Shown: in pieces, positions 1 through 64,000 of the stretch | Position numbering within the stretch: position 1 is the stretch's first letter | Layout of the letters: each line of letters begins with the position of its first letter | From: Streptococcus mitis | Lineage (GTDB): Bacteria; Bacillota; Bacilli; Lactobacillales; Streptococcaceae | Direction of reading: 5' to 3' | Length of the DNA stretch: 64,000 bases | Assembly: GCF_000722765.2 (NCBI RefSeq) | Contig: NZ_CP028415.1 | Coordinates: forward strand, 750,501 to 814,500 | The notes under the pieces: generated by a model | The model's input: the letters and a program-made list of their open reading frames with translations, nothing else | What the model was told of the DNA's origin: nothing | Databases searched by the model: none | Translations under genes and position numbers: made by a program

Positions 1-54
1 GCGGACTGTAAATCCGCTCCTTCGGGTTCGGGGGTTCGAATCCCTCTCTCTCCA
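1..54 (+). tRNA. tRNA-Tyr (GTA), 3' part
   Basis: The window opens inside a tRNA. The anticodon arm GGACTGTAAATCC carries GTA at 8-10, followed by a long class II variable arm (typical of tRNA-Tyr), a T arm with TTCGAAT in the loop at 35-41, and the 3' acceptor strand TCTCTCC with discriminator A at 54. CCA is not encoded. The 5' half lies outside the window. Confidence 0.93.
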
Positions 55-63
55 TTTCATCAA

Positions 64-135
64 TGGGGTATAGCCAAGCGGTAAGGCAAGGGACTTTGAC
101 TCCCTCATGCGTTGGTTCGAATCCAGCTACCCCAG
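64..135 (+). tRNA. tRNA-Gln (TTG)
   Basis: This is a complete cloverleaf. The acceptor TGGGGTA (64-70) pairs with TACCCCA (128-134), with discriminator G at 135. The anticodon loop CTTTGAC at 94-100 gives anticodon TTG. The T loop is TTCGAAT. CCA is not encoded. It lies 9 nt after tRNA-Tyr, so both are probably the tail of a tRNA cluster. Confidence 0.95.
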
Positions 136-256
136 TTCTTAGGTAATGTTCAAGATAAAAAGCAAAATATCTTAGGGTATTTTATTTTTATAATTGAAAG
201 ACGTGAACGATATAAACATGTCCTTGCGGGTGCTTAGGAAAAAAATTATAAGTATG

Positions 257-277
257 TCAAGTTTAAGAAAAACTTGA
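257..277 (+). promoter_or_regulatory. Hairpin in the rpsA leader
   Basis: TCAAGTTT at 257-264 pairs perfectly with AAACTTGA at 270-277 around a 5-nt loop, 5 nt before the Shine-Dalgarno GGAGG at 283-287. There is no T-run after it, so it is not a terminator. A role in translational control of S1 is an inference only. Confidence 0.35.
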
Positions 278-296
278 TTGTTGGAGGATTTTTTAG

Positions 297-1499
297 ATGA
301 ACGAATTTGAAGATTTGCTAAATAGCGTTAGCCAAGTTGAGACTGGTGATGTTGTTAGTGCTGAAGTATTGACAGTTGATGCGACTCAAGCTAACGTTGC
401 AATCTCTGGAACTGGTGTTGAAGGTGTCTTGACTCTTCGCGAATTGACAAACGATCGCGATGCAGATATCAATGACTTTGTTAAAGTAGGAGAAGTATTG
501 GATGTTCTTGTACTTCGTCAAGTAGTTGGTAAAGATACTGATACAGTTACATACCTTGTATCTAAAAAACGCCTTGAAGCTCGCAAAGCATGGGACAAAC
601 TTGTTGGTCGCGAAGAAGAAGTTGTTACTGTTAAAGGAACTCGTGCCGTTAAAGGTGGACTTTCAGTAGAATTTGAAGGTGTTCGTGGATTTATCCCAGC
701 TTCAATGTTGGATACTCGTTTCGTACGTAACACTGAGCGTTTTGTAGGTCAAGAATTTGATGCTAAAATCAAAGAAGTTGACGCTAAAGAAAACCGCTTC
801 ATCCTTTCACGTCGTGAAGTTGTTGAAGCAGCTACAGCAGCAGCTCGCGCTGAAGTATTCGGTAAATTGGCTGTTGGTGATGTAGTAACTGGTAAAGTTG
901 CACGTATCACAAGTTTCGGTGCTTTCATCGACCTTGGTGGTGTTGACGGATTGGTTCACTTGACTGAATTGTCACATGAACGTAACGTATCACCAAAATC
1001 AGTTGTAACTGTTGGTGAAGAAATTGAAGTGAAAATTCTTGATCTTAACGAAGAAGAAGGACGCGTATCACTTTCACTTAAAGCAACAACGCCTGGACCA
1101 TGGGATGGCGTTGAGCAAAAATTGGCTAAAGGTGATGTAGTTGAAGGAACAGTTAAACGTTTGACTGACTTCGGTGCATTTGTTGAAGTATTGCCAGGTA
1201 TCGATGGACTTGTTCACGTATCACAAATTTCACACAAACGTATTGAAAATCCTAAAGAAGCTCTTAAAGTTGGTCAAGAAGTTAAAGTTAAAGTTCTTGA
1301 AGTTAACGCAGATGCAGAGCGTGTATCACTTTCTATCAAAGCTCTTGAAGAGCGTCCAGCTCAAGAAGAAGGACAAAAAGAAGAAAAACGTGCTGCTCGT
1401 CCACGTCGTCCAAAACGTCAAGAAAAACGTGATTTCGAACTTCCAGAAACACAAACAGGATTCTCAATGGCTGACTTGTTTGGTGATATCGAACTTTAA
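297..1499 (+). CDS. rpsA: 30S ribosomal protein S1 (S1-domain protein, short Firmicute form)
   Basis: RNA-binding protein of the 30S subunit that helps mRNA docking. The 400-residue product holds four S1 (OB-fold) repeats at roughly residues 17-90, 105-175, 190-265 and 275-350; the third and fourth carry the clear VxxITxFGAFIDLGGVDGLVH pattern split across each repeat. A basic Lys/Arg-rich stretch follows near residue 355-385. Four-repeat S1 is normal for Firmicutes, compared with six in E. coli. The start has GGAGG ten bases upstream. Codon use is strongly biased, as expected for high expression. It is followed by its own terminator. Confidence 0.93.
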   Translation: MNEFEDLLNSVSQVETGDVVSAEVLTVDATQANVAISGTGVEGVLTLRELTNDRDADINDFVKVGEVLDVLVLRQVVGKDTDTVTYLVSKKRLEARKAWDKLVGREEEVVTVKGTRAVKGGLSVEFEGVRGFIPASMLDTRFVRNTERFVGQEFDAKIKEVDAKENRFILSRREVVEAATAAARAEVFGKLAVGDVVTGKVARITSFGAFIDLGGVDGLVHLTELSHERNVSPKSVVTVGEEIEVKILDLNEEEGRVSLSLKATTPGPWDGVEQKLAKGDVVEGTVKRLTDFGAFVEVLPGIDGLVHVSQISHKRIENPKEALKVGQEVKVKVLEVNADAERVSLSIKALEERPAQEEGQKEEKRAARPRRPKRQEKRDFELPETQTGFSMADLFGDIEL

Positions 1500-1516
1500 T
1501 CAAATTGAAAATTCAC

Positions 1517-1550
1517 AAAATCCTTTGTTTACTAAACAAGGGATTTTTCT
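1517..1550 (+). terminator. rpsA intrinsic terminator
   Basis: AAAATCCTTTGTTT pairs with AACAAGGGATTTT around ACTA and is followed by TTTTCTTTT. It ends rpsA before the next promoter. Confidence 0.88.
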
Positions 1551-1572
1551 TTTGTCTGTAAGCCTTTTTTGA

Positions 1573-1578
1573 TATAAT
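1573..1578 (+). promoter_or_regulatory. -10 box TATAAT giving a probable leaderless mRNA
   Basis: A perfect TATAAT lies only 6 nt before the ATG of the next gene. Transcription normally begins about 7 nt after the -10, which places the first base at or next to the A of the ATG. No Shine-Dalgarno exists between them. No good -35 is visible. Confidence 0.6.
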
Positions 1579-1584
1579 AGTTCT

Positions 1585-2082
1585 ATGTTAGAATCAGAAA
1601 AACAATCACGTTATCAAATGTTAAATGAAGAGCTCTCTTTTTTATTGGATGGTGAAACCAATGTTTTGGCTAATCTTTCCAACGCCAGTGCTCTTCTAAG
1701 ATCGCGCTTTCCTAATACCGTATTTGCAGGCTTTTATCTGTTCGATGGAAAGGAATTGGTTTTAGGTCCCTTCCAAGGTGGTGTTTCCTGCATCCGTATT
1801 GCACTTGGAAAAGGTGTTTGTGGGGAGGCAGCTCACTTTCAGGAAACTGTTATTGTTGGAGATGTAACAACCTATCCAAATTATATTTCTTGCGATAGTC
1901 GTGCTAAAAGTGAAATTGTTATGCCAATGATAAAGAATGGTCAATTACTTGGAGTTCTAGATCTGGATTCTTCAGAGATTGATGATTATGATGCTATGGA
2001 TCGAGATTATTTGGAACAATTTGTCGCTATTTTGCTTGAAAAGACAGAATGGGACTTTACAATGTTTGGGGAGAAAGCCTAA
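1585..2082 (+). CDS. GAF-domain free methionine-(R)-sulfoxide reductase (fRMsr-like)
   Basis: The 165-residue single GAF-domain protein matches the fRMsr/YebR family, which reduces free methionine-R-sulfoxide. Visible family hallmarks are GFYLF near residue 52, the GxxACxRI-like stretch here reading [19 protein letters not shown] (residues about 65-83, holding two of the conserved Cys) and [14 protein letters not shown] (about residues 100-113, with the third Cys), then GVLDLDS. It probably protects against oxidative damage from streptococcal H2O2. It has a leaderless-type promoter and overlaps the dnaX start by one base. Confidence 0.85.
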
Positions 2083-3737
2083 TGTATCAAGCACTTTATC
2101 GAAAATATAGAAGTCAAAATTTCTCCCAGTTGGTTGGACAGGAAGTTGTGGCTAAGACTCTTAAACAAGCAGTAGAGCAAGATAAAATAAGTCATGCCTA
2201 TCTTTTTTCTGGTCCACGGGGAACAGGAAAAACCAGTGTAGCCAAGATTTTTGCCAAAGCTATGAACTGTCCAAATCAAGTGGGTGGTGAACCTTGTAAT
2301 AACTGCTATATTTGTCAAGCAGTGACAGATGGTAGTTTAGAAGATGTCATTGAAATGGATGCGGCCTCTAATAATGGGGTGGATGAAATTCGCGAAATTC
2401 GTGATAAATCTACCTACGCTCCTAGTCTTGCCCGTTATAAGGTTTACATCATAGATGAGGTTCACATGCTGTCTACAGGAGCTTTTAATGCCCTCCTAAA
2501 GACGCTGGAAGAGCCAACACAGAATGTGGTCTTTATTTTGGCAACTACTGAATTGCACAAGATTCCTGCCACTATTCTATCCCGTGTGCAACGTTTTGAA
2601 TTTAAATCAATTAAGACACAGGATATTAAGGAACATATCCACTATATTTTAGAAAAAGAAAATATCAGTTCTGAACCAGAGGCTGTGGAAATCATTGCCA
2701 GACGGGCTGAAGGTGGGATGCGGGACGCCTTGTCTATTTTGGATCAAGCCCTAAGTTTGACACAGGGAAATGAGCTGACGACTGCTATCTCTGAAGAAAT
2801 TACTGGCACCATTAGTCTATCAGCCTTGGATGATTATGTGTCTGCCTTGTCTCAACAGGATGTTCCAAAGTCCCTAGAGTGCTTAAATCTTCTCTTTGAC
2901 AATGGTAAGAGCATGACTCGTTTTGTGACCGACCTTTTGCACTATTTAAGAGACTTGTTAATTGTTCAAACAGGGGGAGAAAATACTCATCATAGTCCAG
3001 TTTTTGTTGAGAATTTAGCTCTTCCTCAAGAAAATTTGTTTGAAATGATTCGCTTGGCGACAGTCAGTTTAGCAGATATTAAGTCTAGTTTGCAGCCAAA
3101 GATTTATGCTGAGATGATGACTATCCGTTTGGCGGAGATTAAGCCCGAACCAGCTCTTTCTGGGGCAGTTGAACATGAAATTGATTCGCTGAGACAGGAA
3201 GTTGCCCGTCTCAAACAAGAACTCGCAAATGTGGGAACTGTACCCAAACCAACAAATCCAGCTCCTAGTCGCCCAGCAACGGGCAAGACAATCTATCGTG
3301 TGGATCGCAATAAAGTTCAATCGATCCTACAAGAGGCCGTTGAAAATCCTGATTTAGCACGTCAAAATCTGATTCGTTTGCAGAATGCCTGGGGAGAAGT
3401 AATTGAAAGTCTAGGTGGGCCGGACAAGGCTCTTCTAGTCGGATCTCAACCAGTTGCGGCCAATGAACACCATGCCATTCTTGCTTTTGAGTCTAACTTC
3501 AATGCTGGTCAAACCATGAAACGAGACAATCTCAACACCATGTTTGGCAATATCCTCAGTCAGGCGGCAGGTTTTTCACCTGAGATTTTAGCCATTTCCA
3601 TGGAGGAATGGAAAGAAGTTCGTGCAGCCTTTTCAGCTAAAGCCAAATCTTCTCAAACTGAAAAAGAAGCAGAAGAAAGCCTGATTCCAGAAGGATTTGA
3701 ATTTTTGGCTGATAAAGTGAAGGTAGAGGAAGACTAA
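2082..3737 (+). CDS. dnaX: DNA polymerase III subunit gamma/tau
   Basis: Clamp-loader ATPase of the replisome. The 551-residue protein starts [10 protein letters not shown], typical of the family, at the TAATG overlap with the preceding gene; an earlier in-frame start would lie inside that gene. Walker A GPRGTGKTS is near residue 45, a four-Cys zinc module (CPNQVGGEPCNNCYIC) near 63-78, Walker B DEVHML near 125, and the SRVQRF sensor near 170. The C-terminal third is the less conserved tau-like region. GGGGAGA precedes the start. Confidence 0.95.
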   Translation: MYQALYRKYRSQNFSQLVGQEVVAKTLKQAVEQDKISHAYLFSGPRGTGKTSVAKIFAKAMNCPNQVGGEPCNNCYICQAVTDGSLEDVIEMDAASNNGVDEIREIRDKSTYAPSLARYKVYIIDEVHMLSTGAFNALLKTLEEPTQNVVFILATTELHKIPATILSRVQRFEFKSIKTQDIKEHIHYILEKENISSEPEAVEIIARRAEGGMRDALSILDQALSLTQGNELTTAISEEITGTISLSALDDYVSALSQQDVPKSLECLNLLFDNGKSMTRFVTDLLHYLRDLLIVQTGGENTHHSPVFVENLALPQENLFEMIRLATVSLADIKSSLQPKIYAEMMTIRLAEIKPEPALSGAVEHEIDSLRQEVARLKQELANVGTVPKPTNPAPSRPATGKTIYRVDRNKVQSILQEAVENPDLARQNLIRLQNAWGEVIESLGGPDKALLVGSQPVAANEHHAILAFESNFNAGQTMKRDNLNTMFGNILSQAAGFSPEILAISMEEWKEVRAAFSAKAKSSQTEKEAEESLIPEGFEFLADKVKVEED

Positions 3738-3752
3738 AGAAAGATTTCATGA

Positions 3753-3758
3753 TACAAT
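3753..3758 (+). promoter_or_regulatory. -10 box TACAAT giving a probable leaderless mRNA
   Basis: TACAAT is followed by six bases and then the ATG of the DUF3272 gene, the same spacing as at 1573-1578. There is no Shine-Dalgarno between. Start of transcription is predicted at the start codon. Confidence 0.5.
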
Positions 3759-3764
3759 AAGTTT

Positions 3765-3959
3765 ATGAATAGACAACAATTTATTATCATCGCGCTGTTT
3801 ACAGCTGCTGAGACCTATTTTTTCAATGAAGCCTGGATGACTGGTCGTTATATTATGGCAGCCTTTTGGGCCATTTTGCTCTTTAGAAATTTCCGAGTTA
3901 GTTATTTGATGGGCAAGATTGTAGATGTCATTGACCAACATTTAAAAGGAAAAGACTAG
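3765..3959 (+). CDS. DUF3272 family small membrane protein
   Basis: A 64-residue protein that fits the streptococcal DUF3272 family (recognised from memory). Two hydrophobic stretches, about residues 4-18 and 28-42, suggest two membrane segments, followed by a charged tail ending in KGKD. Function is unknown. It sits between dnaX and the suf operon, with its own terminator and a leaderless-type promoter. Confidence 0.75.
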   Translation: MNRQQFIIIALFTAAETYFFNEAWMTGRYIMAAFWAILLFRNFRVSYLMGKIVDVIDQHLKGKD

Positions 3960-3981
3960 TCCTCAGCTTCTAGACAAAATC

Positions 3982-4003
3982 AAAGCCTTTTAGGCTTTTT
4001 TTT
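3982..4003 (+). terminator. Intrinsic terminator after the DUF3272 gene
   Basis: AAAGCCT-TTT-AGGCTTT followed by a long T-run. Confidence 0.88.
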
Positions 4004-4011
4004 GTTATACT
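4003..4011 (+). promoter_or_regulatory. Extended -10 promoter of the suf operon
   Basis: TGTTATACT (TGn plus TATACT) directly follows the terminator, leaving a leader of about 90 nt before sufC. No convincing -35 is seen, which is common with extended -10 promoters. Confidence 0.6.
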
Positions 4012-4108
4012 ATAAAAGTATATTTATTGACCTTTTACCGTATTTTCTAGGGAAATCAAGTATGTTTCCAGTAAGTACCGTAAAGGCCAGAAAAAGAAAG
4101 GAACTATC

Positions 4109-4879
4109 ATGTCAGTATTAGAGATCAAAGATCTTCACGTTGAGATTGAAGGAAAAGAAATTTTAAAAGGGGTTAACCTGACCCTGAAAACAGGAGAAAT
4201 TGCCGCTATCATGGGACCAAATGGTACTGGTAAATCGACTCTTTCTGCCGCTATCATGGGAAATCCAAACTATGAAGTTACCAAAGGTGAAGTCTTGTTT
4301 GATGGCGTAAACATCCTTGAGTTGGAAGTGGACGAGCGTGCGCGTATGGGACTTTTCCTTGCTATGCAATACCCATCAGAAATTCCTGGTATTACCAATG
4401 CTGAGTTTCTTCGTGCAGCCATGAATGCTGGTAAAGAAGATGATGAAAAGATTTCAGTTCGTGAGTTTATCACTAAGCTAGATGAGAAGATGGAATTGCT
4501 CAACATGAAAGAAGAAATGGCTGAGCGTTACCTCAACGAAGGTTTCTCTGGTGGTGAGAAAAAACGAAATGAAATTCTTCAGCTTTTGATGTTGGAACCA
4601 ACTTTTGCCCTTTTGGATGAGATTGACTCTGGTCTTGATATTGACGCTCTTAAAGTTGTTTCTAAAGGTGTTAATGCCATGCGTGGTGAAGGCTTTGGTG
4701 CTATGATTATCACTCACTACCAACGTCTTTTGAACTACATTACACCTGATGTGGTACACGTGATGATGGAAGGTCGTGTTGTCCTTTCAGGTGGTCCAGA
4801 ATTGGCTGCGCGTTTGGAACGTGAAGGATACGCAAAACTAGCTGAAGAACTTGGCTACGACTACAAGGAAGAATTGTAA
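4109..4879 (+). CDS. sufC: Fe-S cluster assembly ATPase SufC
   Basis: Cytoplasmic ABC-type ATPase of the SufBCD scaffold. The 256 residues include Walker A GPNGTGKST near residue 36, signature FSGGEKKR near 146, Walker B FALLDEIDSGLD near 168 and the H-loop ITHYQR near 205. It is first in the order sufC-D-S-U-B, the usual Gram-positive arrangement. AAAGGAA precedes the ATG. Confidence 0.96.
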   Translation: MSVLEIKDLHVEIEGKEILKGVNLTLKTGEIAAIMGPNGTGKSTLSAAIMGNPNYEVTKGEVLFDGVNILELEVDERARMGLFLAMQYPSEIPGITNAEFLRAAMNAGKEDDEKISVREFITKLDEKMELLNMKEEMAERYLNEGFSGGEKKRNEILQLLMLEPTFALLDEIDSGLDIDALKVVSKGVNAMRGEGFGAMIITHYQRLLNYITPDVVHVMMEGRVVLSGGPELAARLEREGYAKLAEELGYDYKEEL

Positions 4880-4906
4880 TTCCCTCGTATCTTTTAGGAG
4901 AAGTAA

Positions 4907-6169
4907 ATGACTAAAGAAAATATTAAACTTTTTTCAGAAATGCACGCTGAACCAAGCTGGTTGGCTGACCTCCGTCAAAAAGCTTTTGATAAGATTGAGA
5001 CTTTGGAATTACCAGTTATTGAGCGTGTCAAATTCCACCGTTGGAATCTGGGTGATGGAACGATTACAGAAAATGAGCCATCAGCAAATGTTCCAGATTT
5101 CACTGCACTAGATAACCACTTGAAGTTGGTGCAAGTAGGAACTCAAACTGTTTTTGAGCAAACTCCAGTTGAGTTGGCTGAACAGGGTGTTGTCTTTACA
5201 GACTTCCACTCAGCTTTAGAAGAAATCCCAGAGCTTATTGAGGAATTCTTCATGTCATCTGTTAAGTATGACGATGACAAGTTGGCAGCCTACCATACAG
5301 CTTATTTCAACAGTGGTGCTGTTCTCTACATTCCTGATAATGTTGAGATTAAAGAACCAATCGAAGGAATTTTCTATCAAGACAGCGATAGTGATGTGCC
5401 GTTTAACAAGCATATTATGATTATCGCTGGTAAAAATTCTAAGATTAGTTATCTGGAGCGTTTAGAGTCACGCGGTGAGGGAAGTGTCAAAGCAACTGCT
5501 AATATCACAGTAGAAGTGATTGCGCGTTCTGGAGCTCAAGTGAAATTTGCTGCGATTGACCGTCTAGGTGAAAACGTCACTGCTTACATTAGCCGTCGTG
5601 GTAAATTAGGAAACGATGCAAGTATTGACTGGGCAATTGGTGTCATGAACGAAGGAAATGTTGTTGCTGACTTTGATAGTGACTTGATTGGTAACGGTAG
5701 CCATGCCGACCTTAAAGTCGTAGCTCTTTCAAGTGGCCGTCAGGTACAAGGGATTGATACTCGAGTGACTAACTATGGTTGCAACTCAATCGGAAATATC
5801 CTTCAACATGGGGTTATTCTTGAGAAAGCAACCTTGACCTTCAATGGTATTGGCCACATTATCAAGGGTGCTAAGGGAGCAGATGCCCAACAAGAGAGCC
5901 GTGTTCTTATGCTTTCAGACCAAGCGCGTTCAGATGCCAATCCAATTCTTTTGATTGATGAAAATGACGTTACTGCAGGTCACGCAGCTTCTATCGGTCA
6001 GGTGGATCCAGAAGACATGTACTACCTCATGAGTCGTGGCTTGGACAAGGCAACTGCAGAACGTTTGGTTGTCCGTGGTTTCCTTGGCTCCGTTATCGTT
6101 GAGATTCCAGTCAAGGAAGTTCGTGATGAAATGATTGCAACTATCGAAGAAAAATTGTCAAAACGCTAA
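4907..6169 (+). CDS. sufD: Fe-S cluster assembly protein SufD
   Basis: SufB/SufD family beta-helix scaffold protein of 420 residues. The conserved C-terminal core is visible: ADLKVVALSSGRQVQGIDTR, then a GHAASIGQVDPEDMYYLMSRG region near residues 360-385, with the conserved His of the SufD family in GHAA. It pairs with SufB and SufC. A Shine-Dalgarno AGGAG lies just before the start. Confidence 0.95.
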   Translation: MTKENIKLFSEMHAEPSWLADLRQKAFDKIETLELPVIERVKFHRWNLGDGTITENEPSANVPDFTALDNHLKLVQVGTQTVFEQTPVELAEQGVVFTDFHSALEEIPELIEEFFMSSVKYDDDKLAAYHTAYFNSGAVLYIPDNVEIKEPIEGIFYQDSDSDVPFNKHIMIIAGKNSKISYLERLESRGEGSVKATANITVEVIARSGAQVKFAAIDRLGENVTAYISRRGKLGNDASIDWAIGVMNEGNVVADFDSDLIGNGSHADLKVVALSSGRQVQGIDTRVTNYGCNSIGNILQHGVILEKATLTFNGIGHIIKGAKGADAQQESRVLMLSDQARSDANPILLIDENDVTAGHAASIGQVDPEDMYYLMSRGLDKATAERLVVRGFLGSVIVEIPVKEVRDEMIATIEEKLSKR

Positions 6170-6176
6170 GGGGTAG

Positions 6177-7833
<1,657 letters not shown>

Positions 7834-7890
7834 GACAAGTTTCTTTTGTCTTATGAATCAGTAGAAATGAAGAATGAAAGAAAGGATATT

Positions 7891-9303
7891 ATGGCTGAAG
7901 AAAGAGTAGAACCAAAACCAATTGACCTTGGTGAATATAAATTTGGTTTCCATGATGATGTAGAGCCTGTCCTATCGACAGGAAAAGGATTGAATGAAGA
8001 TGTCATTCGTGAACTATCAGCTGCTAAGGGAGAACCTGAGTGGATGCTAGAATTCCGTTTGAAGTCTTATGAAACCTTTAAAAAAATGCCCATGCAAACT
8101 TGGGGAGCAGACTTGTCAGAGATTGATTTTGATGATCTGATTTATTACCAAAAACCATCTGATAAACCAGCTCGTTCGTGGGATGACGTTCCTGAAAAGA
8201 TTAAAGAAACCTTTGAACGTATCGGAATTCCTGAAGCTGAGCGTGCCTATCTGGCCGGTGCCTCTGCCCAGTATGAGTCAGAAGTGGTTTACCACAACAT
8301 GAAGGAAGAGTTCCAGAAATTGGGGATTATCTTTACAGATACGGATTCTGCCCTCAAGGAATACCCAGACTTGTTTAAACAATACTTTGCCAAGTTGGTA
8401 CCGCCGACAGATAACAAGTTGGCTGCCCTCAACTCAGCAGTATGGTCTGGTGGAACCTTTATCTACGTACCAAAAGGGGTCAAGGTAGATATTCCTCTTC
8501 AAACTTACTTCCGTATCAACAACGAGAATACAGGTCAGTTTGAACGTACCTTGATTATCGTTGATGAGGGAGCAAGTGTCCATTATGTAGAAGGATGTAC
8601 AGCACCAACTTATTCAAGTAACAGCTTGCATGCTGCCATCGTAGAAATCTTTGCCTTGGATGGAGCTTATATGCGTTATACGACTATCCAAAACTGGTCT
8701 GATAACGTCTATAACTTGGTTACAAAACGCGCTAAGGCTCAAAAAGATGCCACTGTTGAGTGGATTGATGGTAACTTGGGTGCAAAGACTACTATGAAAT
8801 ACCCATCTGTTTACCTTGATGGAGAAGGGGCGCGTGGTACTATGCTTTCTATTGCCTTTGCTAATGCAGGGCAACACCAAGATACTGGAGCTAAGATGAT
8901 CCACAACGCTCCACATACAAGCTCGTCTATTGTGTCTAAATCTATCGCTAAAGGTGGAGGAAAGGTTGACTATCGTGGACAAGTAACCTTTAATAAAAAC
9001 TCTAAGAAATCTGTCTCTCACATCGAATGTGATACCATTATCATGGATGACTTGTCAGCATCAGATACCATTCCGTTTAATGAAATTCACAACTCACAAG
9101 TCGCTTTGGAACACGAAGCTAAGGTATCTAAGATTTCAGAAGAGCAACTCTATTACCTCATGAGCCGTGGATTGTCAGAATCTGAGGCAACTGAGATGAT
9201 TGTTATGGGATTTGTAGAACCATTTACAAAAGAGCTTCCAATGGAATATGCAGTTGAGCTGAACCGTTTGATTAGCTATGAAATGGAAGGATCAGTTGGG
9301 TAA
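7891..9303 (+). CDS. sufB: Fe-S cluster assembly protein SufB
   Basis: Core scaffold protein of the SufBCD complex, 470 residues from [10 protein letters not shown]. This ATG has GAAAGGA eight bases upstream and gives the family's usual length; a TTG 45 bases earlier lacks a binding site. The C-terminal beta-helix core carries [20 protein letters not shown] with the cluster-linked Cys, and [14 protein letters not shown]. It is the last gene of the operon. Confidence 0.95.
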
Positions 9304-9355
9304 AATTTGATTTTATATTTACCCATAATCAAGGATTTTGAAGATGAACTTGTAA

Positions 9356-9390
9356 CAAAAAAATCGCGGTTTAAAATCGCGATTTTTTTA
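9356..9390. terminator. Bidirectional terminator between sufB and dacA
   Basis: AAAATCGCG and CGCGATTTTTTT pair, with A- and T-runs on both sides, so it can end transcription from sufB (+) and dacA (-). It reaches into the last codon of dacA. Confidence 0.85.
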
Positions 9391-10629
9391 TAATTTTTCG
9401 TTGATGAAGCGGATAAACTGATTCCACCAAACTTTTAAGAAGAAGGCTTTTTCAACTTTCTTTTCTGCTACCATTTCAAAACTAGGACGTTCTGTAGTGA
9501 TGTAACCTTGACCAATCAAATCATTGTCTTCATAAGTCAAATGTCCAACCACAGTTCCGGCTTCAAGTGGTGCTGGAATTGCCTTAGAATCAGGTGTGAA
9601 TTGAATTGTTTGGGACGATTGTCCCCCAACACGTTCAATTAGAGAGATGTCATCTTTGGCAACGGCAGTAACGGTATCTTCTTTTCCATCTTGTACAGGG
9701 GCTTTACTATCTTGATAGGCATCGCCTTTTTGAACGATTTTGCGAAGTGTGAATGTAGAAGAGATATAATCCATTAGTGAAGAAGTAGCTGTGAAGCGAG
9801 CGTAAGGATTATTGTCTTGATGATCCGCATTCAAAACAACTGTGATAACCCTCATCCCTTTTTCGACAGTAGTACCAACAAAAGATTCTCCAGCTTTGTC
9901 TGTTGTTCCTGTCTTAAGGCCATCAAAACCACCGCGATAAGCAGGCATACCCTCTAACATGTAGTTGGTAGAAGTGATTGTCATTCCAGCAAAAGTAGAA
10001 GAAGGTTTTTTCGTGATTTCCAAGACTTGTGGGTATTTTTTGATGAGGTTGCGAGCAACGATAGCGACATCATAAGCACTGAGCTTATTTTCGTCATCTT
10101 TTTTAGATCCTGGGTAAATATTATCCCCTAGTGTCTCATTGTTAAGGCCTGTCGTATTGACAACAGTGGCATCCTGAATTCCCCATTCTAAGAGCTTTGC
10201 CCGCATCATATCGACGAAATCTTTTTCTGAGCCAGCAATTTTCTCAGCTAACGCAATAGCTGCACTGTTAGCACTGGATACTAGGGTTGCTTCCAGTAGT
10301 TGTTCTACGGTATAATTACGAGCCTCCATAGGAACATTACTCGCTTCAGAATTTGTCGTTAATTTGTAAGGATAATCAGAAATATCTACCGGAGTGGATA
10401 GTGTAATACTGCCGTTTTCCAAGGCTTCATAGACAAGATAAACAGTAATCAATTTTGTGATTGAAGCGATTTCAACTGGCTGGGTTGCATCTTTCTCATA
10501 GAGAATTTTACCAGTATTTGCTTCAACGGCAATGGCATGTTTAGCAGCAATATTAAAATCTTGAGCAGCAACAGTCGATGCTGACCCAATCACGGATAAA
10601 CTTAGTAGAGTTAAAATTATTTTTTTCAT
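9388..10629 (-). CDS. dacA: D-alanyl-D-alanine carboxypeptidase (PBP3)
   Basis: Class C low-molecular-weight penicillin-binding protein that trims the terminal D-Ala from peptidoglycan stems. The 413 residues begin with a signal peptide (cut near AAQD). The catalytic motifs are S56-I-T-K59, an SAN motif near residue 119 and KTG near 239. A C-terminal beta domain and an amphipathic end (FLKVWWNQFIRFINEKL) likely anchor it on the membrane surface. Its ATG follows an extended -10 by only nine bases, and there is no Shine-Dalgarno. Confidence 0.94.
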   Translation of the reverse strand: MKKIILTLLSLSVIGSASTVAAQDFNIAAKHAIAVEANTGKILYEKDATQPVEIASITKLITVYLVYEALENGSITLSTPVDISDYPYKLTTNSEASNVPMEARNYTVEQLLEATLVSSANSAAIALAEKIAGSEKDFVDMMRAKLLEWGIQDATVVNTTGLNNETLGDNIYPGSKKDDENKLSAYDVAIVARNLIKKYPQVLEITKKPSSTFAGMTITSTNYMLEGMPAYRGGFDGLKTGTTDKAGESFVGTTVEKGMRVITVVLNADHQDNNPYARFTATSSLMDYISSTFTLRKIVQKGDAYQDSKAPVQDGKEDTVTAVAKDDISLIERVGGQSSQTIQFTPDSKAIPAPLEAGTVVGHLTYEDNDLIGQGYITTERPSFEMVAEKKVEKAFFLKVWWNQFIRFINEKL

Positions 10630-10638
10630 AGTAAGTTT

Positions 10639-10647
10639 ATTCTAACA
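10639..10647 (-). promoter_or_regulatory. Extended -10 promoter of dacA
   Basis: On the minus strand the sequence reads TGTTAGAAT, with nine bases from its end to the ATG. The predicted leader is only 2-3 nt. Confidence 0.5.
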
Positions 10648-10702
10648 TAAAGAAAAAATATTCCCAGTTTCATGATATAAGAAAGAAGCTTTTTTGAAAG
10701 TG

Positions 10703-10711
10703 TGGTAAAAT
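10703..10711 (+). promoter_or_regulatory. Extended -10 promoter of the AI-2E family gene
   Basis: TGGTAAAAT lies 19 nt before the ATG, with the Shine-Dalgarno GGAGG between them. Confidence 0.55.
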
Positions 10712-10730
10712 AGATGAATGGAGGTACCTC

Positions 10731-11840
10731 ATGTTTCGTAAGAATAAATTATTTTTTTGGACCAGTGAGATTTTACTATTAACCATTATCTTTTATTTAT
10801 GGAGAGAGATGGGAGCGATTATTACACCTTTTGTAAGTGTCGCAAACACTATCATGATTCCCTTTCTTTTAGGTGGTTTTTTATACTATTTGACCAATCC
10901 TATTGTGAATTTTTTACAAAAGTATTTCAAAATTAACCGTATCATTGGTATTCTACTAACCTTGTGTGCCTTGGTTTGGGGGCTAGTTATTGGGGTAGTC
11001 TATCTCTTACCGATTTTGGTCAATCAGTTGACCAGCTTGATTGCGACTAGCCAGACTATCTACAGTCGTTTACAAGATTTGATTGTGGATTTATCTACTT
11101 ATCCAGCCTTTCAAAATTTGGATATTCAAGCGACTATTCAACAGTTAAATCTCTCCTATGTAGATATTCTACAGAATATCCTAAATAGTGTAACGAATAG
11201 TGTTGGAAGTGTCCTATCAGCGCTCTTTAGTACTGTTTTGATTATTATCATGACCCCTGTATTTTTAATTTATTTTTTGTTAGATGGTCACAAATTCTTG
11301 CCGATGCTTGAACGTACTGTTTTAAAGCGAGATAAGTTGCATATTACAGGTCTTTTAAAAAATTTGAATGCTACAATCGCTCGATATATTAGTGGAGTCG
11401 CAATTGATGCGATTATTATTGGTTGTTTGGCCTTTATCGGATATAGCGTGATTGGTTTAAAATACGCTTTGGTCTTCGCCATCTTTTCAGGGTTAGCCAA
11501 TCTCATTCCTTATGTAGGTCCAAGTATTGGTTTGATTCCGATGATTATCGCCAATATCTTTACTGATCCCCATAGAATGCTGATTGCAGTTATTTATATG
11601 CTGATTATTCAACAAGTAGATGGGAATATCCTTTACCCTCGAATCGTTGGTGGAGTGATGAAGGTTCATCCAATTACGATTTTAGTATTACTTTTGTTAT
11701 CAAGTAATATCTATGGTGTCATCGGTATGATTGTCGCTGTACCAACTTATTCTATCTTAAAAGAAATTTCTAAGTTCTTATCACGTTTGTATGAAAATCA
11801 TAAAATAATGAAAGAACGAGAAAGAGAATTAGCTAAGTAA
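10731..11840 (+). CDS. AI-2E (PerM/YdbI-type) family transporter
   Basis: A 369-residue polytopic membrane protein of the AI-2E/PerM family. About seven to eight hydrophobic segments are visible: two near residues 10-30 and 30-55, one near 65-95, one near 160-185, and a C-terminal set from about 220 to 345. That set contains the family stretch GLANLIPYVGPSIGLIPM near residue 260. Members export varied solutes, so the substrate cannot be read from sequence. It is a single-gene unit with its own promoter and terminator. Confidence 0.85.
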   Translation: MFRKNKLFFWTSEILLLTIIFYLWREMGAIITPFVSVANTIMIPFLLGGFLYYLTNPIVNFLQKYFKINRIIGILLTLCALVWGLVIGVVYLLPILVNQLTSLIATSQTIYSRLQDLIVDLSTYPAFQNLDIQATIQQLNLSYVDILQNILNSVTNSVGSVLSALFSTVLIIIMTPVFLIYFLLDGHKFLPMLERTVLKRDKLHITGLLKNLNATIARYISGVAIDAIIIGCLAFIGYSVIGLKYALVFAIFSGLANLIPYVGPSIGLIPMIIANIFTDPHRMLIAVIYMLIIQQVDGNILYPRIVGGVMKVHPITILVLLLLSSNIYGVIGMIVAVPTYSILKEISKFLSRLYENHKIMKERERELAK

Positions 11841-11868
11841 AAGTCAGGAATTCCTGATTTTTCTTTTT
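11841..11868 (+). terminator. Terminator after the AI-2E family gene
   Basis: The palindrome TCAGGAATTCCTGA is followed by TTTTTCTTTTT. Confidence 0.85.
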
Positions 11869-11946
11869 GTTTAGCCAAGTGATAGGAGTAGAAGTGTCGT
11901 TTATATTAGCAGATTAAGAATAATTCACAAAAACTTTGTAAAACAC

Positions 11947-11974
11947 TTGCAATTTAGCTGAAATTTGATAAAAT
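11947..11974 (+). promoter_or_regulatory. tuf promoter
   Basis: TTGCAA, a 16-bp spacer and an extended TGATAAAAT -10. This leaves a leader of about 65 nt before tuf. Confidence 0.75.
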
Positions 11975-12045
11975 AGTAAGGAAAGTTAGACTGTATTGCC
12001 TACTGTCTATCTATAAAATATATTTTATTGGAGGCTTTTACTCAA

Positions 12046-13242
12046 ATGGCAAAAGAAAAATACGATCGTAGTAAACCACACGTTAACATTGGTACTATCG
12101 GACACGTTGACCACGGTAAAACTACCCTAACTGCAGCTATCACAACTGTTTTGGCACGTCGCTTGCCTTCATCAGTTAACCAACCTAAAGACTATGCGTC
12201 TATCGATGCTGCTCCAGAAGAACGCGAACGCGGTATCACAATCAACACTGCGCACGTTGAGTACGAAACTGAAAAACGTCACTACGCTCACATCGACGCT
12301 CCAGGACACGCGGACTACGTTAAAAACATGATCACTGGTGCTGCTCAAATGGACGGAGCTATCCTTGTAGTAGCTTCAACTGACGGACCAATGCCACAAA
12401 CTCGTGAGCACATCCTTCTTTCACGTCAGGTTGGTGTTAAACACCTTATCGTCTTCATGAACAAAGTTGACTTGGTTGACGACGAAGAATTGCTTGAATT
12501 GGTTGAAATGGAAATCCGTGACCTATTGTCAGAATACGACTTCCCAGGTGACGATCTTCCAGTTATCCAAGGTTCAGCTCTTAAAGCTCTTGAAGGTGAC
12601 TCTAAATACGAAGACATCGTTATGGAATTGATGAACACAGTTGATGAGTACATCCCAGAACCAGAACGTGACACTGACAAACCATTGCTTCTTCCAGTCG
12701 AAGACGTATTCTCAATCACTGGACGTGGTACAGTTGCTTCAGGACGTATCGACCGTGGTATCGTTAAAGTCAACGACGAAATCGAAATCGTTGGTATCAA
12801 AGAAGAAACTCAAAAAGCAGTTGTTACTGGTGTTGAAATGTTCCGTAAACAACTTGACGAAGGTCTTGCCGGAGATAACGTAGGTGTCCTTCTTCGTGGT
12901 GTTCAACGTGATGAAATCGAACGTGGACAAGTTATTGCTAAACCAGGTTCAATCAACCCACACACTAAATTCAAAGGTGAAGTCTACATCCTTACTAAAG
13001 AAGAAGGTGGACGTCACACTCCATTCTTCAACAACTACCGTCCACAATTCTACTTCCGTACTACTGACGTTACAGGTTCAATCGAACTTCCAGCAGGTAC
13101 TGAAATGGTAATGCCTGGTGATAACGTGACAATCGACGTTGAGTTGATCCACCCAATCGCCGTAGAACAAGGTACTACATTCTCTATCCGTGAGGGTGGA
13201 CGTACTGTTGGTTCAGGTATGGTTACAGAAATCGAAGCTTAA
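12046..13242 (+). CDS. tuf: Elongation factor Tu
   Basis: GTPase that delivers aminoacyl-tRNA to the ribosome. The 398-residue protein starts [10 protein letters not shown] with TTGGAGG upstream; a start 18 bases earlier would overlap that site. G motifs are GHVDHGKT near residue 19, DAPGH near 84 and NKVD near 140, followed by domains II and III. Codon use is extremely biased. It is monocistronic here, with its own promoter and terminator. Confidence 0.98.
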
Positions 13243-13284
13243 TTCGATTTAGTTCCCAGAAGAACAATTATTTAAGTCAGACAC

Positions 13285-13317
13285 TAAAAGAATCTTGCTT
13301 TGCGAGGTTCTTTTTTT
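13285..13317 (+). terminator. tuf terminator
   Basis: AAAGAATCTTGC pairs with GCGAGGTTCTTT around TTT, followed by a T-run. Confidence 0.87.
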
Positions 13318-13332
13318 CAGATATTGAACTAA

Positions 13333-13435
13333 TACTCTTCGAAAATCAAATTCAACCCACGTCAGCGTCACCTTGCCGTACTTAAGTACAGCCTGCGGCT
13401 AGCTTCCTAGTTTGCTCTTTGATTTTCATTGAGTA
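13333..13435 (-). repeat. BOX element (A-C type, no boxB), copy 1
   Basis: This 103-bp element runs TACTC to GAGTA and on the minus strand reads as the boxA end (CAATGAAAATCAAAGAGC) followed by the boxC end (GACGTGG...TTTTCGAAGAG) with no boxB. It has the same length as, and near-identical sequence to, the copy at 55499-55601. It is flanked by TAA on both sides. It lies between convergent transcription units and disrupts nothing. Confidence 0.9.
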
Positions 13436-13452
13436 TAAAATTGAAGAATTGT

Positions 13453-13494
13453 ACACAAAAAAGCTCCATACACCGGATGTGCATAGAGCAAAGG
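13453..13494 (-). terminator. Terminator of the minus-strand helicase operon
   Basis: On the minus strand GCTCTATGCAC pairs with GTGTATGGAGC (two G-U or mismatched positions) around a short loop and is followed by TTTTTTGTG. Confidence 0.75.
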
Positions 13495-13499
13495 GGGCT

Positions 13500-14594
13500 T
13501 TATTTGATATAGAGTTCTTGATTTTTTAGGACAATTTCTCGTACACTTGCAAACTTTTTGAGTTTTTTAATTTCTTCTGGATGAGTGACGAGAGTGATAA
13601 CATAACCTTCCTTGCCCATACGGCCAGTACGGCCAGCACGGTGAGTGTAGGTCTCGCTATCTCTAGGAACATCAAAGTTTACGACACATTCTAGGCTATC
13701 GATATCAATTCCACGTGCCAGAAGGTCTGTTGCAAGAAGCAGGGTTAGTTGCTTGTCTTTAAACTTTTCTAAGATGACTTTTCTAAATTTGACATTGACA
13801 TCACTAGCTAGAGAAACAGCCAAGATATCCCGATATTGTAATTTTTCTTCTGCGCTTCCAAGGTCTGATAGGCTGTTAAAGAAGACCAGACTGCGGAAAT
13901 CTTCAACATGAGCTAGTTTTCGTAGCATATCCACTCGGTGACGTTGATCTACCTGCATATAGAAATGTTGGATGTTGTCCAATTTTTGGTCAGAAAGATC
14001 AATGGTATGTGTGTTAGGCGCAATCTTTTCTTGGTCAAACTTGGTCGTCGCACTCATGTAGACGAGTTGGTGGTCACGAGGTGCGTAGTGAGTAATTTTC
14101 TCGACAAAGTGTATCTGAGAATCATCGAGCAATTGGTCGAATTCATCCAGAATGATGGTTTCCACATTCATCATCTTGATTTTTTTCAATTTAATGAGTT
14201 CAAAGATACGGCCAGGGGTTCCAATCAGAATTTCTGGTCCTTTCTTTAGGCGTTCAATCTGGCGTTTCTGACTTGAGCCTGATAAGAAGAGTTGGGCAGT
14301 TAAGCCGATAGTTTCAGCCCATGTTTTACACACTTCAAAAATTTGTCCGGCAAGTTCTGTATTTGGTGCTAGAATCAAGAGTTGTTGGGCCTTTTTCTTT
14401 TGTAGTCTGAGAAGACTTGGTAGGAGGTAAGCTAGGGTCTTACCAGTTCCTGTTGGGCTCACTCCTAGGAGGTTTTCTCCAGCAAGAAGGGGCTCAAATA
14501 GTTGAGTTTGAATGGGGGTGAATTCCTGGAAACCGAGTTGGTCACTCAGTTCTTGCCACTCAGTCGGTAGTTTTTTTTCATTTTTCTGCCTCAA
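13500..14594 (-). CDS. DEAD-box family RNA helicase (DEFD variant)
   Basis: ATP-dependent RNA helicase with both RecA-like domains. Motif I is SPTGTGKT, motif Ib TPGRI, motif II reads DEFD instead of DEAD, motif III SAT and motif VI HRAGRTGR. There is no long C-terminal extension, so it is a minimal-core helicase. The start is uncertain: I chose a TTG giving about 364 residues, because the only upstream in-frame ATG lies deep inside the preceding oxidoreductase gene. It overlaps that gene by about 17 bases and is probably co-transcribed and coupled with it. Confidence 0.85.
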   Translation of the reverse strand: MRQKNEKKLPTEWQELSDQLGFQEFTPIQTQLFEPLLAGENLLGVSPTGTGKTLAYLLPSLLRLQKKKAQQLLILAPNTELAGQIFEVCKTWAETIGLTAQLFLSGSSQKRQIERLKKGPEILIGTPGRIFELIKLKKIKMMNVETIILDEFDQLLDDSQIHFVEKITHYAPRDHQLVYMSATTKFDQEKIAPNTHTIDLSDQKLDNIQHFYMQVDQRHRVDMLRKLAHVEDFRSLVFFNSLSDLGSAEEKLQYRDILAVSLASDVNVKFRKVILEKFKDKQLTLLLATDLLARGIDIDSLECVVNFDVPRDSETYTHRAGRTGRMGKEGYVITLVTHPEEIKKLKKFASVREIVLKNQELYIK

Positions 14595-15555
14595 ATCTAA
14601 TGCCAGCAGTCTGGCGCATAGTATATAGTAGCTTATGAACTGAACTTGCATCTTCCAGCCAAGTTTGGTAGAGATTCAGATCTGGTTGCTGGATCATGTG
14701 TGCAAATGCAGCGATTTCCTCAGTCATCGTATGAGGAGCCTGTCGGATAGGGAGTTGGACTTGATTGCCTTGATGGTCGGTAAAAATAGCTGAGCGAACA
14801 TGCTCAATGGTGTTGAGGGTCAAGGTTCCATCTGTCGTATAAATCTCGCAAGGAAGATTGGAAGTGATGTTTTTCCCAGCCTTGATATGAACTTGAAAGT
14901 CAGGGTAGAGGAGAATTCCGTCTCCATTTAGGTCAATGCTATTGTCAAGCTGTTGAGCCTGATAGGTCGTATCCTTAGCTTTTCCAAAGAGACGAACGGT
15001 AGCGTAGAGGGGATAAATCCCTAAATCCATAAGAGCTCCACCAGCAAAACGGTCTGAGAAGACATTTGGTGTATCCCCAGTCAACAAGTTAGGCATTTTG
15101 GAAGAATACTTGGCATAGTTGAAATCTGCTCCCAAAATTTGTTTGTCTGCTAAAAAGTTTTTGATGATAGTAAAAGCTTTCTCGTGGTAATTTCGTGCCG
15201 CTTCAAAGATAAAACAGCAATTTTTCTCAGCTGTATGTCTCAAATCTAGCCATTCTTGTGGCTGAGTGACAGCTGGCTTTTCAAGAATGACATGTTTACC
15301 TGCAGACAATGCAGCTTTTGCCTGAGCAAAATGCAAGGAGTTTGGGCTAGCAATATAGACAACATCAAAGGAGCTCTTGAAGAAGTCCTCTAATTGATCA
15401 AAGAGTTGGATATTCTGATAGCGAGAAGCAAAGGTTGCCGCAGTTTCTAGTTTTCTAGAATAGACTGCGACCAGCTTGTATTCTCCACTGGAATGGGCTG
15501 CTTCTATGAAGTGGTGGCTGATAGCCCCTGTTCCGATGACGCCTAATTTAAGCAT
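14578..15555 (-). CDS. Gfo/Idh/MocA family oxidoreductase
   Basis: NAD(P)-dependent dehydrogenase of 325 residues. The N-terminal Rossmann motif is LGVIGTGAISHHF (residues 3-15), and the family motif EKPAV lies near residue 93. The C-terminal alpha/beta domain carries GGALMDLGIYPLY near 170. Its substrate is not readable from sequence. The chosen ATG has AAGGAG six bases upstream; a longer form would run into the promoter. It leads the oxidoreductase-helicase unit. Confidence 0.87.
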   Translation of the reverse strand: MLKLGVIGTGAISHHFIEAAHSSGEYKLVAVYSRKLETAATFASRYQNIQLFDQLEDFFKSSFDVVYIASPNSLHFAQAKAALSAGKHVILEKPAVTQPQEWLDLRHTAEKNCCFIFEAARNYHEKAFTIIKNFLADKQILGADFNYAKYSSKMPNLLTGDTPNVFSDRFAGGALMDLGIYPLYATVRLFGKAKDTTYQAQQLDNSIDLNGDGILLYPDFQVHIKAGKNITSNLPCEIYTTDGTLTLNTIEHVRSAIFTDHQGNQVQLPIRQAPHTMTEEIAAFAHMIQQPDLNLYQTWLEDASSVHKLLYTMRQTAGIRFEAEK

Positions 15556-15589
15556 AGTTACTCCTTTTCCGATTTCAAATCCTTCTTTC

Positions 15590-15598
15590 ATTATAACA
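15590..15598 (-). promoter_or_regulatory. Extended -10 promoter of the oxidoreductase-helicase unit
   Basis: The minus strand reads TGTTATAAT, 34 nt before the oxidoreductase ATG. Confidence 0.6.
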
Positions 15599-15668
15599 TA
15601 GATAGACGGGACTATCCAACAGAGGGGAAAAAATTTCAAATAAGCTACTAGGTCTTTTCCAAATAAAG

Positions 15669-15677
15669 TGGTACAAT
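15669..15677 (+). promoter_or_regulatory. Extended -10 promoter of the YoaK-type gene
   Basis: TGGTACAAT lies about 31 nt before the preferred ATG. Confidence 0.5.
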
Positions 15678-15708
15678 AATGAGATGAGTAAATGAAATGG
15701 GAGGGAAA

Positions 15709-16401
15709 ATGAGGTTATTACCTATAAGAAAAATATCACGTCAGTCTAAGAGGCTAGCGCTTTTTTTGACTTTTTGTGCAGGATATGTAGACGCCTATAC
15801 TTTTATTGTGCGAGGGAATACTCTTGTAGCTGGACAAACTGGGAATGTCGTCTTTCTTTCAGTAGAATTAATCCAGAATAATGTTTCAGATGTTAGGGAC
15901 AAGGTTCTCACCTTGCTAGCTTTTATGATGGGTGTCTTTTTATTAACTGTTTATAAGGAAAAATTGAGAATTGTGAAAAAGCCCATTCTGTCACTGATTC
16001 CTTTGGCAATCTTATCAATCATTATTGGTTTTGTGCCGCAAACTGTAGATAATATCTATCTAGTACCGCCTTTGGCCTTTTGTATGGGCCTGGTGACAAC
16101 TGCTTTTGGAGAAGTGTCAGGTATAGCTTATAATAACGCGTTTATGACAGGGAATATTAAACGGACCATGCTGGCTTTTGGAGATTATTTTCGGACCAAG
16201 CACACTCCTTTTTTACGTGAAGGGATTATCTTTGTTAGCCTGCTTAGTAGTTTTGTCCTTGGCGTTGTCTTTTCAGCTTATTTGACGATTTTCTATCATG
16301 AAAAGACCATTCTTGGTGTTCCTATTATGATGAGCATTTTTTACCTCAGCATGCTTTTTGCCTCGTGGCGGAAAAAAGTAAAAGAAAAAGCTTCATTTTA
16401 G
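15709..16401 (+). CDS. YoaK (DUF1275) family membrane protein
   Basis: A 230-residue protein with about six hydrophobic segments. It carries the family pattern CAGYVDAYTF near residue 26, GQTGNVVFL near 48 and the repeat-like FMTGNIKRTML near 145; the paired TGN motifs are typical of DUF1275. Function is unknown. The ATG chosen has GGGAGGG just upstream, while an ATG four codons earlier would place that site inside the gene. Confidence 0.82.
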   Translation: MRLLPIRKISRQSKRLALFLTFCAGYVDAYTFIVRGNTLVAGQTGNVVFLSVELIQNNVSDVRDKVLTLLAFMMGVFLLTVYKEKLRIVKKPILSLIPLAILSIIIGFVPQTVDNIYLVPPLAFCMGLVTTAFGEVSGIAYNNAFMTGNIKRTMLAFGDYFRTKHTPFLREGIIFVSLLSSFVLGVVFSAYLTIFYHEKTILGVPIMMSIFYLSMLFASWRKKVKEKASF

Positions 16402-16411
16402 GTGTTATTAC

Positions 16412-16440
16412 TTGTAAGAAAATAGGAGATATGCTATACT
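16412..16440 (+). promoter_or_regulatory. rplU-prp-rpmA promoter
   Basis: TTGTAA, a 17-bp spacer and TATACT with an extended TGC. Transcription is predicted near 16447. Confidence 0.75.
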
Positions 16441-16446
16441 TGAAGA

Positions 16447-16583
16447 GTTGACTATGCACGTTCCTGTGCAACCGCACGAACATCGTTGCTTGATTATTCA
16501 AGTTTAAGTGGTTTGTCCCACGATGCTAGGCGAGTCTTCACAAAAAAATCGGGGAAACCCATAAAAATCATAGGAGGTGCATA
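16447..16583 (+). ncRNA. Ribosomal protein L21 leader (candidate)
   Basis: A leader of about 137 nt lies before rplU with dense pairing potential, such as TTGAA near the 5' end with TTCAA near 16497 and GTTCCTGTGC/GCACGAAC arms. Its place directly before rplU-prp-rpmA matches the known Firmicute L21 leader. I identify it by position and foldability rather than by matching a covariance model. Confidence 0.6.
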
Positions 16584-16898
16584 ATGAGCACATACGCAAT
16601 TATCAAAACTGGCGGAAAACAAGTTAAAGTTGAAGTTGGTCAAGCAGTTTACGTTGAAAAATTGAACGTTGAAGCTGGTCAAGAAGTTACTTTTAACGAA
16701 GTTGTTCTTGTTGGTGGTGAAAACACTGTTGTCGGAACTCCACTTGTTGCTGGAGCTACTGTAGTTGGAACTGTTGAAAAACAAGGAAAACAAAAGAAAG
16801 TTGTTACTTACAAGTACAAACCTAAAAAAGGTAGCCACCGTAAACAAGGTCACCGTCAACCATATACAAAAGTTGTCATCAACGCAATTAACGCTTAA
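16584..16898 (+). CDS. rplU: 50S ribosomal protein L21
   Basis: A 104-residue large-subunit protein that binds 23S rRNA. It begins [16 protein letters not shown] and ends with the basic [19 protein letters not shown] tail of L21. TAGGAGGTG precedes the ATG. It is the first gene of the L21-Prp-L27 operon. Confidence 0.97.
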
Positions 16899-16904
16899 TT
16901 TTAA

Positions 16905-17258
<354 letters not shown>

Positions 17259-17274
17259 CACGGAGGAAAACATT

Positions 17275-17568
17275 ATGTTAAAAATGACTCTTAGCAACTT
17301 GCAACTTTTCGCCCACAAAAAAGGTGGAGGTTCTACATCAAACGGACGTGATTCACAAGCAAAACGTCTTGGAGCTAAAGCAGCTGACGGACAAACTGTA
17401 ACAGGTGGATCAATCCTTTACCGTCAACGTGGTACACACATCTACCCAGGTGTAAACGTTGGACGTGGTGGAGACGATACTTTGTTCGCTAAAGTTGAAG
17501 GCGTAGTACGCTTTGAACGTAAAGGACGCGATAAAAAGCAGGTTTCTGTTTACCCAATCGCTAAATAA
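17275..17568 (+). CDS. rpmA: 50S ribosomal protein L27 (Prp-processed precursor)
   Basis: A 97-residue precursor of L27, whose mature N-terminus reaches the peptidyl transferase centre. The first 12 residues end in NLQLFA, the Prp cleavage site, directly before [14 protein letters not shown], the conserved mature start. The mid-protein [11 protein letters not shown] and [14 protein letters not shown] motifs are intact. GGAGG lies upstream. Confidence 0.97.
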
Positions 17569-17569
17569 A

Positions 17570-17592
17570 AAGGTCCAGTGAACCTTTTTATC
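17570..17592 (+). terminator. First hairpin after rpmA
   Basis: AAAAAGGT and ACCTTTTT flank CCAGTGA. The T-run is short. The shape and the GTCCAGTG core resemble the tandem hairpins upstream of trmFO. Confidence 0.5.
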
Positions 17593-17640
17593 CCGAGCCT
17601 TGAAATGTAAAGGCGAGGAAGCTAGAAGTAGCATTAAATA

Positions 17641-17674
17641 AGGCTTTCCGAGTTTTCGGAGAGCCTGTTTTTTC
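17641..17674 (+). terminator. Main terminator of rplU-prp-rpmA
   Basis: AGGCTTTCCGA pairs with TCGGAGAGCCT around GTTT and is followed by GTTTTTTCGTTTT. Confidence 0.88.
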
Positions 17675-17761
17675 GTTTTGGTAGCCATGATTTTTTCGTT
17701 CTTAGTGTAGATGAATTTTATGAGTGACATTATTTTTCTTCGATGGAAAACTTCTAAAATA

Positions 17762-17770
17762 TGGTATAAT
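17762..17770 (+). promoter_or_regulatory. Extended -10 promoter of the lysR-lspA-rluD-cbpE cluster
   Basis: TGGTATAAT lies 28 nt before the LysR-type gene, with a GGGGGT Shine-Dalgarno between. Confidence 0.65.
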
Positions 17771-17798
17771 GAAAAGATAAAGAAGTTGGGGGTAGAAG

Positions 17799-18707
17799 AT
17801 GAACATTCAACAATTACGCTATGTTGTTGCTATTGCCAATAGTGGTACTTTCCGTGAAGCTGCTGAAAAGATGTATGTTAGTCAGCCGAGTCTGTCTATT
17901 TCTGTTCGTGATTTGGAAAAAGAGTTGGGCTTTAAGATTTTCCGTCGGACCAGCTCAGGGACTTTCTTGACCCGTCGTGGTATGGAATTCTATGAAAAAG
18001 CGCAAGAATTGGTTAAAGGATTTGATATTTTTCAAAATCAGTATGCCAATCCTGAGGAAGAAAAAGATGAATTTTCCATTGCTAGTCAGCACTATGACTT
18101 CTTACCACCAACTATTACGGCCTTTTCAGAGCGCTATCCTGATTATAAGAACTTTCGTATTTTTGAATCAACTACTGTTCAAATCTTAGACGAAGTAGCG
18201 CAAGGGCATAGTGAGATTGGGATTATCTACCTCAACAATCAAAATAAAAAGGGGATCATGCAACGGGTTGAAAAGCTAGGCCTTGAGGTCATTGAATTGA
18301 TTCCCTTTCATACCCATATTTATCTCCGTGAGGGGCATCCTTTGGCTCAGAAAGAGGAATTGGTCATGGAGGATTTAGCGGATCTACCAACGGTTCGTTT
18401 CACTCAAGAGAAAGACGAGTACCTTTATTATTCAGAGAACTTTGTCGATACCAGTGCTAGCTCACAGATGTTTAATGTGACAGACCGTGCTACCTTGAAT
18501 GGTATTTTGGAGCGGACGGATGCCTATGCGACAGGTTCTGGATTTTTAGATAGTGATAGTGTTAATGGCATCACAGTTATTCGTCTCAAGGATAATTTGG
18601 ATAATCGCATGGTTTATGTTAAACGTGAGGAAGTGGAGCTTAGTCAAGCTGGAACTCTTTTCGTAGAAGTCATGCAAGAATATTTTAATCAGAAGAGGAA
18701 ATCATGA
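17799..18707 (+). CDS. LysR-type transcriptional regulator
   Basis: The 302 residues form a classic LTTR. The winged helix-turn-helix spans about residues 2-60 ([23 protein letters not shown]) and a periplasmic-binding-like effector domain follows from about 90 to 295. It resembles the CpsY/MtaR class that, as far as I recall, also precedes lspA in other streptococci and is linked to sulfur amino-acid control; that link is inference. Its stop overlaps the lspA start in ATGA, so the two are co-translated. Confidence 0.85.
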
Positions 18708-19165
18708 AAAAAAGAGGAATAGTGGCAGTCATTGTACTGCTTTTGATTGCGCTGGATCAGTTGGTTAAATCCTATATTGTCCAACAGATTCCACTGGGTG
18801 AAGTGCGCTCTTGGATTCCCAATTTCGTTAGCTTGACCTACCTGCAAAATAGAGGGGCTGCCTTTTCTATCTTACAAGATCAGCAGTTGTTATTCGCTGT
18901 CATTACTCTGGTTGTCGTGGTAGGTGCTATTTGGTATCTACATAAGCACATGGAGGACTCACTCTGGATGGTCTTGGGTTTGACCTTGATTATTGCTGGT
19001 GGACTTGGAAATTTTATTGACAGGATCAGTCAGGGATTTGTTGTGGATATGTTTCACTTGGACTTTATCAATTTTGCAATTTTCAATGTGGCAGATAGCT
19101 ATCTGACTGTTGGAGTGATTATTTTATTGATTGCAATGCTAAAAGAGGAAATAAATGGAAATTAA
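18704..19165 (+). CDS. lspA: Lipoprotein signal peptidase (signal peptidase II)
   Basis: Membrane aspartyl protease that cuts the signal peptide of prolipoproteins, such as PrsA in this window. The 153 residues show four membrane segments. Conserved blocks are LDQLVKSYI near residue 17, NRGAAFSIL near 49, [10 protein letters not shown] near 103 (first catalytic Asp) and [12 protein letters not shown] near 128 (second Asp). It overlaps its neighbours on both sides. Confidence 0.96.
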
Positions 19166-20045
19166 AATTGAAAGTGGTGGTCTGCGTTTGGATAAGGCTT
19201 TGTCGGATTTGACAGAATTATCACGCAGTCTCGCAAATGAACAAATCAAATCAGGCCAGGTCTTGGTTAATGGTCAAGTCAAGAAAGCTAAATACACAGT
19301 TCAAGAGGGTGATATTGTCACTTACCATGTACCAGAGCCAGAGGTTTTAGAGTATGTAGCTGAGAATCTTCCACTAGAAATCATCTACCAAGATGAGGAT
19401 GTGGCCGTCGTTAACAAACCTCAGGGGATGGTTGTGCATCCGAGTGCTGGTCATACTAGTGGAACTCTGGTAAATGCCCTTATGTACCATATTAAGGATT
19501 TATCGGGTATCAATGGGGTTCTACGCCCAGGAATTGTTCATCGTATTGATAAGGATACATCAGGCCTTCTCATGATTGCTAAAAATGATGAGACCCACTT
19601 GGCACTTGCCCAAGAACTCAAGGATAAAAAGTCTCTCCGCAAATATTGGGCGATTGTTCATGGAAATTTGCCTAATGATCGTGGTGTGATTGAAGCTCCG
19701 ATTGGTCGTAGTGAAAAAGACCGTAAGAAACAGGCTGTGACTGCTAAAGGTAAGCCTGCAGTGACCCGTTTCCACGTTTTGGAACGTTTTGGTGATTACA
19801 GCTTGGTAGAGTTGCAGCTGGAGACAGGACGCACTCATCAAATCCGTGTTCACATGGCTTATATTGGCCATCCAGTCGCTGGTGATGAAGTCTATGGTCC
19901 TCGCAAGACTTTGAAAGGACATGGACAATTTCTTCATGCCAAGACTCTAGGCTTTACCCATCCGAGAACAGGTGATACCTTGGAATTTTCAGCAGATATC
20001 CCAGAGATTTTTAAGGAAACCTTGGAGAGATTGAGAAAGCAATAA
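19155..20045 (+). CDS. rluD: 23S rRNA pseudouridine synthase, RluD-like
   Basis: RluA-family pseudouridine synthase of 296 residues. An N-terminal S4 RNA-binding domain spans about residues 8-65, and the catalytic core carries [15 protein letters not shown] near residue 120, with the catalytic Asp in [17 protein letters not shown] follows near 225. The exact uridine target is inferred from the family. It overlaps lspA by 11 bases and cbpE by one. Confidence 0.9.
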
Positions 20046-21928
20046 TGAAAAAGAAATTAACTAGTTTAGCACTTGCAGGCGCTTTTTTAGGTTTGTCATT
20101 TCATGGGAATGTTCAAGCTCAAGAAAGTTCAGGAAATAAAATCCACTTTATAAATGTTCAGGAAGGTGGTAGTGATGCGATCATTCTTGAAAGTAATGGA
20201 CATTTTGCCATGGTGGATACAGGAGAAGATTATGATTTTCCAGATGGTAGTGATTCTCGTTATCCATGGAGAGAAGGAATTGAGACATCTTATAAGCATA
20301 TTTTAACAGATCGCGTTTCGCGACATTTAAAGGAATTGGGTGTCCAAAAACTTGATTTTATTTTGGTGACCCATACCCACAGTGATCATATTGGAAATGT
20401 TGATGAATTACTGCGAACCTATCCAGTTGGCCGTATCTACATGAAAAAATACTCTGATAGTCGGATTACAACACCAACTCATCTATGGGATAATCTGTAT
20501 GGCTATGATAAGGTTTTACAGACTGCTGCAGAAAAAGGTGTTTCAGTTATTCAAAACATCACACAAGGAGATGCTCATTTTCAGTTTGGGGACATGGATA
20601 TTCAACTCTATAACTATGAGAATGAAACCGATTCATCAGGTGAATTAAAGAAAATTTGGGATGATAATTCCAATTCCTTGATTAGTGTAGTGAAAGTCAA
20701 TGGCAAGAAAATTTACCTTGGGGGAGATTTGGATAATGCTCACGGAGCAGAAGACAAGTATGGTCCTCTCATTGGAAAAGTTGATTTGATGAAGTTTAAT
20801 CATCACTATGATACCAATAAATCAAATACCAAGGATTTCATTAAAAATTTGAGTCCGAGTTTGATTGTTCAAACTTCAGATAGTCTACCTTGGAAAAATG
20901 GTGTTGATAGTGAGTATGTCAATTGGCTCAAAGAACGAGGAATTGAGAGAATCAACGCAGCCAGCAAAGACTATGATGCAACAGTTTTTGATATTCGAAA
21001 AGACGGTTTTGTCAATATTTCAACATCCTACAAACCGATTCCAAGTTTTCAAGCTGGTTGGCATAAGAGTGCATATGGGAACTGGTGGTATCAAGCGCCT
21101 GATTCTACAGGAGAATATGCAGTAGGTTGGAATGAAATCAAGGGTGAATGGTATTACTTCAACCAAACGGGTATCTTGTTACAGAATCAATGGAAAAAAT
21201 GGAACAATCGTTGGTTCTATTTGACAGACTCTGGTGCCTCTGCTAAAAATTGGAAGAAAATCAATGGAAGCTGGTATTATTTCAATAAAGAAAATCAGAT
21301 GGAGACAGGTTGGCTGAATACTGGAGGACAGACCTATTATCTATCAAATGATGGGGATATGGTAACCGGATGGCGTAAGATTGATAGTCAATGGTATTAT
21401 TTTGCCCAATCAGGAGAAATGAAAACGGGCTGGGTAAAAGATAAAGAAACCTGGTACTATATGGATTCTACTGGTATCATGAAGACAGGTGAGATAGAAG
21501 TTGCTGGTCATTATTACTATCTAGAAGATTCAGGAGCTATGAAGCAAGGTTGGCTTAAAAAGGCAAATGATTGGTACTTCTACAATGTAGACGGTGCACG
21601 AGCTGTGGGTTGGATCAAAGACAAGGATAAATGGTACTTCTTGAAAGAAGATGGTCAATTACTTGTGAATGGTAAGACACCAGAAGGCTATACTGTTGAT
21701 TCAAGTGGAGCCTGGTTAGTGGATATTCCGGTCGAGAAATCTTCTACAACTAGAACTACAAGTAATTCGGAAATAAAAGAATCCAAAGAAGTAGTTAAAA
21801 AAGAACTAGAAAATAAAGAAACGAGTCAACACGAAAGTGTTACAAGTTCTTCATCTAGTCAAGATTTGACTTCTTCAACTTCACAAATCTCTGAAACGAG
21901 TGCAAACAAATCGGAATCAGGACAATAG
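20045..21928 (+). CDS. cbpE: Choline-binding protein E, phosphorylcholine esterase (Pce)
   Basis: Secreted surface enzyme that removes phosphorylcholine from teichoic acid. The 627 residues comprise a signal peptide (cut near VQAQE, residue 25), a metallo-beta-lactamase-fold esterase domain to about residue 335 with the metal motif HTHSDH at 110-115, about ten choline-binding repeats of the GWxxxxxxWYY type (about 345-560), and a Ser/Thr/Glu-rich tail. One metal-site region reads NHHYD near residue 257, where I recall NHHHD in pneumococcal Pce. TAATG couples it to rluD, unusual for a surface protein after an rRNA-modification gene. Confidence 0.93.
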   Translation: MKKKLTSLALAGAFLGLSFHGNVQAQESSGNKIHFINVQEGGSDAIILESNGHFAMVDTGEDYDFPDGSDSRYPWREGIETSYKHILTDRVSRHLKELGVQKLDFILVTHTHSDHIGNVDELLRTYPVGRIYMKKYSDSRITTPTHLWDNLYGYDKVLQTAAEKGVSVIQNITQGDAHFQFGDMDIQLYNYENETDSSGELKKIWDDNSNSLISVVKVNGKKIYLGGDLDNAHGAEDKYGPLIGKVDLMKFNHHYDTNKSNTKDFIKNLSPSLIVQTSDSLPWKNGVDSEYVNWLKERGIERINAASKDYDATVFDIRKDGFVNISTSYKPIPSFQAGWHKSAYGNWWYQAPDSTGEYAVGWNEIKGEWYYFNQTGILLQNQWKKWNNRWFYLTDSGASAKNWKKINGSWYYFNKENQMETGWLNTGGQTYYLSNDGDMVTGWRKIDSQWYYFAQSGEMKTGWVKDKETWYYMDSTGIMKTGEIEVAGHYYYLEDSGAMKQGWLKKANDWYFYNVDGARAVGWIKDKDKWYFLKEDGQLLVNGKTPEGYTVDSSGAWLVDIPVEKSSTTRTTSNSEIKESKEVVKKELENKETSQHESVTSSSSSQDLTSSTSQISETSANKSESGQ

Positions 21929-21930
21929 TA

Positions 21931-21958
21931 AAAAAGAAGGTTTTAGGGCCTTCTTTTT
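21931..21958 (+). terminator. cbpE terminator
   Basis: AAAGAAGG pairs with CCTTCTTTTT around TTTTAGGG. Confidence 0.87.
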
Positions 21959-21990
21959 CCTATCAACTCTTTTCTATTTCCTACCATTCA

Positions 21991-21999
21991 TGTTATAAT
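21991..21999 (+). promoter_or_regulatory. Extended -10 promoter of proBAC
   Basis: TGTTATAAT lies 29 nt before the chosen proB start. Confidence 0.65.
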
Positions 22000-22028
22000 G
22001 GATAAATATGAAGAATCGGAGTGAGACT

Positions 22029-23138
22029 ATGAAATACAAACGGATTGTCTTTAAGGTGGGGACTTCTTCTCTGACAAATGAGGATGGAAGTTTATCACGT
22101 AGTAAGGTAAAGGCTATTACCCAGCAGTTGGCTATGCTGCACGAGGCTGGTCATGAATTGATTTTGGTGTCGTCAGGTGCCATTGCTGCTGGTTTTGGGG
22201 CCTTAGGATTTAAAAAGCGTCCGACTAAGATTGCTGATAAACAGGCTTCAGCAGCGGTAGGGCAAGGCCTTTTGTTGGAAGAATACACGACCAATCTTCT
22301 CTTGCGCCAAATCGTTTCTGCACAAATCTTGCTGACCCAGGATGATTTTGTGGATAAGCGCCGTTATAAAAATGCTCATCAGGCTTTGTCGGTTTTACTT
22401 AGCCGTGGCGCGATTCCTATCATCAATGAGAATGACAGTGTCGTTATTGATGAGCTCAAGGTTGGGGACAATGATACTCTGAGTGCACAGGTAGCGGCCA
22501 TGGTCCAAGCAGACCTTTTGGTCCTCTTGACAGATGTGGACGGTCTTTATACTGGAAATCCTAATTCAGACCCAACAGCCAAACGCTTGGAGCGAATCGA
22601 GACCATCAATCGTGAGATTATTGATATGGCCGGTGGAGCTGGTTCGTCTAATGGTACAGGTGGCATGTTAACCAAAATCAAGGCTGCCACCATTGCGACG
22701 GAATCAGGAGTTCCTGTTTATATCTGCTCATCCTTGAAGTCAGATGCCATGATTGAGGCAGCTGAGGAGACCAAGGATGGTTCCTACTTTGTTGCTCAAG
22801 AGAAGGGACTTCGTACCCAAAAACAATGGCTGGCCTTTTATGCTCAGAGTCAAGGTTCTATTTGGGTTGATAAAGGGGCTGCAGAAGCCCTCTCCCAACA
22901 TGGAAAGAGTCTTCTTTTATCTGGTATTGTTGACGCAGAAGGAGCATTTTCTTACGGTGATATCGTGACAGTATTTGACAAGGAAAGTGGAAAATCACTT
23001 GGAAAAGGACGCGTGCAATTTGGGGCATCTGCTTTGGAGGATATGTTGCGTTCTCAAAAAGCCAAGGGTGTCTTGATTCACCGTGATGACTGGATTTCCA
23101 TTACTCCTGAAATCCAACTACTCTTTACAGAATTTTAG
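22029..23138 (+). CDS. proB: Glutamate 5-kinase
   Basis: First step of proline synthesis from glutamate. The 369-residue protein starts [15 protein letters not shown] with GGAG upstream; an ATG seven codons earlier lies only eight bases after the -10 and is less likely. The amino-acid kinase domain covers about residues 1-255 ([34 protein letters not shown]) and a C-terminal PUA domain about 275-365. It is followed by proA at 9 nt. Confidence 0.95.
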
Positions 23139-23147
23139 AGGTAAACT

Positions 23148-24410
23148 ATGGTAAGTACACAAGAACAATTTGAACAGGTACAGGCTGTTAAAAAATCGAT
23201 CAACACAGCTAGTGAAGAGGTGAAAAACCAAGCCTTGTTAGCCATGGCTAATCACTTATTAGTAGCTACTGAGGAGATTTTAGCGGCCAATGCCCTCGAT
23301 ATGGAAGAGGCCAAGGGTAAAATCTCAGATGTGATGCTGGATCGTCTTTATTTGGATGCAGGGCGTATAGAAGCAATGGCAACTGGGATTCGTGAAGTGG
23401 TTGCTTTACCAGATCCAATCGGTGAAGTTTTAGAAACAAGTCATCTTGAAAATGGTTTGGTTATCACCAAAAAACGTGTGGCTATAGGTGTTATCGGTAT
23501 TATCTATGAAAGCCGTCCAAATGTGACGTCTGATGCGGCTGCTTTAGCTCTTAAAAGTGGAAATGCGGTTGTTCTTCGTAGTGGGAAGGATGCCTATCAG
23601 ACAGCCCATGCCATTGTCACAGCCTTGAAGAAGGGCTTGGAAACGACTACTATTCACCCAGATGTGATTCAACTGGTGGAAGATACCAGCCGAGAAAGCA
23701 GTTATGCTATGATGAAGGCAAAGGGCTATCTAGATCTTCTCATTCCTCGTGGAGGAGCTGGTTTGATCAATGCAGTGGTTGAGAATGCTATTGTACCTGT
23801 TATCGAGACTGGGACTGGGATTGTCCATGTTTATGTGGATAAGGATGCAGATGAAGACAAGGCTCTGTCTATCATCAACAATGCCAAAACCAGTCGTCCT
23901 TCTGTATGTAATGCCATGGAGGTATTGCTAGTTCATGAAGACAAGGCAGCAAGCTTCCTTCCTCTCTTGGAGCAAGTGCTGGTTGAGAATCGAAAAGAAG
24001 CTGGGTTGGAACCAATTCAATTCCGCTTGGATGAAAAAGCAAGTCAGTTTGTTTCAGGTCAAGCAGCTGAGGCTCAAGACTTTGACACTGAGTTTTTAGA
24101 CTATGTCCTAGCGGTTAAGGTTGTGAGCAGTTTAGAAGAAGCGGTTGCCCATATTGAAGCCCACAGTACCCATCATTCGGATGCCATTGTGACGGAAAAT
24201 GCTGAAGCTGCAGCTTACTTTACAGATCAAGTAGACTCTGCAGCTGTCTATGTTAATGCCTCAACTCGTTTCACCGATGGTGGCCAATTTGGACTTGGAT
24301 GCGAGATGGGGATTTCGACTCAGAAACTGCACGCGCGTGGTCCAATGGGCTTGAAAGAGTTGACCAGCTACAAGTATGTGGTTACTGGTGACGGACAGAT
24401 AAGGGAGTAA
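23148..24410 (+). CDS. proA: Glutamate-5-semialdehyde dehydrogenase (gamma-glutamyl phosphate reductase)
   Basis: NADPH-dependent reduction of glutamyl-5-phosphate, the second step of proline synthesis. The 420-residue aldehyde dehydrogenase-fold protein shows [18 protein letters not shown] near residue 110, LRSGKDA near 142 and the catalytic-Cys block [18 protein letters not shown] near 245. It lies between proB and proC with tiny gaps. Confidence 0.96.
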
Positions 24411-24413
24411 GAG

Positions 24414-25211
24414 ATGAAGATTGGATTTATCGGTTTGGGGAATATGGGTGCTAGCTTGGCCAAGGCTGTCTTGCAGGTCAAGACAGGTGATGACCTTCTT
24501 CTTGCCAATCGTAGTCAAGCTAAGGTGGATGCTTTCATCGCCAACTTTGGTGGTCAGGCTTCCAGTAACGAAGAAATATTTGCAGAAGCAGATGTGATTT
24601 TTCTAGGAGTGAAGCCTGCTCAGTTTTCTGAACTGCTTTCTCAATATCAGACCATCCTTGAAAAAAGAGAAAGTCTTCTTTTGATTTCTATGGCAGCTGG
24701 ATTGACTTTAGAAAAACTAGCAAGTCTTATCCCAAGTCAGCACAGAATTGTTCGTATGATGCCCAATACCTCTGCTTCTATTGGTCAAGGAGTGATTAGT
24801 TATGCATTGTCTCCTAATTGCAGGGCTGAGGACAGTGAGCTCTTTTGTCAGCTTTTAACTAACGCTGGTCTCTTGGTTGAACTAGGAGAAGGCTTAATCG
24901 ATGCGGCGACAGGTCTTGCAGGCTGTGGACCGGCCTTTGTCTATCTCTTTATTGAGGCCTTGGCAGATGCGGGCGTTCAGACGGGATTACCAAGAGAAAC
25001 GGCATTGAAAATGGCTGCTCAAACTGTGGTAGGAGCTGGGCAATTGGTCCTTGAAAGTCAGCAACATCCTGGAGTATTGAAAGACCAAGTCTGTAGCCCA
25101 GGCGGTTCGACTATCGCTGGTGTAGTAAGCCTAGAAGCGCATGCTTTTCGAGGAACAGTCATGGATGCAGTTGGTCAAGCCTACAAACGAACACAAGAAT
25201 TAGGTAAATAA
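24414..25211 (+). CDS. proC: Pyrroline-5-carboxylate reductase
   Basis: Final step of proline synthesis. The 265 residues begin with the Rossmann motif IGFIGLGNMGASLA. RMMPNTSASIGQG lies near residue 118, GCGPAFVYLFIEALADAG near 165 and the C-terminal CSPGGSTIAG near 225. It starts three bases after proA, so the three pro genes form one operon. Confidence 0.96.
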   Translation: MKIGFIGLGNMGASLAKAVLQVKTGDDLLLANRSQAKVDAFIANFGGQASSNEEIFAEADVIFLGVKPAQFSELLSQYQTILEKRESLLLISMAAGLTLEKLASLIPSQHRIVRMMPNTSASIGQGVISYALSPNCRAEDSELFCQLLTNAGLLVELGEGLIDAATGLAGCGPAFVYLFIEALADAGVQTGLPRETALKMAAQTVVGAGQLVLESQQHPGVLKDQVCSPGGSTIAGVVSLEAHAFRGTVMDAVGQAYKRTQELGK

Positions 25212-25237
25212 GAGGTAGTTTTATCTGCCTCTTTTAT
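25210..25237 (+). terminator. proBAC terminator
   Basis: AAGAGGTAG pairs with CTGCCTCTT around TTTTAT, ending TTTTA. Confidence 0.75.
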
Positions 25238-25264
25238 GGTGTTTGAAATGCGAAGACAAAAAGA

Positions 25265-25295
25265 TTGTCACAAACCCCTATTTTTTTGATAGAAT
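25265..25295 (+). promoter_or_regulatory. tmk operon promoter
   Basis: TTGTCA, a 19-bp spacer, and an extended TGATAGAAT -10. Confidence 0.5.
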
Positions 25296-25324
25296 AGAAG
25301 TAGTAAAAAAGAAATGAGTTAGAC

Positions 25325-25963
25325 ATGTCAAAAGGATTTTTAGTCTCTCTTGAGGGACCAGAGGGAGCAGGAAAGACCAGTGTTTTAGAGGCTCTGCTAC
25401 CAATTTTAGAGGAAAAAGGGGTAGAGGTGCTGACGACCCGTGAACCTGGCGGAGTCTTGATTGGGGAGAAGATTCGGGAAGTAATTTTAGATCCAAGTCA
25501 TACTCAGATGGATGCTAAAACAGAGCTTTTGCTCTATATCGCCAGTCGCAGACAGCACTTGGTGGAAAAAATTCTTCCAGCACTTGAAGCTGGTAAGTTG
25601 GTCATTATGGACCGCTTCATCGATAGTTCTCTTGCCTATCAGGGATTTGGTCGTGGTTTGGACATTGAAGCCATTGACTGGCTTAACCAGTTTGCGACAG
25701 ATGGCCTCAAACCCGATTTGACACTCTATTTTGACATCGAGGTGGAAGAAGGGCTGGCTCGTATTGCTGCTAATAGCAATCGCGAGGTCAATCGTTTGGA
25801 CTTAGAAGGGTTGGACTTGCACAAAAAAGTTCGTCAAGGTTACCTTTCTCTTCTAGACAAAGAAGGAAGTCGTATTGTTAAGATTGATGCGAGTCTTCCA
25901 TTGGAGGAGGTTGTGGAAACTACCAAGGCTGTCTTGTTTGATAGAATGGGATTGGCTAAATGA
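25325..25963 (+). CDS. tmk: Thymidylate kinase
   Basis: Phosphorylates dTMP to dTDP. The 212 residues include the P-loop GPEGAGKTS at 10-18, TREPGG near 38, the [12 protein letters not shown] block near 93 and the lid region following it. It overlaps holB by four bases in ATGA and leads the tmk-holB-yabA-rsmI cluster common in Firmicutes. Confidence 0.96.
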
Positions 25964-26849
25964 AACAAGATCAACTAAAGGCTTGGCAGCCAGATCAGTT
26001 TGACCGCTTTGTCCGTATCCTAGAACAAGACCAGCTCAATCATGCCTACCTCTTTTCAGGTTTCTTTGGAAGCTTGGAAATGGCGCAGTTTTTGGCTAAG
26101 AGCCTTTTTTGTACAGATAAAGTAGGTGTTTTACCATGTGAGAAATGCCGAAATTGTAAGCTGATTGAACAGGGAGAATTTCCCGATGTTACTTTAATCA
26201 AGCCAGTCAATCAGGTCATCAAGACAGAACGGATTCGAGAATTAGTGGGGCAGTTTTCTCAAGCAGGGATTGAGAGCCAGCAACAGGTCTTTATTATCGA
26301 GCAAGCTGAGAAAATGCATCCTAACGCGGCTAATTCTCTGCTCAAGGTCATCGAAGAACCCCAGAGTGAGGTTTACATTTTCTTCTTGACCAGCGATGAG
26401 GAAAAGATTTTACCAACAATTCGAAGTCGGACGCAAATTTTTCACTTTAAAAAACAAGAAGAGAAGCTCATCCATCAATTAGAACAAGCAGGTCTGGTCA
26501 AGAAAAAAGCGACTCTTTTAGCCCAGTTTAGTCAATCGCGAGCTGAAGCAGAAAAGTTGGCACATCAGGCAAGTTTTTGGACCTTGGTCGATGAAAGTGA
26601 ACGCCTGCTAACCTGGTTAGTAGCTAAGAAAAAGAAAGTTATCTGCAGGTTGCTAAATTAGCGAACTTAGCAGATGACAAGGAAAAACAGGATCAGGTTT
26701 TACGGATTCTTGAAGTTCTCTGTGGACAAGATATCCTACAAGCAAGAGTAAGAGTGATTTTACAAGATTTGTTAGAAGCTAGAAAAATGTGGCAGGCTAA
26801 TGTCAGTTTTCAAAATACCATGGAATATCTGGTCTTGAAAGAAATATAA
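25960..26849 (+). pseudogene. holB: DNA polymerase III delta' subunit gene, frameshifted
   Basis: Clamp-loader delta' subunit. The first 226 or so residues read normally, with SGFFGSLEMAQF in place of Walker A (as in delta'), zinc-module cysteines CEKCRNC near residue 60 and a DnaX-like core. The frame then breaks at about 26638-26640 and stops at 26661. The missing C-terminal part continues intact in the -1 frame (LQVAKLANLADDKEKQ onward) to a stop at 26847-26849. One missing base (probably a T in GTTT, or an A in the A-rich tract just before) explains it. Because the gene is normally essential, a sequencing error is the leading explanation. Confidence 0.85.
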
Positions 26850-26888
26850 ACTCAAAAATGAACGATAAAGAAAGGAAAGGGCTGTTTT

Positions 26889-27206
26889 ATGGACAAAAAA
26901 GAATTATTTGACGCGCTGGATGATTTTTCCCAACAGTTATTGGTAACCTTAGCCGATGTGGAAGCCATCAAGAAAAATCTCAAGAGCCTGGTAGAGGAAA
27001 ATACAGCTCTTCGCTTGGAAAATAGTAAGTTGCGCGAACGCTTAGGTGAGGTGGAAGCAGATGCTCCTGTAAAAGCCAAGCATGTTCGCGAAAGTGTCCG
27101 TCGCATTTACCGTGATGGATTTCACGTATGTAATGATTTTTATGGACAACGTCGAGAGCAGGACGAAGAATGTATGTTCTGTGACGAGTTGTTATATAGG
27201 GAGTAG
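26889..27206 (+). CDS. yabA: Replication initiation control protein YabA
   Basis: Negative regulator of DnaA that also binds DnaN. The 105-residue protein has an N-terminal coiled coil (about residues 5-60, for tetramer formation) and a C-terminal zinc module with the ligands HVCNDF and CMFC near residues 79-100. Its place between holB and rsmI is the standard one. Confidence 0.93.
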
Positions 27207-27208
27207 GC

Positions 27209-28078
27209 ATGCAGATTCAAAAAAGTTTTAAGGGGCAGTCTCCCTATGGCAAGCTGTATCTAGTGGCAACGCCGATTGGCAATCTAGATGATATGACCTT
27301 TCGAGCTATTCAGACCTTGAAAGAAGTGGACTGGATTGCGGCTGAGGACACGCGCAATACAGGTCTATTGCTCAAGCATTTTGACATTTCTACCAAGCAG
27401 ATTAGTTTTCATGAGCACAATGCAAAGGAAAAGATTCCTGATTTGATTGGTTTCCTGAAAGCAGGACAAAGCATTGCTCAGGTATCCGACGCGGGTCTGC
27501 CTAGCATCTCAGACCCTGGTCATGATTTAGTCAAGGCGGCTATTGAGGAAGAAATCGCAGTTGTCACTGTTCCAGGTGCCTCTGCAGGAATTTCTGCCTT
27601 GATCGCCAGTGGTTTAGCACCACAGCCACATATCTTTTATGGTTTTTTACCGAGAAAATCAGGTCAGCAGAAGCAATTTTTCGACTTGAAAAAAGACTAT
27701 CCTGAGACTCAGATTTTCTATGAATCGCCCCATCGTGTGGCAGATACGCTAGAAAATATGCTAGAAGTCTACGGTGATCGCTCGGTCGTTTTGGTCAGAG
27801 AATTGACAAAGATTTATGAAGAATACCAACGAGGTACTATTTCTGAATTGCTGGAAAGCATCGCTGAAACGCCGCTTAAGGGAGAATGCCTTCTCATCGT
27901 TGAAGGTGCCAGCCAAGATGTGGAGGAAAAGGACGAGGAAGATTTGTTCTTAGAAATCCAAGCTCGTATCCAGCAAGGCATGAAGAAAAATCAAGCTATT
28001 AAGGAAGTTGCTAAGTTTTACCAGTGGAATAAAAGCCAGCTCTATGCTGCCTACCACGACTGGGAAGAAAATCAATAA
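27209..28078 (+). CDS. rsmI: 16S rRNA (cytidine-1402-2'-O)-methyltransferase
   Basis: SAM-dependent tetrapyrrole-methylase-fold enzyme acting on the ribosomal decoding centre. The 289 residues show LYLVATPIGNLDDMTFRA near residue 17, EDTRNT near 45, VSDAGLPSISDPG near 92 and VPGASAG near 122. It begins two bases after yabA. Confidence 0.95.
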   Translation: MQIQKSFKGQSPYGKLYLVATPIGNLDDMTFRAIQTLKEVDWIAAEDTRNTGLLLKHFDISTKQISFHEHNAKEKIPDLIGFLKAGQSIAQVSDAGLPSISDPGHDLVKAAIEEEIAVVTVPGASAGISALIASGLAPQPHIFYGFLPRKSGQQKQFFDLKKDYPETQIFYESPHRVADTLENMLEVYGDRSVVLVRELTKIYEEYQRGTISELLESIAETPLKGECLLIVEGASQDVEEKDEEDLFLEIQARIQQGMKKNQAIKEVAKFYQWNKSQLYAAYHDWEENQ

Positions 28079-28090
28079 AACGACTAAACA

Positions 28091-28118
28091 GGGAAGTTTG
28101 CCTTCTTCCCTTTTTTTG
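28091..28118 (+). terminator. rsmI terminator
   Basis: GGGAAG pairs with CTTCCC around TTTGCCTT, followed by seven T. Confidence 0.83.
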
Positions 28119-28125
28119 TTATACT
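28117..28125 (+). promoter_or_regulatory. Extended -10 promoter before the trmFO leader
   Basis: TGTTATACT follows the rsmI T-run. Transcription from about 28132 would give a leader of roughly 190 nt that contains the whole repeat element. Confidence 0.55.
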
Positions 28126-28151
28126 AGTAGAAGAAAAAATAGAAAGATTTG

Positions 28152-28306
28152 TGGGAGTGAAAAAGTCCAGTGGACTTTTTCAGCCTGAGCCAAGAAACTC
28201 GAAAGCGAAGTAAGTCCAGTGGACTTTTTCAGCCTGAGCCAAGAAATTCGAGAGCTAAGTAAGTCCTGTGGACTTTTTCAATGTGAATCTTGTCTTCACA
28301 CTCCCA
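28152..28306 (+). repeat. 155-bp element with tandem hairpins in the trmFO leader
   Basis: The element is bounded by the inverted 8-mers TGGGAGTG (28152-28159) and CACTCCCA (28299-28306). Inside are two full copies and one partial copy of a 49-bp unit starting at 28163, 28212 and 28261; the two full copies differ at three positions. Each unit starts with AAGTCC-AGT-GGACTTTTT (TGT loop in the third), a terminator-like hairpin. I do not recognise it as BOX, RUP or SPRITE. It ends just before the trmFO Shine-Dalgarno. Confidence 0.8.
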
Positions 28307-28322
28307 AAGAGGTATTAGTGTC

Positions 28323-29657
28323 GTGTCTCAATCTTATATCAATGTTATCGGTGCTGGTTTGGCAGGTTCTGAAGCAGCCTACCAAATCGCAGAACGTGGT
28401 ATCCCAGTTAAACTCTATGAAATGCGTGGTGTCAAGTCAACACCCCAGCACAAAACAGACAATTTTGCTGAGTTAGTTTGTTCCAATTCTCTACGTGGAG
28501 ATGCTTTGACAAATGCAGTGGGTCTCCTCAAGGAAGAAATGCGTCGCTTGGGTTCTGTTATTTTGGAATCTGCTGAGGCTACACGTGTTCCTGCAGGTGG
28601 TGCTCTTGCGGTGGACCGAGATGGTTTCTCACAGATGGTGACTGAAAAAGTTGCCAACCACCCCTTGATTGAAGTGGTTCGTGATGAAATTACAGAATTG
28701 CCGACAGATGTTATTACGGTTGTCGCTACTGGTCCTTTGACCAGCGATGCTCTGGCTGAAAAGATTCATGCCCTTAATGACGGTGATGGCTTCTATTTCT
28801 ACGATGCGGCAGCCCCTATTATCGACGTCAATACTATTGATATGAGCAAGGTCTATCTCAAGTCTCGTTATGACAAGGGAGAAGCGGCCTACCTCAATGC
28901 TCCAATGACCAAGCAAGAATTTATGGATTTCCATGAAGCCTTGGTTAATGCGGAAGAAGCACCGCTCAATTCTTTTGAAAAAGAAAAGTACTTTGAAGGC
29001 TGTATGCCCATCGAAGTCATGGCCAAACGTGGCATTAAAACTATGCTTTATGGTCCTATGAAACCAGTGGGTCTCGAGTATCCGGACGATTACACAGGAC
29101 CTCGCGATGGAGAATTCAAAACACCTTATGCGGTGGTTCAGCTTCGTCAGGACAATGCAGCTGGTAGCCTCTATAATATCGTCGGTTTCCAGACCCACCT
29201 CAAATGGGGAGAACAAAAGCGTGTCTTCCAAATGATTCCAGGTCTTGAAAATGCTGAGTTTGTTCGTTATGGTGTTATGCACCGCAATTCTTACATGGAT
29301 TCACCAAATCTTCTTGAGCAGACTTACCGTTCTAAGAAACAATCAAATCTCTTCTTTGCTGGTCAGATGACGGGTGTGGAAGGCTATGTTGAGTCCGCAG
29401 CGTCAGGCTTAGTTGCGGGAATTAACGCGGCTCGTCTCTTCAAGGGAGAAAGCGAGGCTGTTTTCCCAGAGACTACAGCGATTGGAAGTCTGGCTCATTA
29501 CATCACCCATGCGGACAGCAAACATTTCCAACCAATGAATGTCAATTTTGGAATCATCAAGGAGTTGGAAGGCGAGCGTATCCGTGATAAGAAGGCTCGT
29601 TATGAAAAAATTGCAGAGCGTGCTCTTTCTGACTTAGAGGAATTTTTAACTGTCTAA
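28323..29657 (+). CDS. trmFO: tRNA uridine-54 5-methyltransferase (folate- and FAD-dependent)
   Basis: Makes ribothymidine at tRNA position 54 using methylene-tetrahydrofolate and FAD. The FAD-binding motif is [12 protein letters not shown] near residue 8, and the protein has the GidA-like [13 protein letters not shown] region near 50 and the C-terminal [20 protein letters not shown] near 360. The GTG start is chosen because it has AAGAGG ten bases upstream and gives 444 residues, the usual length; an in-frame upstream ATG lies inside the repeat element. Confidence 0.93.
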
Positions 29658-29704
29658 TTTTTTTGAAAGAATTGCTCATGATACTATAAAAATCTTAGAA
29701 ATTG

Positions 29705-29713
29705 TGATAAAAT
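29705..29713 (+). promoter_or_regulatory. Extended -10 promoter of pyrH-frr
   Basis: TGATAAAAT lies 27 nt before pyrH. Confidence 0.5.
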
Positions 29714-29740
29714 AGGTAGGATAAAAAAAGGAGAGTGAAA

Positions 29741-30478
29741 ATGGCGAATCCCAAGTATAAACGTATTTTAATCAAGTTATCAGGTGAAGCCCTTGCCGGT
29801 GAACGTGGCGTAGGGATTGATATCCAAACAGTTCAAACAATCGCAAAAGAGATTCAAGAAGTTCATAGCTTAGGTATCGAAATTGCCCTTGTTATTGGTG
29901 GAGGAAATCTCTGGCGTGGTGAACCTGCTGCAGAAGCAGGAATGGACCGCGTTCAGGCAGATTACACAGGAATGCTTGGGACTGTTATGAATGCTCTTGT
30001 GATGGCAGATTCATTGCAACAAGTTGGGGTTGATACGCGCGTGCAAACTGCCATTACTATGCAACAAGTGGCAGAGCCTTATGTCCGTGGACGTGCCCTT
30101 CGTCACCTTGAAAAAGGCCGTATCGTTATCTTTGGTGCTGGAATTGGTTCACCTTACTTCTCAACTGATACAACAGCAGCCCTTCGTGCAGCTGAAATCG
30201 AAGCGGATGCCATCCTCATGGCTAAAAATGGGGTAGATGGTGTTTACAATGCCGATCCTAAGAAGGACAAGACAGCTGTTAAGTTTGAAGAATTGACCCA
30301 CCGTGACGTTATCAATAAAGGTCTTCGTATCATGGACTCAACAGCTTCAACCCTCTCAATGGATAATGACATTGACTTGGTTGTCTTCAACATGAACCAA
30401 CCAGGCAACATCAAACGTGTCGTATTTGGTGAAAATATCGGAACAACAGTTTCAAATAATATCGAAGAAAAGGAATAA
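29741..30478 (+). CDS. pyrH: UMP kinase
   Basis: Phosphorylates UMP to UDP. The 245-residue amino-acid-kinase-fold protein starts [18 protein letters not shown] after AAAGGAGAG; an ATG two codons earlier falls in the spacer. Other motifs are [10 protein letters not shown] near residue 52, [10 protein letters not shown] near 75 and the [20 protein letters not shown] block near 135. It forms an operon with frr. Confidence 0.96.
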
Positions 30479-30486
30479 GAAAGATT

Positions 30487-31044
30487 ATGGCTAACGCAAT
30501 TATTGAAAAAGCTAAAGAGAGAATGACCCAGTCTCACCAATCACTTGCTCGTGAATTTGGTGGTATCCGTGCTGGCCGTGCCAATGCAAGCTTGCTGGAC
30601 CGTGTACATGTAGAATACTATGGAGTAGAAACTCCTCTTAACCAAATCGCTTCCATTACGATTCCAGAAGCGCGTGTTTTGTTGGTCACACCATTTGACA
30701 AGTCTTCATTGAAAGACATCGAACGTGCCTTGAACGCTTCTGATCTTGGTATCACACCAGCTAACGACGGTTCTGTGATCCGCTTGGTTATTCCTGCTCT
30801 TACAGAAGAAACTCGTCGTGACCTTGCTAAAGAAGTGAAGAAGGTCGGTGAAAATGCTAAAGTGGCTGTCCGCAATATCCGTCGTGATGCTATGGACGAA
30901 GCTAAGAAACAAGAAAAAGCAAAAGAAATCACTGAAGACGAATTGAAGACTCTTGAAAAAGATATTCAAAAAGTAACAGACGATGCTGTTAAACACATCG
31001 ACGACATGACTGCCAACAAAGAGAAAGAACTTTTGGAAGTCTAA
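30487..31044 (+). CDS. frr: Ribosome recycling factor
   Basis: Splits post-termination ribosomes together with EF-G. The 185-residue protein has the family's [14 protein letters not shown] near residue 22, the hinge and beta domain in the middle, and the long C-terminal helix with [16 protein letters not shown] near 128. It follows pyrH at 8 nt, a widespread pairing. Confidence 0.97.
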
Positions 31045-31053
31045 AAATAAACA

Positions 31054-31090
31054 GAAAAACTCAGTTGGCATTGCTGGCTGAGTTTTATTC
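31054..31090 (+). terminator. Terminator after frr
   Basis: AAAACTCAG pairs with CTGAGTTTT around TTGGCATTGCTGG. The trailing T-run is short, so read-through into cvfB is likely. Confidence 0.7.
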
Positions 31091-31103
31091 GAAAGAAGGA
31101 AAT

Positions 31104-31958
31104 ATGAATACAAATCTTGCAAGTTTTATCGTTGGACTTATCATCGATGAAAACGACCGTTTTTACTTTGTGCAAAAGGATGGTCAAACCTATGCTCTTG
31201 CTAAGGAAGAAGGTCAACATACAGTGGGGGATACGGTCAAAGGTTTTGCCTACACGGATATGAAGCAAAAACTCCGCCTGACAACCTTAGAAGTGACTGC
31301 CACTCAGGACCAATTTGGTTGGGGTCGTGTCACAGAAGTACGCAAGGACTTGGGTCTCTTTGTGGATACAGGCCTTCCTGACAAGGAAATCGTTGTGTCA
31401 CTCGATATTCTCCCTGAACTCAAGGAACTCTGGCCTAAGAAGGGCGACCAACTCTACATCCGTCTTGAAGTGGACAAGAAAGACCGTATCTGGGGACTCT
31501 TGGCTTATCAAGAAGACTTCCAACGTCTGGCTCGTCCTGCCTATAACAATATGCAGAATCAAAACTGGCCAGCCATTGTTTACCGTCTCAAGCTGTCAGG
31601 AACTTTTGTTTACCTGCCAGAAAATAATATGCTTGGTTTTATTCACCCAAGTGAGCGCTATGCAGAACCACGTTTGGGGCAAGTATTAGATGCGCGTGTC
31701 ATCGGTTTTCGTGAAGTGGACCGCACTCTGAACCTCTCCCTCAAACCACGTTCCTTTGAAATGTTGGAAAATGATGCCCAGATGATTTTGACTTATTTGG
31801 AAAGCAATGGCGGTTTCATGACCTTAAATGATAAGTCATCTCCAGACGACATCAAAGCAACCTTTGGCATTTCTAAAGGTCAGTTTAAGAAAGCACTCGG
31901 TGGTTTAATGAAGGCTGGTAAAATCAAGCAAGACCAGTTTGGGACAGAGTTGATTTAG
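31104..31958 (+). CDS. cvfB: S1-like RNA-binding protein CvfB
   Basis: The 284-residue protein has three S1-type modules followed by a C-terminal winged helix (about residues 225-284, ending [19 protein letters not shown]). CvfB proteins affect virulence gene expression in staphylococci; its role here is inferred from that family. The start [12 protein letters not shown] is preferred because AAGAAGG lies four bases upstream; a longer form would begin inside the frr terminator. Confidence 0.88.
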
Positions 31959-31965
31959 GAGTCAT

Positions 31966-32181
31966 ATGAGAAAATCATTTTACACTTGGCTCATGACCGA
32001 GCGCAATCCTAAAAGTAACAGTCCAAAGGCTATCTTGGCAGACCTAGCTTTTGAAGAATCAGCCTTCCCAAAACACACAGATGATTTTGATGAGGTCAGT
32101 CGCTTTTTGGAGGAACATGCCAGTTTCTCTTTTAACCTAGGTGACTTTGACGCTATCTGGCAAGAATACTTAGAACACTAG
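31966..32181 (+). CDS. YozE SAM-like family protein
   Basis: A 71-residue soluble all-helical protein of the YozE family. It begins [21 protein letters not shown] and contains [17 protein letters not shown] and [11 protein letters not shown], typical for the family. Function is unknown. It lies seven bases after cvfB and probably shares its transcript. Confidence 0.82.
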
Positions 32182-32222
32182 CATGATTCACTGGGGTTGG
32201 GCTAGTAATTTCTCCATTCCTC

Positions 32223-32231
32223 TGCTATAAT
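32223..32231 (+). promoter_or_regulatory. Extended -10 promoter of phoH
   Basis: TGCTATAAT lies about 35 nt before the TTG start of phoH. Confidence 0.6.
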
Positions 32232-32265
32232 AAAAAGAAATAAAAGGATTAGAGAGGTTCTTTAT

Positions 32266-33270
32266 TTGAAGGAACATTCAATAGACATTCAACTGAGTCA
32301 TCCAGATGACCTGTTTCATCTTTTTGGTTCCAATGAACGCCATCTTCGTTTGATGGAAGAAGAGCTTGATGTTGTGATTCATGCTCGTACGGAGATTGTG
32401 CAGGTTTTGGGAGAAGAAACTGCATGTGAAGAAGCCCGTCAGGTTATCCAAGCCTTGATGGTCTTGGTGAATCGTGGGATGACCGTTGGTACGCCAGATG
32501 TGGTGACTGCGATTAGCATGGTCAAAAACGATGAAATCGACAAGTTTGTCGCCCTTTATGAAGAAGAAATTATCAAGGACAATACTAGAAAGCCTATCCG
32601 TGTCAAAACACTGGGTCAAAAACTTTATGTGGACAGTGTCAAACAGCATGATGTGACCTTTGGAATTGGGCCAGCAGGTACAGGGAAGACCTTTCTTGCA
32701 GTGACCTTGGCAGTGACTGCCCTTAAACGTGGTCAGGTTAAGCGGATTATCCTAACACGCCCGGCAGTGGAAGCTGGCGAGAGTCTAGGTTTTCTTCCGG
32801 GTGATCTTAAAGAGAAGGTAGATCCTTACCTTCGACCTGTTTATGATGCCTTGTATCAGATTCTGGGAAAAGACCAGACTACTCGTCTCATGGAGCGTGA
32901 AATTATCGAGATTGCTCCCCTTGCCTATATGCGTGGACGGACCTTGGATGATGCCTTTGTCATTCTCGATGAGGCGCAAAATACGACCATAATGCAGATG
33001 AAGATGTTTTTGACTCGCTTAGGCTTTAATTCTAAGATGATTGTCAATGGAGATATCAGTCAGATTGACCTTCCGCGTAACGTCAAGTCCGGTTTGATTG
33101 ATGCCCAAGAAAAACTCAAGAACATCCATCAGATTGACTTTGTTCATTTTTCAGCCAAGGATGTGGTTCGCCATCCTGTTGTCGCTCAGATTATCCGAGC
33201 TTATGAACCAGTACCAGTTAAAAAAGCAGAGAGTGAAGAATTAGATCCTCAACCTCTATCTGAAGGATAG
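32266..33270 (+). CDS. phoH: PhoH family ATPase
   Basis: Cytoplasmic P-loop ATPase linked to RNA metabolism; the biochemical role is not settled. The 334 residues have a small N-terminal KH-like region (about 15-75), Walker A GPAGTGKTFLA near 139 and Walker B FVILDEAQNT near 230. TTG is used as the start, with AGAGG about ten bases upstream; the next in-frame ATG would remove conserved N-terminal residues. Confidence 0.9.
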   Translation: MKEHSIDIQLSHPDDLFHLFGSNERHLRLMEEELDVVIHARTEIVQVLGEETACEEARQVIQALMVLVNRGMTVGTPDVVTAISMVKNDEIDKFVALYEEEIIKDNTRKPIRVKTLGQKLYVDSVKQHDVTFGIGPAGTGKTFLAVTLAVTALKRGQVKRIILTRPAVEAGESLGFLPGDLKEKVDPYLRPVYDALYQILGKDQTTRLMEREIIEIAPLAYMRGRTLDDAFVILDEAQNTTIMQMKMFLTRLGFNSKMIVNGDISQIDLPRNVKSGLIDAQEKLKNIHQIDFVHFSAKDVVRHPVVAQIIRAYEPVPVKKAESEELDPQPLSEG

Positions 33271-33481
33271 TTCTTTTGTACTTAAAGTTATCTCAATGCT
33301 AAATTTATAGTTTATTGAAGCTAGAATAGTATGTCGTGACTGCTAAAACATTTCTAGAAATTAATTTGACTTTCCTAATCGATTTGTTCACATTTTATTT
33401 CAATCTATCATAAATTTGCTTTTTAAATATTTCATTCAATATCCTTATCTTAGTTAGAAACTTTTCAAGTGGAGGAAACGT
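33271..33481. other. AT-rich intergenic stretch before the GNAT gene
   Basis: About 210 bp with no coding frame, tRNA or repeat I can recognise. No strong terminator for phoH is evident. The GNAT Shine-Dalgarno GGAGG lies at its end. Confidence 0.5.
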
Positions 33482-34051
33482 ATGGAATCAATTTTTATAA
33501 AACTTGCCCAGTATCCGTCTATAGAAACGGAGCGTTTATTGCTTAGACCTGTAACTTTGGATGATGCGGAAGCAATGTTTGACTATGCCTCGGAAAAGGA
33601 TAATACACGTTACACTTTTCAAACCAATCAAAATTTAGAAGAAACCAAAAATAATATTGCGCAGTTCTACTTGGCCAATCCTTTGGGACGTTGGGGAATA
33701 GAACTAAAAAGCAATGGTCAGTTTATTGGAACCATTGACTTGCACAAGATTGATCCTGTTCTTAAGAAGGCAGCTATTGGCTACATTATCAATAAAAAGT
33801 ATTGGAATCAAGGATTAACGACAGAGGCCAATCGAGCCGTGATTGAACTAGCTTTTGAAAAGATAGGGATGAATAAGTTGACTGCCCTTCACGATAAGGA
33901 CAATCCTGCATCTGGAAAGGTCATGGAGAAATCAGGCATGCATTTTTCCCACGTAGAACCATATGCTTGTATGGACCAGCATGAAAAAGGACGAATCGTT
34001 ACAAGAGTTCATTATGTCTTGACCAAAGAAGACTATTTTGCAAATAAATAA
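33482..34051 (+). CDS. GNAT family N-acetyltransferase (RimJ/RimL type)
   Basis: The 189-residue protein has the start TERLLLRPVTLDDAEAMF near residue 16, the GYIINKKYWNQGLTTEA acetyl-CoA region near 100-118 and the NPASGKVMEKSGM block near 141. The family acetylates ribosomal N-termini, amines or antibiotics; the substrate here is unknown. It has a strong GGAGG and its own terminator. Confidence 0.87.
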   Translation: MESIFIKLAQYPSIETERLLLRPVTLDDAEAMFDYASEKDNTRYTFQTNQNLEETKNNIAQFYLANPLGRWGIELKSNGQFIGTIDLHKIDPVLKKAAIGYIINKKYWNQGLTTEANRAVIELAFEKIGMNKLTALHDKDNPASGKVMEKSGMHFSHVEPYACMDQHEKGRIVTRVHYVLTKEDYFANK

Positions 34052-34086
34052 GCAGTTGAGAAGAAATTTTCAACTGTTTTTTCTTC
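34051..34086 (+). terminator. Terminator of the GNAT gene
   Basis: GCAGTTGA and TCAACTG pair around AGAAGAAATTT, followed by TTTTTTCTTCC. The T-rich tail also serves as the T-rich segment before the competence box. Confidence 0.8.
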
Positions 34087-34090
34087 CTCT

Positions 34091-34098
34091 TACGAATA
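34091..34098 (+). promoter_or_regulatory. SigX competence box (cin-box) of comEA-comEC
   Basis: A perfect TACGAATA lies behind a T-rich stretch, 19 nt before the comEA ATG. This is the consensus recognised by the competence sigma factor SigX (ComX). Confidence 0.92.
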
Positions 34099-34117
34099 AT
34101 CTAAGAGAGGAGAATAT

Positions 34118-34768
34118 ATGGAAGCAATTATCGAGAAAATCAAAGAGTATAAAATCATTGTCATCTGTACTGGTCTAGGCTTGCTTGTAGGAGGATTTTT
34201 CCTGCTAAAGCCAGCTCCACACATACCTGTCAAAGAAACGAATTTGCAGGCAGAAGTTGCAGCTGTTTCCAAGGATTCATTAACCGAAAAGGAAGTGAAG
34301 AAGGAAGAAAAAGAAGAACCTATTGAACAAGATCTAATCACAGTAGATGTGAAAGGAGCTGTTAAAGCACCAGGAATTTATGATTTGCCGGTAGGTAGCA
34401 GAGTCAATGACGCTGTTCAGAAGGCTGGTGGGTTGACAGAGCAAGCCGACAGCAAGTCACTCAATCTAGCTCAGAAAGTTAGTGACGAGGCTCTGGTTTA
34501 CGTTCCCACTAAGGGAGAAGAAGCAGCTAGTCAACAGGCAGGTTCTGGAGCGCCTTCTTCAACAAGCAAGGAAAAGAAGCTCAATCTCAACAAGGCCAGT
34601 CTGGAAGAACTTAAGCAGGTCAAGGGACTGGGAGGAAAACGAGCTCAGGACATTATTGATCATCGTGAGGCAAATGGGAAATTCAAGTCGGTCGATGAAC
34701 TCAAGAAAGTATCTGGCATTGGTGCCAAGACAATAGAAAAGCTAAAAGATTATGTTACAGTGGATTAA
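34118..34768 (+). CDS. comEA: Competence protein ComEA (DNA receptor)
   Basis: Membrane-anchored receptor for incoming double-stranded DNA. The 216 residues have one N-terminal membrane segment (about 12-30), an acidic/Lys-rich linker, a SLBB domain (ITVDVKGAVKAPGIYDLPVG, near residue 74) and a C-terminal helix-hairpin-helix pair (LNLNKASLEELKQVKGLGGKRAQDII, near 153) that binds DNA. It is driven by the SigX box and overlaps comEC by 17 bases. Also called celA in pneumococcus. Confidence 0.95.
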   Translation: MEAIIEKIKEYKIIVICTGLGLLVGGFFLLKPAPHIPVKETNLQAEVAAVSKDSLTEKEVKKEEKEEPIEQDLITVDVKGAVKAPGIYDLPVGSRVNDAVQKAGGLTEQADSKSLNLAQKVSDEALVYVPTKGEEAASQQAGSGAPSSTSKEKKLNLNKASLEELKQVKGLGGKRAQDIIDHREANGKFKSVDELKKVSGIGAKTIEKLKDYVTVD

Positions 34769-36992
34769 GAATTTCCCCATTCCCCTAATTTACCTGAGTT
34801 TTCTGTTACTTTGGCTTTACTACGCCATTTTTTCAGCATCCTATCTTGCTTTGTTGGGCTTCGTTTTTCTGCTAGTCTGTCTCTTTATCCAATTTCCTTG
34901 GAAATTAGCAGGTAAAGTTCTAGCAATTTGCGGAATTTTTGGATTCTGGTTTCTGTTTCAAAATTGGCAACAGAGCCAAGCGAGTCAAAATCTGGCAGAT
35001 TCTGTTGAAAGGGTACGGATTTTGCCTGACACTATTAAGGTCAATGGTGACAGTCTATCCTTTCGTGGCAAGTCTGATGGACGCATTTTTCAAGTATATT
35101 ATAAACTCCAGTCCGAGGAGGAGAAAGAAGCCTTTCAAGCCTTAACAGACCTTCATGAGATAGAACTAGAAGGAAAACTTTCGGAACCAGAGGGGCAGAG
35201 GAATTTTGGTGGATTTGACTATCAAGCCTATCTGAAGACTCAGGGAATTTACCAGACTCTCAATATCAAAAGAATCCAGTCACTTCAAAAGGTTGGCAGT
35301 TGGGATATAGGAGAAAATCTGTCCAGTTTACGTCGAAAGGCTGTGGTTTGGATTAAGACACATTTTCCAGACCCTATGCGCAATTACATGACAGGGCTTT
35401 TGCTAGGACATCTGGACACAGATTTTGAGGAGATGAATGAGCTTTATTCTAGTTTAGGAATTATCCACCTTTTTGCCTTGTCGGGTATGCAGGTAGGCTT
35501 TTTCATGGATGGATTTAAGAAACTTCTCTTGCGATTGGGCTTGACCCAAGAAAAGTTGAAATGGCTGACCTATCCCTTTTCCCTTATTTATGCAGGTCTG
35601 ACAGGATTTTCAGCATCGGTTATTCGCAGTCTCTTACAAAAGTTACTGGCTCAACATGGTGTTAAGGGCTTGGATAATTTTGCCTTGACGGTGCTTGTAC
35701 TCTTTATTATCATGCCCAACTTTTTCTTGACAGCAGGAGGAGTCTTGTCCTGTGCTTATGCTTTTATCTTGACCATGACCAGCAAAGAAGGAGAGGGGCT
35801 TAAGGCTATTGCCAGAGAAAGTCTGGTTATTTCCTTGGGAATATTGCCCATTCTATCCTTCTATTTTGCGGAATTTCAACCTTGGTCCATCCTCTTGACC
35901 TTTGTCTTTTCCTTTCTATTTGACTTGGTCTTCTTACCGCTCTTGTCTATCTTATTTGCCCTTTCCTTTCTCTATCCAGTTATTCAGCTGAATTTTATTT
36001 TTGAATGGTTGGAAGGGATTATTCGCTTGGTATCTCAGGTGGCAAGTAGACCTCTAGTCTTTGGTCAACCCAATGCATGGTTTTTAATTTTATTGTTAAT
36101 TTCCTTGGCTTTGGTCTATGATTTGAGGAAAAACATTAAAAGGATAGCAGTGTTGAGCTTATTGATTACGGGTCTCTTTTTCCTTACCAAGTATCCACTG
36201 GAAAATGAAATTACCATGCTGGATGTGGGGCAAGGAGAAAGTATTTTCCTACGGGATGTAACTGGGAAAACCATTCTCATAGATGTTGGTGGCAAGGCAG
36301 AGTCAAATAAGAAAATCGAAAAATGGCAAGAAAAGGTAACTACTAGCAATGCCCAGCGAACTTTGATCCCCTATCTCAAAAGTCGCGGAGTAGCCAAGAT
36401 TGACCAGCTAATTTTGACAAATACAGACAAGGAGCATGTTGGTGATTTGTTGGAGGTGACCAAGGCTTTCCATGTAGGGGAGATTTTAGTATCCAAAGGC
36501 AGTCTGAAACAGAAGGAATTTGTGGCAGAACTACTGGCGACTCAAACCAAAGTACGCAGTGTGACAATGGGAGAGAATTTGCCCATTTTCGGAAGTCAGT
36601 TAGAAGTCCTATCTCCAAGTAAAATTGGAGATGGAGGTCATGAAGATACCCTGGTTTTGTATGGAAAACTCTTTGATAAAAACTTTCTTTTCACTGGAAA
36701 TTTGGTGGAAAAAGGAGAGAAGGACTTGCTGAAGCAATACCCTAACTTAGAGGTGGGTGTCTTGAAAGCTGGCCAACATGGCTCTAAAAAATCATCAAGT
36801 TCATCCTTTTTAGAACAGCTCAAACCAGAGATGACTCTTATCTCAGTTGGAAAGAACAATCGAACGAAACTCCCCCATCAGGAAACCTTGACACGACTGG
36901 AAACTATCAATAGCAAAGTTTACCGAACTGACAAGCAAGGAGCTATACGCTTTAAAGGTTGGAAAAATTGGAAAATCGAAAGTGTTCGATAG
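34752..36992 (+). CDS. comEC: Competence channel protein ComEC
   Basis: Inner-membrane channel for single-stranded DNA entry. The 746 residues have an N-terminal hydrophobic and OB-like region, a central competence domain with the family signature GIIHLFALSGMQVGFF near residue 236 and many membrane segments, and a C-terminal metallo-beta-lactamase-like domain from about 490 (MLDVGQGESIFL). In that domain the metal motif reads LTNTDKEHVGD, so the first His of the usual THxDxDHxG is Asn; nuclease activity may be lost. Also called celB. Confidence 0.94.
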   Translation: MLQWIKNFPIPLIYLSFLLLWLYYAIFSASYLALLGFVFLLVCLFIQFPWKLAGKVLAICGIFGFWFLFQNWQQSQASQNLADSVERVRILPDTIKVNGDSLSFRGKSDGRIFQVYYKLQSEEEKEAFQALTDLHEIELEGKLSEPEGQRNFGGFDYQAYLKTQGIYQTLNIKRIQSLQKVGSWDIGENLSSLRRKAVVWIKTHFPDPMRNYMTGLLLGHLDTDFEEMNELYSSLGIIHLFALSGMQVGFFMDGFKKLLLRLGLTQEKLKWLTYPFSLIYAGLTGFSASVIRSLLQKLLAQHGVKGLDNFALTVLVLFIIMPNFFLTAGGVLSCAYAFILTMTSKEGEGLKAIARESLVISLGILPILSFYFAEFQPWSILLTFVFSFLFDLVFLPLLSILFALSFLYPVIQLNFIFEWLEGIIRLVSQVASRPLVFGQPNAWFLILLLISLALVYDLRKNIKRIAVLSLLITGLFFLTKYPLENEITMLDVGQGESIFLRDVTGKTILIDVGGKAESNKKIEKWQEKVTTSNAQRTLIPYLKSRGVAKIDQLILTNTDKEHVGDLLEVTKAFHVGEILVSKGSLKQKEFVAELLATQTKVRSVTMGENLPIFGSQLEVLSPSKIGDGGHEDTLVLYGKLFDKNFLFTGNLVEKGEKDLLKQYPNLEVGVLKAGQHGSKKSSSSSFLEQLKPEMTLISVGKNNRTKLPHQETLTRLETINSKVYRTDKQGAIRFKGWKNWKIESVR

Positions 36993-37035
36993 GAAGGACA
37001 AATATTATATATTAGTAAAATAAACTAAAAATCTG

Positions 37036-37064
37036 TTGCATAATAATGATAAAAACGATATAAT
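37036..37064 (+). promoter_or_regulatory. SigA promoter before the peptide-ABC transporter locus
   Basis: TTGCAT, a 17-bp spacer and a perfect TATAAT. Transcription is predicted from about 37071. Confidence 0.75.
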
Positions 37065-37088
37065 GAAAGCGTATTCAATATTAATGAT

Positions 37089-37358
37089 ATAAAACTATTA
37101 AAAATTAGTAAAAATCGTTTAATTAGTTAGTTTATGATTATTGGTTTTTTTCAGTCCAGTGTATCTGCTGTGACAGTCACTAAAAGTTACAAGTATGATT
37201 GGAATACCTACTATAAGACTAGTATGAATTGCCAGAGATATAACTATATTAACCCCCTGTTATGGTATCGTTATGATAGCTACGATGAATATAAAGTTGA
37301 TTCTGGCTGGAATTACCATCGTTATGAGGTACTAAACTACTACAGAGGAGGTTATTAA
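37089..37358 (+). pseudogene. Small secreted Tyr-rich peptide gene, nonsense-disrupted
   Basis: Read from 37089 in one frame, the sequence gives a basic n-region (KLLKISKNRLIS), then a TAG codon at 37128-37130, then a hydrophobic stretch and cleavage site (FMIIGFFQSSVSA) and a mature part of about 62 residues with 15 Tyr and one Cys. The codon at the natural N-terminus is ATA, not ATG. The only ATG (37134) lies after the amber codon, lacks a Shine-Dalgarno and leaves a stunted signal peptide. It sits between a strong promoter and an ABC transporter, so it may have been that transporter's substrate. I do not recognise the family. Confidence 0.6.
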
Positions 37359-37390
37359 TCCTTAAAGAGTGATAAAAAGGAGGGCTAGAT

Positions 37391-37978
37391 ATGTTGCAGC
37401 TTACTCATGTGACCTTAAAAACGCGACAAGTCATCTTACAAGATGTTGATTTTACATTTGAAAAGGGTAGGATTTATGGTATTCTTGCTATAAATGGCTC
37501 TGGAAAGACGACACTATTCCGCGCCATTAGCAATTTAATTCCTATAAGTAGCGGAAATATTGCAGCCCCTCCTTCTTTATTTTATTATGAAAGCGTTGAA
37601 TGGCTGGATGGAAACTTAAGTGGGATGGACTACCTTCGTCTTATCAAAAACATCTGGAAGTCAGGTCTGAACTTGGGGGATGAAATTGCCTATTGGGAAA
37701 TGTCGGACTATGTCAGACTTCCCATTCGCAAGTATTCCTTAGGCATGAAGCAACGCTTGGTGATTGCCATGTATTTCCTGAGTCAGGCGAAATGCTGGCT
37801 TATGGATGAGATTACAAATGGCTTAGATGAGTATTATCGACAGAAGTTTTTTGATAGGCTAGCACAAATCGATAGACAAGAACAGCTGGTTCTTTTAAGT
37901 TCCCACTATAAGGAAGAGTTGCTTGATGTCTGCGATAGAGTAGTAACCATTCATCGGGGAAAGATAGAAGAGGTTTAG
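37391..37978 (+). CDS. ABC transporter ATP-binding protein (small)
   Basis: A 195-residue ATPase. Walker A is INGSGKTTLF near residue 38, the signature is the divergent YSLGMKQRLVI near 117, Walker B is CWLMDEITNGLDEYY near 136 and the H-loop is LLSSHYK near 172. Short ATPases of this form usually serve ABC-2-like exporters of peptides or self-protection pumps. Shine-Dalgarno AAGGAGGG precedes it. It is followed at 3 nt by the permease. Confidence 0.87.
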   Translation: MLQLTHVTLKTRQVILQDVDFTFEKGRIYGILAINGSGKTTLFRAISNLIPISSGNIAAPPSLFYYESVEWLDGNLSGMDYLRLIKNIWKSGLNLGDEIAYWEMSDYVRLPIRKYSLGMKQRLVIAMYFLSQAKCWLMDEITNGLDEYYRQKFFDRLAQIDRQEQLVLLSSHYKEELLDVCDRVVTIHRGKIEEV

Positions 37979-37981
37979 TTT

Positions 37982-39166
37982 ATGAAAGATGTTGGTCTAT
38001 TTTTATTAAAAAAAGTTTTCAAAAGTCGCTTAAATTGGATTATCTTAGCTTTATTTGTTTCAACTCTTGGTATTAGCTTTTATTTCAATAGTCGGACTGC
38101 AAACTCCGTCAGCTTGGAGAGAGAGTTGGAAACTAGTCTGGTAGACCGTGAGAGAGTCATCAATGGATATGAAGAGAAACTCTCCCAAATATCTGACACC
38201 AACTCGGAGGAATACCAGATTGCTAAAATTAATTTAGAATCGCAACAAAATCTTTTGACTCAAAAGAAAGAAATTCTGGCTTTGTTAAAAGAAGGACGCT
38301 GGAAAGAAGCCTACTATTTGCAGTGGCAATCTTTGGATAAGAGTTATGAAATTTTATCAAAGGAACCGAATTCTAGCTCTGACTTAAAAATGGCGGTTGA
38401 CCGCGAACGAAAGACTTACCAAACCATATATCCCTTGAACATAAAAGCCCACAATTTATATTATCCGACCCACGGGATTGATCAGATTGTTTGGATTTTA
38501 GAGGCTATCATCCCAACCTTGTTTGTGATTGCGATTATTTTTATGCTGACACAACTTTTTGTAGAAAGATATCAAAATCATCTGGACACAGCTCAGTTAT
38601 ATCCTTTTTCAAAAGTGGCATTTGCCATGTCTTCTCTTGGAGTTGGGGTGAGCTATGTAACTGTGCTGTTTATTGGAATCTGTGGTTTTTCTTTCCTAGT
38701 GGGAAGTCTGATAAGTGGTTTTGGACAGTTAGATTATCCCTACCCGATTTATAGCTTAGTGAATCAAGAGGTAACTATTGGAAAAATACAAGATGTGTTA
38801 TTTCCTGGCTTGTTACTAGCTTTCTTAGCTTTTGTCATCATTGTGGAAGTAGTGTACTTGATTGCTTACTTTTTCAAGCAAAAAATGCCTGTCCTCTTTC
38901 TTTCACTTATTGGGATTGTTGGCTTATTGTTTGGTATTCAAACAATTCAGCCTCTTCAAAAGATTGCACATCTGATTCCCTTTACTTACTTGCGTTCAGT
39001 GGAGATTTTATCTGGAAGATTACCTAAGCAAATTGATAACGTCAATCTAAATTGGGACATGGGGCTAGTTTTACTTCCTTGCCTGATTATCCTTTTGTTA
39101 GTGGGGATTCTATTTATCGAAAGATGGGGAAGTTCACATAAAAAAGAATTTTTTAATAGATCCTAG
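37982..39166 (+). CDS. ABC transporter permease-like membrane protein
   Basis: The 394-residue protein has one membrane segment near the N-terminus (about 18-34) and a large charged extracytoplasmic loop with coiled-coil character (about 40-165). A C-terminal group of about five segments follows (about 172-195, 220-250, 275-300, 305-325 and 365-385). This topology fits the ABC-2-like permeases next to bacteriocin or peptide genes. Substrate unknown. It forms a two-gene unit with the ATPase before it. Confidence 0.78.
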   Translation: MKDVGLFLLKKVFKSRLNWIILALFVSTLGISFYFNSRTANSVSLERELETSLVDRERVINGYEEKLSQISDTNSEEYQIAKINLESQQNLLTQKKEILALLKEGRWKEAYYLQWQSLDKSYEILSKEPNSSSDLKMAVDRERKTYQTIYPLNIKAHNLYYPTHGIDQIVWILEAIIPTLFVIAIIFMLTQLFVERYQNHLDTAQLYPFSKVAFAMSSLGVGVSYVTVLFIGICGFSFLVGSLISGFGQLDYPYPIYSLVNQEVTIGKIQDVLFPGLLLAFLAFVIIVEVVYLIAYFFKQKMPVLFLSLIGIVGLLFGIQTIQPLQKIAHLIPFTYLRSVEILSGRLPKQIDNVNLNWDMGLVLLPCLIILLLVGILFIERWGSSHKKEFFNRS

Positions 39167-39200
39167 CTTTCCTATAGGGAAAATAAGTAAAAACTAACAT

Positions 39201-39232
39201 AGAGAGGGAATCAACTTGATTCTCTCTTTTTG
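39201..39232 (+). terminator. Terminator of the ABC transporter locus
   Basis: AGAGAGGGAATC pairs with TGATTCTCTCT around AACT and is followed by a T-run. Confidence 0.88.
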
Positions 39233-39289
39233 ATTAGGAAATCAAGGCAAAATACAAACACAAACTTTTCAAAAAAATAACTTTTTATC

Positions 39290-39318
39290 TTGACAAGAGC
39301 TAGAAAACTTGGTATCAT
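39290..39318 (+). promoter_or_regulatory. infC-rpmI-rplT promoter
   Basis: A perfect TTGACA, a 17-bp spacer and TATCAT with extended TGG. Transcription is predicted near 39325. Confidence 0.85.
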
Positions 39319-39324
39319 ATAAGA

Positions 39325-39458
39325 GTTGAGAAAAGCAGAAGTGAGAGCTTCTCGCCTTGTGACATTAAGTTGCCTGGCCCTACGGATGAAAAGTTTCTAA
39401 GAAACGCTATCATAACGTGCGGGCTTGTATTATTACGAGTCCGTTATTGTTTTTCTCT
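39325..39458 (+). ncRNA. L20-type leader with attenuator before infC
   Basis: A structured leader of about 130 nt lies before infC-rpmI-rplT. It ends in an intrinsic terminator: CGGGCTTGTA pairs with TACGAGTCCG (two G-U pairs) around TTAT, followed by TTATTGTTTTT (about 39420-39457). Upstream arms include GAGAAAAGCAG...CTTCTC and GTTTCTAAGAAAC. In Bacillus the equivalent leader is bound by L20, which promotes termination. The same role here is inferred from gene order and the attenuator. Confidence 0.75.
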
Positions 39459-39482
39459 AATAAAACAAAAGAGGTGAAAACC

Positions 39483-40004
39483 ATAGCAAAGCAAGACTTA
39501 TTCATCAATGATGAGATTCGTGTACGTGAAGTTCGCTTGATTGGTCTTGAAGGAGAACAGCTAGGCATCAAGCCACTCAGTGAAGCGCAAGCTTTGGCTG
39601 ATAACGCTAATGTTGACCTAGTATTGATTCAACCCCAAGCCAAACCGCCTGTTGCAAAAATTATGGACTACGGTAAGTTCAAGTTTGAGTATCAGAAGAA
39701 GCAAAAAGAACAACGTAAAAAACAAAGTGTTGTTACTGTGAAAGAAGTTCGTCTAAGTCCAACTATTGACAAGGGTGACTTTGATACAAAACTTCGCAAT
39801 GCACGCAAATTCCTTGAAAAAGGAAATAAAGTTAAGGTATCTATTCGCTTTAAGGGTCGTATGATTACCCATAAAGAGATTGGTGCAAAAGTTTTAGCCG
39901 AGTTTGCTGAAGCAACTCAAGATATTGCCATCATCGAACAACGTGCTAAAATGGATGGACGTCAAATGTTCATGCAATTGGCGCCAGCGACTGACAAAAA
40001 ATAA
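39483..40004 (+). CDS. infC: Translation initiation factor IF-3
   Basis: Prevents subunit joining and checks the start codon. The 173-residue protein has an N-domain ([18 protein letters not shown]), the basic linker ([15 protein letters not shown]) and a C-domain ([23 protein letters not shown]). I place the start at the ATA, because GAGGTG lies exactly six bases upstream and the resulting N-terminus ([13 protein letters not shown]) aligns with Geobacillus IF3 as I recall it. The other candidate is a GTG three codons earlier, which would use that same GAGGTG as its own codon and has only a weak site. Rare start codons are known for infC autoregulation. Confidence 0.93.
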
Positions 40005-40036
40005 TTGTCAGAAAGTTAAATAAAGGAGAAAAAATC

Positions 40037-40237
40037 ATGCCAAAACAAAAAACACACCGCGCATCAGCTAAACGTTTCAAACGTACAGGTTCTGGTGGAC
40101 TTAAACGTTTCCGTGCTTACACTTCTCACCGTTTCCACGGAAAAACTAAGAAACAACGTCGTCATCTTCGTAAAGCATCTATGGTGCATTCAGGAGATTA
40201 CAAACGTATCAAAGCAATGCTTACTCGCTTGAAATAA
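40037..40237 (+). CDS. rpmI: 50S ribosomal protein L35
   Basis: A 66-residue, very basic protein starting [20 protein letters not shown], the classic L35 sequence. It lies between infC and rplT with AAGGAG upstream. Confidence 0.97.
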
Positions 40238-40288
40238 TAGCTTGACTGTAAGTAAACAATTCTAGGAAATATTTGGAGGAAATAAAAC

Positions 40289-40648
40289 ATGGCACGTGTT
40301 AAAGGTGGCGTTGTATCACGCAAACGTCGTAAACGTATTCTTAAATTAGCAAAAGGTTACTATGGAGCTAAACACATCTTGTTCCGTACTGCAAAAGAAC
40401 AAGTAATGAACTCTTACTACTATGCATACCGTGACCGTCGTCAGAAAAAACGTGACTTCCGCAAACTGTGGATCACTCGTATCAACGCGGCAGCTCGTAT
40501 GAACGGACTTTCATACTCACAATTGATGCATGGTTTGAAATTGGCTGAGATCGAAGTTAACCGTAAAATGCTTGCTGACTTGGCTGTTAACGATGCAGCA
40601 GCTTTCACAGCTCTTGCAGATGCAGCTAAAGCAAAACTTGGTAAATAA
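40289..40648 (+). CDS. rplT: 50S ribosomal protein L20
   Basis: A 119-residue protein needed for early 50S assembly. It begins [19 protein letters not shown] and contains [20 protein letters not shown] and [11 protein letters not shown]. It is probably also the autoregulator acting on the leader before infC. TGGAGG precedes the ATG. Confidence 0.98.
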
Positions 40649-40655
40649 TAACAGA

Positions 40656-40688
40656 TAAGACTGGAACAGGATTGTACCAGTCTTTTTA
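40656..40688 (+). terminator. rplT terminator
   Basis: AAGACTGG pairs with CCAGTCTTTTT around AACAGGATTGTA. Confidence 0.88.
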
Positions 40689-40706
40689 AAAATAAAGGAG
40701 AAAAAT

Positions 40707-41087
40707 ATGGCTTCAAAAATGCTACATACTTGCTTGCGAGTAGAAAATCTTGAAAAATCAATTGCATTTTATCAAGATGCTTTTGGATTTAAAGAATTGC
40801 GTCGCAGAGATTTTCCAGACCATGCCTTCACGATTGTCTATCTAGGTCTTGAGGGTGATGACTATGAGTTGGAGTTGACTTATAACTACGATCACGGTCC
40901 GTATGTGGTTGGAGATGGCTTTGCCCATATCGCCCTCAGTACACCTGATCTTGAGGCACTTCATCAAGAGCATAGTGCAAAAGGATATGAAGTGACTGAG
41001 CCAAATGGTCTACCAGGAACTGCACCTAACTATTACTTTGTCAAAGACCCTGATGGCTACAAGGTTGAAGTCATTCGTGAAAAATAA
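40707..41087 (+). CDS. gloA: Lactoylglutathione lyase (glyoxalase I)
   Basis: Metal-dependent enzyme that detoxifies methylglyoxal. The 126 residues match GloA: LHTCLRVENLEKSIAFYQDAFGF at the start, a glyoxalase-fold repeat, and the metal-ligand positions in LHTC (His), ELELTY (Glu), GFAHIAL (His) and YKVEVI (Glu). AAAGGAG lies upstream. It is a single-gene unit. Confidence 0.93.
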   Translation: MASKMLHTCLRVENLEKSIAFYQDAFGFKELRRRDFPDHAFTIVYLGLEGDDYELELTYNYDHGPYVVGDGFAHIALSTPDLEALHQEHSAKGYEVTEPNGLPGTAPNYYFVKDPDGYKVEVIREK

Positions 41088-41095
41088 TCTCGTGA

Positions 41096-41134
41096 GGTCA
41101 AGTAGAATGTTCGTTTTCTACTTGACTTTTTTTT
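41096..41134 (+). terminator. gloA terminator, overlapping the pyr -35
   Basis: GTCAAGTAGAA pairs with TTCTACTTGAC around TGTTCGTT, followed by eight T. The TTGACT in its 3' arm also forms the -35 of the next promoter. Confidence 0.88.
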
Positions 41135-41150
41135 GCTGAAAGAGTATACT
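41122..41150 (+). promoter_or_regulatory. pyrK-pyrDb promoter
   Basis: TTGACT, a 17-bp spacer and TATACT. The -35 lies inside the gloA terminator stem. Confidence 0.75.
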
Positions 41151-41156
41151 AGTAAA

Positions 41157-41301
41157 AATTTAACCTTTAAGGGGAGTCCAGAGAGACTCACAAGGTGTCA
41201 GATAAAAGAATAGTACAATTTTCTAGAGGAGACTTTTTGAGTGTGCTCTCTTGTCTTGTACGATTTTAACTGAGGCCTTGCACTAGCAAGGTCTTTTCTT
41301 T
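41157..41301 (+). promoter_or_regulatory. PyrR-type transcription attenuator
   Basis: The leader contains GAGTCCAGAGAGACTC (41174-41189), which matches the PyrR-binding loop consensus (UCCAGAGAG), followed by AAGGTG. A terminator at 41273-41301 (AGGCCTTGC/GCAAGGTCT plus TCTTTTCTTT) comes about 85 nt later. With UMP bound, PyrR would favour the terminator. The regulator gene itself is outside the window. Confidence 0.88.
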
Positions 41302-41335
41302 GTCTGGTTCCCTTAAAATTTAAGGAGGAAAAGTC

Positions 41336-43085
<1,750 letters not shown>

Positions 43086-43144
43086 ACTGCAATCAATCTG
43101 TTCTTAATTTTTTATCAGTTTGTAATATTGATTATAGAGAATTT

Positions 43145-43153
43145 TGATACAAT
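43145..43153 (+). promoter_or_regulatory. Extended -10 promoter of lytB
   Basis: TTGATACAAT (TGA plus TACAAT) lies about 30 nt before the lytB ATG. Confidence 0.5.
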
Positions 43154-43182
43154 AAAATGGAAAGAACAGAGGAAGAAAGTTT

Positions 43183-44889
43183 ATGAAGAAATTGAGATTT
43201 ATTTTTTTAGCCCTGCTATTTTTCTTAGCCAGACCAGAAGGAGCACTGGCCAGCGATGGTACTTGGCAAGGAAAACAATACCTAAAAGCAGATGGGAGTC
43301 AAGCAGCCAATGAGTGGGTTTTTGATGCTCACTATCAATCTTGGTTTTATATAAAAGAAGATGCCAACTATGCTGAAAATGAATGGCTAAAGCAAGGTGA
43401 CGACTATTTTTACCTCAAATCTGGTGGCTATATGGCCAAGTCAGAATGGATAGAAGACAAGGGAGTCCTCTATTATCTTGATCAAGATGGAAAGATGAAA
43501 AGAAATGCTTGGCTAGGAGCTTCCTATGTCGGTGCTACAGGTGCCAAGGTAATAGAAGACTGGGTCTATGATTCTCAATATGATGCTTGGTTTTATATCA
43601 AAGCAGATGGACAACACGCAGAGAAAGAATGGCTCCAAATCAAAGGTAAGGACTATTATTTCAAATCTGATGGTTATTTACTGACAAGTCAGTGGATTGA
43701 GCAAGCTTATGTGAATGCTAGTGGTGCCAAAGTACAGCAAGGTTGGCTTTTTGACAAACAATACCAATCTTGGTTTTATATCAAAGAAAATGGAAATCAT
43801 GCTGATAAAGAATGGATTTTCGAAAATGGTCACTATTATTATCTAAAATCCGGTGGCTATATGGCAGCCAATGAATGGATTTTGGATAAGGAGTCATGGT
43901 TTTATCTAAAATCTGATGGCAAAATGGCTGAGAAAGAATGGATATACGATTCTAAAAATCAAGCCTGGTACTACTTCAAATCCGGTGGCTACATGGCAAA
44001 AAATGAGACTATTGATGGTCATCAGCTAGGAAACGATGGAAAGTGGCATAAGGAGTCCAAGACTAGCTCTGATTATTATCAGGTCCTTCCTGTCACAGCA
44101 AATATTTATAATGCAGATGGTGAAAAGCTCTCCTATATATCGCAAGGCAGTGTCGTCTGGCTTGATATGGACAGAAAGAGTGATGACAAGCGCCTGGCTA
44201 TTACTGTTTCTGGTTTGTCAGGCTATATGAAAACAGAAGACTTACAAGCACTAGATGCTAGTAAGGATTTTATCCCTTATTATGAGAGTGATGGCCACCG
44301 TTTTTATCACTATGTGGCTCAGAATGCTAGTATCCCAGTAGCTTCTCATCTTTCTGATATGGAAGTAGGCAAGAAATATTATTCGGCAGATGGCCTGCAT
44401 TTTGATGGTTTTAAGCTTGAAAATCCCTTCCTTTTCAAAGATTTGACAGAGGCTACAAACTATAGTGCTGAAGACTTGGATAAGGTATTTAGTTTGCTAA
44501 ACATTAACAATAGCCTCCTGGAAAATAAGGGAGCTACCTTTAAGGAAGCCGAAGAACATTACCATATCAATGCCCTCTATCTCCTTGCTCATAGTGCCTT
44601 AGAAAGCGACTGGGGACGAAGTAAGATTGCCAAAGATAAGAATAATTTCTTTGGAATTACAGCCTATGATACGACTCCTTACCTTTCTGCCAAGACATTT
44701 GATGATGTGGATAAGGGAATTTTAGGTGCAACCAAGTGGATTAAGGAAAATTATATCGATAGGGGCAGAACTTTCCTTGGAAACAAGGCGTCTGGTATGA
44801 ATGTGGAATATGCCTCAGACCCTTATTGGGGCGAAAAAATTGCTAGTGTGATGATGAAAATCAATGAGAAACTAGGTGGTAAAGATTAG
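43183..44889 (+). CDS. lytB: Choline-binding endo-beta-N-acetylglucosaminidase LytB
   Basis: Secreted cell-separation hydrolase acting at the septum. The 568 residues have a signal peptide (cut near ALAS, about residue 23), an N-terminal choline-binding module of about 11-12 repeats (about 25-285, with pairs such as SWFYIKEDG and GYMAKxEW), an SH3b-like and linker region (about 300-400) and a C-terminal GH73 domain from about 410. The catalytic Glu is in HSALESDWG near residue 478. Pneumococcal LytB is longer (about 650-700 residues, from memory), so repeats are fewer here. Confidence 0.94.
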   Translation: MKKLRFIFLALLFFLARPEGALASDGTWQGKQYLKADGSQAANEWVFDAHYQSWFYIKEDANYAENEWLKQGDDYFYLKSGGYMAKSEWIEDKGVLYYLDQDGKMKRNAWLGASYVGATGAKVIEDWVYDSQYDAWFYIKADGQHAEKEWLQIKGKDYYFKSDGYLLTSQWIEQAYVNASGAKVQQGWLFDKQYQSWFYIKENGNHADKEWIFENGHYYYLKSGGYMAANEWILDKESWFYLKSDGKMAEKEWIYDSKNQAWYYFKSGGYMAKNETIDGHQLGNDGKWHKESKTSSDYYQVLPVTANIYNADGEKLSYISQGSVVWLDMDRKSDDKRLAITVSGLSGYMKTEDLQALDASKDFIPYYESDGHRFYHYVAQNASIPVASHLSDMEVGKKYYSADGLHFDGFKLENPFLFKDLTEATNYSAEDLDKVFSLLNINNSLLENKGATFKEAEEHYHINALYLLAHSALESDWGRSKIAKDKNNFFGITAYDTTPYLSAKTFDDVDKGILGATKWIKENYIDRGRTFLGNKASGMNVEYASDPYWGEKIASVMMKINEKLGGKD

Positions 44890-44926
44890 TCCTATTATTG
44901 GATATGATTTGAGTGAGTAGTAAGTT

Positions 44927-44963
44927 AAAAATCCTGATTTTAAGCAAAAAATCAGGATTTTTT
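44927..44963. terminator. Bidirectional terminator between lytB and pavA
   Basis: AAAATCCTGATTTT pairs with AAAATCAGGATTTTTT around AAGCA, with A/T-runs on both sides. It overlaps the last codons of pavA. Confidence 0.87.
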
Positions 44964-46607
44964 CATGGATGCGATTTTTTCGGGGTCTGGTGTAACGCGG
45001 AGGGTCTTTTGTCCGGTATAGGTTACAAAACCGGGTTTTCCACCTGTTGGTTTGTTGAGTTTTTTGACTTCTATCATGTCAACCTGCACCAGATTTGACA
45101 GACGTCCCTTGGAGAAGTAGGCTGCAAGTTCTGCTGCGTCTGTTTTGACTTCATCAGATGGGTCTATGTTGCCTGAGATGACAACGTGGCTTCCAGGAAT
45201 GTCCTTGGCATGGAACCAAAGTTCCTCCTTGCGGGCCATTTTAAAGGTTAGCTCCTCGTTTTGTAGGTTATTTCGGCCGACATAGATGATGGTTTTGCCA
45301 TCGCTTGCTAGATATTGTTCTGGTTTTTTGCGTTTCTGGATTTTCTCCCGTTGTCTTCTACGGATAAAACCTGTTTGGATCAATTCTTCACGAATTTCAG
45401 CGATTTCTTCCAGTCCAGCTTGGTTGAGAACAGTTTCCACACTTTCCAGATAGAGAATGGTTACCTTGGTTTCCTCAATCAGATCAGTCAAGTATTTGAC
45501 AGCTTCTTTGAGTTTCTGATACCGTTTAAAATAGCGTTGGGCATTTTGGTTGGGAGTCAAGGCCTTATTAAGCGCAATCGTGATAGGTAGGTTGGTATAG
45601 TAGTTGTCTAGGATAACCTGATCTTGGTCGTTAGGCACTTGATGGAGGAAGGTTGTTAGCAATTCCCCTTTTTGGCGAAATTCTTCAGCATTGTCTGTCG
45701 CTAGTAATTCTTTTTCCTGTTTTTTGAGTTTGTGGCGGTTTTTCTGAAGTTCATTTTCAACACGACGAATCAGTTCACTGGCTTGCTGTTTGACGCGGTC
45801 GCGCTCAGCCTTATCCTTATAGTAGGTGTCCAACAAATTAGAAAGACTGGCAAAAGGCTCTCCCACCTGATTTGCAAAAGGAACTGGGCTGAAGGAAGTC
45901 TCAGTCAAGCATGGTTTGGTTTCTTGATTGAAAAAGTTTCGGAAAGTGGAAAGTTTTTCACTAACCAGTATGCTTTCCAATTCATTTGCCGTATCGCGTC
46001 CCAGACCTTGAAAGAGGCTTTGAAGATTTTTAGCTGTCGTTTCCTGTGTTTGCAGGATTTCAAAGAGTTTCTCGTCCTTGATCGTAAAAGGATTGAGAGA
46101 TTCCGTACTTGGCGGAGCGATATAGGTCGATCCAGGAAGCAAGGTACGGTAGCTATTTTGTGAAAAGCCGACGTGTTTGATAACTTCAAGGATTTTATGA
46201 CTGCTTTTATCGACCAGTAGAATGTTACTGTGTTTTCCCATGATTTCGATAATCAAGGTAGCCTGAATATGGTCTCCAATCTCGTTTTTATTGGAAACTG
46301 TCATTTCCACAATGCGGTCATTTTCCACTTGCTCAATTGATTCAATCAGGGCCCCCTGTAAATACTTTCTCAAAACCATGATAAAGGTGGAAGGTTGAGC
46401 TGGGTTTTCAAAAGTTGTTTGGGTCAGCTGAATGCGTCCAAAAACTGGATGGGCAGAAAGGAGCAGGCGATGACTTTGGCGATTGCTGCGGATTTGCAAG
46501 ACCAACTCTTGTTCAAAAGGCTGATTGATTTTCTGAATGCGACCGTTAACTAACTCTCTTCGCAATTCCTCAACCATGTGGTGTAAAAAAAATCCGTCAA
46601 ATGACAT
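44952..46607 (-). CDS. pavA: Rqc2/FbpA-family NFACT protein PavA
   Basis: The 551-residue NFACT family protein has an N-terminal NFACT-N domain (MSFDGFFLHHMVEELRREL), a long central coiled coil (about 270-430) and a C-terminal NFACT-R domain (YVGRNNLQNEELTFKMARKEELWFHAKDIPGSHVV, split across residues 455-490). PavA was described as a fibronectin-binding adherence factor; the family also includes RqcH, which recycles stalled ribosomes. The chosen ATG has AAGGAGAG upstream and the usual length. It is divergent from ybeY. Confidence 0.93.
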   Translation of the reverse strand: MSFDGFFLHHMVEELRRELVNGRIQKINQPFEQELVLQIRSNRQSHRLLLSAHPVFGRIQLTQTTFENPAQPSTFIMVLRKYLQGALIESIEQVENDRIVEMTVSNKNEIGDHIQATLIIEIMGKHSNILLVDKSSHKILEVIKHVGFSQNSYRTLLPGSTYIAPPSTESLNPFTIKDEKLFEILQTQETTAKNLQSLFQGLGRDTANELESILVSEKLSTFRNFFNQETKPCLTETSFSPVPFANQVGEPFASLSNLLDTYYKDKAERDRVKQQASELIRRVENELQKNRHKLKKQEKELLATDNAEEFRQKGELLTTFLHQVPNDQDQVILDNYYTNLPITIALNKALTPNQNAQRYFKRYQKLKEAVKYLTDLIEETKVTILYLESVETVLNQAGLEEIAEIREELIQTGFIRRRQREKIQKRKKPEQYLASDGKTIIYVGRNNLQNEELTFKMARKEELWFHAKDIPGSHVVISGNIDPSDEVKTDAAELAAYFSKGRLSNLVQVDMIEVKKLNKPTGGKPGFVTYTGQKTLRVTPDPEKIASMKKS

Positions 46608-46637
46608 CGTTCTCTCCTTGTGATTGTATTCCATAGT

Positions 46638-46646
46638 ATTATATCA
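46638..46646 (-). promoter_or_regulatory. Extended -10 promoter of pavA
   Basis: The minus strand reads TGATATAAT, 30 nt before the pavA ATG. Confidence 0.6.
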
Positions 46647-46673
46647 AAAAGGTAGAATAAAATCATGGAAATG

Positions 46674-46682
46674 TGGTATAAT
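46674..46682 (+). promoter_or_regulatory. Extended -10 promoter of the ybeY-to-secG cluster
   Basis: TGGTATAAT lies 29 nt before ybeY and is divergent from the pavA promoter. Confidence 0.65.
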
Positions 46683-46711
46683 AAAGCCAAGTAAAGAGAA
46701 ACGAGAAGCAC

Positions 46712-47209
46712 ATGTATATTGAAATGGTAGATGAAACTGGTCAAGTTTCAAAAGAAATGCTGCAGCAAACCCAAGAAATTTTGGAATTTGCAGCCCAAAA
46801 ATTAGGAAAAGAAGACAAGGAGATGGCAGTTACCTTTGTGACCAATGAACGTAGTCATGAACTCAATCTGGAGTACCGTGACACAGACCGTCCGACAGAT
46901 GTCATCAGCCTTGAATATAAGCCAGAGCTGGAAATTGCCTTTGACGAAGAGGATTTACTTGAAAATCCAGAATTGGCAGAGATGATGTCTGAGTTTGATG
47001 CCTATATTGGGGAACTTTTCATTTCTATTGATAAGGCTCATGAGCAGGCCGAGGAATACGGTCACAGCTTTGAGCGTGAGATGGGCTTCTTGGCAGTACA
47101 CGGCTTTTTACATATTAACGGCTATGATCACTACACTCCGGAAGAAGAAGCGGAGATGTTCGGTTTACAAGAAGAAATTTTGACAGCCTATGGACTCACA
47201 AGACAATAA
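46712..47209 (+). CDS. ybeY: Endoribonuclease YbeY
   Basis: Metal-dependent RNase in 16S rRNA 3' maturation and ribosome quality control. The 165-residue protein carries the family's zinc motif [11 protein letters not shown] near residue 130, and [10 protein letters not shown] near 56. It overlaps dgkA by 20 bases. Confidence 0.95.
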
Positions 47210-47585
47210 ACGAAAATGGAAAAATCGTGACCTGATATCCAGTTTAGAATTTGCCATCACAGGAATTTTTACTGCTATCAAGGAAGAACGCAATATGCGA
47301 AAACATGCAGTAACGGCTCTTGTAGTCATTCTTGCAGGTTTTGTTTTTCAGGTGTCACGAATCGAATGGCTCTTTCTCCTATTGAGCATTTTCTTGGTAG
47401 TAGCCTTTGAAATTATCAACTCTGCTATTGAAAATGTGGTAGATTTGGCCAGTCACTATCACTTTTCCATGCTGGCTAAAAATGCCAAGGATATGGCGGC
47501 TGGCGCGGTTTTAGTGGTCTCTCTTTTCGCAGCCTTAACAGGCGCATTGATTTTTCTCCCACGAATCTGGGATTTATTATTTTAA
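47190..47585 (+). CDS. dgkA: Diacylglycerol/undecaprenol kinase
   Basis: Small membrane kinase of the prokaryotic DgkA family; Gram-positive members act on undecaprenol. The 131 residues have three membrane segments and the catalytic block [17 protein letters not shown] near residue 70. In other streptococci this gene is linked to acid tolerance. It sits between ybeY and era, as is usual. Confidence 0.92.
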
Positions 47586-47601
47586 ACAGTAAGAGGAAAT
47601 T

Positions 47602-48501
47602 ATGACTTTTAAATCAGGCTTTGTAGCCATTTTAGGACGTCCCAACGTTGGGAAGTCAACCTTTTTAAATCACGTTATGGGGCAAAAGATTGCCATCATG
47701 AGTGACAAGGCGCAGACAACGCGCAACAAAATCATGGGGATTTACACGACCGATAAGGAGCAAATTGTCTTTATCGACACACCAGGGATTCACAAACCTA
47801 AAACAGCTCTCGGAGATTTCATGGTTGAATCTGCCTATAGCACCCTTCGCGAAGTGGATACCGTTCTTTTCATGGTGCCTGCTGATGAAGCGCGTGGTAA
47901 GGGGGACGACATGATTATCGAGCGTCTCAAGGCTGCCAAGGTCCCTGTGATTTTGGTGGTGAACAAGATTGATAAGGTTCACCCAGACCAGCTTTTGTCT
48001 CAGATTGATGATTTCCGTAATCAGATGGACTTCAAGGAAATTGTACCAATCTCAGCTCTTCAGGGAAATAACGTCTCTCGTCTAGTGGATATTTTGAGTG
48101 AAAATCTAGATGAAGGTTTCCAATATTTCCCGTCTGATCAAATTACAGACCATCCAGAACGTTTCTTGGTTTCAGAGATGGTTCGCGAGAAAGTTTTGCA
48201 CCTAACTCGCGAAGAGATTCCGCATTCTGTCGCAGTAGTGGTTGATTCTATGAAACGAGACGAAGAGACAGACAAGGTTCACATCCGTGCAACCATCATG
48301 GTCGAGCGAGATAGCCAAAAAGGGATTATCATCGGTAAAGGTGGTGCTATGCTTAAGAAAATTGGTAGCATGGCCCGTCGTGATATCGAACTCATGCTAG
48401 GAGACAAGGTCTTTCTAGAAACTTGGGTCAAGGTCAAGAAAAACTGGCGCGATAAAAAGCTAGATTTAGCTGACTTTGGCTATAATGAAAAAGAATACTA
48501 A
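47602..48501 (+). CDS. era: GTPase Era
   Basis: Essential GTPase for 30S assembly that binds the 16S rRNA 3' end. The 299 residues show G1 GRPNVGKST at 12-20, the switch I region TTRNKIMG, G3 DTPGIH near 60 and G4 NKID near 120. A C-terminal KH domain carries [19 protein letters not shown] near 245. Confidence 0.97.
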
Positions 48502-48549
48502 GTAGAGGTGGGCTCATGCCTGCTTCTTGTTTTTACAGAAGGAGAACCT

Positions 48550-49374
48550 ATGCCTGAATTACCTGAGGTTGAAACCGTTCGTCGTGGCTTAGAAAAATTG
48601 ATTTTGGGTAAGAAGATTTCGAGTATAGAAATTCGCTATCCCAAGATGATTAAAACGGACTTGGACGAGTTTCAAAAGGAAGTGCCTGGTCAGATTATTG
48701 AGTCAATGGGACGTCGTGGTAAATATTTGATTTTCTACCTGACTGACAAGGTCTTGATTTCCCATTTGCGGATGGAGGGCAAATATTTTTACTATCCAGA
48801 CCAAGTACCTGAACGCAAGCATGCCCATGTTTTCTTTCAGTTTGAAGATGGTGGCACGCTTGTTTATGAGGATGTTCGCAAGTTTGGGACCATGGAACTC
48901 TTGTCTCCTGACCTTTTGGATGCCTATTTTATTTCTAAAAAACTAGGTCCTGAGCCAAACGAACAAGACTTTGATGTGCTGGTCTTTCAAGCTGCCCTAG
49001 CCAAGTCTAAAAAGCCTATCAAATCCCACCTCCTAGACCAGACCTTGGTAGCTGGACTTGGCAATATCTATGTGGATGAGGTTCTCTGGCGAGCTCAGGT
49101 TCATCCAGCTAGACCTTCCCAGACTTTGACAGCAGAAGAAGCGACTGCCATTCATGACCAGACCATTGCTGTTTTGGGACAGGCTGTTGAAAAAGGTGGC
49201 TCCACCATTCGGACCTATACCAATGCCTTTGGGGAAGATGGAACCATGCAGGATTTTCATCAGGTCTATGACAAGACTGGTCAAGAATGTGTACGCTGTG
49301 GTACCATCATTGAGAAAATCCAACTAGGTGGACGAGGCACCCATTTTTGTCCTCAGTGCCAAAGGAGGGACTGA
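48550..49374 (+). CDS. mutM: Formamidopyrimidine-DNA glycosylase
   Basis: Removes oxidised purines such as 8-oxoG, useful in an H2O2-producing streptococcus. The 274-residue protein starts [14 protein letters not shown] with catalytic Pro2 and Glu3; this fixes the start, as an upstream frame would bury Pro2. It has an H2TH region and the C-terminal zinc finger [21 protein letters not shown] plus PQC. AAGGAG is upstream. Its stop overlaps the coaE ATG. Confidence 0.96.
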
Positions 49375-49978
49375 TGGGAAAAATCATTGGAATCACTGGG
49401 GGAATTGCCTCTGGTAAGTCAACCGTGACAAATTTTCTAAGAAAGCAAGGCTTTCAAGTAGTGGATGCCGACGCAGTCGTCCATCAACTACAGAAACCAG
49501 ATGGTCGTCTGTTTGAGGCTCTAGTTCAGCACTTTGGGCAAGAAATCATTCTAGAAAATGGAGAACTTAATCGCCCTATCCTAGCTAGTCTTATCTTTTC
49601 AAATCCTGAAGAACGAGAATGGTCTAAGCAAATCCAAGGAGAGATTATCCGTGAGGAACTAGCTACATTAAGAGACCAATTGGCTCAGACAGAAGAGATT
49701 TTCTTCATGGATATTCCCCTACTTTTTGAGCAGGACTACGTCTCTTGGTTTGATGAGGCTTGGTTGGTCTATGTGGACCGAGATGTCCAAGTAGAACGCC
49801 TAATGAAAAGGGACCACTTGTCCAAAGATGAAGCCGAGTCTCGTCTGGCAGCCCAGTGGCCTTTAGAAAAAAGAAAGATTTGGCCAGCCAAATTCTGGAT
49901 AATAATGGGAATCAGGACCAGCTTCTTACTCAGGTCTTCTCCCTGCTTGAGGGAGGTAAGCAAGATGACAGAGATTAA
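49374..49978 (+). pseudogene. coaE: Dephospho-CoA kinase gene, frameshifted
   Basis: Last step of coenzyme A synthesis. The P-loop GITGGIASGKST (residues 6-17) and the DIPLLFE and YVDRDVQVERL blocks are intact. The frame breaks near residue 167 at a run of six A (49867-49872). Restoring one A restores EKKKDLASQILDNNGNQDQ and an end at 49976-49978, 13 bases into pmrA. As sequenced, the frame instead runs straight into pmrA. The gene is normally essential, so a homopolymer error is likely; otherwise about the last 35 residues are replaced. Confidence 0.85.
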
Positions 49979-51164
49979 CTGGAAGGATAATCTGCGCATT
50001 GCCTGGTTTGGTAATTTTCTAACTGGAGCCAGTATTTCTTTGGTTGTGCCCTTTATGCCCATCTTTGTGGAAAATTTAGGTGTAGGGAGTGATCAAGCTG
50101 CTTTTTATGCAGGTTTAGCTATTTCTGTCTCTGCCATTTCTGCAGCACTTTTCTCTCCTATCTGGGGCATCCTTGCTGACAAATACGGTCGAAAACCCAT
50201 GATGATTCGGGCTGGCATGGCCATGACTATCACTATGGGAGGCTTGGCTTTTGTGCCAAATATTTATTGGTTAATCTTTCTTCGTTTATTAAACGGTGTA
50301 TTTGCGGGTTTTGTTCCCAATGCAACGGCCTTGATAGCTAGTCAGGTTCCCAAGGAGAAATCAGGCTCTGCTCTCGGGACTTTGTCTACAGGAGTAGTTG
50401 CAGGCACTCTAACGGGTCCCTTTATTGGTGGCTTTATCGCAGAATTATTTGGTATTCGTACAGTTTTCTTACTGGTTGGTAGTTTTCTGTTTTTAGCTGC
50501 TATTTTGACTATTTGCTTTATCAAGGAAGATTTTCAACCAGTAGCCAAGGAAAAGGCCATCCCAACAAAGGAATTATTTACATCAGTTAAATATCCCTAT
50601 CTTTTGCTCAACCTCTTTCTGACCAGTTTTGTCATCCAATTTTCAGCCCAATCCATTGGCCCTATCTTAGCTCTGTATGTGCGCGACTTAGGCCAGACAG
50701 AGAATCTTCTTTTTGTATCTGGTTTGATTGTATCCAGTATGGGCTTTTCCAGTATGATGAGTGCAGGAGTCATGGGAAAGCTAGGTGACAAGGTGGGCAA
50801 CCATCGCCTCTTGGTTGTAGCCCAGTTTTATTCAGTTATTATCTATCTCCTCTGTGCCAATGCCTCTAGCCCCTTTCAACTAGGACTCTATCGTTTCCTC
50901 TTTGGCTTGGGGACAGGTGCCTTGATTCCTGGAGTTAATGCCCTTCTTAGCAAGATGACGCCCAAAACCGGCATTTCGAGGGTCTTTGCCTTCAATCAGG
51001 TATTCTTTTATCTGGGAGGTGTCGTTGGACCTATGGCAGGTTCTGCAGTAGCAGGTCAATTTGGCTACCATGCTGTCTTTTATGCGACAAGCCTTTGTGT
51101 TGCCTTTAGTTGTCTCTTTAACCTGCTTCAATTTCGAACATTATTAAAAGTAAAGGAGATCTAG
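49965..51164 (+). CDS. pmrA: MFS multidrug efflux transporter PmrA
   Basis: A 399-residue major facilitator with 12 membrane segments, related to pneumococcal PmrA and linked to fluoroquinolone efflux. The start [18 protein letters not shown] is typical. The MFS loop motif [14 protein letters not shown] lies near residue 66, and GxxxGPxxGG-type motif C ([10 protein letters not shown]) near 146. As sequenced it is in frame with the shifted coaE, so a 597-residue fusion is possible on paper. Confidence 0.93.
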
Positions 51165-51313
51165 TGCGAGTAAAAATTAATCTCAAATGCTCCTCCTGTG
51201 GAAGCATCAATTACCTAACCAGTAAAAACTCAAAAACCCATCCAGACAAGATTGAGGTTTTAAAGTATTGTCCCAAGGAAAGAAAAGTAACCCTACATCT
51301 TGAATCTAAGTAG
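51164..51313 (+). CDS. rpmG: 50S ribosomal protein L33
   Basis: A 49-residue ribosomal protein starting at GTG in a TAGTG overlap with pmrA, with AAAGGAG upstream. It begins [22 protein letters not shown]. It has the first zinc pair CSSC but only one Cys (YCPKERK) where the second pair is expected, so it is an intermediate form of the zinc-binding L33 type. Confidence 0.9.
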
Positions 51314-51352
51314 ATTTTATGGTAAAATAATAGGGATTTTAAGGAGTTTGAT

Positions 51353-51586
51353 ATGTATAACCTATTATTAACCATTTTATTAGTATTATCTGTTGTGATT
51401 GTGATTGCGATTTTCATGCAACCAACCAAAAACCAATCCAGCAATGTATTTGATGCCAGCTCAGGTGATTTGTTTGAACGCAGTAAAGCACGCGGTTTTG
51501 AAGCTGTAATGCAGCGATTGACAGGGATTTTAGTCTTTTTCTGGCTAGCCATTGCCTTAGCATTGACGGTATTATCAAGTAGATAA
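51353..51586 (+). CDS. secG: Protein translocase subunit SecG
   Basis: Accessory subunit of the SecYEG channel. The 77 residues have two membrane segments (about 3-20 and 55-74) with the SecG pattern MQPTKNQSSNVFDASSGDLF between. It is preceded by TGGTAAAAT (about 51322-51330) and AAGGAG. Confidence 0.93.
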   Translation: MYNLLLTILLVLSVVIVIAIFMQPTKNQSSNVFDASSGDLFERSKARGFEAVMQRLTGILVFFWLAIALALTVLSSR

Positions 51587-51593
51587 GAAAATA

Positions 51594-51625
51594 ATGGGCA
51601 GGACTAGGTCTTTGCCTCTTTTTAT
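51594..51625 (+). terminator. Terminator after secG
   Basis: GGGCAG-GAC pairs with GTC-TTTGCC with one bulge, followed by TCTTTTTATTTTT. Confidence 0.65.
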
Positions 51626-51687
51626 TTTTAAAAGATATTTTAGAAGGTTTTACAGTAAAAGAAAATAAAAAAATCTAGAAAGAAAAT

Positions 51688-54042
51688 ATGAAAGATAGAA
51701 TAAAAGAATATTTGCAAGACAAGGGAAAGGTGACTGTCAATGACTTGGCTCATGCTTTGGGAAAAGACGGTTCCAAGGCTTTTCGTGAGTTGATTAAAAC
51801 CTTGTCCCTAATGGAAAGAAAGCACCAGATACGCTTTGAAGAAGATGGAACTTTGACTTTGGAAGTCAAGAAAAAACATGATATTACTCTCAAGGGGATT
51901 TTTCATGCTCATAAAAATGGCTTTGGCTTTGTTAGTCTGGAAGGCGAGGAGGACGACCTTTTTGTAGGAAAAAACGATGTCAACTATGCTATTGATGGTG
52001 ATACCGTTGAGGTCGTGATTAAGAAAGTCGCTGACCGAAATAAAGGAACAGCAGCCGAAGCCAAAATTATTGATATATTAGAACACAGCTTGACAACAGT
52101 TGTCGGCCAAATCGTTCTAGATCAGGAAAAACCCAAGTATGCTGGTTACATCCGTTCAAAAAATCAGAAAATCAACCAACCGATTTACGTTAAGAAACCA
52201 GCTCTAAAACTAGAGGGAACAGAAGTTCTTAAGGTCTTTATCGACAAATACCCAAGCAAGAAACATGATTTCTTTGTAGCGAGTGTCCTCGATGTGGTGG
52301 GACATTCAACGGATGTTGGGATTGATGTTCTTGAGGTTTTGGAGTCTATGGACATTGTATCCGAGTTTCCAGAGGCTGTTGTTAAGGAATCAGAAAGTGT
52401 GCCTGATGTTCCGTCTCAAAAGGATATGGAAGGTCGTCTGGATCTAAGAGATGAGATTACCTTTACCATTGATGGTGCTGATGCCAAGGACTTGGACGAT
52501 GCGGTGCATATCAAGGCCTTGAAAAATGGGAATCTGGAGCTTGGTGTTCACATCGCAGATGTTTCCTACTATGTGACCGAGGGTTCTGCCCTTGACAAGG
52601 AAGCTCTTAACCGCGCGACTTCTGTTTATGTGACAGACCGCGTGGTGCCAATGCTTCCAGAGCGTTTGTCAAATGGCATTTGCTCCCTCAATCCTCAAGT
52701 TGACCGCCTGACCCAGTCTGCCATTATGGAGATTGATAAACATGGTCGTGTAGTCAACTACACCATCACACAAACGGTTATCAAGACTAGCTTCCGTATG
52801 ACCTATAGCGATGTCAATGATATCTTAGCGGGCGACGAGGAAAAGAGACAAGAATATGAGAAACTTGTTCCAAGTATTGAACTTATGGCTAAGCTTCATG
52901 AAACTCTAGAAAACATGCGTGTGAAACGTGGAGCCCTCAATTTCGATACCAATGAAGCCAAGATTTTAGTGGATAAACAAGGTAAGCCTGTTGATATCGT
53001 TCTTCGTCAGCGTGGTGTTGCCGAGCGCATGATTGAGTCCTTTATGTTGATGGCCAATGAAACAGTTGCTGAGCATTTTAGCAAGCTGGATTTGCCTTTC
53101 ATCTATCGAATTCACGAGGAGCCCAAGGCTGAAAAGGTTCAGAAGTTTATTGACTATGCTTCGAGTTTTGGCTTGCGCATTTATGGGACTGCCAGTGAGA
53201 TTAGCCAAGAGGCCCTCCAAGACATCATGCGTACTGTTGAGGGAGAACCTTATGCGGATGTATTGTCCATGATGCTTCTTCGCTCTATGCAGCAGGCTCG
53301 CTATTCAGAGCACAATCACGGCCACTATGGCCTTGCGGCTGACTATTACACTCACTTTACCAGCCCGATTCGTCGTTATCCAGACCTTCTTGTTCACCGT
53401 ATGATTCGGGATTACGGCAGTTCTAAGGAAATAGCAGAGCATTTTGAACAAGTAATTCCAGAGATTGCGACCCAGTCTTCCAATCGTGAGCGTCGTGCCA
53501 TCGAGGCTGAGCGTGAAGTCGAAGCCATGAAAAAGGCTGAGTACATGGAAGAATACGTGGGCGAAGAGTATGATGCGGTTGTATCAAGTATTGTTAAGTT
53601 TGGTCTCTTTGTCGAATTGCCGAATACAGTTGAAGGCTTGATTCACATCACTAATTTACCTGAATTTTATCATTTCAATGAGCGTGATTTGACCCTTCGT
53701 GGGGAGAAATCGGGTACAACCTTCCGTGTAGGACAGCAGATTCGTATCCGAGTTGAAAGAGCGGATAAGATGACTGGGGAAATTGATTTCTCTTATATCC
53801 CAAGTGAATTTGATGTGATTGAAAAAGGCTTGAAACAGTCTAGTCGTAGTGAGAGAGGGCGTGGCTCAAATCGTCGTTCAGATAAGAAGGAAGACAAGAG
53901 AAAATCAGGTCGCTCAAATGATAAGCGCAAGCATTCACAAAAAGACAAGAAGAAAAAAGGAAAGAAACCTTTTTATAAGGAAGTAGCTAAGAAAGGAGCC
54001 AAGCATGGCAAAGGGCGAGGGAAAGGTCGTCGCACAAAATAA
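51688..54042 (+). CDS. rnr: Ribonuclease R
   Basis: Processive 3'-5' exoribonuclease that degrades structured RNA and works with SmpB/tmRNA. The 784 residues have an N-terminal winged helix (about 1-65), two cold-shock domains (about 70-220) and the RNB catalytic domain with [10 protein letters not shown] near residue 270. Near residue 555 is the [16 protein letters not shown] block, followed by an S1 domain (about 620-710) and a Lys/Arg-rich tail. The tail overlaps the start of smpB by 38 bases. Confidence 0.96.
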
Positions 54043-54472
54043 AAAGGCGCGTCACGACTATACAATCGTAGATACGCTAGAGGCAGGAATGGTCCTGACT
54101 GGAACTGAAATCAAGAGTGTACGAGCAGCTCGAATCAATCTCAAGGATGGCTTTGCCCAAGTAAAAAATGGAGAAGTCTGGTTGAGTAATGTTCATATCG
54201 CTCCTTACGAAGAGGGCAATATCTGGAACCAAGAACCAGAACGTCGCCGCAAACTCCTGCTCCATAAGAAACAAATTCAAAAATTGGAACAAGAGACTAA
54301 AGGAACAGGAATGACGCTGGTTCCTCTTAAAGTCTATATCAAAGATGGCTATGCCAAGCTCCTTTTAGGTTTAGCTAAAGGGAAGCATGACTATGATAAA
54401 CGGGAGTCTATCAAACGACGTGAGCAAAACCGCGACATTGCGCGTGTTATGAAAGCTGTTAATCAGCGATAA
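54005..54472 (+). CDS. smpB: tmRNA-binding protein SmpB
   Basis: Partner of tmRNA in trans-translation. The 155 residues show [28 protein letters not shown] and the C-terminal tail [13 protein letters not shown] that enters the decoding site. It overlaps rnr, its functional partner. Confidence 0.97.
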
Positions 54473-54486
54473 AAAGAGGAATGAAG

Positions 54487-55347
54487 ATGGAAAAACTAGT
54501 TGCCTATAAACGTATGCCTTTGTGGACTAAAGAAACTATGCCAGAGGCTGTTCAGCAGAAACACAATACCAAGGTTGGGACTTGGGGGAAAATTACTGTC
54601 TTGAAGGGAGCTCTCAAGTTTATTGAATTGACAGAAGATGGTGAGGTTTTAGCTGAGCACCTCTTTGAAGCAGGAGCCGACAATCCAATGGCGCAACCTC
54701 AAGTCTGGCACCGAGTGGAAGCTGCCACAGACGATGTAGAATGGTACTTGGAATTTTATTGTAAACCTGAGGATTATTTCCCTAAAAAATACAATACCAA
54801 TCCTGTTCATTCAGAAGTTCTAGAGGCAATGCAGACAGTAAAACCAGGGAAAGCCTTGGATTTGGGCTGTGGTCAAGGCCGTAATGCACTCTTTCTAGCC
54901 CAGCAAGGTTTTGATGTGACAGCTGTGGATCAAAATGAACTGGCCCTTGAAATCTTGCAAAGCATTGTTGAGCAGGAAGATTTGGATATGCCTGTTGGTC
55001 TTTATGATATCAATTCAGCTAGCATTGGGCAAGCTTATGATTTCATCGTATCGACAGTTGTTTTGATGTTTTTGCAAGCAGACCGTATTCCTGAAATTAT
55101 CAAAAATATGCAGGAGAAAACCACTGTTGGTGGCTATAATCTTATCGTCTGTGCCATGGACACGGAGGATTATCCTTGCTCAGTTAACTTCCCATTCACA
55201 TTTAAAGAGGGAGAATTGGCTGAATACTACAAGGATTGGGAGTTGGTCAAGTACAATGAAAATCCTGGTCATCTTCACCGTCGCGATGAGAATGGCAATC
55301 GCATTCAACTACGCTTTGCGACCATGCTAGCTAAGAAAATCAAGTAA
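54487..55347 (+). CDS. tehB: SAM-dependent methyltransferase, TehB type
   Basis: The 286-residue protein has an N-terminal DUF1971/cupin-like domain (about 1-90, PQVWHRVEAA) and a C-terminal SAM-methyltransferase domain with motif I ALDLGCGQGRNALFLA near 122. TehB confers tellurite resistance in other bacteria; the physiological role is unclear. The second ATG is chosen because GAGGAATG supplies its binding site. A terminator/competence-box repeat follows. Confidence 0.88.
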   Translation: MEKLVAYKRMPLWTKETMPEAVQQKHNTKVGTWGKITVLKGALKFIELTEDGEVLAEHLFEAGADNPMAQPQVWHRVEAATDDVEWYLEFYCKPEDYFPKKYNTNPVHSEVLEAMQTVKPGKALDLGCGQGRNALFLAQQGFDVTAVDQNELALEILQSIVEQEDLDMPVGLYDINSASIGQAYDFIVSTVVLMFLQADRIPEIIKNMQEKTTVGGYNLIVCAMDTEDYPCSVNFPFTFKEGELAEYYKDWELVKYNENPGHLHRRDENGNRIQLRFATMLAKKIK

Positions 55348-55356
55348 ACACACATG

Positions 55357-55398
55357 AAGATTAGGAATTTTCCTGATCTTTTTTCTTTTTTACGAATA
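55357..55398 (+). repeat. 42-bp direct repeat, copy 1 (terminator plus competence box)
   Basis: AAGATTAGGAATTTTCCTGATC with its T-run forms the tehB terminator, and the repeat ends in TACGAATA. It matches the copy at 56181-56222 at 40 of 42 positions. The pair flanks hicAB. Confidence 0.88.
55391..55398 (+). promoter_or_regulatory. SigX competence box upstream of hicAB
   Basis: A perfect TACGAATA behind TTTTTTCTTTTTT, as in the coiA and comEA promoters. Transcription from it would enter hicAB. Confidence 0.75.
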
Positions 55399-55413
55399 GA
55401 TAAGATAGAAGAA

Positions 55414-55442
55414 TTGACAAAAATACGCATTATAAGTATAAT
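55414..55442 (+). promoter_or_regulatory. Consensus SigA promoter of hicAB
   Basis: A perfect TTGACA, a 17-bp spacer and a perfect TATAAT. The ATG of hicA lies 24 nt after the -10. Toxin-antitoxin promoters are typically autoregulated by the antitoxin. Confidence 0.88.
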
Positions 55443-55465
55443 TTTAGATAGAAAAGTGACCATAC

Positions 55466-55760
55466 ATGCCAATCACAGGTAAGGAAATGGTAAAATTATA
55501 CTCAATGAAAATCAAAGAGCAAACTAGGAAGCTGACCGCAGGCTGTACTTGAGTACGTCAAGGAGAAGCTGACGTGGTTTGAATTTGATTTTCGAAGAGT
55601 ATTAGCTCTTGCAAATGGCTGGATTGAAGTACGTAAGAGAGGAAGTCATTATCATTTTAAGAAAGAAGGGGTTCCCTATCTTGTCACTATTCCAGTTCAC
55701 GGTAATGAGGATCTAGGAAAAGGTTTAGAGAGAAAAATATTAAAAGATTTGGGATTATAG
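55466..55760 (+). pseudogene. hicA: HicA toxin gene split by a BOX element
   Basis: HicA is a small dsRBD-like mRNA interferase. The first 11 codons (MPITGKEMVKL) are intact, the BOX element follows, and the remaining 51 codons resume after it, including the active His in RGSHYHF and the PVHGNEDLGKGLERKILKDLGL end. Removing the element and one flanking TTA gives an intact 62-residue HicA. As it stands, translation stops at a TGA inside the BOX and the distal part is out of frame. No good Shine-Dalgarno is seen. Confidence 0.9.
55499..55601 (+). repeat. BOX element (A-C type, no boxB), copy 2, inside hicA
   Basis: The 103-bp element runs TACTC to GAGTA with boxA-like ACTCAATGAAAATCAAAGAG and boxC-like GACGTGGTTTGAA...TTTTCGAAGAG. 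TTA flanks it on both sides (55496-55498 and 55602-55604). It is almost identical to copy 1 at 13333-13435 in the opposite orientation. Confidence 0.92.
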
Positions 55761-55787
55761 TTGATTTGGAAATTGTGGAGGTGTATT

Positions 55788-56165
55788 ATGCTAAAATCTT
55801 ATCCTGCTATTTTTCATAGAGAAGGCACTGGATACTGGGTTGAATTTCCTGAATTTGGAGGCGGGACTGAAGGAGCAACGATTGAACTTGCAATGAAAAA
55901 TGCTCGGGAAATGCTTGAGAGTGTTTTAGCATCTTATATTGATGAAGGACTGGCTTTGCCTACTCCTAGTGACATTGCTGAGTTGAAAGCTCCTGATGGA
56001 TTTGTGACTTTGATTCAGGTCAATCCCTTGCCTTTCGTAAAGAATAATAAGGCGATTCGAAAAAATGTTACGGTTCCAGAGTGGCTAGTCAGACTTGCAG
56101 ATCGTGAGAAAGTGAACTATTCTGAAGTGTTGACACAAGCTCTTGAAAGTCGCTTGCAACTCTAA
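55788..56165 (+). CDS. hicB: HicB antitoxin
   Basis: The 125-residue protein has a partial RNase H-like N-domain (SYPAIFHREGTGYWVEFPEFGGGTEGATIELAMKNA, in parts, residues 3-40) and a C-terminal ribbon-helix-helix DNA-binding region (KNVTVPEWLVRLADREKVNYSEVLTQAL, in parts, from about 95). It is intact although its toxin partner is broken. GGAGG lies eight bases upstream of the chosen ATG. Its terminator is the second 42-bp repeat. Confidence 0.9.
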   Translation: MLKSYPAIFHREGTGYWVEFPEFGGGTEGATIELAMKNAREMLESVLASYIDEGLALPTPSDIAELKAPDGFVTLIQVNPLPFVKNNKAIRKNVTVPEWLVRLADREKVNYSEVLTQALESRLQL

Positions 56166-56180
56166 AATTATAGAGTGATC

Positions 56181-56222
56181 AAGATTAGGAAATTTCCTGA
56201 TCTTTTTTCTTTTTTGCGAATA
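56181..56222 (+). repeat. 42-bp direct repeat, copy 2 (terminator plus competence box)
   Basis: AAGATTAGGAAATTTCCTGATC plus T-run, ending in TGCGAATA. It ends hicB transcription and holds the coiA promoter. It differs from copy 1 at two positions. Confidence 0.88.
56215..56222 (+). promoter_or_regulatory. SigX competence box of coiA
   Basis: TGCGAATA behind a T-rich tract, 21 nt before the coiA ATG. It has one change (A to G) from the TACGAATA seen at copy 1. Confidence 0.85.
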
Positions 56223-56243
56223 ATATAGAAAAGGAGGGAAATC

Positions 56244-57197
56244 ATGTTTGTTGCGAGAGATGCTAGGGGAGAATTGGTAAATGTGTTAGAGGATGAACTT
56301 GAGAAGGAAGAATACACCTGCCCAGCTTGTGGAGGTAAGCTCCGTTTGCGTCAAGGACCAAGTGTCCGGACCCATTTTGCCCACAAATCCCTAAAAGATT
56401 GTGATTTTTCCTCTGAAAATGAAAGTCCAGAACATCTGGAAAATAAGGAAGTCCTCTATCACTGGTTGAAAAAAGAGGCCGAGGTGCAATTAGAATACCT
56501 GCTTCCAGAGCTTAAACAGATTGCGGATGTGTTTGTAAATGGCAACCTAGCTTTAGAGGTTCAGTGTAGCTCCTTGCCTCAAAAAGTTCTTAAAGAGCGC
56601 AGTGAGGGCTATCGTAGTCAGGGTTACCAAGTACTGTGGTTGCTGGGGGAAAAACTGTGGCTCAAGGATCGTTTGACTCGTCTGCAAGAAGGTTTTCTTT
56701 ATTTCAGTCAAAATATGGGATTTTATGTTTGGGAAGTAGACAAGGAAAAACAGGTTTTAAGACTCAAATACCTGATTCACCAAAATCTCCGAGGTAAACT
56801 CCATTATCAGATTAAGGAATTTCCCTATGGTCACGGTAGTTTACTGGAGATATTACGTTTTCCCTATAAGAAACAAAAAATATCTTATTTTACAGTTTCT
56901 CAGGACAAGGACATTTGTCGCTATATCCGACAGCAACTTTATTATCAAAATCCCATTTGGATGAAAGAACAAGCAGAAGCCTATCAGAAGGGAGAAAATC
57001 TCCTGACTTATGGACTAAAAGAATGGTATCCACAAATTCGACCACTAGTAGGCGAGTTTTGCCAAATTGAGAAAGATTTGACTCGCTATTATCAGTATTT
57101 TCAAACCTATTACCAAAAAAATCCTCAAAATGATTGGCAAAAGCTTTATCCACCAGCCTTTTATCAGCAATATTTCTTAAAAAATATGGTAGAATAG
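56244..57197 (+). CDS. coiA: Competence protein CoiA
   Basis: Late competence protein needed for recombination of incoming DNA. The 317 residues have a zinc-ribbon-like start (YTCPACGGKLRLRQG, near residue 28, and THFAHKS) and a nuclease-like core (ADVFVNGNLALEVQCSS, near 95) of the CoiA family. AAGGAGGG lies upstream and the SigX box drives it. pepF follows at 18 nt. Confidence 0.94.
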   Translation: MFVARDARGELVNVLEDELEKEEYTCPACGGKLRLRQGPSVRTHFAHKSLKDCDFSSENESPEHLENKEVLYHWLKKEAEVQLEYLLPELKQIADVFVNGNLALEVQCSSLPQKVLKERSEGYRSQGYQVLWLLGEKLWLKDRLTRLQEGFLYFSQNMGFYVWEVDKEKQVLRLKYLIHQNLRGKLHYQIKEFPYGHGSLLEILRFPYKKQKISYFTVSQDKDICRYIRQQLYYQNPIWMKEQAEAYQKGENLLTYGLKEWYPQIRPLVGEFCQIEKDLTRYYQYFQTYYQKNPQNDWQKLYPPAFYQQYFLKNMVE

Positions 57198-57215
57198 AAA
57201 GGATGGAGGAATCTA

Positions 57216-59018
57216 ATGGTATTACAAAGACATGAAATAAATGAAAAAGATACATGGGATCTATCAACGATCTACCCAACTGACCAGGCTTGGGAAGAAG
57301 CCTTAAAAGATTTAACAGAACAATTGGAGAAAGTAGCCCAGTATGAAGGTCATCTCTTGGATAGTGCGGATAGCCTACTCGAAATTACTGAATTTTCTCT
57401 TGAAATGGAACGCCAAATGGAGAAGCTTTACGTTTATGCTCATATGAAGAATGACCAAGACACACGTGAAGCCAAGTATCAAGAGTACTATGCTAAGGCC
57501 ATGACACTCTACAGCCAGCTAGACCAAGCTTTTTCATTCTATGAACCTGAATTTATGGAAATCAGTGAAGAGCAGTATGCTGACTTTTTAGAAGCTCAGC
57601 CAAAATTGCAGGTTTATCAACACTATTTTGACAAGCTTTTGCAAGGCAAGGAACACGTTCTTTCACAACGTGAAGAAGAATTATTAGCTGGAGCTGGGGA
57701 AATCTTTGGTTCGGCAAGTGAAACCTTCGCTATCTTGGACAATGCGGATATTGTGTTCCCTTATGTCCTCGACGATGATGGTAAGGAAGTTCAGCTATCT
57801 CATGGGACTTACACACGTTTGATGGAGTCTAAAAATCGTGAGGTGCGTCGTGGTGCCTATCAAGCACTTTATGCGACTTATGAACAATTCCAACATACCT
57901 ATGCCAAAACCTTGCAAACCAATGTTAAGGTGCAAAACTATCGTGCAAAAGTTCGTAACTACAAGAGTGCTCGTCATGCAGCCCTCGCAGCGAATTTTGT
58001 TCCAGAAAGTGTTTATGACAATTTGGTAGCAGCAGTTCGCAAGCATTTGCCACTCTTGCATCGTTACCTTGAACTTCGTTCAAAAATCTTGGGAATTTCA
58101 GACCTCAAGATGTACGATGTCTACACACCACTTTCATCTGTTGAATACAGTTTTACCTACCAAGAAGCCTTGAAAAAGGCAGAAGATGCCTTGGCAGTCT
58201 TGGGTGAGGATTACTTGAGCCGTGTTAAACGTGCCTTCAGTGAGCGTTGGATTGATGTTTACGAAAACCAAGGCAAGCGTTCAGGGGCCTACTCTGGTGG
58301 TTCTTACGATACAAATGCCTTTATGCTTCTCAACTGGCAGGACAATCTAGACAATCTCTTTACTCTTGTCCATGAGACTGGTCACAGTATGCACTCAAGC
58401 TATACTCGTGAAACTCAGCCTTATGTTTACGGAGATTATTCTATCTTCTTGGCTGAGATTGCCTCAACGACCAATGAAAATATTTTGACGGAGAAATTAT
58501 TGGAAGAAGTGGAAGATGATGCAACGCGCTTTGCTATTCTCAATAACTTCCTAGATGGTTTCCGTGGAACAGTTTTCCGCCAAACTCAATTTGCTGAGTT
58601 TGAACACGCGATTCACCAAGCGGATCAAAATGGTGAAGTCTTGACAAGTGATTTCTTAAATAAACTCTACGCAGACTTGAACCAAGAGTATTATGGTTTG
58701 AGTAAGGAAGACAATCCTGAAATCCAATACGAGTGGGCACGCATTCCACACTTCTACTATAACTACTATGTATACCAATATTCAACAGGTTTTGCAGCAG
58801 CCTCAGCTTTGGCTGAAAAGATTGTTCATGGTAGTCAAGAAGACCGTGACCGCTATATCGACTATCTCAAGGCAGGTAAATCTGACTATCCACTTAATGT
58901 CATGAGAAAAGCTGGTGTTGATATGGAGAAGGAAGACTACCTCAATGATGCCTTTGCAGTCTTTGAACGTCGTTTGAATGAGTTTGAAGCCCTTGTTGAA
59001 AAATTGGGATTGGCATAA
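57216..59018 (+). CDS. pepF: Oligoendopeptidase F
   Basis: Cytoplasmic zinc metallopeptidase of family M3. The 600 residues carry the HExxH motif in [14 protein letters not shown] near residue 388 and the third ligand region [11 protein letters not shown] near 415. It lies between coiA and the methyltransferase gene and probably receives read-through from the competence promoter. Confidence 0.95.
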
Positions 59019-59019
59019 G

Positions 59020-59733
59020 ATGGTTGAATCGTATAGTAAAAATGCCAACCATAATATGCGTCGCCCTGTTGTCAAGGAAGAAATTGTGGACTTGATGCGT
59101 CAGCGTCAAAAGCAAGTTACAGGTTCTTTGAAAGAATTGGAAGACTTTGCCCGCAAGGAAAATATTCCCATTATTCCCCATGAAACGGTTGCTTATTTCC
59201 GTTTTCTCATGGAAACCATGCAGCCTAAAAATATTCTGGAAATTGGGTCGGCTATCGGTTTTTCAGCCCTCTTGATGGCGGAACATGCTCCAAAGGCCAA
59301 GATTACAACCATTGACCGCAATCCAGAAATGATTGGATTTGCCAAGGGAAATTTCGCCCAGTTTGACAGTCGCAAGCAAATTACGCTCCTAGAAGGAGAT
59401 GCGGTAGATGTCTTATCTACCTTGACAGAGTCCTATGATTTCGTCTTTATGGATTCAGCCAAGTCTAAATACATCGTCTTTCTGCCAGAAATCCTCAAAC
59501 ATTTGGAAGTCGGTGGTGTGGTTGTCTTGGATGATATTTTTCAAGGTGGTGATGTTGCCAAGGACATTATGGAAGTTCGTCGAGGACAGCGAACTATTTA
59601 CAGAGGACTTCAAAGACTATTTGATGCAACCTTAGACAATCCAGGACTCACCGCAACACTAGTACCTCTGGGGGACGGCATTCTCATGCTTCGTAAAAAT
59701 GTAGCAGATGTTCAATTGCCTGACAGCGAATGA
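59020..59733 (+). CDS. O-methyltransferase family protein (TrmR-like)
   Basis: The 237-residue SAM-dependent methyltransferase has motif I ILEIGSAIGFSALLMA near residue 68, the acidic DRNPEM, and FVFMDSAKSKYIVFLPEIL near 137. The family (O-methyltransf_3) includes the tRNA 5-hydroxyuridine methyltransferase TrmR, and this protein may act on tRNA. The start chosen follows pepF by one base; a longer frame would lie inside pepF. Confidence 0.85.
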   Translation: MVESYSKNANHNMRRPVVKEEIVDLMRQRQKQVTGSLKELEDFARKENIPIIPHETVAYFRFLMETMQPKNILEIGSAIGFSALLMAEHAPKAKITTIDRNPEMIGFAKGNFAQFDSRKQITLLEGDAVDVLSTLTESYDFVFMDSAKSKYIVFLPEILKHLEVGGVVVLDDIFQGGDVAKDIMEVRRGQRTIYRGLQRLFDATLDNPGLTATLVPLGDGILMLRKNVADVQLPDSE

Positions 59734-59799
59734 TTTTCAGAAAAATTTAAGAAAATATAGTAAAATAGATAGGGTAACACTTATCTCAAAGGAGTAGAC

Positions 59800-60738
59800 A
59801 TGAAGAAAAAACTATTGGCAGGTGCCATTACACTATTATCAGTAGCAACTTTAGCAGCTTGTTCGAAAGGTTCAGAAGGGGCAGACCTTATCAGCATGAA
59901 AGGGGATGTCATCACAGAACATCAATTTTATGAGCAAGTGAAAAGCAATCCTTCAGCCCAACAAGTCTTGTTGAACATGACCATCCAAAAAGTATTTGAG
60001 AAACAATACGGTTCAGAAGTAGATGACAAAGAAGTTAACGACACTATTGCCGAAGAAGAGAAACAATATGGTGAGAACTACCAACGTGTCTTGTCACAAG
60101 CAGGAATGACTCTTGAAACACGTAAAGCTCAAATTCGTACAAGTAAATTGGTTGAGTTGGCAGTTAAGAAAGCAGCAGAAGCTGAATTGACAGATGATGC
60201 TTATAAGAAGGCCTTTGACGAGTACACTCCAGACGTGACTGCTCAAATTATCCGTTTGGATAATGAAGACAAGGCCAAAGAAATTCTTGAAAAAGCCAAA
60301 GCAAGCGATGCGGACTTTGCTCAATTAGCTAAAGATAATTCAACAGATGAGAAAACTAAAGCGAATGGTGGAGAAATTACCTTTGATTCTGCTTCAACAG
60401 AAGTACCAGATCAAGTTAAGAAAGCGGCTTTTGCTTTAGATGTAAACGGTGTTTCTGATGTGATTAGTGTTACTGGAACACAAGCCTACAGCAGTCAATA
60501 TTACATTGTTAAACTGATTAAGAAAACAGAGAAATCATCTAATATTGACGATTACAAAGAAAAATTAAAAACTGTTATCTTAACTCAAAAACAAAACGAC
60601 GCATCATTTGTTCAAAGTATTATCGGAAAAGAATTGCAAGCAGCCAATATCAAGGTTAAGGACCAGGCCTTCCAAAATATCTTCACTCAATACATCGGTG
60701 GTGGAGATTCAAGCTCAAGCAGTTCTTCAAAAGAATAA
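59800..60738 (+). CDS. prsA: Foldase lipoprotein PrsA (peptidyl-prolyl isomerase)
   Basis: Extracytoplasmic folding factor for secreted proteins. The 312 residues start with a lipoprotein signal peptide with lipobox LAAC (Cys near residue 21). A helical chaperone region surrounds one parvulin (PPIC) domain at about 145-240, and a Ser-rich tail ends the protein. It is a likely substrate of the LspA in this window. AAAGGAG precedes it. Confidence 0.94.
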   Translation: MKKKLLAGAITLLSVATLAACSKGSEGADLISMKGDVITEHQFYEQVKSNPSAQQVLLNMTIQKVFEKQYGSEVDDKEVNDTIAEEEKQYGENYQRVLSQAGMTLETRKAQIRTSKLVELAVKKAAEAELTDDAYKKAFDEYTPDVTAQIIRLDNEDKAKEILEKAKASDADFAQLAKDNSTDEKTKANGGEITFDSASTEVPDQVKKAAFALDVNGVSDVISVTGTQAYSSQYYIVKLIKKTEKSSNIDDYKEKLKTVILTQKQNDASFVQSIIGKELQAANIKVKDQAFQNIFTQYIGGGDSSSSSSSKE

Positions 60739-60742
60739 AACA

Positions 60743-60768
60743 GAAAAGAGCCCAGTGCTCTTTTTCTT
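60743..60768 (+). terminator. prsA terminator
   Basis: AAAAGAGC pairs with GCTCTTTTT around CCAGT. Confidence 0.87.
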
Positions 60769-60819
60769 ATGAGAAAATCTTCTATCTTAAGGGTAAGAGT
60801 TTTTTTCTTTCGGAAAAAA

Positions 60820-60828
60820 TGGTATAAT
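60820..60828 (+). promoter_or_regulatory. Extended -10 promoter of ftsW
   Basis: TGGTATAAT lies 70 nt before ftsW. Confidence 0.65.
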
Positions 60829-60898
60829 AGCAATCAAAACTAGAAAATAAACGGAATTTGGGAATAATTTCTTTTGTTCTCATTAGATTGGTGATACT

Positions 60899-62122
60899 AT
60901 GAAGATTAGTAAGAGGCACCTGTTAAACTATTCTATTCTAGTTCCTTACTTGCTTTTATCTATTTTGGGCTTGATTGTAGTCTATTCTACAACCAGTGCC
61001 ATTCTTATCGAAGAAGGTAAAAGTGCCCTCCAATTGGTTCGAAGTCAGGGAATGTTTTGGGTATTTAGTTTAATATTGATTGCCTTGATTTATAAGCTGA
61101 AACTGAATTTTTTAAGAAAAGAACGACTGTTATTTATTGTTATGTTTGTTGAGCTGATTCTCTTAGCTCTGGCTCGGTTAATTGGTACGCCAGTCAATGG
61201 AGCCTATGGTTGGATTTCAGTAGGACCTTTGACTATTCAGCCAGCGGAGTATTTGAAGATTATCATCGTCTGGTACTTGGCCCAACGTTTTTCAAAACAA
61301 CAGGATGAAATTGGTATTTACGATTTTCAAGTTTTAACTCAAAATCAATGGATTCCTCGAGCTTTTAATGATTGGCGTTTTGTCCTCTTGGTAATGATAG
61401 GAAGTTTGGCTATTTTCCCAGATCTGGGGAATGCGACTATCCTAGCGCTGGTTGCCTTGATTATGTATACAGTCAGTGGGATTGCTCATCGTTGGTTTAT
61501 AGCATTTATTGGTGTATTGTTTGGAGTTTCAGCCTTATCCTTATCAGCTATTTCTATGATTGGGGTTGATAAGTTTTCAAAAGTTCCAATATTTGGTTAC
61601 GTTGCTAAGCGTTTCAGTGCCTACTTTAATCCCTTTGCTGATTTGGCAGGAGCAGGCCACCAACTTGCAAATTCCTACTTTGCCATGGTAAATGGTGGTT
61701 GGTTTGGTCTAGGATTAGGAAATTCAATCGAAAAACGTGGTTATTTACCAGAGGCCCATACAGACTTTGTATTTTCAATTGTCATTGAAGAGTTTGGATT
61801 TGTGGGAGCCAGCTTGATTTTAGCCCTTGTCTTTTTCCTGATTTTGCGGATTATCCTAGTCGGTATTCGTGCTAAGAATCCCTTTAATTCCATGATGGCG
61901 ATTGGGGTTGGGGGGATGATGTTGGTACAGGTCTTTGTCAATATCGGTGGAATTTCTGGCATTATTCCTTCGACAGGAGTAACCTTCCCCTTCTTATCAC
62001 AAGGAGGGAACAGTCTCCTAGTCTTGTCTGTAGCCATCGCCTTTGTCTTAAATATTGATGCAAGTGAAAAACGTGCCCAATTATATGAGGAGTTAGAAGC
62101 TCACTCATCAAACAATATGTAG
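60899..62122 (+). CDS. ftsW: Septal peptidoglycan glycosyltransferase FtsW
   Basis: SEDS-family polymerase of septal cell wall. The 407 residues have about ten membrane segments. SEDS motifs are GAYGWISVGPLTIQPAEYLKI near residue 100 and GLGLGNSIEKRGYLPEAHTDFVFSIVIEEFGF near 265-295 (in parts), with IPSTGVTFPFLSQGGNSLL near 360. The putative catalytic Asp is in EAHTDF. It is followed by ppc at 24 nt. Confidence 0.94.
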   Translation: MKISKRHLLNYSILVPYLLLSILGLIVVYSTTSAILIEEGKSALQLVRSQGMFWVFSLILIALIYKLKLNFLRKERLLFIVMFVELILLALARLIGTPVNGAYGWISVGPLTIQPAEYLKIIIVWYLAQRFSKQQDEIGIYDFQVLTQNQWIPRAFNDWRFVLLVMIGSLAIFPDLGNATILALVALIMYTVSGIAHRWFIAFIGVLFGVSALSLSAISMIGVDKFSKVPIFGYVAKRFSAYFNPFADLAGAGHQLANSYFAMVNGGWFGLGLGNSIEKRGYLPEAHTDFVFSIVIEEFGFVGASLILALVFFLILRIILVGIRAKNPFNSMMAIGVGGMMLVQVFVNIGGISGIIPSTGVTFPFLSQGGNSLLVLSVAIAFVLNIDASEKRAQLYEELEAHSSNNM

Positions 62123-62146
62123 AGTTGATAGTGGAAAGGATTACCT

Positions 62147-64000
62147 ATGTCTCTTCAAAAATTAGAAAACTATAGTAATAAAGCTGTCGTGCAAGAAGAA
62201 GTATTGATTTTAACAGAGTTGTTAGAAGATATCACTAAAAATATGCTTGCCCCAGAGACTTTTGCAAAAATCATGGAGTTGAAAGAATTATCAACTCAAG
62301 AAGATTATCAGGGCTTGAATCAACTGGTTACTAGCCTGACAAATGATGAAATGGCCTATATTTCACGCTATTTCTCTATCTTGCCTCTCTTGATTAATAT
62401 TTCAGAAGATGTGGATTTGGCCTATGAAATCAACCACCAAAATAATATTGATCAAGATTATCTTGGGAAATTATCAGCAACAATCAAAATGGTTGCAGAA
62501 AAAGAAAATGCGGTTGAAATTCTAGAACACTTAAATGTTGTCCCTGTTTTGACAGCCCATCCAACACAAGTTCAACGTAAGAGTATGCTGGATTTGACCA
62601 ATCATATCCATACCCTTTTGCGTAAGTATCGTGATGTGAAATTAGGCTTGATTAATAAGGAAAAATGGCATAATGATCTCCGTCGTTACATTGAGATTAT
62701 CATGCAGACAGACATGATTCGTGAAAAAAAATTGAAAGTAACTAATGAAATCACGAATGTTATGGAATACTACAATAGTTCATTCCTGAAGGCAGTTCCT
62801 CATTTGACTGCTGAGTACAAGCGTCTGGCTAAAAAACACGGTTTGGAGTTGAAACATCCTAAACCAATTACCATGGGAATGTGGATTGGTGGAGACCGTG
62901 ATGGGAATCCTTTTGTTACAGCAGATACCTTGAAACAATCTGCTATGACTCAGTGTGAAGTCATCATGAACTACTATGATGAAAAGATTTACCAACTTTA
63001 TCGTGAGTTTTCTCTCTCAACTAGTATCGTCAATGTGAGCAAGCAAGTCAGAGAAATGGCTCGTCAATCTAAGGATAACTCGATCTACCGTGAAAAAGAG
63101 CTATACCGCCGTGCCTTGTTTGACATTCAATCAAAAATCCAAGCAACAAAAACCTATCTGATTGAGGATAAGGAAGTTGGATCTCGCTATGAAACAGCCA
63201 ATGATTTTTATAAGGATTTAATTACCATTCGTGATTCCCTCTTGGAAAATAAAGGTGAAGCACTAATTTCTGGTGATTTTGTTGAGCTGATTCAGGCAGT
63301 TGAAATTTTTGGTTTCTATTTGGCATCTATTGACATGCGTCAAGATTCTAGTGTTCATGAAGCCTGTGTAGCTGAACTTTTGAAATCAGCAGGAATTCAT
63401 TCGCGTTATAGCGAACTAAGTGAAGAAGAAAAATGCCAACTTCTATTGAAAGAATTGGAAGAAGATCCACGTATTCTTTCTGCCACTCACGTTGAAAAAT
63501 CAGAGTTACTTGAAAAAGAATTAGCAATCTTTAAGGCTGCTCGTAAGTTGAAAGATAAGTTGGGAGATGATGTCATTCGTCAGACTATCATTTCACATGC
63601 AACCAGCGTATCAGACATGTTGGAATTGGCTATCTTGCTAAAAGAAGTAGGGTTAGTTGATAAAGAAAGAGCCCGTGTCCAAATTGTTCCTCTCTTTGAA
63701 ACAATTGAGGACTTGGACCACTCAGAAGAAACCATGAGAGAATACCTTTCTCTTCCTCTTGCTAAGAAATGGATTGCTTCACGTAATAACTACCAAGAAA
63801 TCATGCTTGGTTACTCTGATAGTAATAAAGATGGTGGTTATCTATCATCATGTTGGACCCTCTACAAGGCTCAACAACAATTGACTGCTATCGGAGATGA
63901 ATTTGGCGTGAAGATTACCTTCTTCCATGGTCGTGGTGGAACTGTCGGTCGTGGTGGTGGACCAACCTATGAAGCCATCACCTCTCAACCGCTCAAGTCG
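62147..64000 (+). CDS. ppc: Phosphoenolpyruvate carboxylase, 3'-truncated by the window end
   Basis: Carboxylates PEP to oxaloacetate to replenish C4 acids. 618 codons are open to the last base of the window; streptococcal enzymes are about 900 residues, so about a third is outside. The catalytic His is in [12 protein letters not shown] near residue 138, [11 protein letters not shown] lies near 250 and the [15 protein letters not shown] loop near 600. GGAAAGG is upstream. Confidence 0.95.

What the first reader, a model, noticed from the sequence alone, without database searches (positions are those of the whole stretch)
55466..55760. HicA toxin gene inactivated by a BOX element while HicB stays intact
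A 103-bp BOX element sits after codon 11 of hicA. Deleting it with one of the two flanking TTA triplets restores a full 62-residue HicA with its active His. The element brings an in-frame TGA and a net +1 shift. This leaves a promoter-proximal toxin remnant and an orphan antitoxin under a perfect SigA promoter. BOX elements usually lie between genes, so one inside a toxin gene with the antitoxin retained is a clear case of repeat-mediated toxin loss. HicB may still act as an autoregulator or guard against related HicA toxins.
Basis: partly seen in the sequence, partly recalled or inferred. Interest (0 to 1): 0.75.

Follow-up and report, generated by a model that had tools for sequence, protein, structure and literature searches.

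The report
Toxin gene split by BOX repeat
In this streptococcus a short mobile repeat has jumped into the toxin half of a toxin-antitoxin pair and left the antidote gene whole; related genomes carry the same broken copy or an unbroken one, so this is a well-documented but fairly ordinary case of a gene switched off by a mobile repeat.

Summary
A 103-bp boxA-boxC-type BOX element lies between duplicated TTA triplets after codon 11 of hicA, ends its reading frame after 28 codons and shifts the rest; hicB, its ribosome-binding site and the consensus promoter are intact. Relatives show what happened: 10 genomes carry an uninterrupted hicA with a single TTA, 4 others plus the window carry the BOX at exactly this site. 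All five hicA-BOX copies share two bases absent from 21 of 21 other copies looked at, so this is most likely one insertion. Mosaic and tree evidence (window and L019: 1 mismatch in 797 bp, more divergent flanks) suggests that the broken allele has since moved between lineages by recombination; the coiA tree alone does not show it. In this clade hicAB sits between two copies of a 45-bp terminator repeat; 20 of 20 fetched sites without hicAB (picked as such) have one copy. HicB of the window is identical in protein to HicB of two genomes with unbroken hicA, so it probably still represses its promoter and can neutralise HicA; this is inferred. BOX gene disruption and orphan antitoxins are in print; this hicA case was not seen in my search listings. 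New member of a known kind, modest interest.

The parts
55354..55398 (+). left copy of a 45-bp direct repeat holding the tehB terminator hairpin and T-run; left edge of the hicAB cassette
   Evidence: the repeat finder; terminator scan; one copy in 20 of 20 fetched sites without hicAB
55414..55442 (+). sigma-70/SigA-type promoter of hicAB, TTGACA-17-TATAAT
   Evidence: 12 of 12 matches; both hexamers kept in 14 of 14 aligned alleles (read)
55423..55439 (+). imperfect palindrome overlapping the -10, likely HicB operator (inferred)
   Evidence: 2 mismatches to a palindrome that I read from relatives; only match in the window, 0.09 expected
55466..55498 (+). 5' part of hicA, first 11 codons
   Evidence: same 11 residues in 14 of 14 alleles apart from residue 2
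55499..55601 (+). BOX element of boxA-boxC type (103 bp) flanked by TTA target-site duplication 55496-55498 / 55602-55604
   Evidence: TTA on both sides in 21 of 21 other copies looked at; hairpin -37.7 kcal/mol, z -5.13
55550..55552 (+). in-frame TGA that ends the hicA 5' frame inside the BOX
   Evidence: 28-codon frame
55602..55760 (+). 3' part of hicA, out of frame, no start codon ahead of it
   Evidence: Pfam PF07927 10-58, E 1.3e-16
55788..56165 (+). hicB antitoxin gene, intact, 125 aa, with GGAGG ribosome-binding site just upstream
   Evidence: Pfam PF15919 E 2.2e-10; 22 bases upstream identical in 12 of 14 alleles
56178..56222 (+). right copy of the 45-bp terminator repeat; right edge of the hicAB cassette

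Best explanation
One BOX element of the boxA-boxC type, a miniature non-autonomous mobile repeat, inserted at a TTA in codon 11 of hicA in some Mitis-group lineage and duplicated the TTA (shown by the empty site). It cuts the HicA reading frame to 28 codons and leaves the catalytic part out of frame with no start codon (shown), so no functional HicA is expected (inferred). The promoter and hicB are untouched (shown), so HicB is probably still made from the hicAB transcript, which now carries the BOX hairpin, represses its own promoter through the palindrome over the -10, and can neutralise cognate HicA (all inferred). The toxin-null, antidote-plus allele then moved between lineages by homologous recombination (well supported), and coexists with intact alleles and with sites that lack hicAB (shown).
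For: Uninterrupted with a single TTA, 10 of 10: L001, L003, L004, L007, L008, L009, L011, L057, L060, G180. Interrupted at the same base: window, L002, L006, L010, L019. TTA on both sides of 21 of 21 other BOX copies looked at (by their flanks these are about 14 distinct sites, since several are the same site in different genomes). BOX positions 36 and 66 carry a base in 5 of 5 hicA-BOX copies that is found in 0 of these 21. Window against L019: 797 bp with 1 mismatch, the longest such stretch among 66 pairs (next 400, median 199); 200-bp bins outside it lie at 90.5-99% identity, mostly 91-95%. AU test rejects one clade of interrupted alleles for tehB (p 0.013) and hicB (p 0.0012), 12 alleles. 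HicB of the window is identical in protein to HicB of L001 and L057, which have intact hicA. hicB pN/pS is 0.215 among interrupted and 0.157 among intact alleles.
Against: The coiA tree does not reject one clade (p 0.229), and in all three trees the well-supported branches alone do not force more than one change of state; genes this recombined make poor trees. The hicA remnant shows no decay: no stop or indel in 5 of 5, pN/pS 0.082 against 0.190 in intact alleles, odd for a long-dead gene. The likely reason is a recent insertion or flanks refreshed by recombination: the BOX copies differ by a mean of 1.8 in 103 bases (my count) while silent divergence of the 3' part is 0.10, and 5 of its 9 variable sites carry only alleles also seen in intact genes. 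The 4 alleles private to interrupted genes are 3 silent and 1 replacement, too few to decide. The 21 comparison BOX copies are best matches to the query or its window neighbour, not a random sample. No expression data.
Confidence: 0.85

Rival explanations
1. Plain decay: the locus is a dying TA system; hicB is kept only because too little time has passed, and neither HicB nor the BOX does anything.
For: Sites without hicAB are common in the group (20 fetched), so the system is dispensable; the BOX copies are nearly identical, so the event is probably young; orphan antitoxins are common elsewhere and may come from degrading pairs (PMC7192599, passages).
Against: hicB is open in 5 of 5 interrupted alleles with pN/pS near that of intact loci; promoter and ribosome-binding site are kept. 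Short time or recombination alone could explain this.
Confidence: 0.4
2. Toxin-null, antidote-plus allele kept as protection: HicB from the broken locus neutralises HicA that enters with intact hicAB DNA by transformation, an anti-addiction role.
For: Window HicB is identical in protein to HicB of two intact loci; intact alleles are common (10 of the 15 compared); the broken allele has probably moved between lineages. The anti-addiction idea for orphan antitoxins is in print (PMC7192599, passages).
Against: Movement without selection would look the same. Only 1 of the 4 interrupted genomes held has another HicA. No functional test.
Confidence: 0.15
3. The BOX changes hicB expression (new promoter, hairpin in the leader, RNA cleavage site), so the insertion is regulatory and not only destructive.
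For: A BOX upstream of pneumococcal yefM-yoeB created an extra promoter (PMC4803016, passages); boxA and boxC are reported to stimulate downstream genes (PMC3049150, passages); the hairpin is stable.
Against: The consensus scan found no promoter-like site inside the BOX on the + strand.
Confidence: 0.2
4. The interrupted gene still yields some HicA by ribosomal frameshifting, so the BOX lowers toxin output and does not abolish it.
For: The 3' frame is open for 22 to 31 codons upstream of the remnant and overlaps the 5' frame inside the BOX; the remnant is not decayed.
Against: No start codon in the 3' frame ahead of the remnant; I saw no recognised slippery site (by eye, no search); the product would carry dozens of foreign residues near its start.
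Confidence: 0.02

Closest known systems
BOX insertions that disrupt pneumococcal genes (Croucher et al. 2011, PMC3049150)
   Same: Same element family; the paper reports a DNA alkylation repair gene disrupted by BOX in all pneumococcal sequences then available, and says that BOX has terminal inverted repeats and causes target-site duplications (passages)
   Different: Here the target is a TA toxin, the insertion is polymorphic with intact alleles, and the empty site is seen directly
BOX element upstream of S. pneumoniae yefM-yoeB (Chan et al. 2011, as told in PMC4803016)
   Same: A BOX element at a type II TA locus (passages)
   Different: There it lies upstream and adds a promoter to a working pair; here it lies inside the toxin gene and breaks it
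Studied hicAB loci (S. pneumoniae HicBA; Y. pestis HicA3-HicB3)
   Same: Toxin gene ahead of antitoxin; in Y. pestis the main HicB3 operator overlaps the -10 (PMC11594946, passages), as the palindrome does here; solved HicB chains 9svk_B and 5yrz_A match at E 1.5e-11 and 1.8e-11 (that 5yrz is the pneumococcal complex is recalled)
   Different: Distant sequence, other locus; toxin interrupted here; the type of DNA-binding part of this HicB was not tested
Orphan antitoxins in Klebsiella (PMC7192599)
   Same: Antitoxin kept without a working toxin; 2253 occurrences there (passages)
   Different: Here the toxin remnant and the causing insertion are still visible

Membership tests
BOX element (boxA-boxC type) | sequence match to other BOX copies in Mitis-group genomes | tested here: met
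   95-96% identity to 20 fetched copies over the full 103 bp, 93% to the second window copy. That this sequence is what the literature calls BOX (boxA and boxC without boxB) is recalled; no call compared it with a published consensus
BOX element (boxA-boxC type) | target-site duplication shown against an empty site | tested here: met
   single TTA in 10 of 10 uninterrupted alleles, TTA on both sides in 5 of 5 interrupted ones
BOX element (boxA-boxC type) | strong hairpin with paired ends | tested here: met
   -37.7 kcal/mol, z -5.13, ends paired
BOX element (boxA-boxC type) | mobilised in trans by a transposase | not testable with these tools
   no transposition assay; the proposed ISSpn2 link is from the literature only (PMC3049150, passages)
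HicA toxin (PF07927) | HicA profile match | tested here: met
   3' piece alone, 60.9 bits against cut-off 27
HicA toxin (PF07927) | conserved His in G-S-H | tested here: met
   GSHYHF in window and L019, GSHHHF in 10 of 14 alleles, GTHHHF and GCHHHF in one each; that a His is catalytic in HicA comes from PMC11594946 passages, that it is this one is by motif, recalled
HicA toxin (PF07927) | complete open frame | tested here: not met
   28-codon 5' frame, 3' part out of frame without a start ahead of it: a broken gene, not a working HicA
HicB antitoxin (PF15919) | HicB profile match and complete open frame | tested here: met
   41.2 bits against cut-off 27; 125 aa
HicB antitoxin (PF15919) | binds and neutralises HicA; binds own operator | not tested
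   inferred from identity to HicB of intact loci and the palindrome
type II toxin-antitoxin module | both partners have a complete frame | tested here: not met
   toxin frame broken in the window

The most novel reading that the evidence does not exclude
The interrupted hicA with intact hicB is a selected toxin-null, antidote-plus allele that spreads by transformation through Mitis-group streptococci because it lets cells carry or receive the hicAB locus without its cost: a natural cheater allele of a chromosomal TA system, made by a mobile repeat.
Probability: 0.12. Interest if true: 0.55.

Novelty: new member of a known kind. Interest (0 to 1): 0.3.

Why it matters
It is an unusually clean natural series at one site (no hicAB, intact hicAB, toxin-broken hicAB) with one traceable insertion, which would let the cost of a chromosomal toxin and the value of a kept antitoxin be compared between close alleles. 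It also gives a direct empty site for the TTA duplication of BOX. It does not change how BOX elements or HicAB are understood.

Tried and rejected
Independent insertions at the same TTA: unlikely, because all five hicA-BOX copies share two bases seen in 0 of 21 other copies looked at. Assembly artefact: very unlikely (four other assemblies). Restart inside the BOX giving a shortened HicA: no ATG/GTG/TTG in the 3' frame ahead of the remnant in 5 of 5. A second HicA in the window: the only strong match is the remnant itself. Selection on the remnant: pN/pS is low in interrupted alleles, but recombination with intact alleles explains it at least as well. Rfam at gathering score found nothing at the locus. 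Literature: searches (20 of 286 listed; 20 of 26; 20 of 178; 10 of 19); no title or start of abstract listed describes hicA interrupted by BOX. Passages of six papers were seen (PMC3049150, PMC6722419, PMC11594946, PMC4803016, PMC10865869, PMC7192599); no paper was read whole.

Rows left out: L009 and L011 (diverged neighbours; only the coiA side of L009 is on its contig) were left out of the trees, the pN/pS counts and the 66 pairs, but kept; L005/G180 was left out of the alignments because the locus is split over two contigs; L012-L018 and L020-L022 were not counted as alleles of this locus because no tehB and no full coiA match lies beside them. The 20 hicAB-less junctions were picked because their tehB and coiA matches adjoin; others were not fetched. 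A script count finds one terminator copy in 19 of the 20; the 20th (L108) has one shortened copy, seen by eye. The two-copy repeat is present in 10 of the 12 hicAB loci scanned, not in L009 and L011. L127 and L128 were fetched; L127 was scanned only, L128 listed only, and neither is used.

Full report
What is there. The window is Mitis-group streptococcal DNA (closest relatives are S. mitis and its kin). Between a tehB-like gene (54481-55347) and coiA (56244-57197; both names are mine, from the sequence) lies a hicAB pair under a promoter with 12 of 12 consensus positions. hicA begins at 55466 and is interrupted after codon 11 by a 103-bp element, 55499-55601, with TTA on both sides. The 5' frame ends inside the element after 28 codons; the remainder of hicA is in another frame and has no ATG, GTG or TTG ahead of it. 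The remainder alone is recognised as HicA (profile 10-58, E 1.3e-16) and hicB as HicB_lk_antitox (E 2.2e-10).

The element is a BOX of the boxA-boxC type. It matches 20 fetched copies from other genomes at 95-96% over its full length and a second copy in the window (93%); in 21 of 21 of these, at about 14 distinct sites, TTA lies on both sides. They were taken from the best matches, not at random. As RNA the element folds into one long hairpin with paired ends (-37.7 kcal/mol, z -5.13, 0 of 200 shuffles as good).

Relatives give the empty site. A search of genome contigs with HicB gave 22 loci. L001 is a tenth uninterrupted one, the window a fifth interrupted one. All 10 uninterrupted alleles have a single TTA at the site. 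Thus 5 of 15 alleles are interrupted at one and the same base, and the TTA is a target-site duplication.

One insertion, then recombination. At BOX positions 36 and 66 all five hicA-BOX copies carry a base found in 0 of the 21 other copies, so they most likely descend from one insertion. Their flanks do not group together: one clade of interrupted alleles is rejected for tehB (AU p 0.013) and hicB (p 0.0012), not for coiA (p 0.229) (12 alleles). Few branches of these trees are well supported, and the supported ones alone do not force more than one change. The stronger sign is the mosaic: window and L019 share 797 bp, 55470-56266, with one mismatch, while 200-bp bins outside lie at 90.5-99% identity, mostly 91-95%; it is the longest such stretch in 66 pairs (next 400, median 199). 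The broken allele has therefore most likely been exchanged between lineages.

The cassette. hicAB is flanked by two copies of a 45-bp repeat that holds the tehB terminator (55354-55398 and 56178-56222, 93% identical); 10 of the 12 relatives' hicAB loci scanned also have two, L009 and L011 have none. In 20 tehB-coiA junctions picked because they lack hicAB there is one copy in 20 of 20 (19 by script, one shortened copy by eye). In five other genomes the place holds a large frame that looks like a surface protein (by eye, no family search), in G110 a short stretch that looks like a BOX, in G233 a surface-protein-like frame next to hicAB. The place is thus a site of gene turnover, and the pair is dispensable.

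Has the remnant decayed? No stop or indel in 5 of 5. pN/pS of the 3' part is 0.082 among interrupted and 0.190 among intact alleles. This does not show that the remnant is in use: the BOX copies differ by a mean of 1.8 in 103 bases (counted) while the 3' part differs by 0.10 at silent sites, and five of its nine variable sites carry only alleles also present in intact genes, as expected if recombination brings in sequence from intact alleles. Private alleles are 3 silent and 1 replacement (H to Y after the conserved His, in window and L019), too few for a test.

hicB and its likely role. HicB of the window is identical in protein to HicB of L001 and L057, which have intact hicA. Its pN/pS is 0.215 among interrupted and 0.157 among intact alleles. 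Its ribosome-binding region is identical in 12 of 14 alleles. A palindrome-like site overlaps the -10 (2 mismatches to a palindrome read from relatives; 0.09 expected in the window); in Y. pestis the main HicB3 operator also overlaps the -10 (PMC11594946, passages), and HicB is said to bind palindromic operators (PMC10865869, passages). It is therefore likely, not shown, that HicB is made, represses its promoter and could neutralise HicA. A guard against another HicA in the same cell is not general: of the 4 interrupted genomes held only G227 has a second HicA; the window's own genome is not held.

Against what is known. BOX disruption of genes is in print (DNA alkylation repair gene; PMC3049150, passages), a BOX at a TA locus is in print with another effect (extra promoter at yefM-yoeB; PMC4803016, passages), and orphan antitoxins are common (PMC7192599, passages). 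I saw no report of hicA broken by BOX in the listings, judged from titles and starts of abstracts, some lists being capped. The case is a new member of a known kind.

Noticed in passing
window 55348-56243; L119-L124, L126: The tehB-coiA interval is a site of gene turnover: empty in 20 picked genomes, a large surface-protein-like frame (748 to 4402 aa, the 748-aa one beside masked sequence) in G001, G253, G184, G256 and G186, a BOX-like stretch in G110, a surface-protein-like frame plus hicAB in G233.
   Followed up: partly
window 55423-55439: The palindrome-like site over the -10 of hicAB is more symmetric in distant relatives (such as L020, L022) than in this clade; L019 has lost a further position.
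   Followed up: partly
window 55535 and 55558: The BOX of the window and L019 differs from the other three hicA-BOX copies at two positions that may pair with each other in the hairpin in a shifted register.
   Followed up: no
window 13406-13437 (- strand): A second BOX element of the same type in the window, 93% identical to the one in hicA, also flanked by TTA.
   Followed up: partly
window 16460-16547 and 39327-39458: Rfam L21 and L20 ribosomal-protein leaders, ordinary.
   Followed up: no
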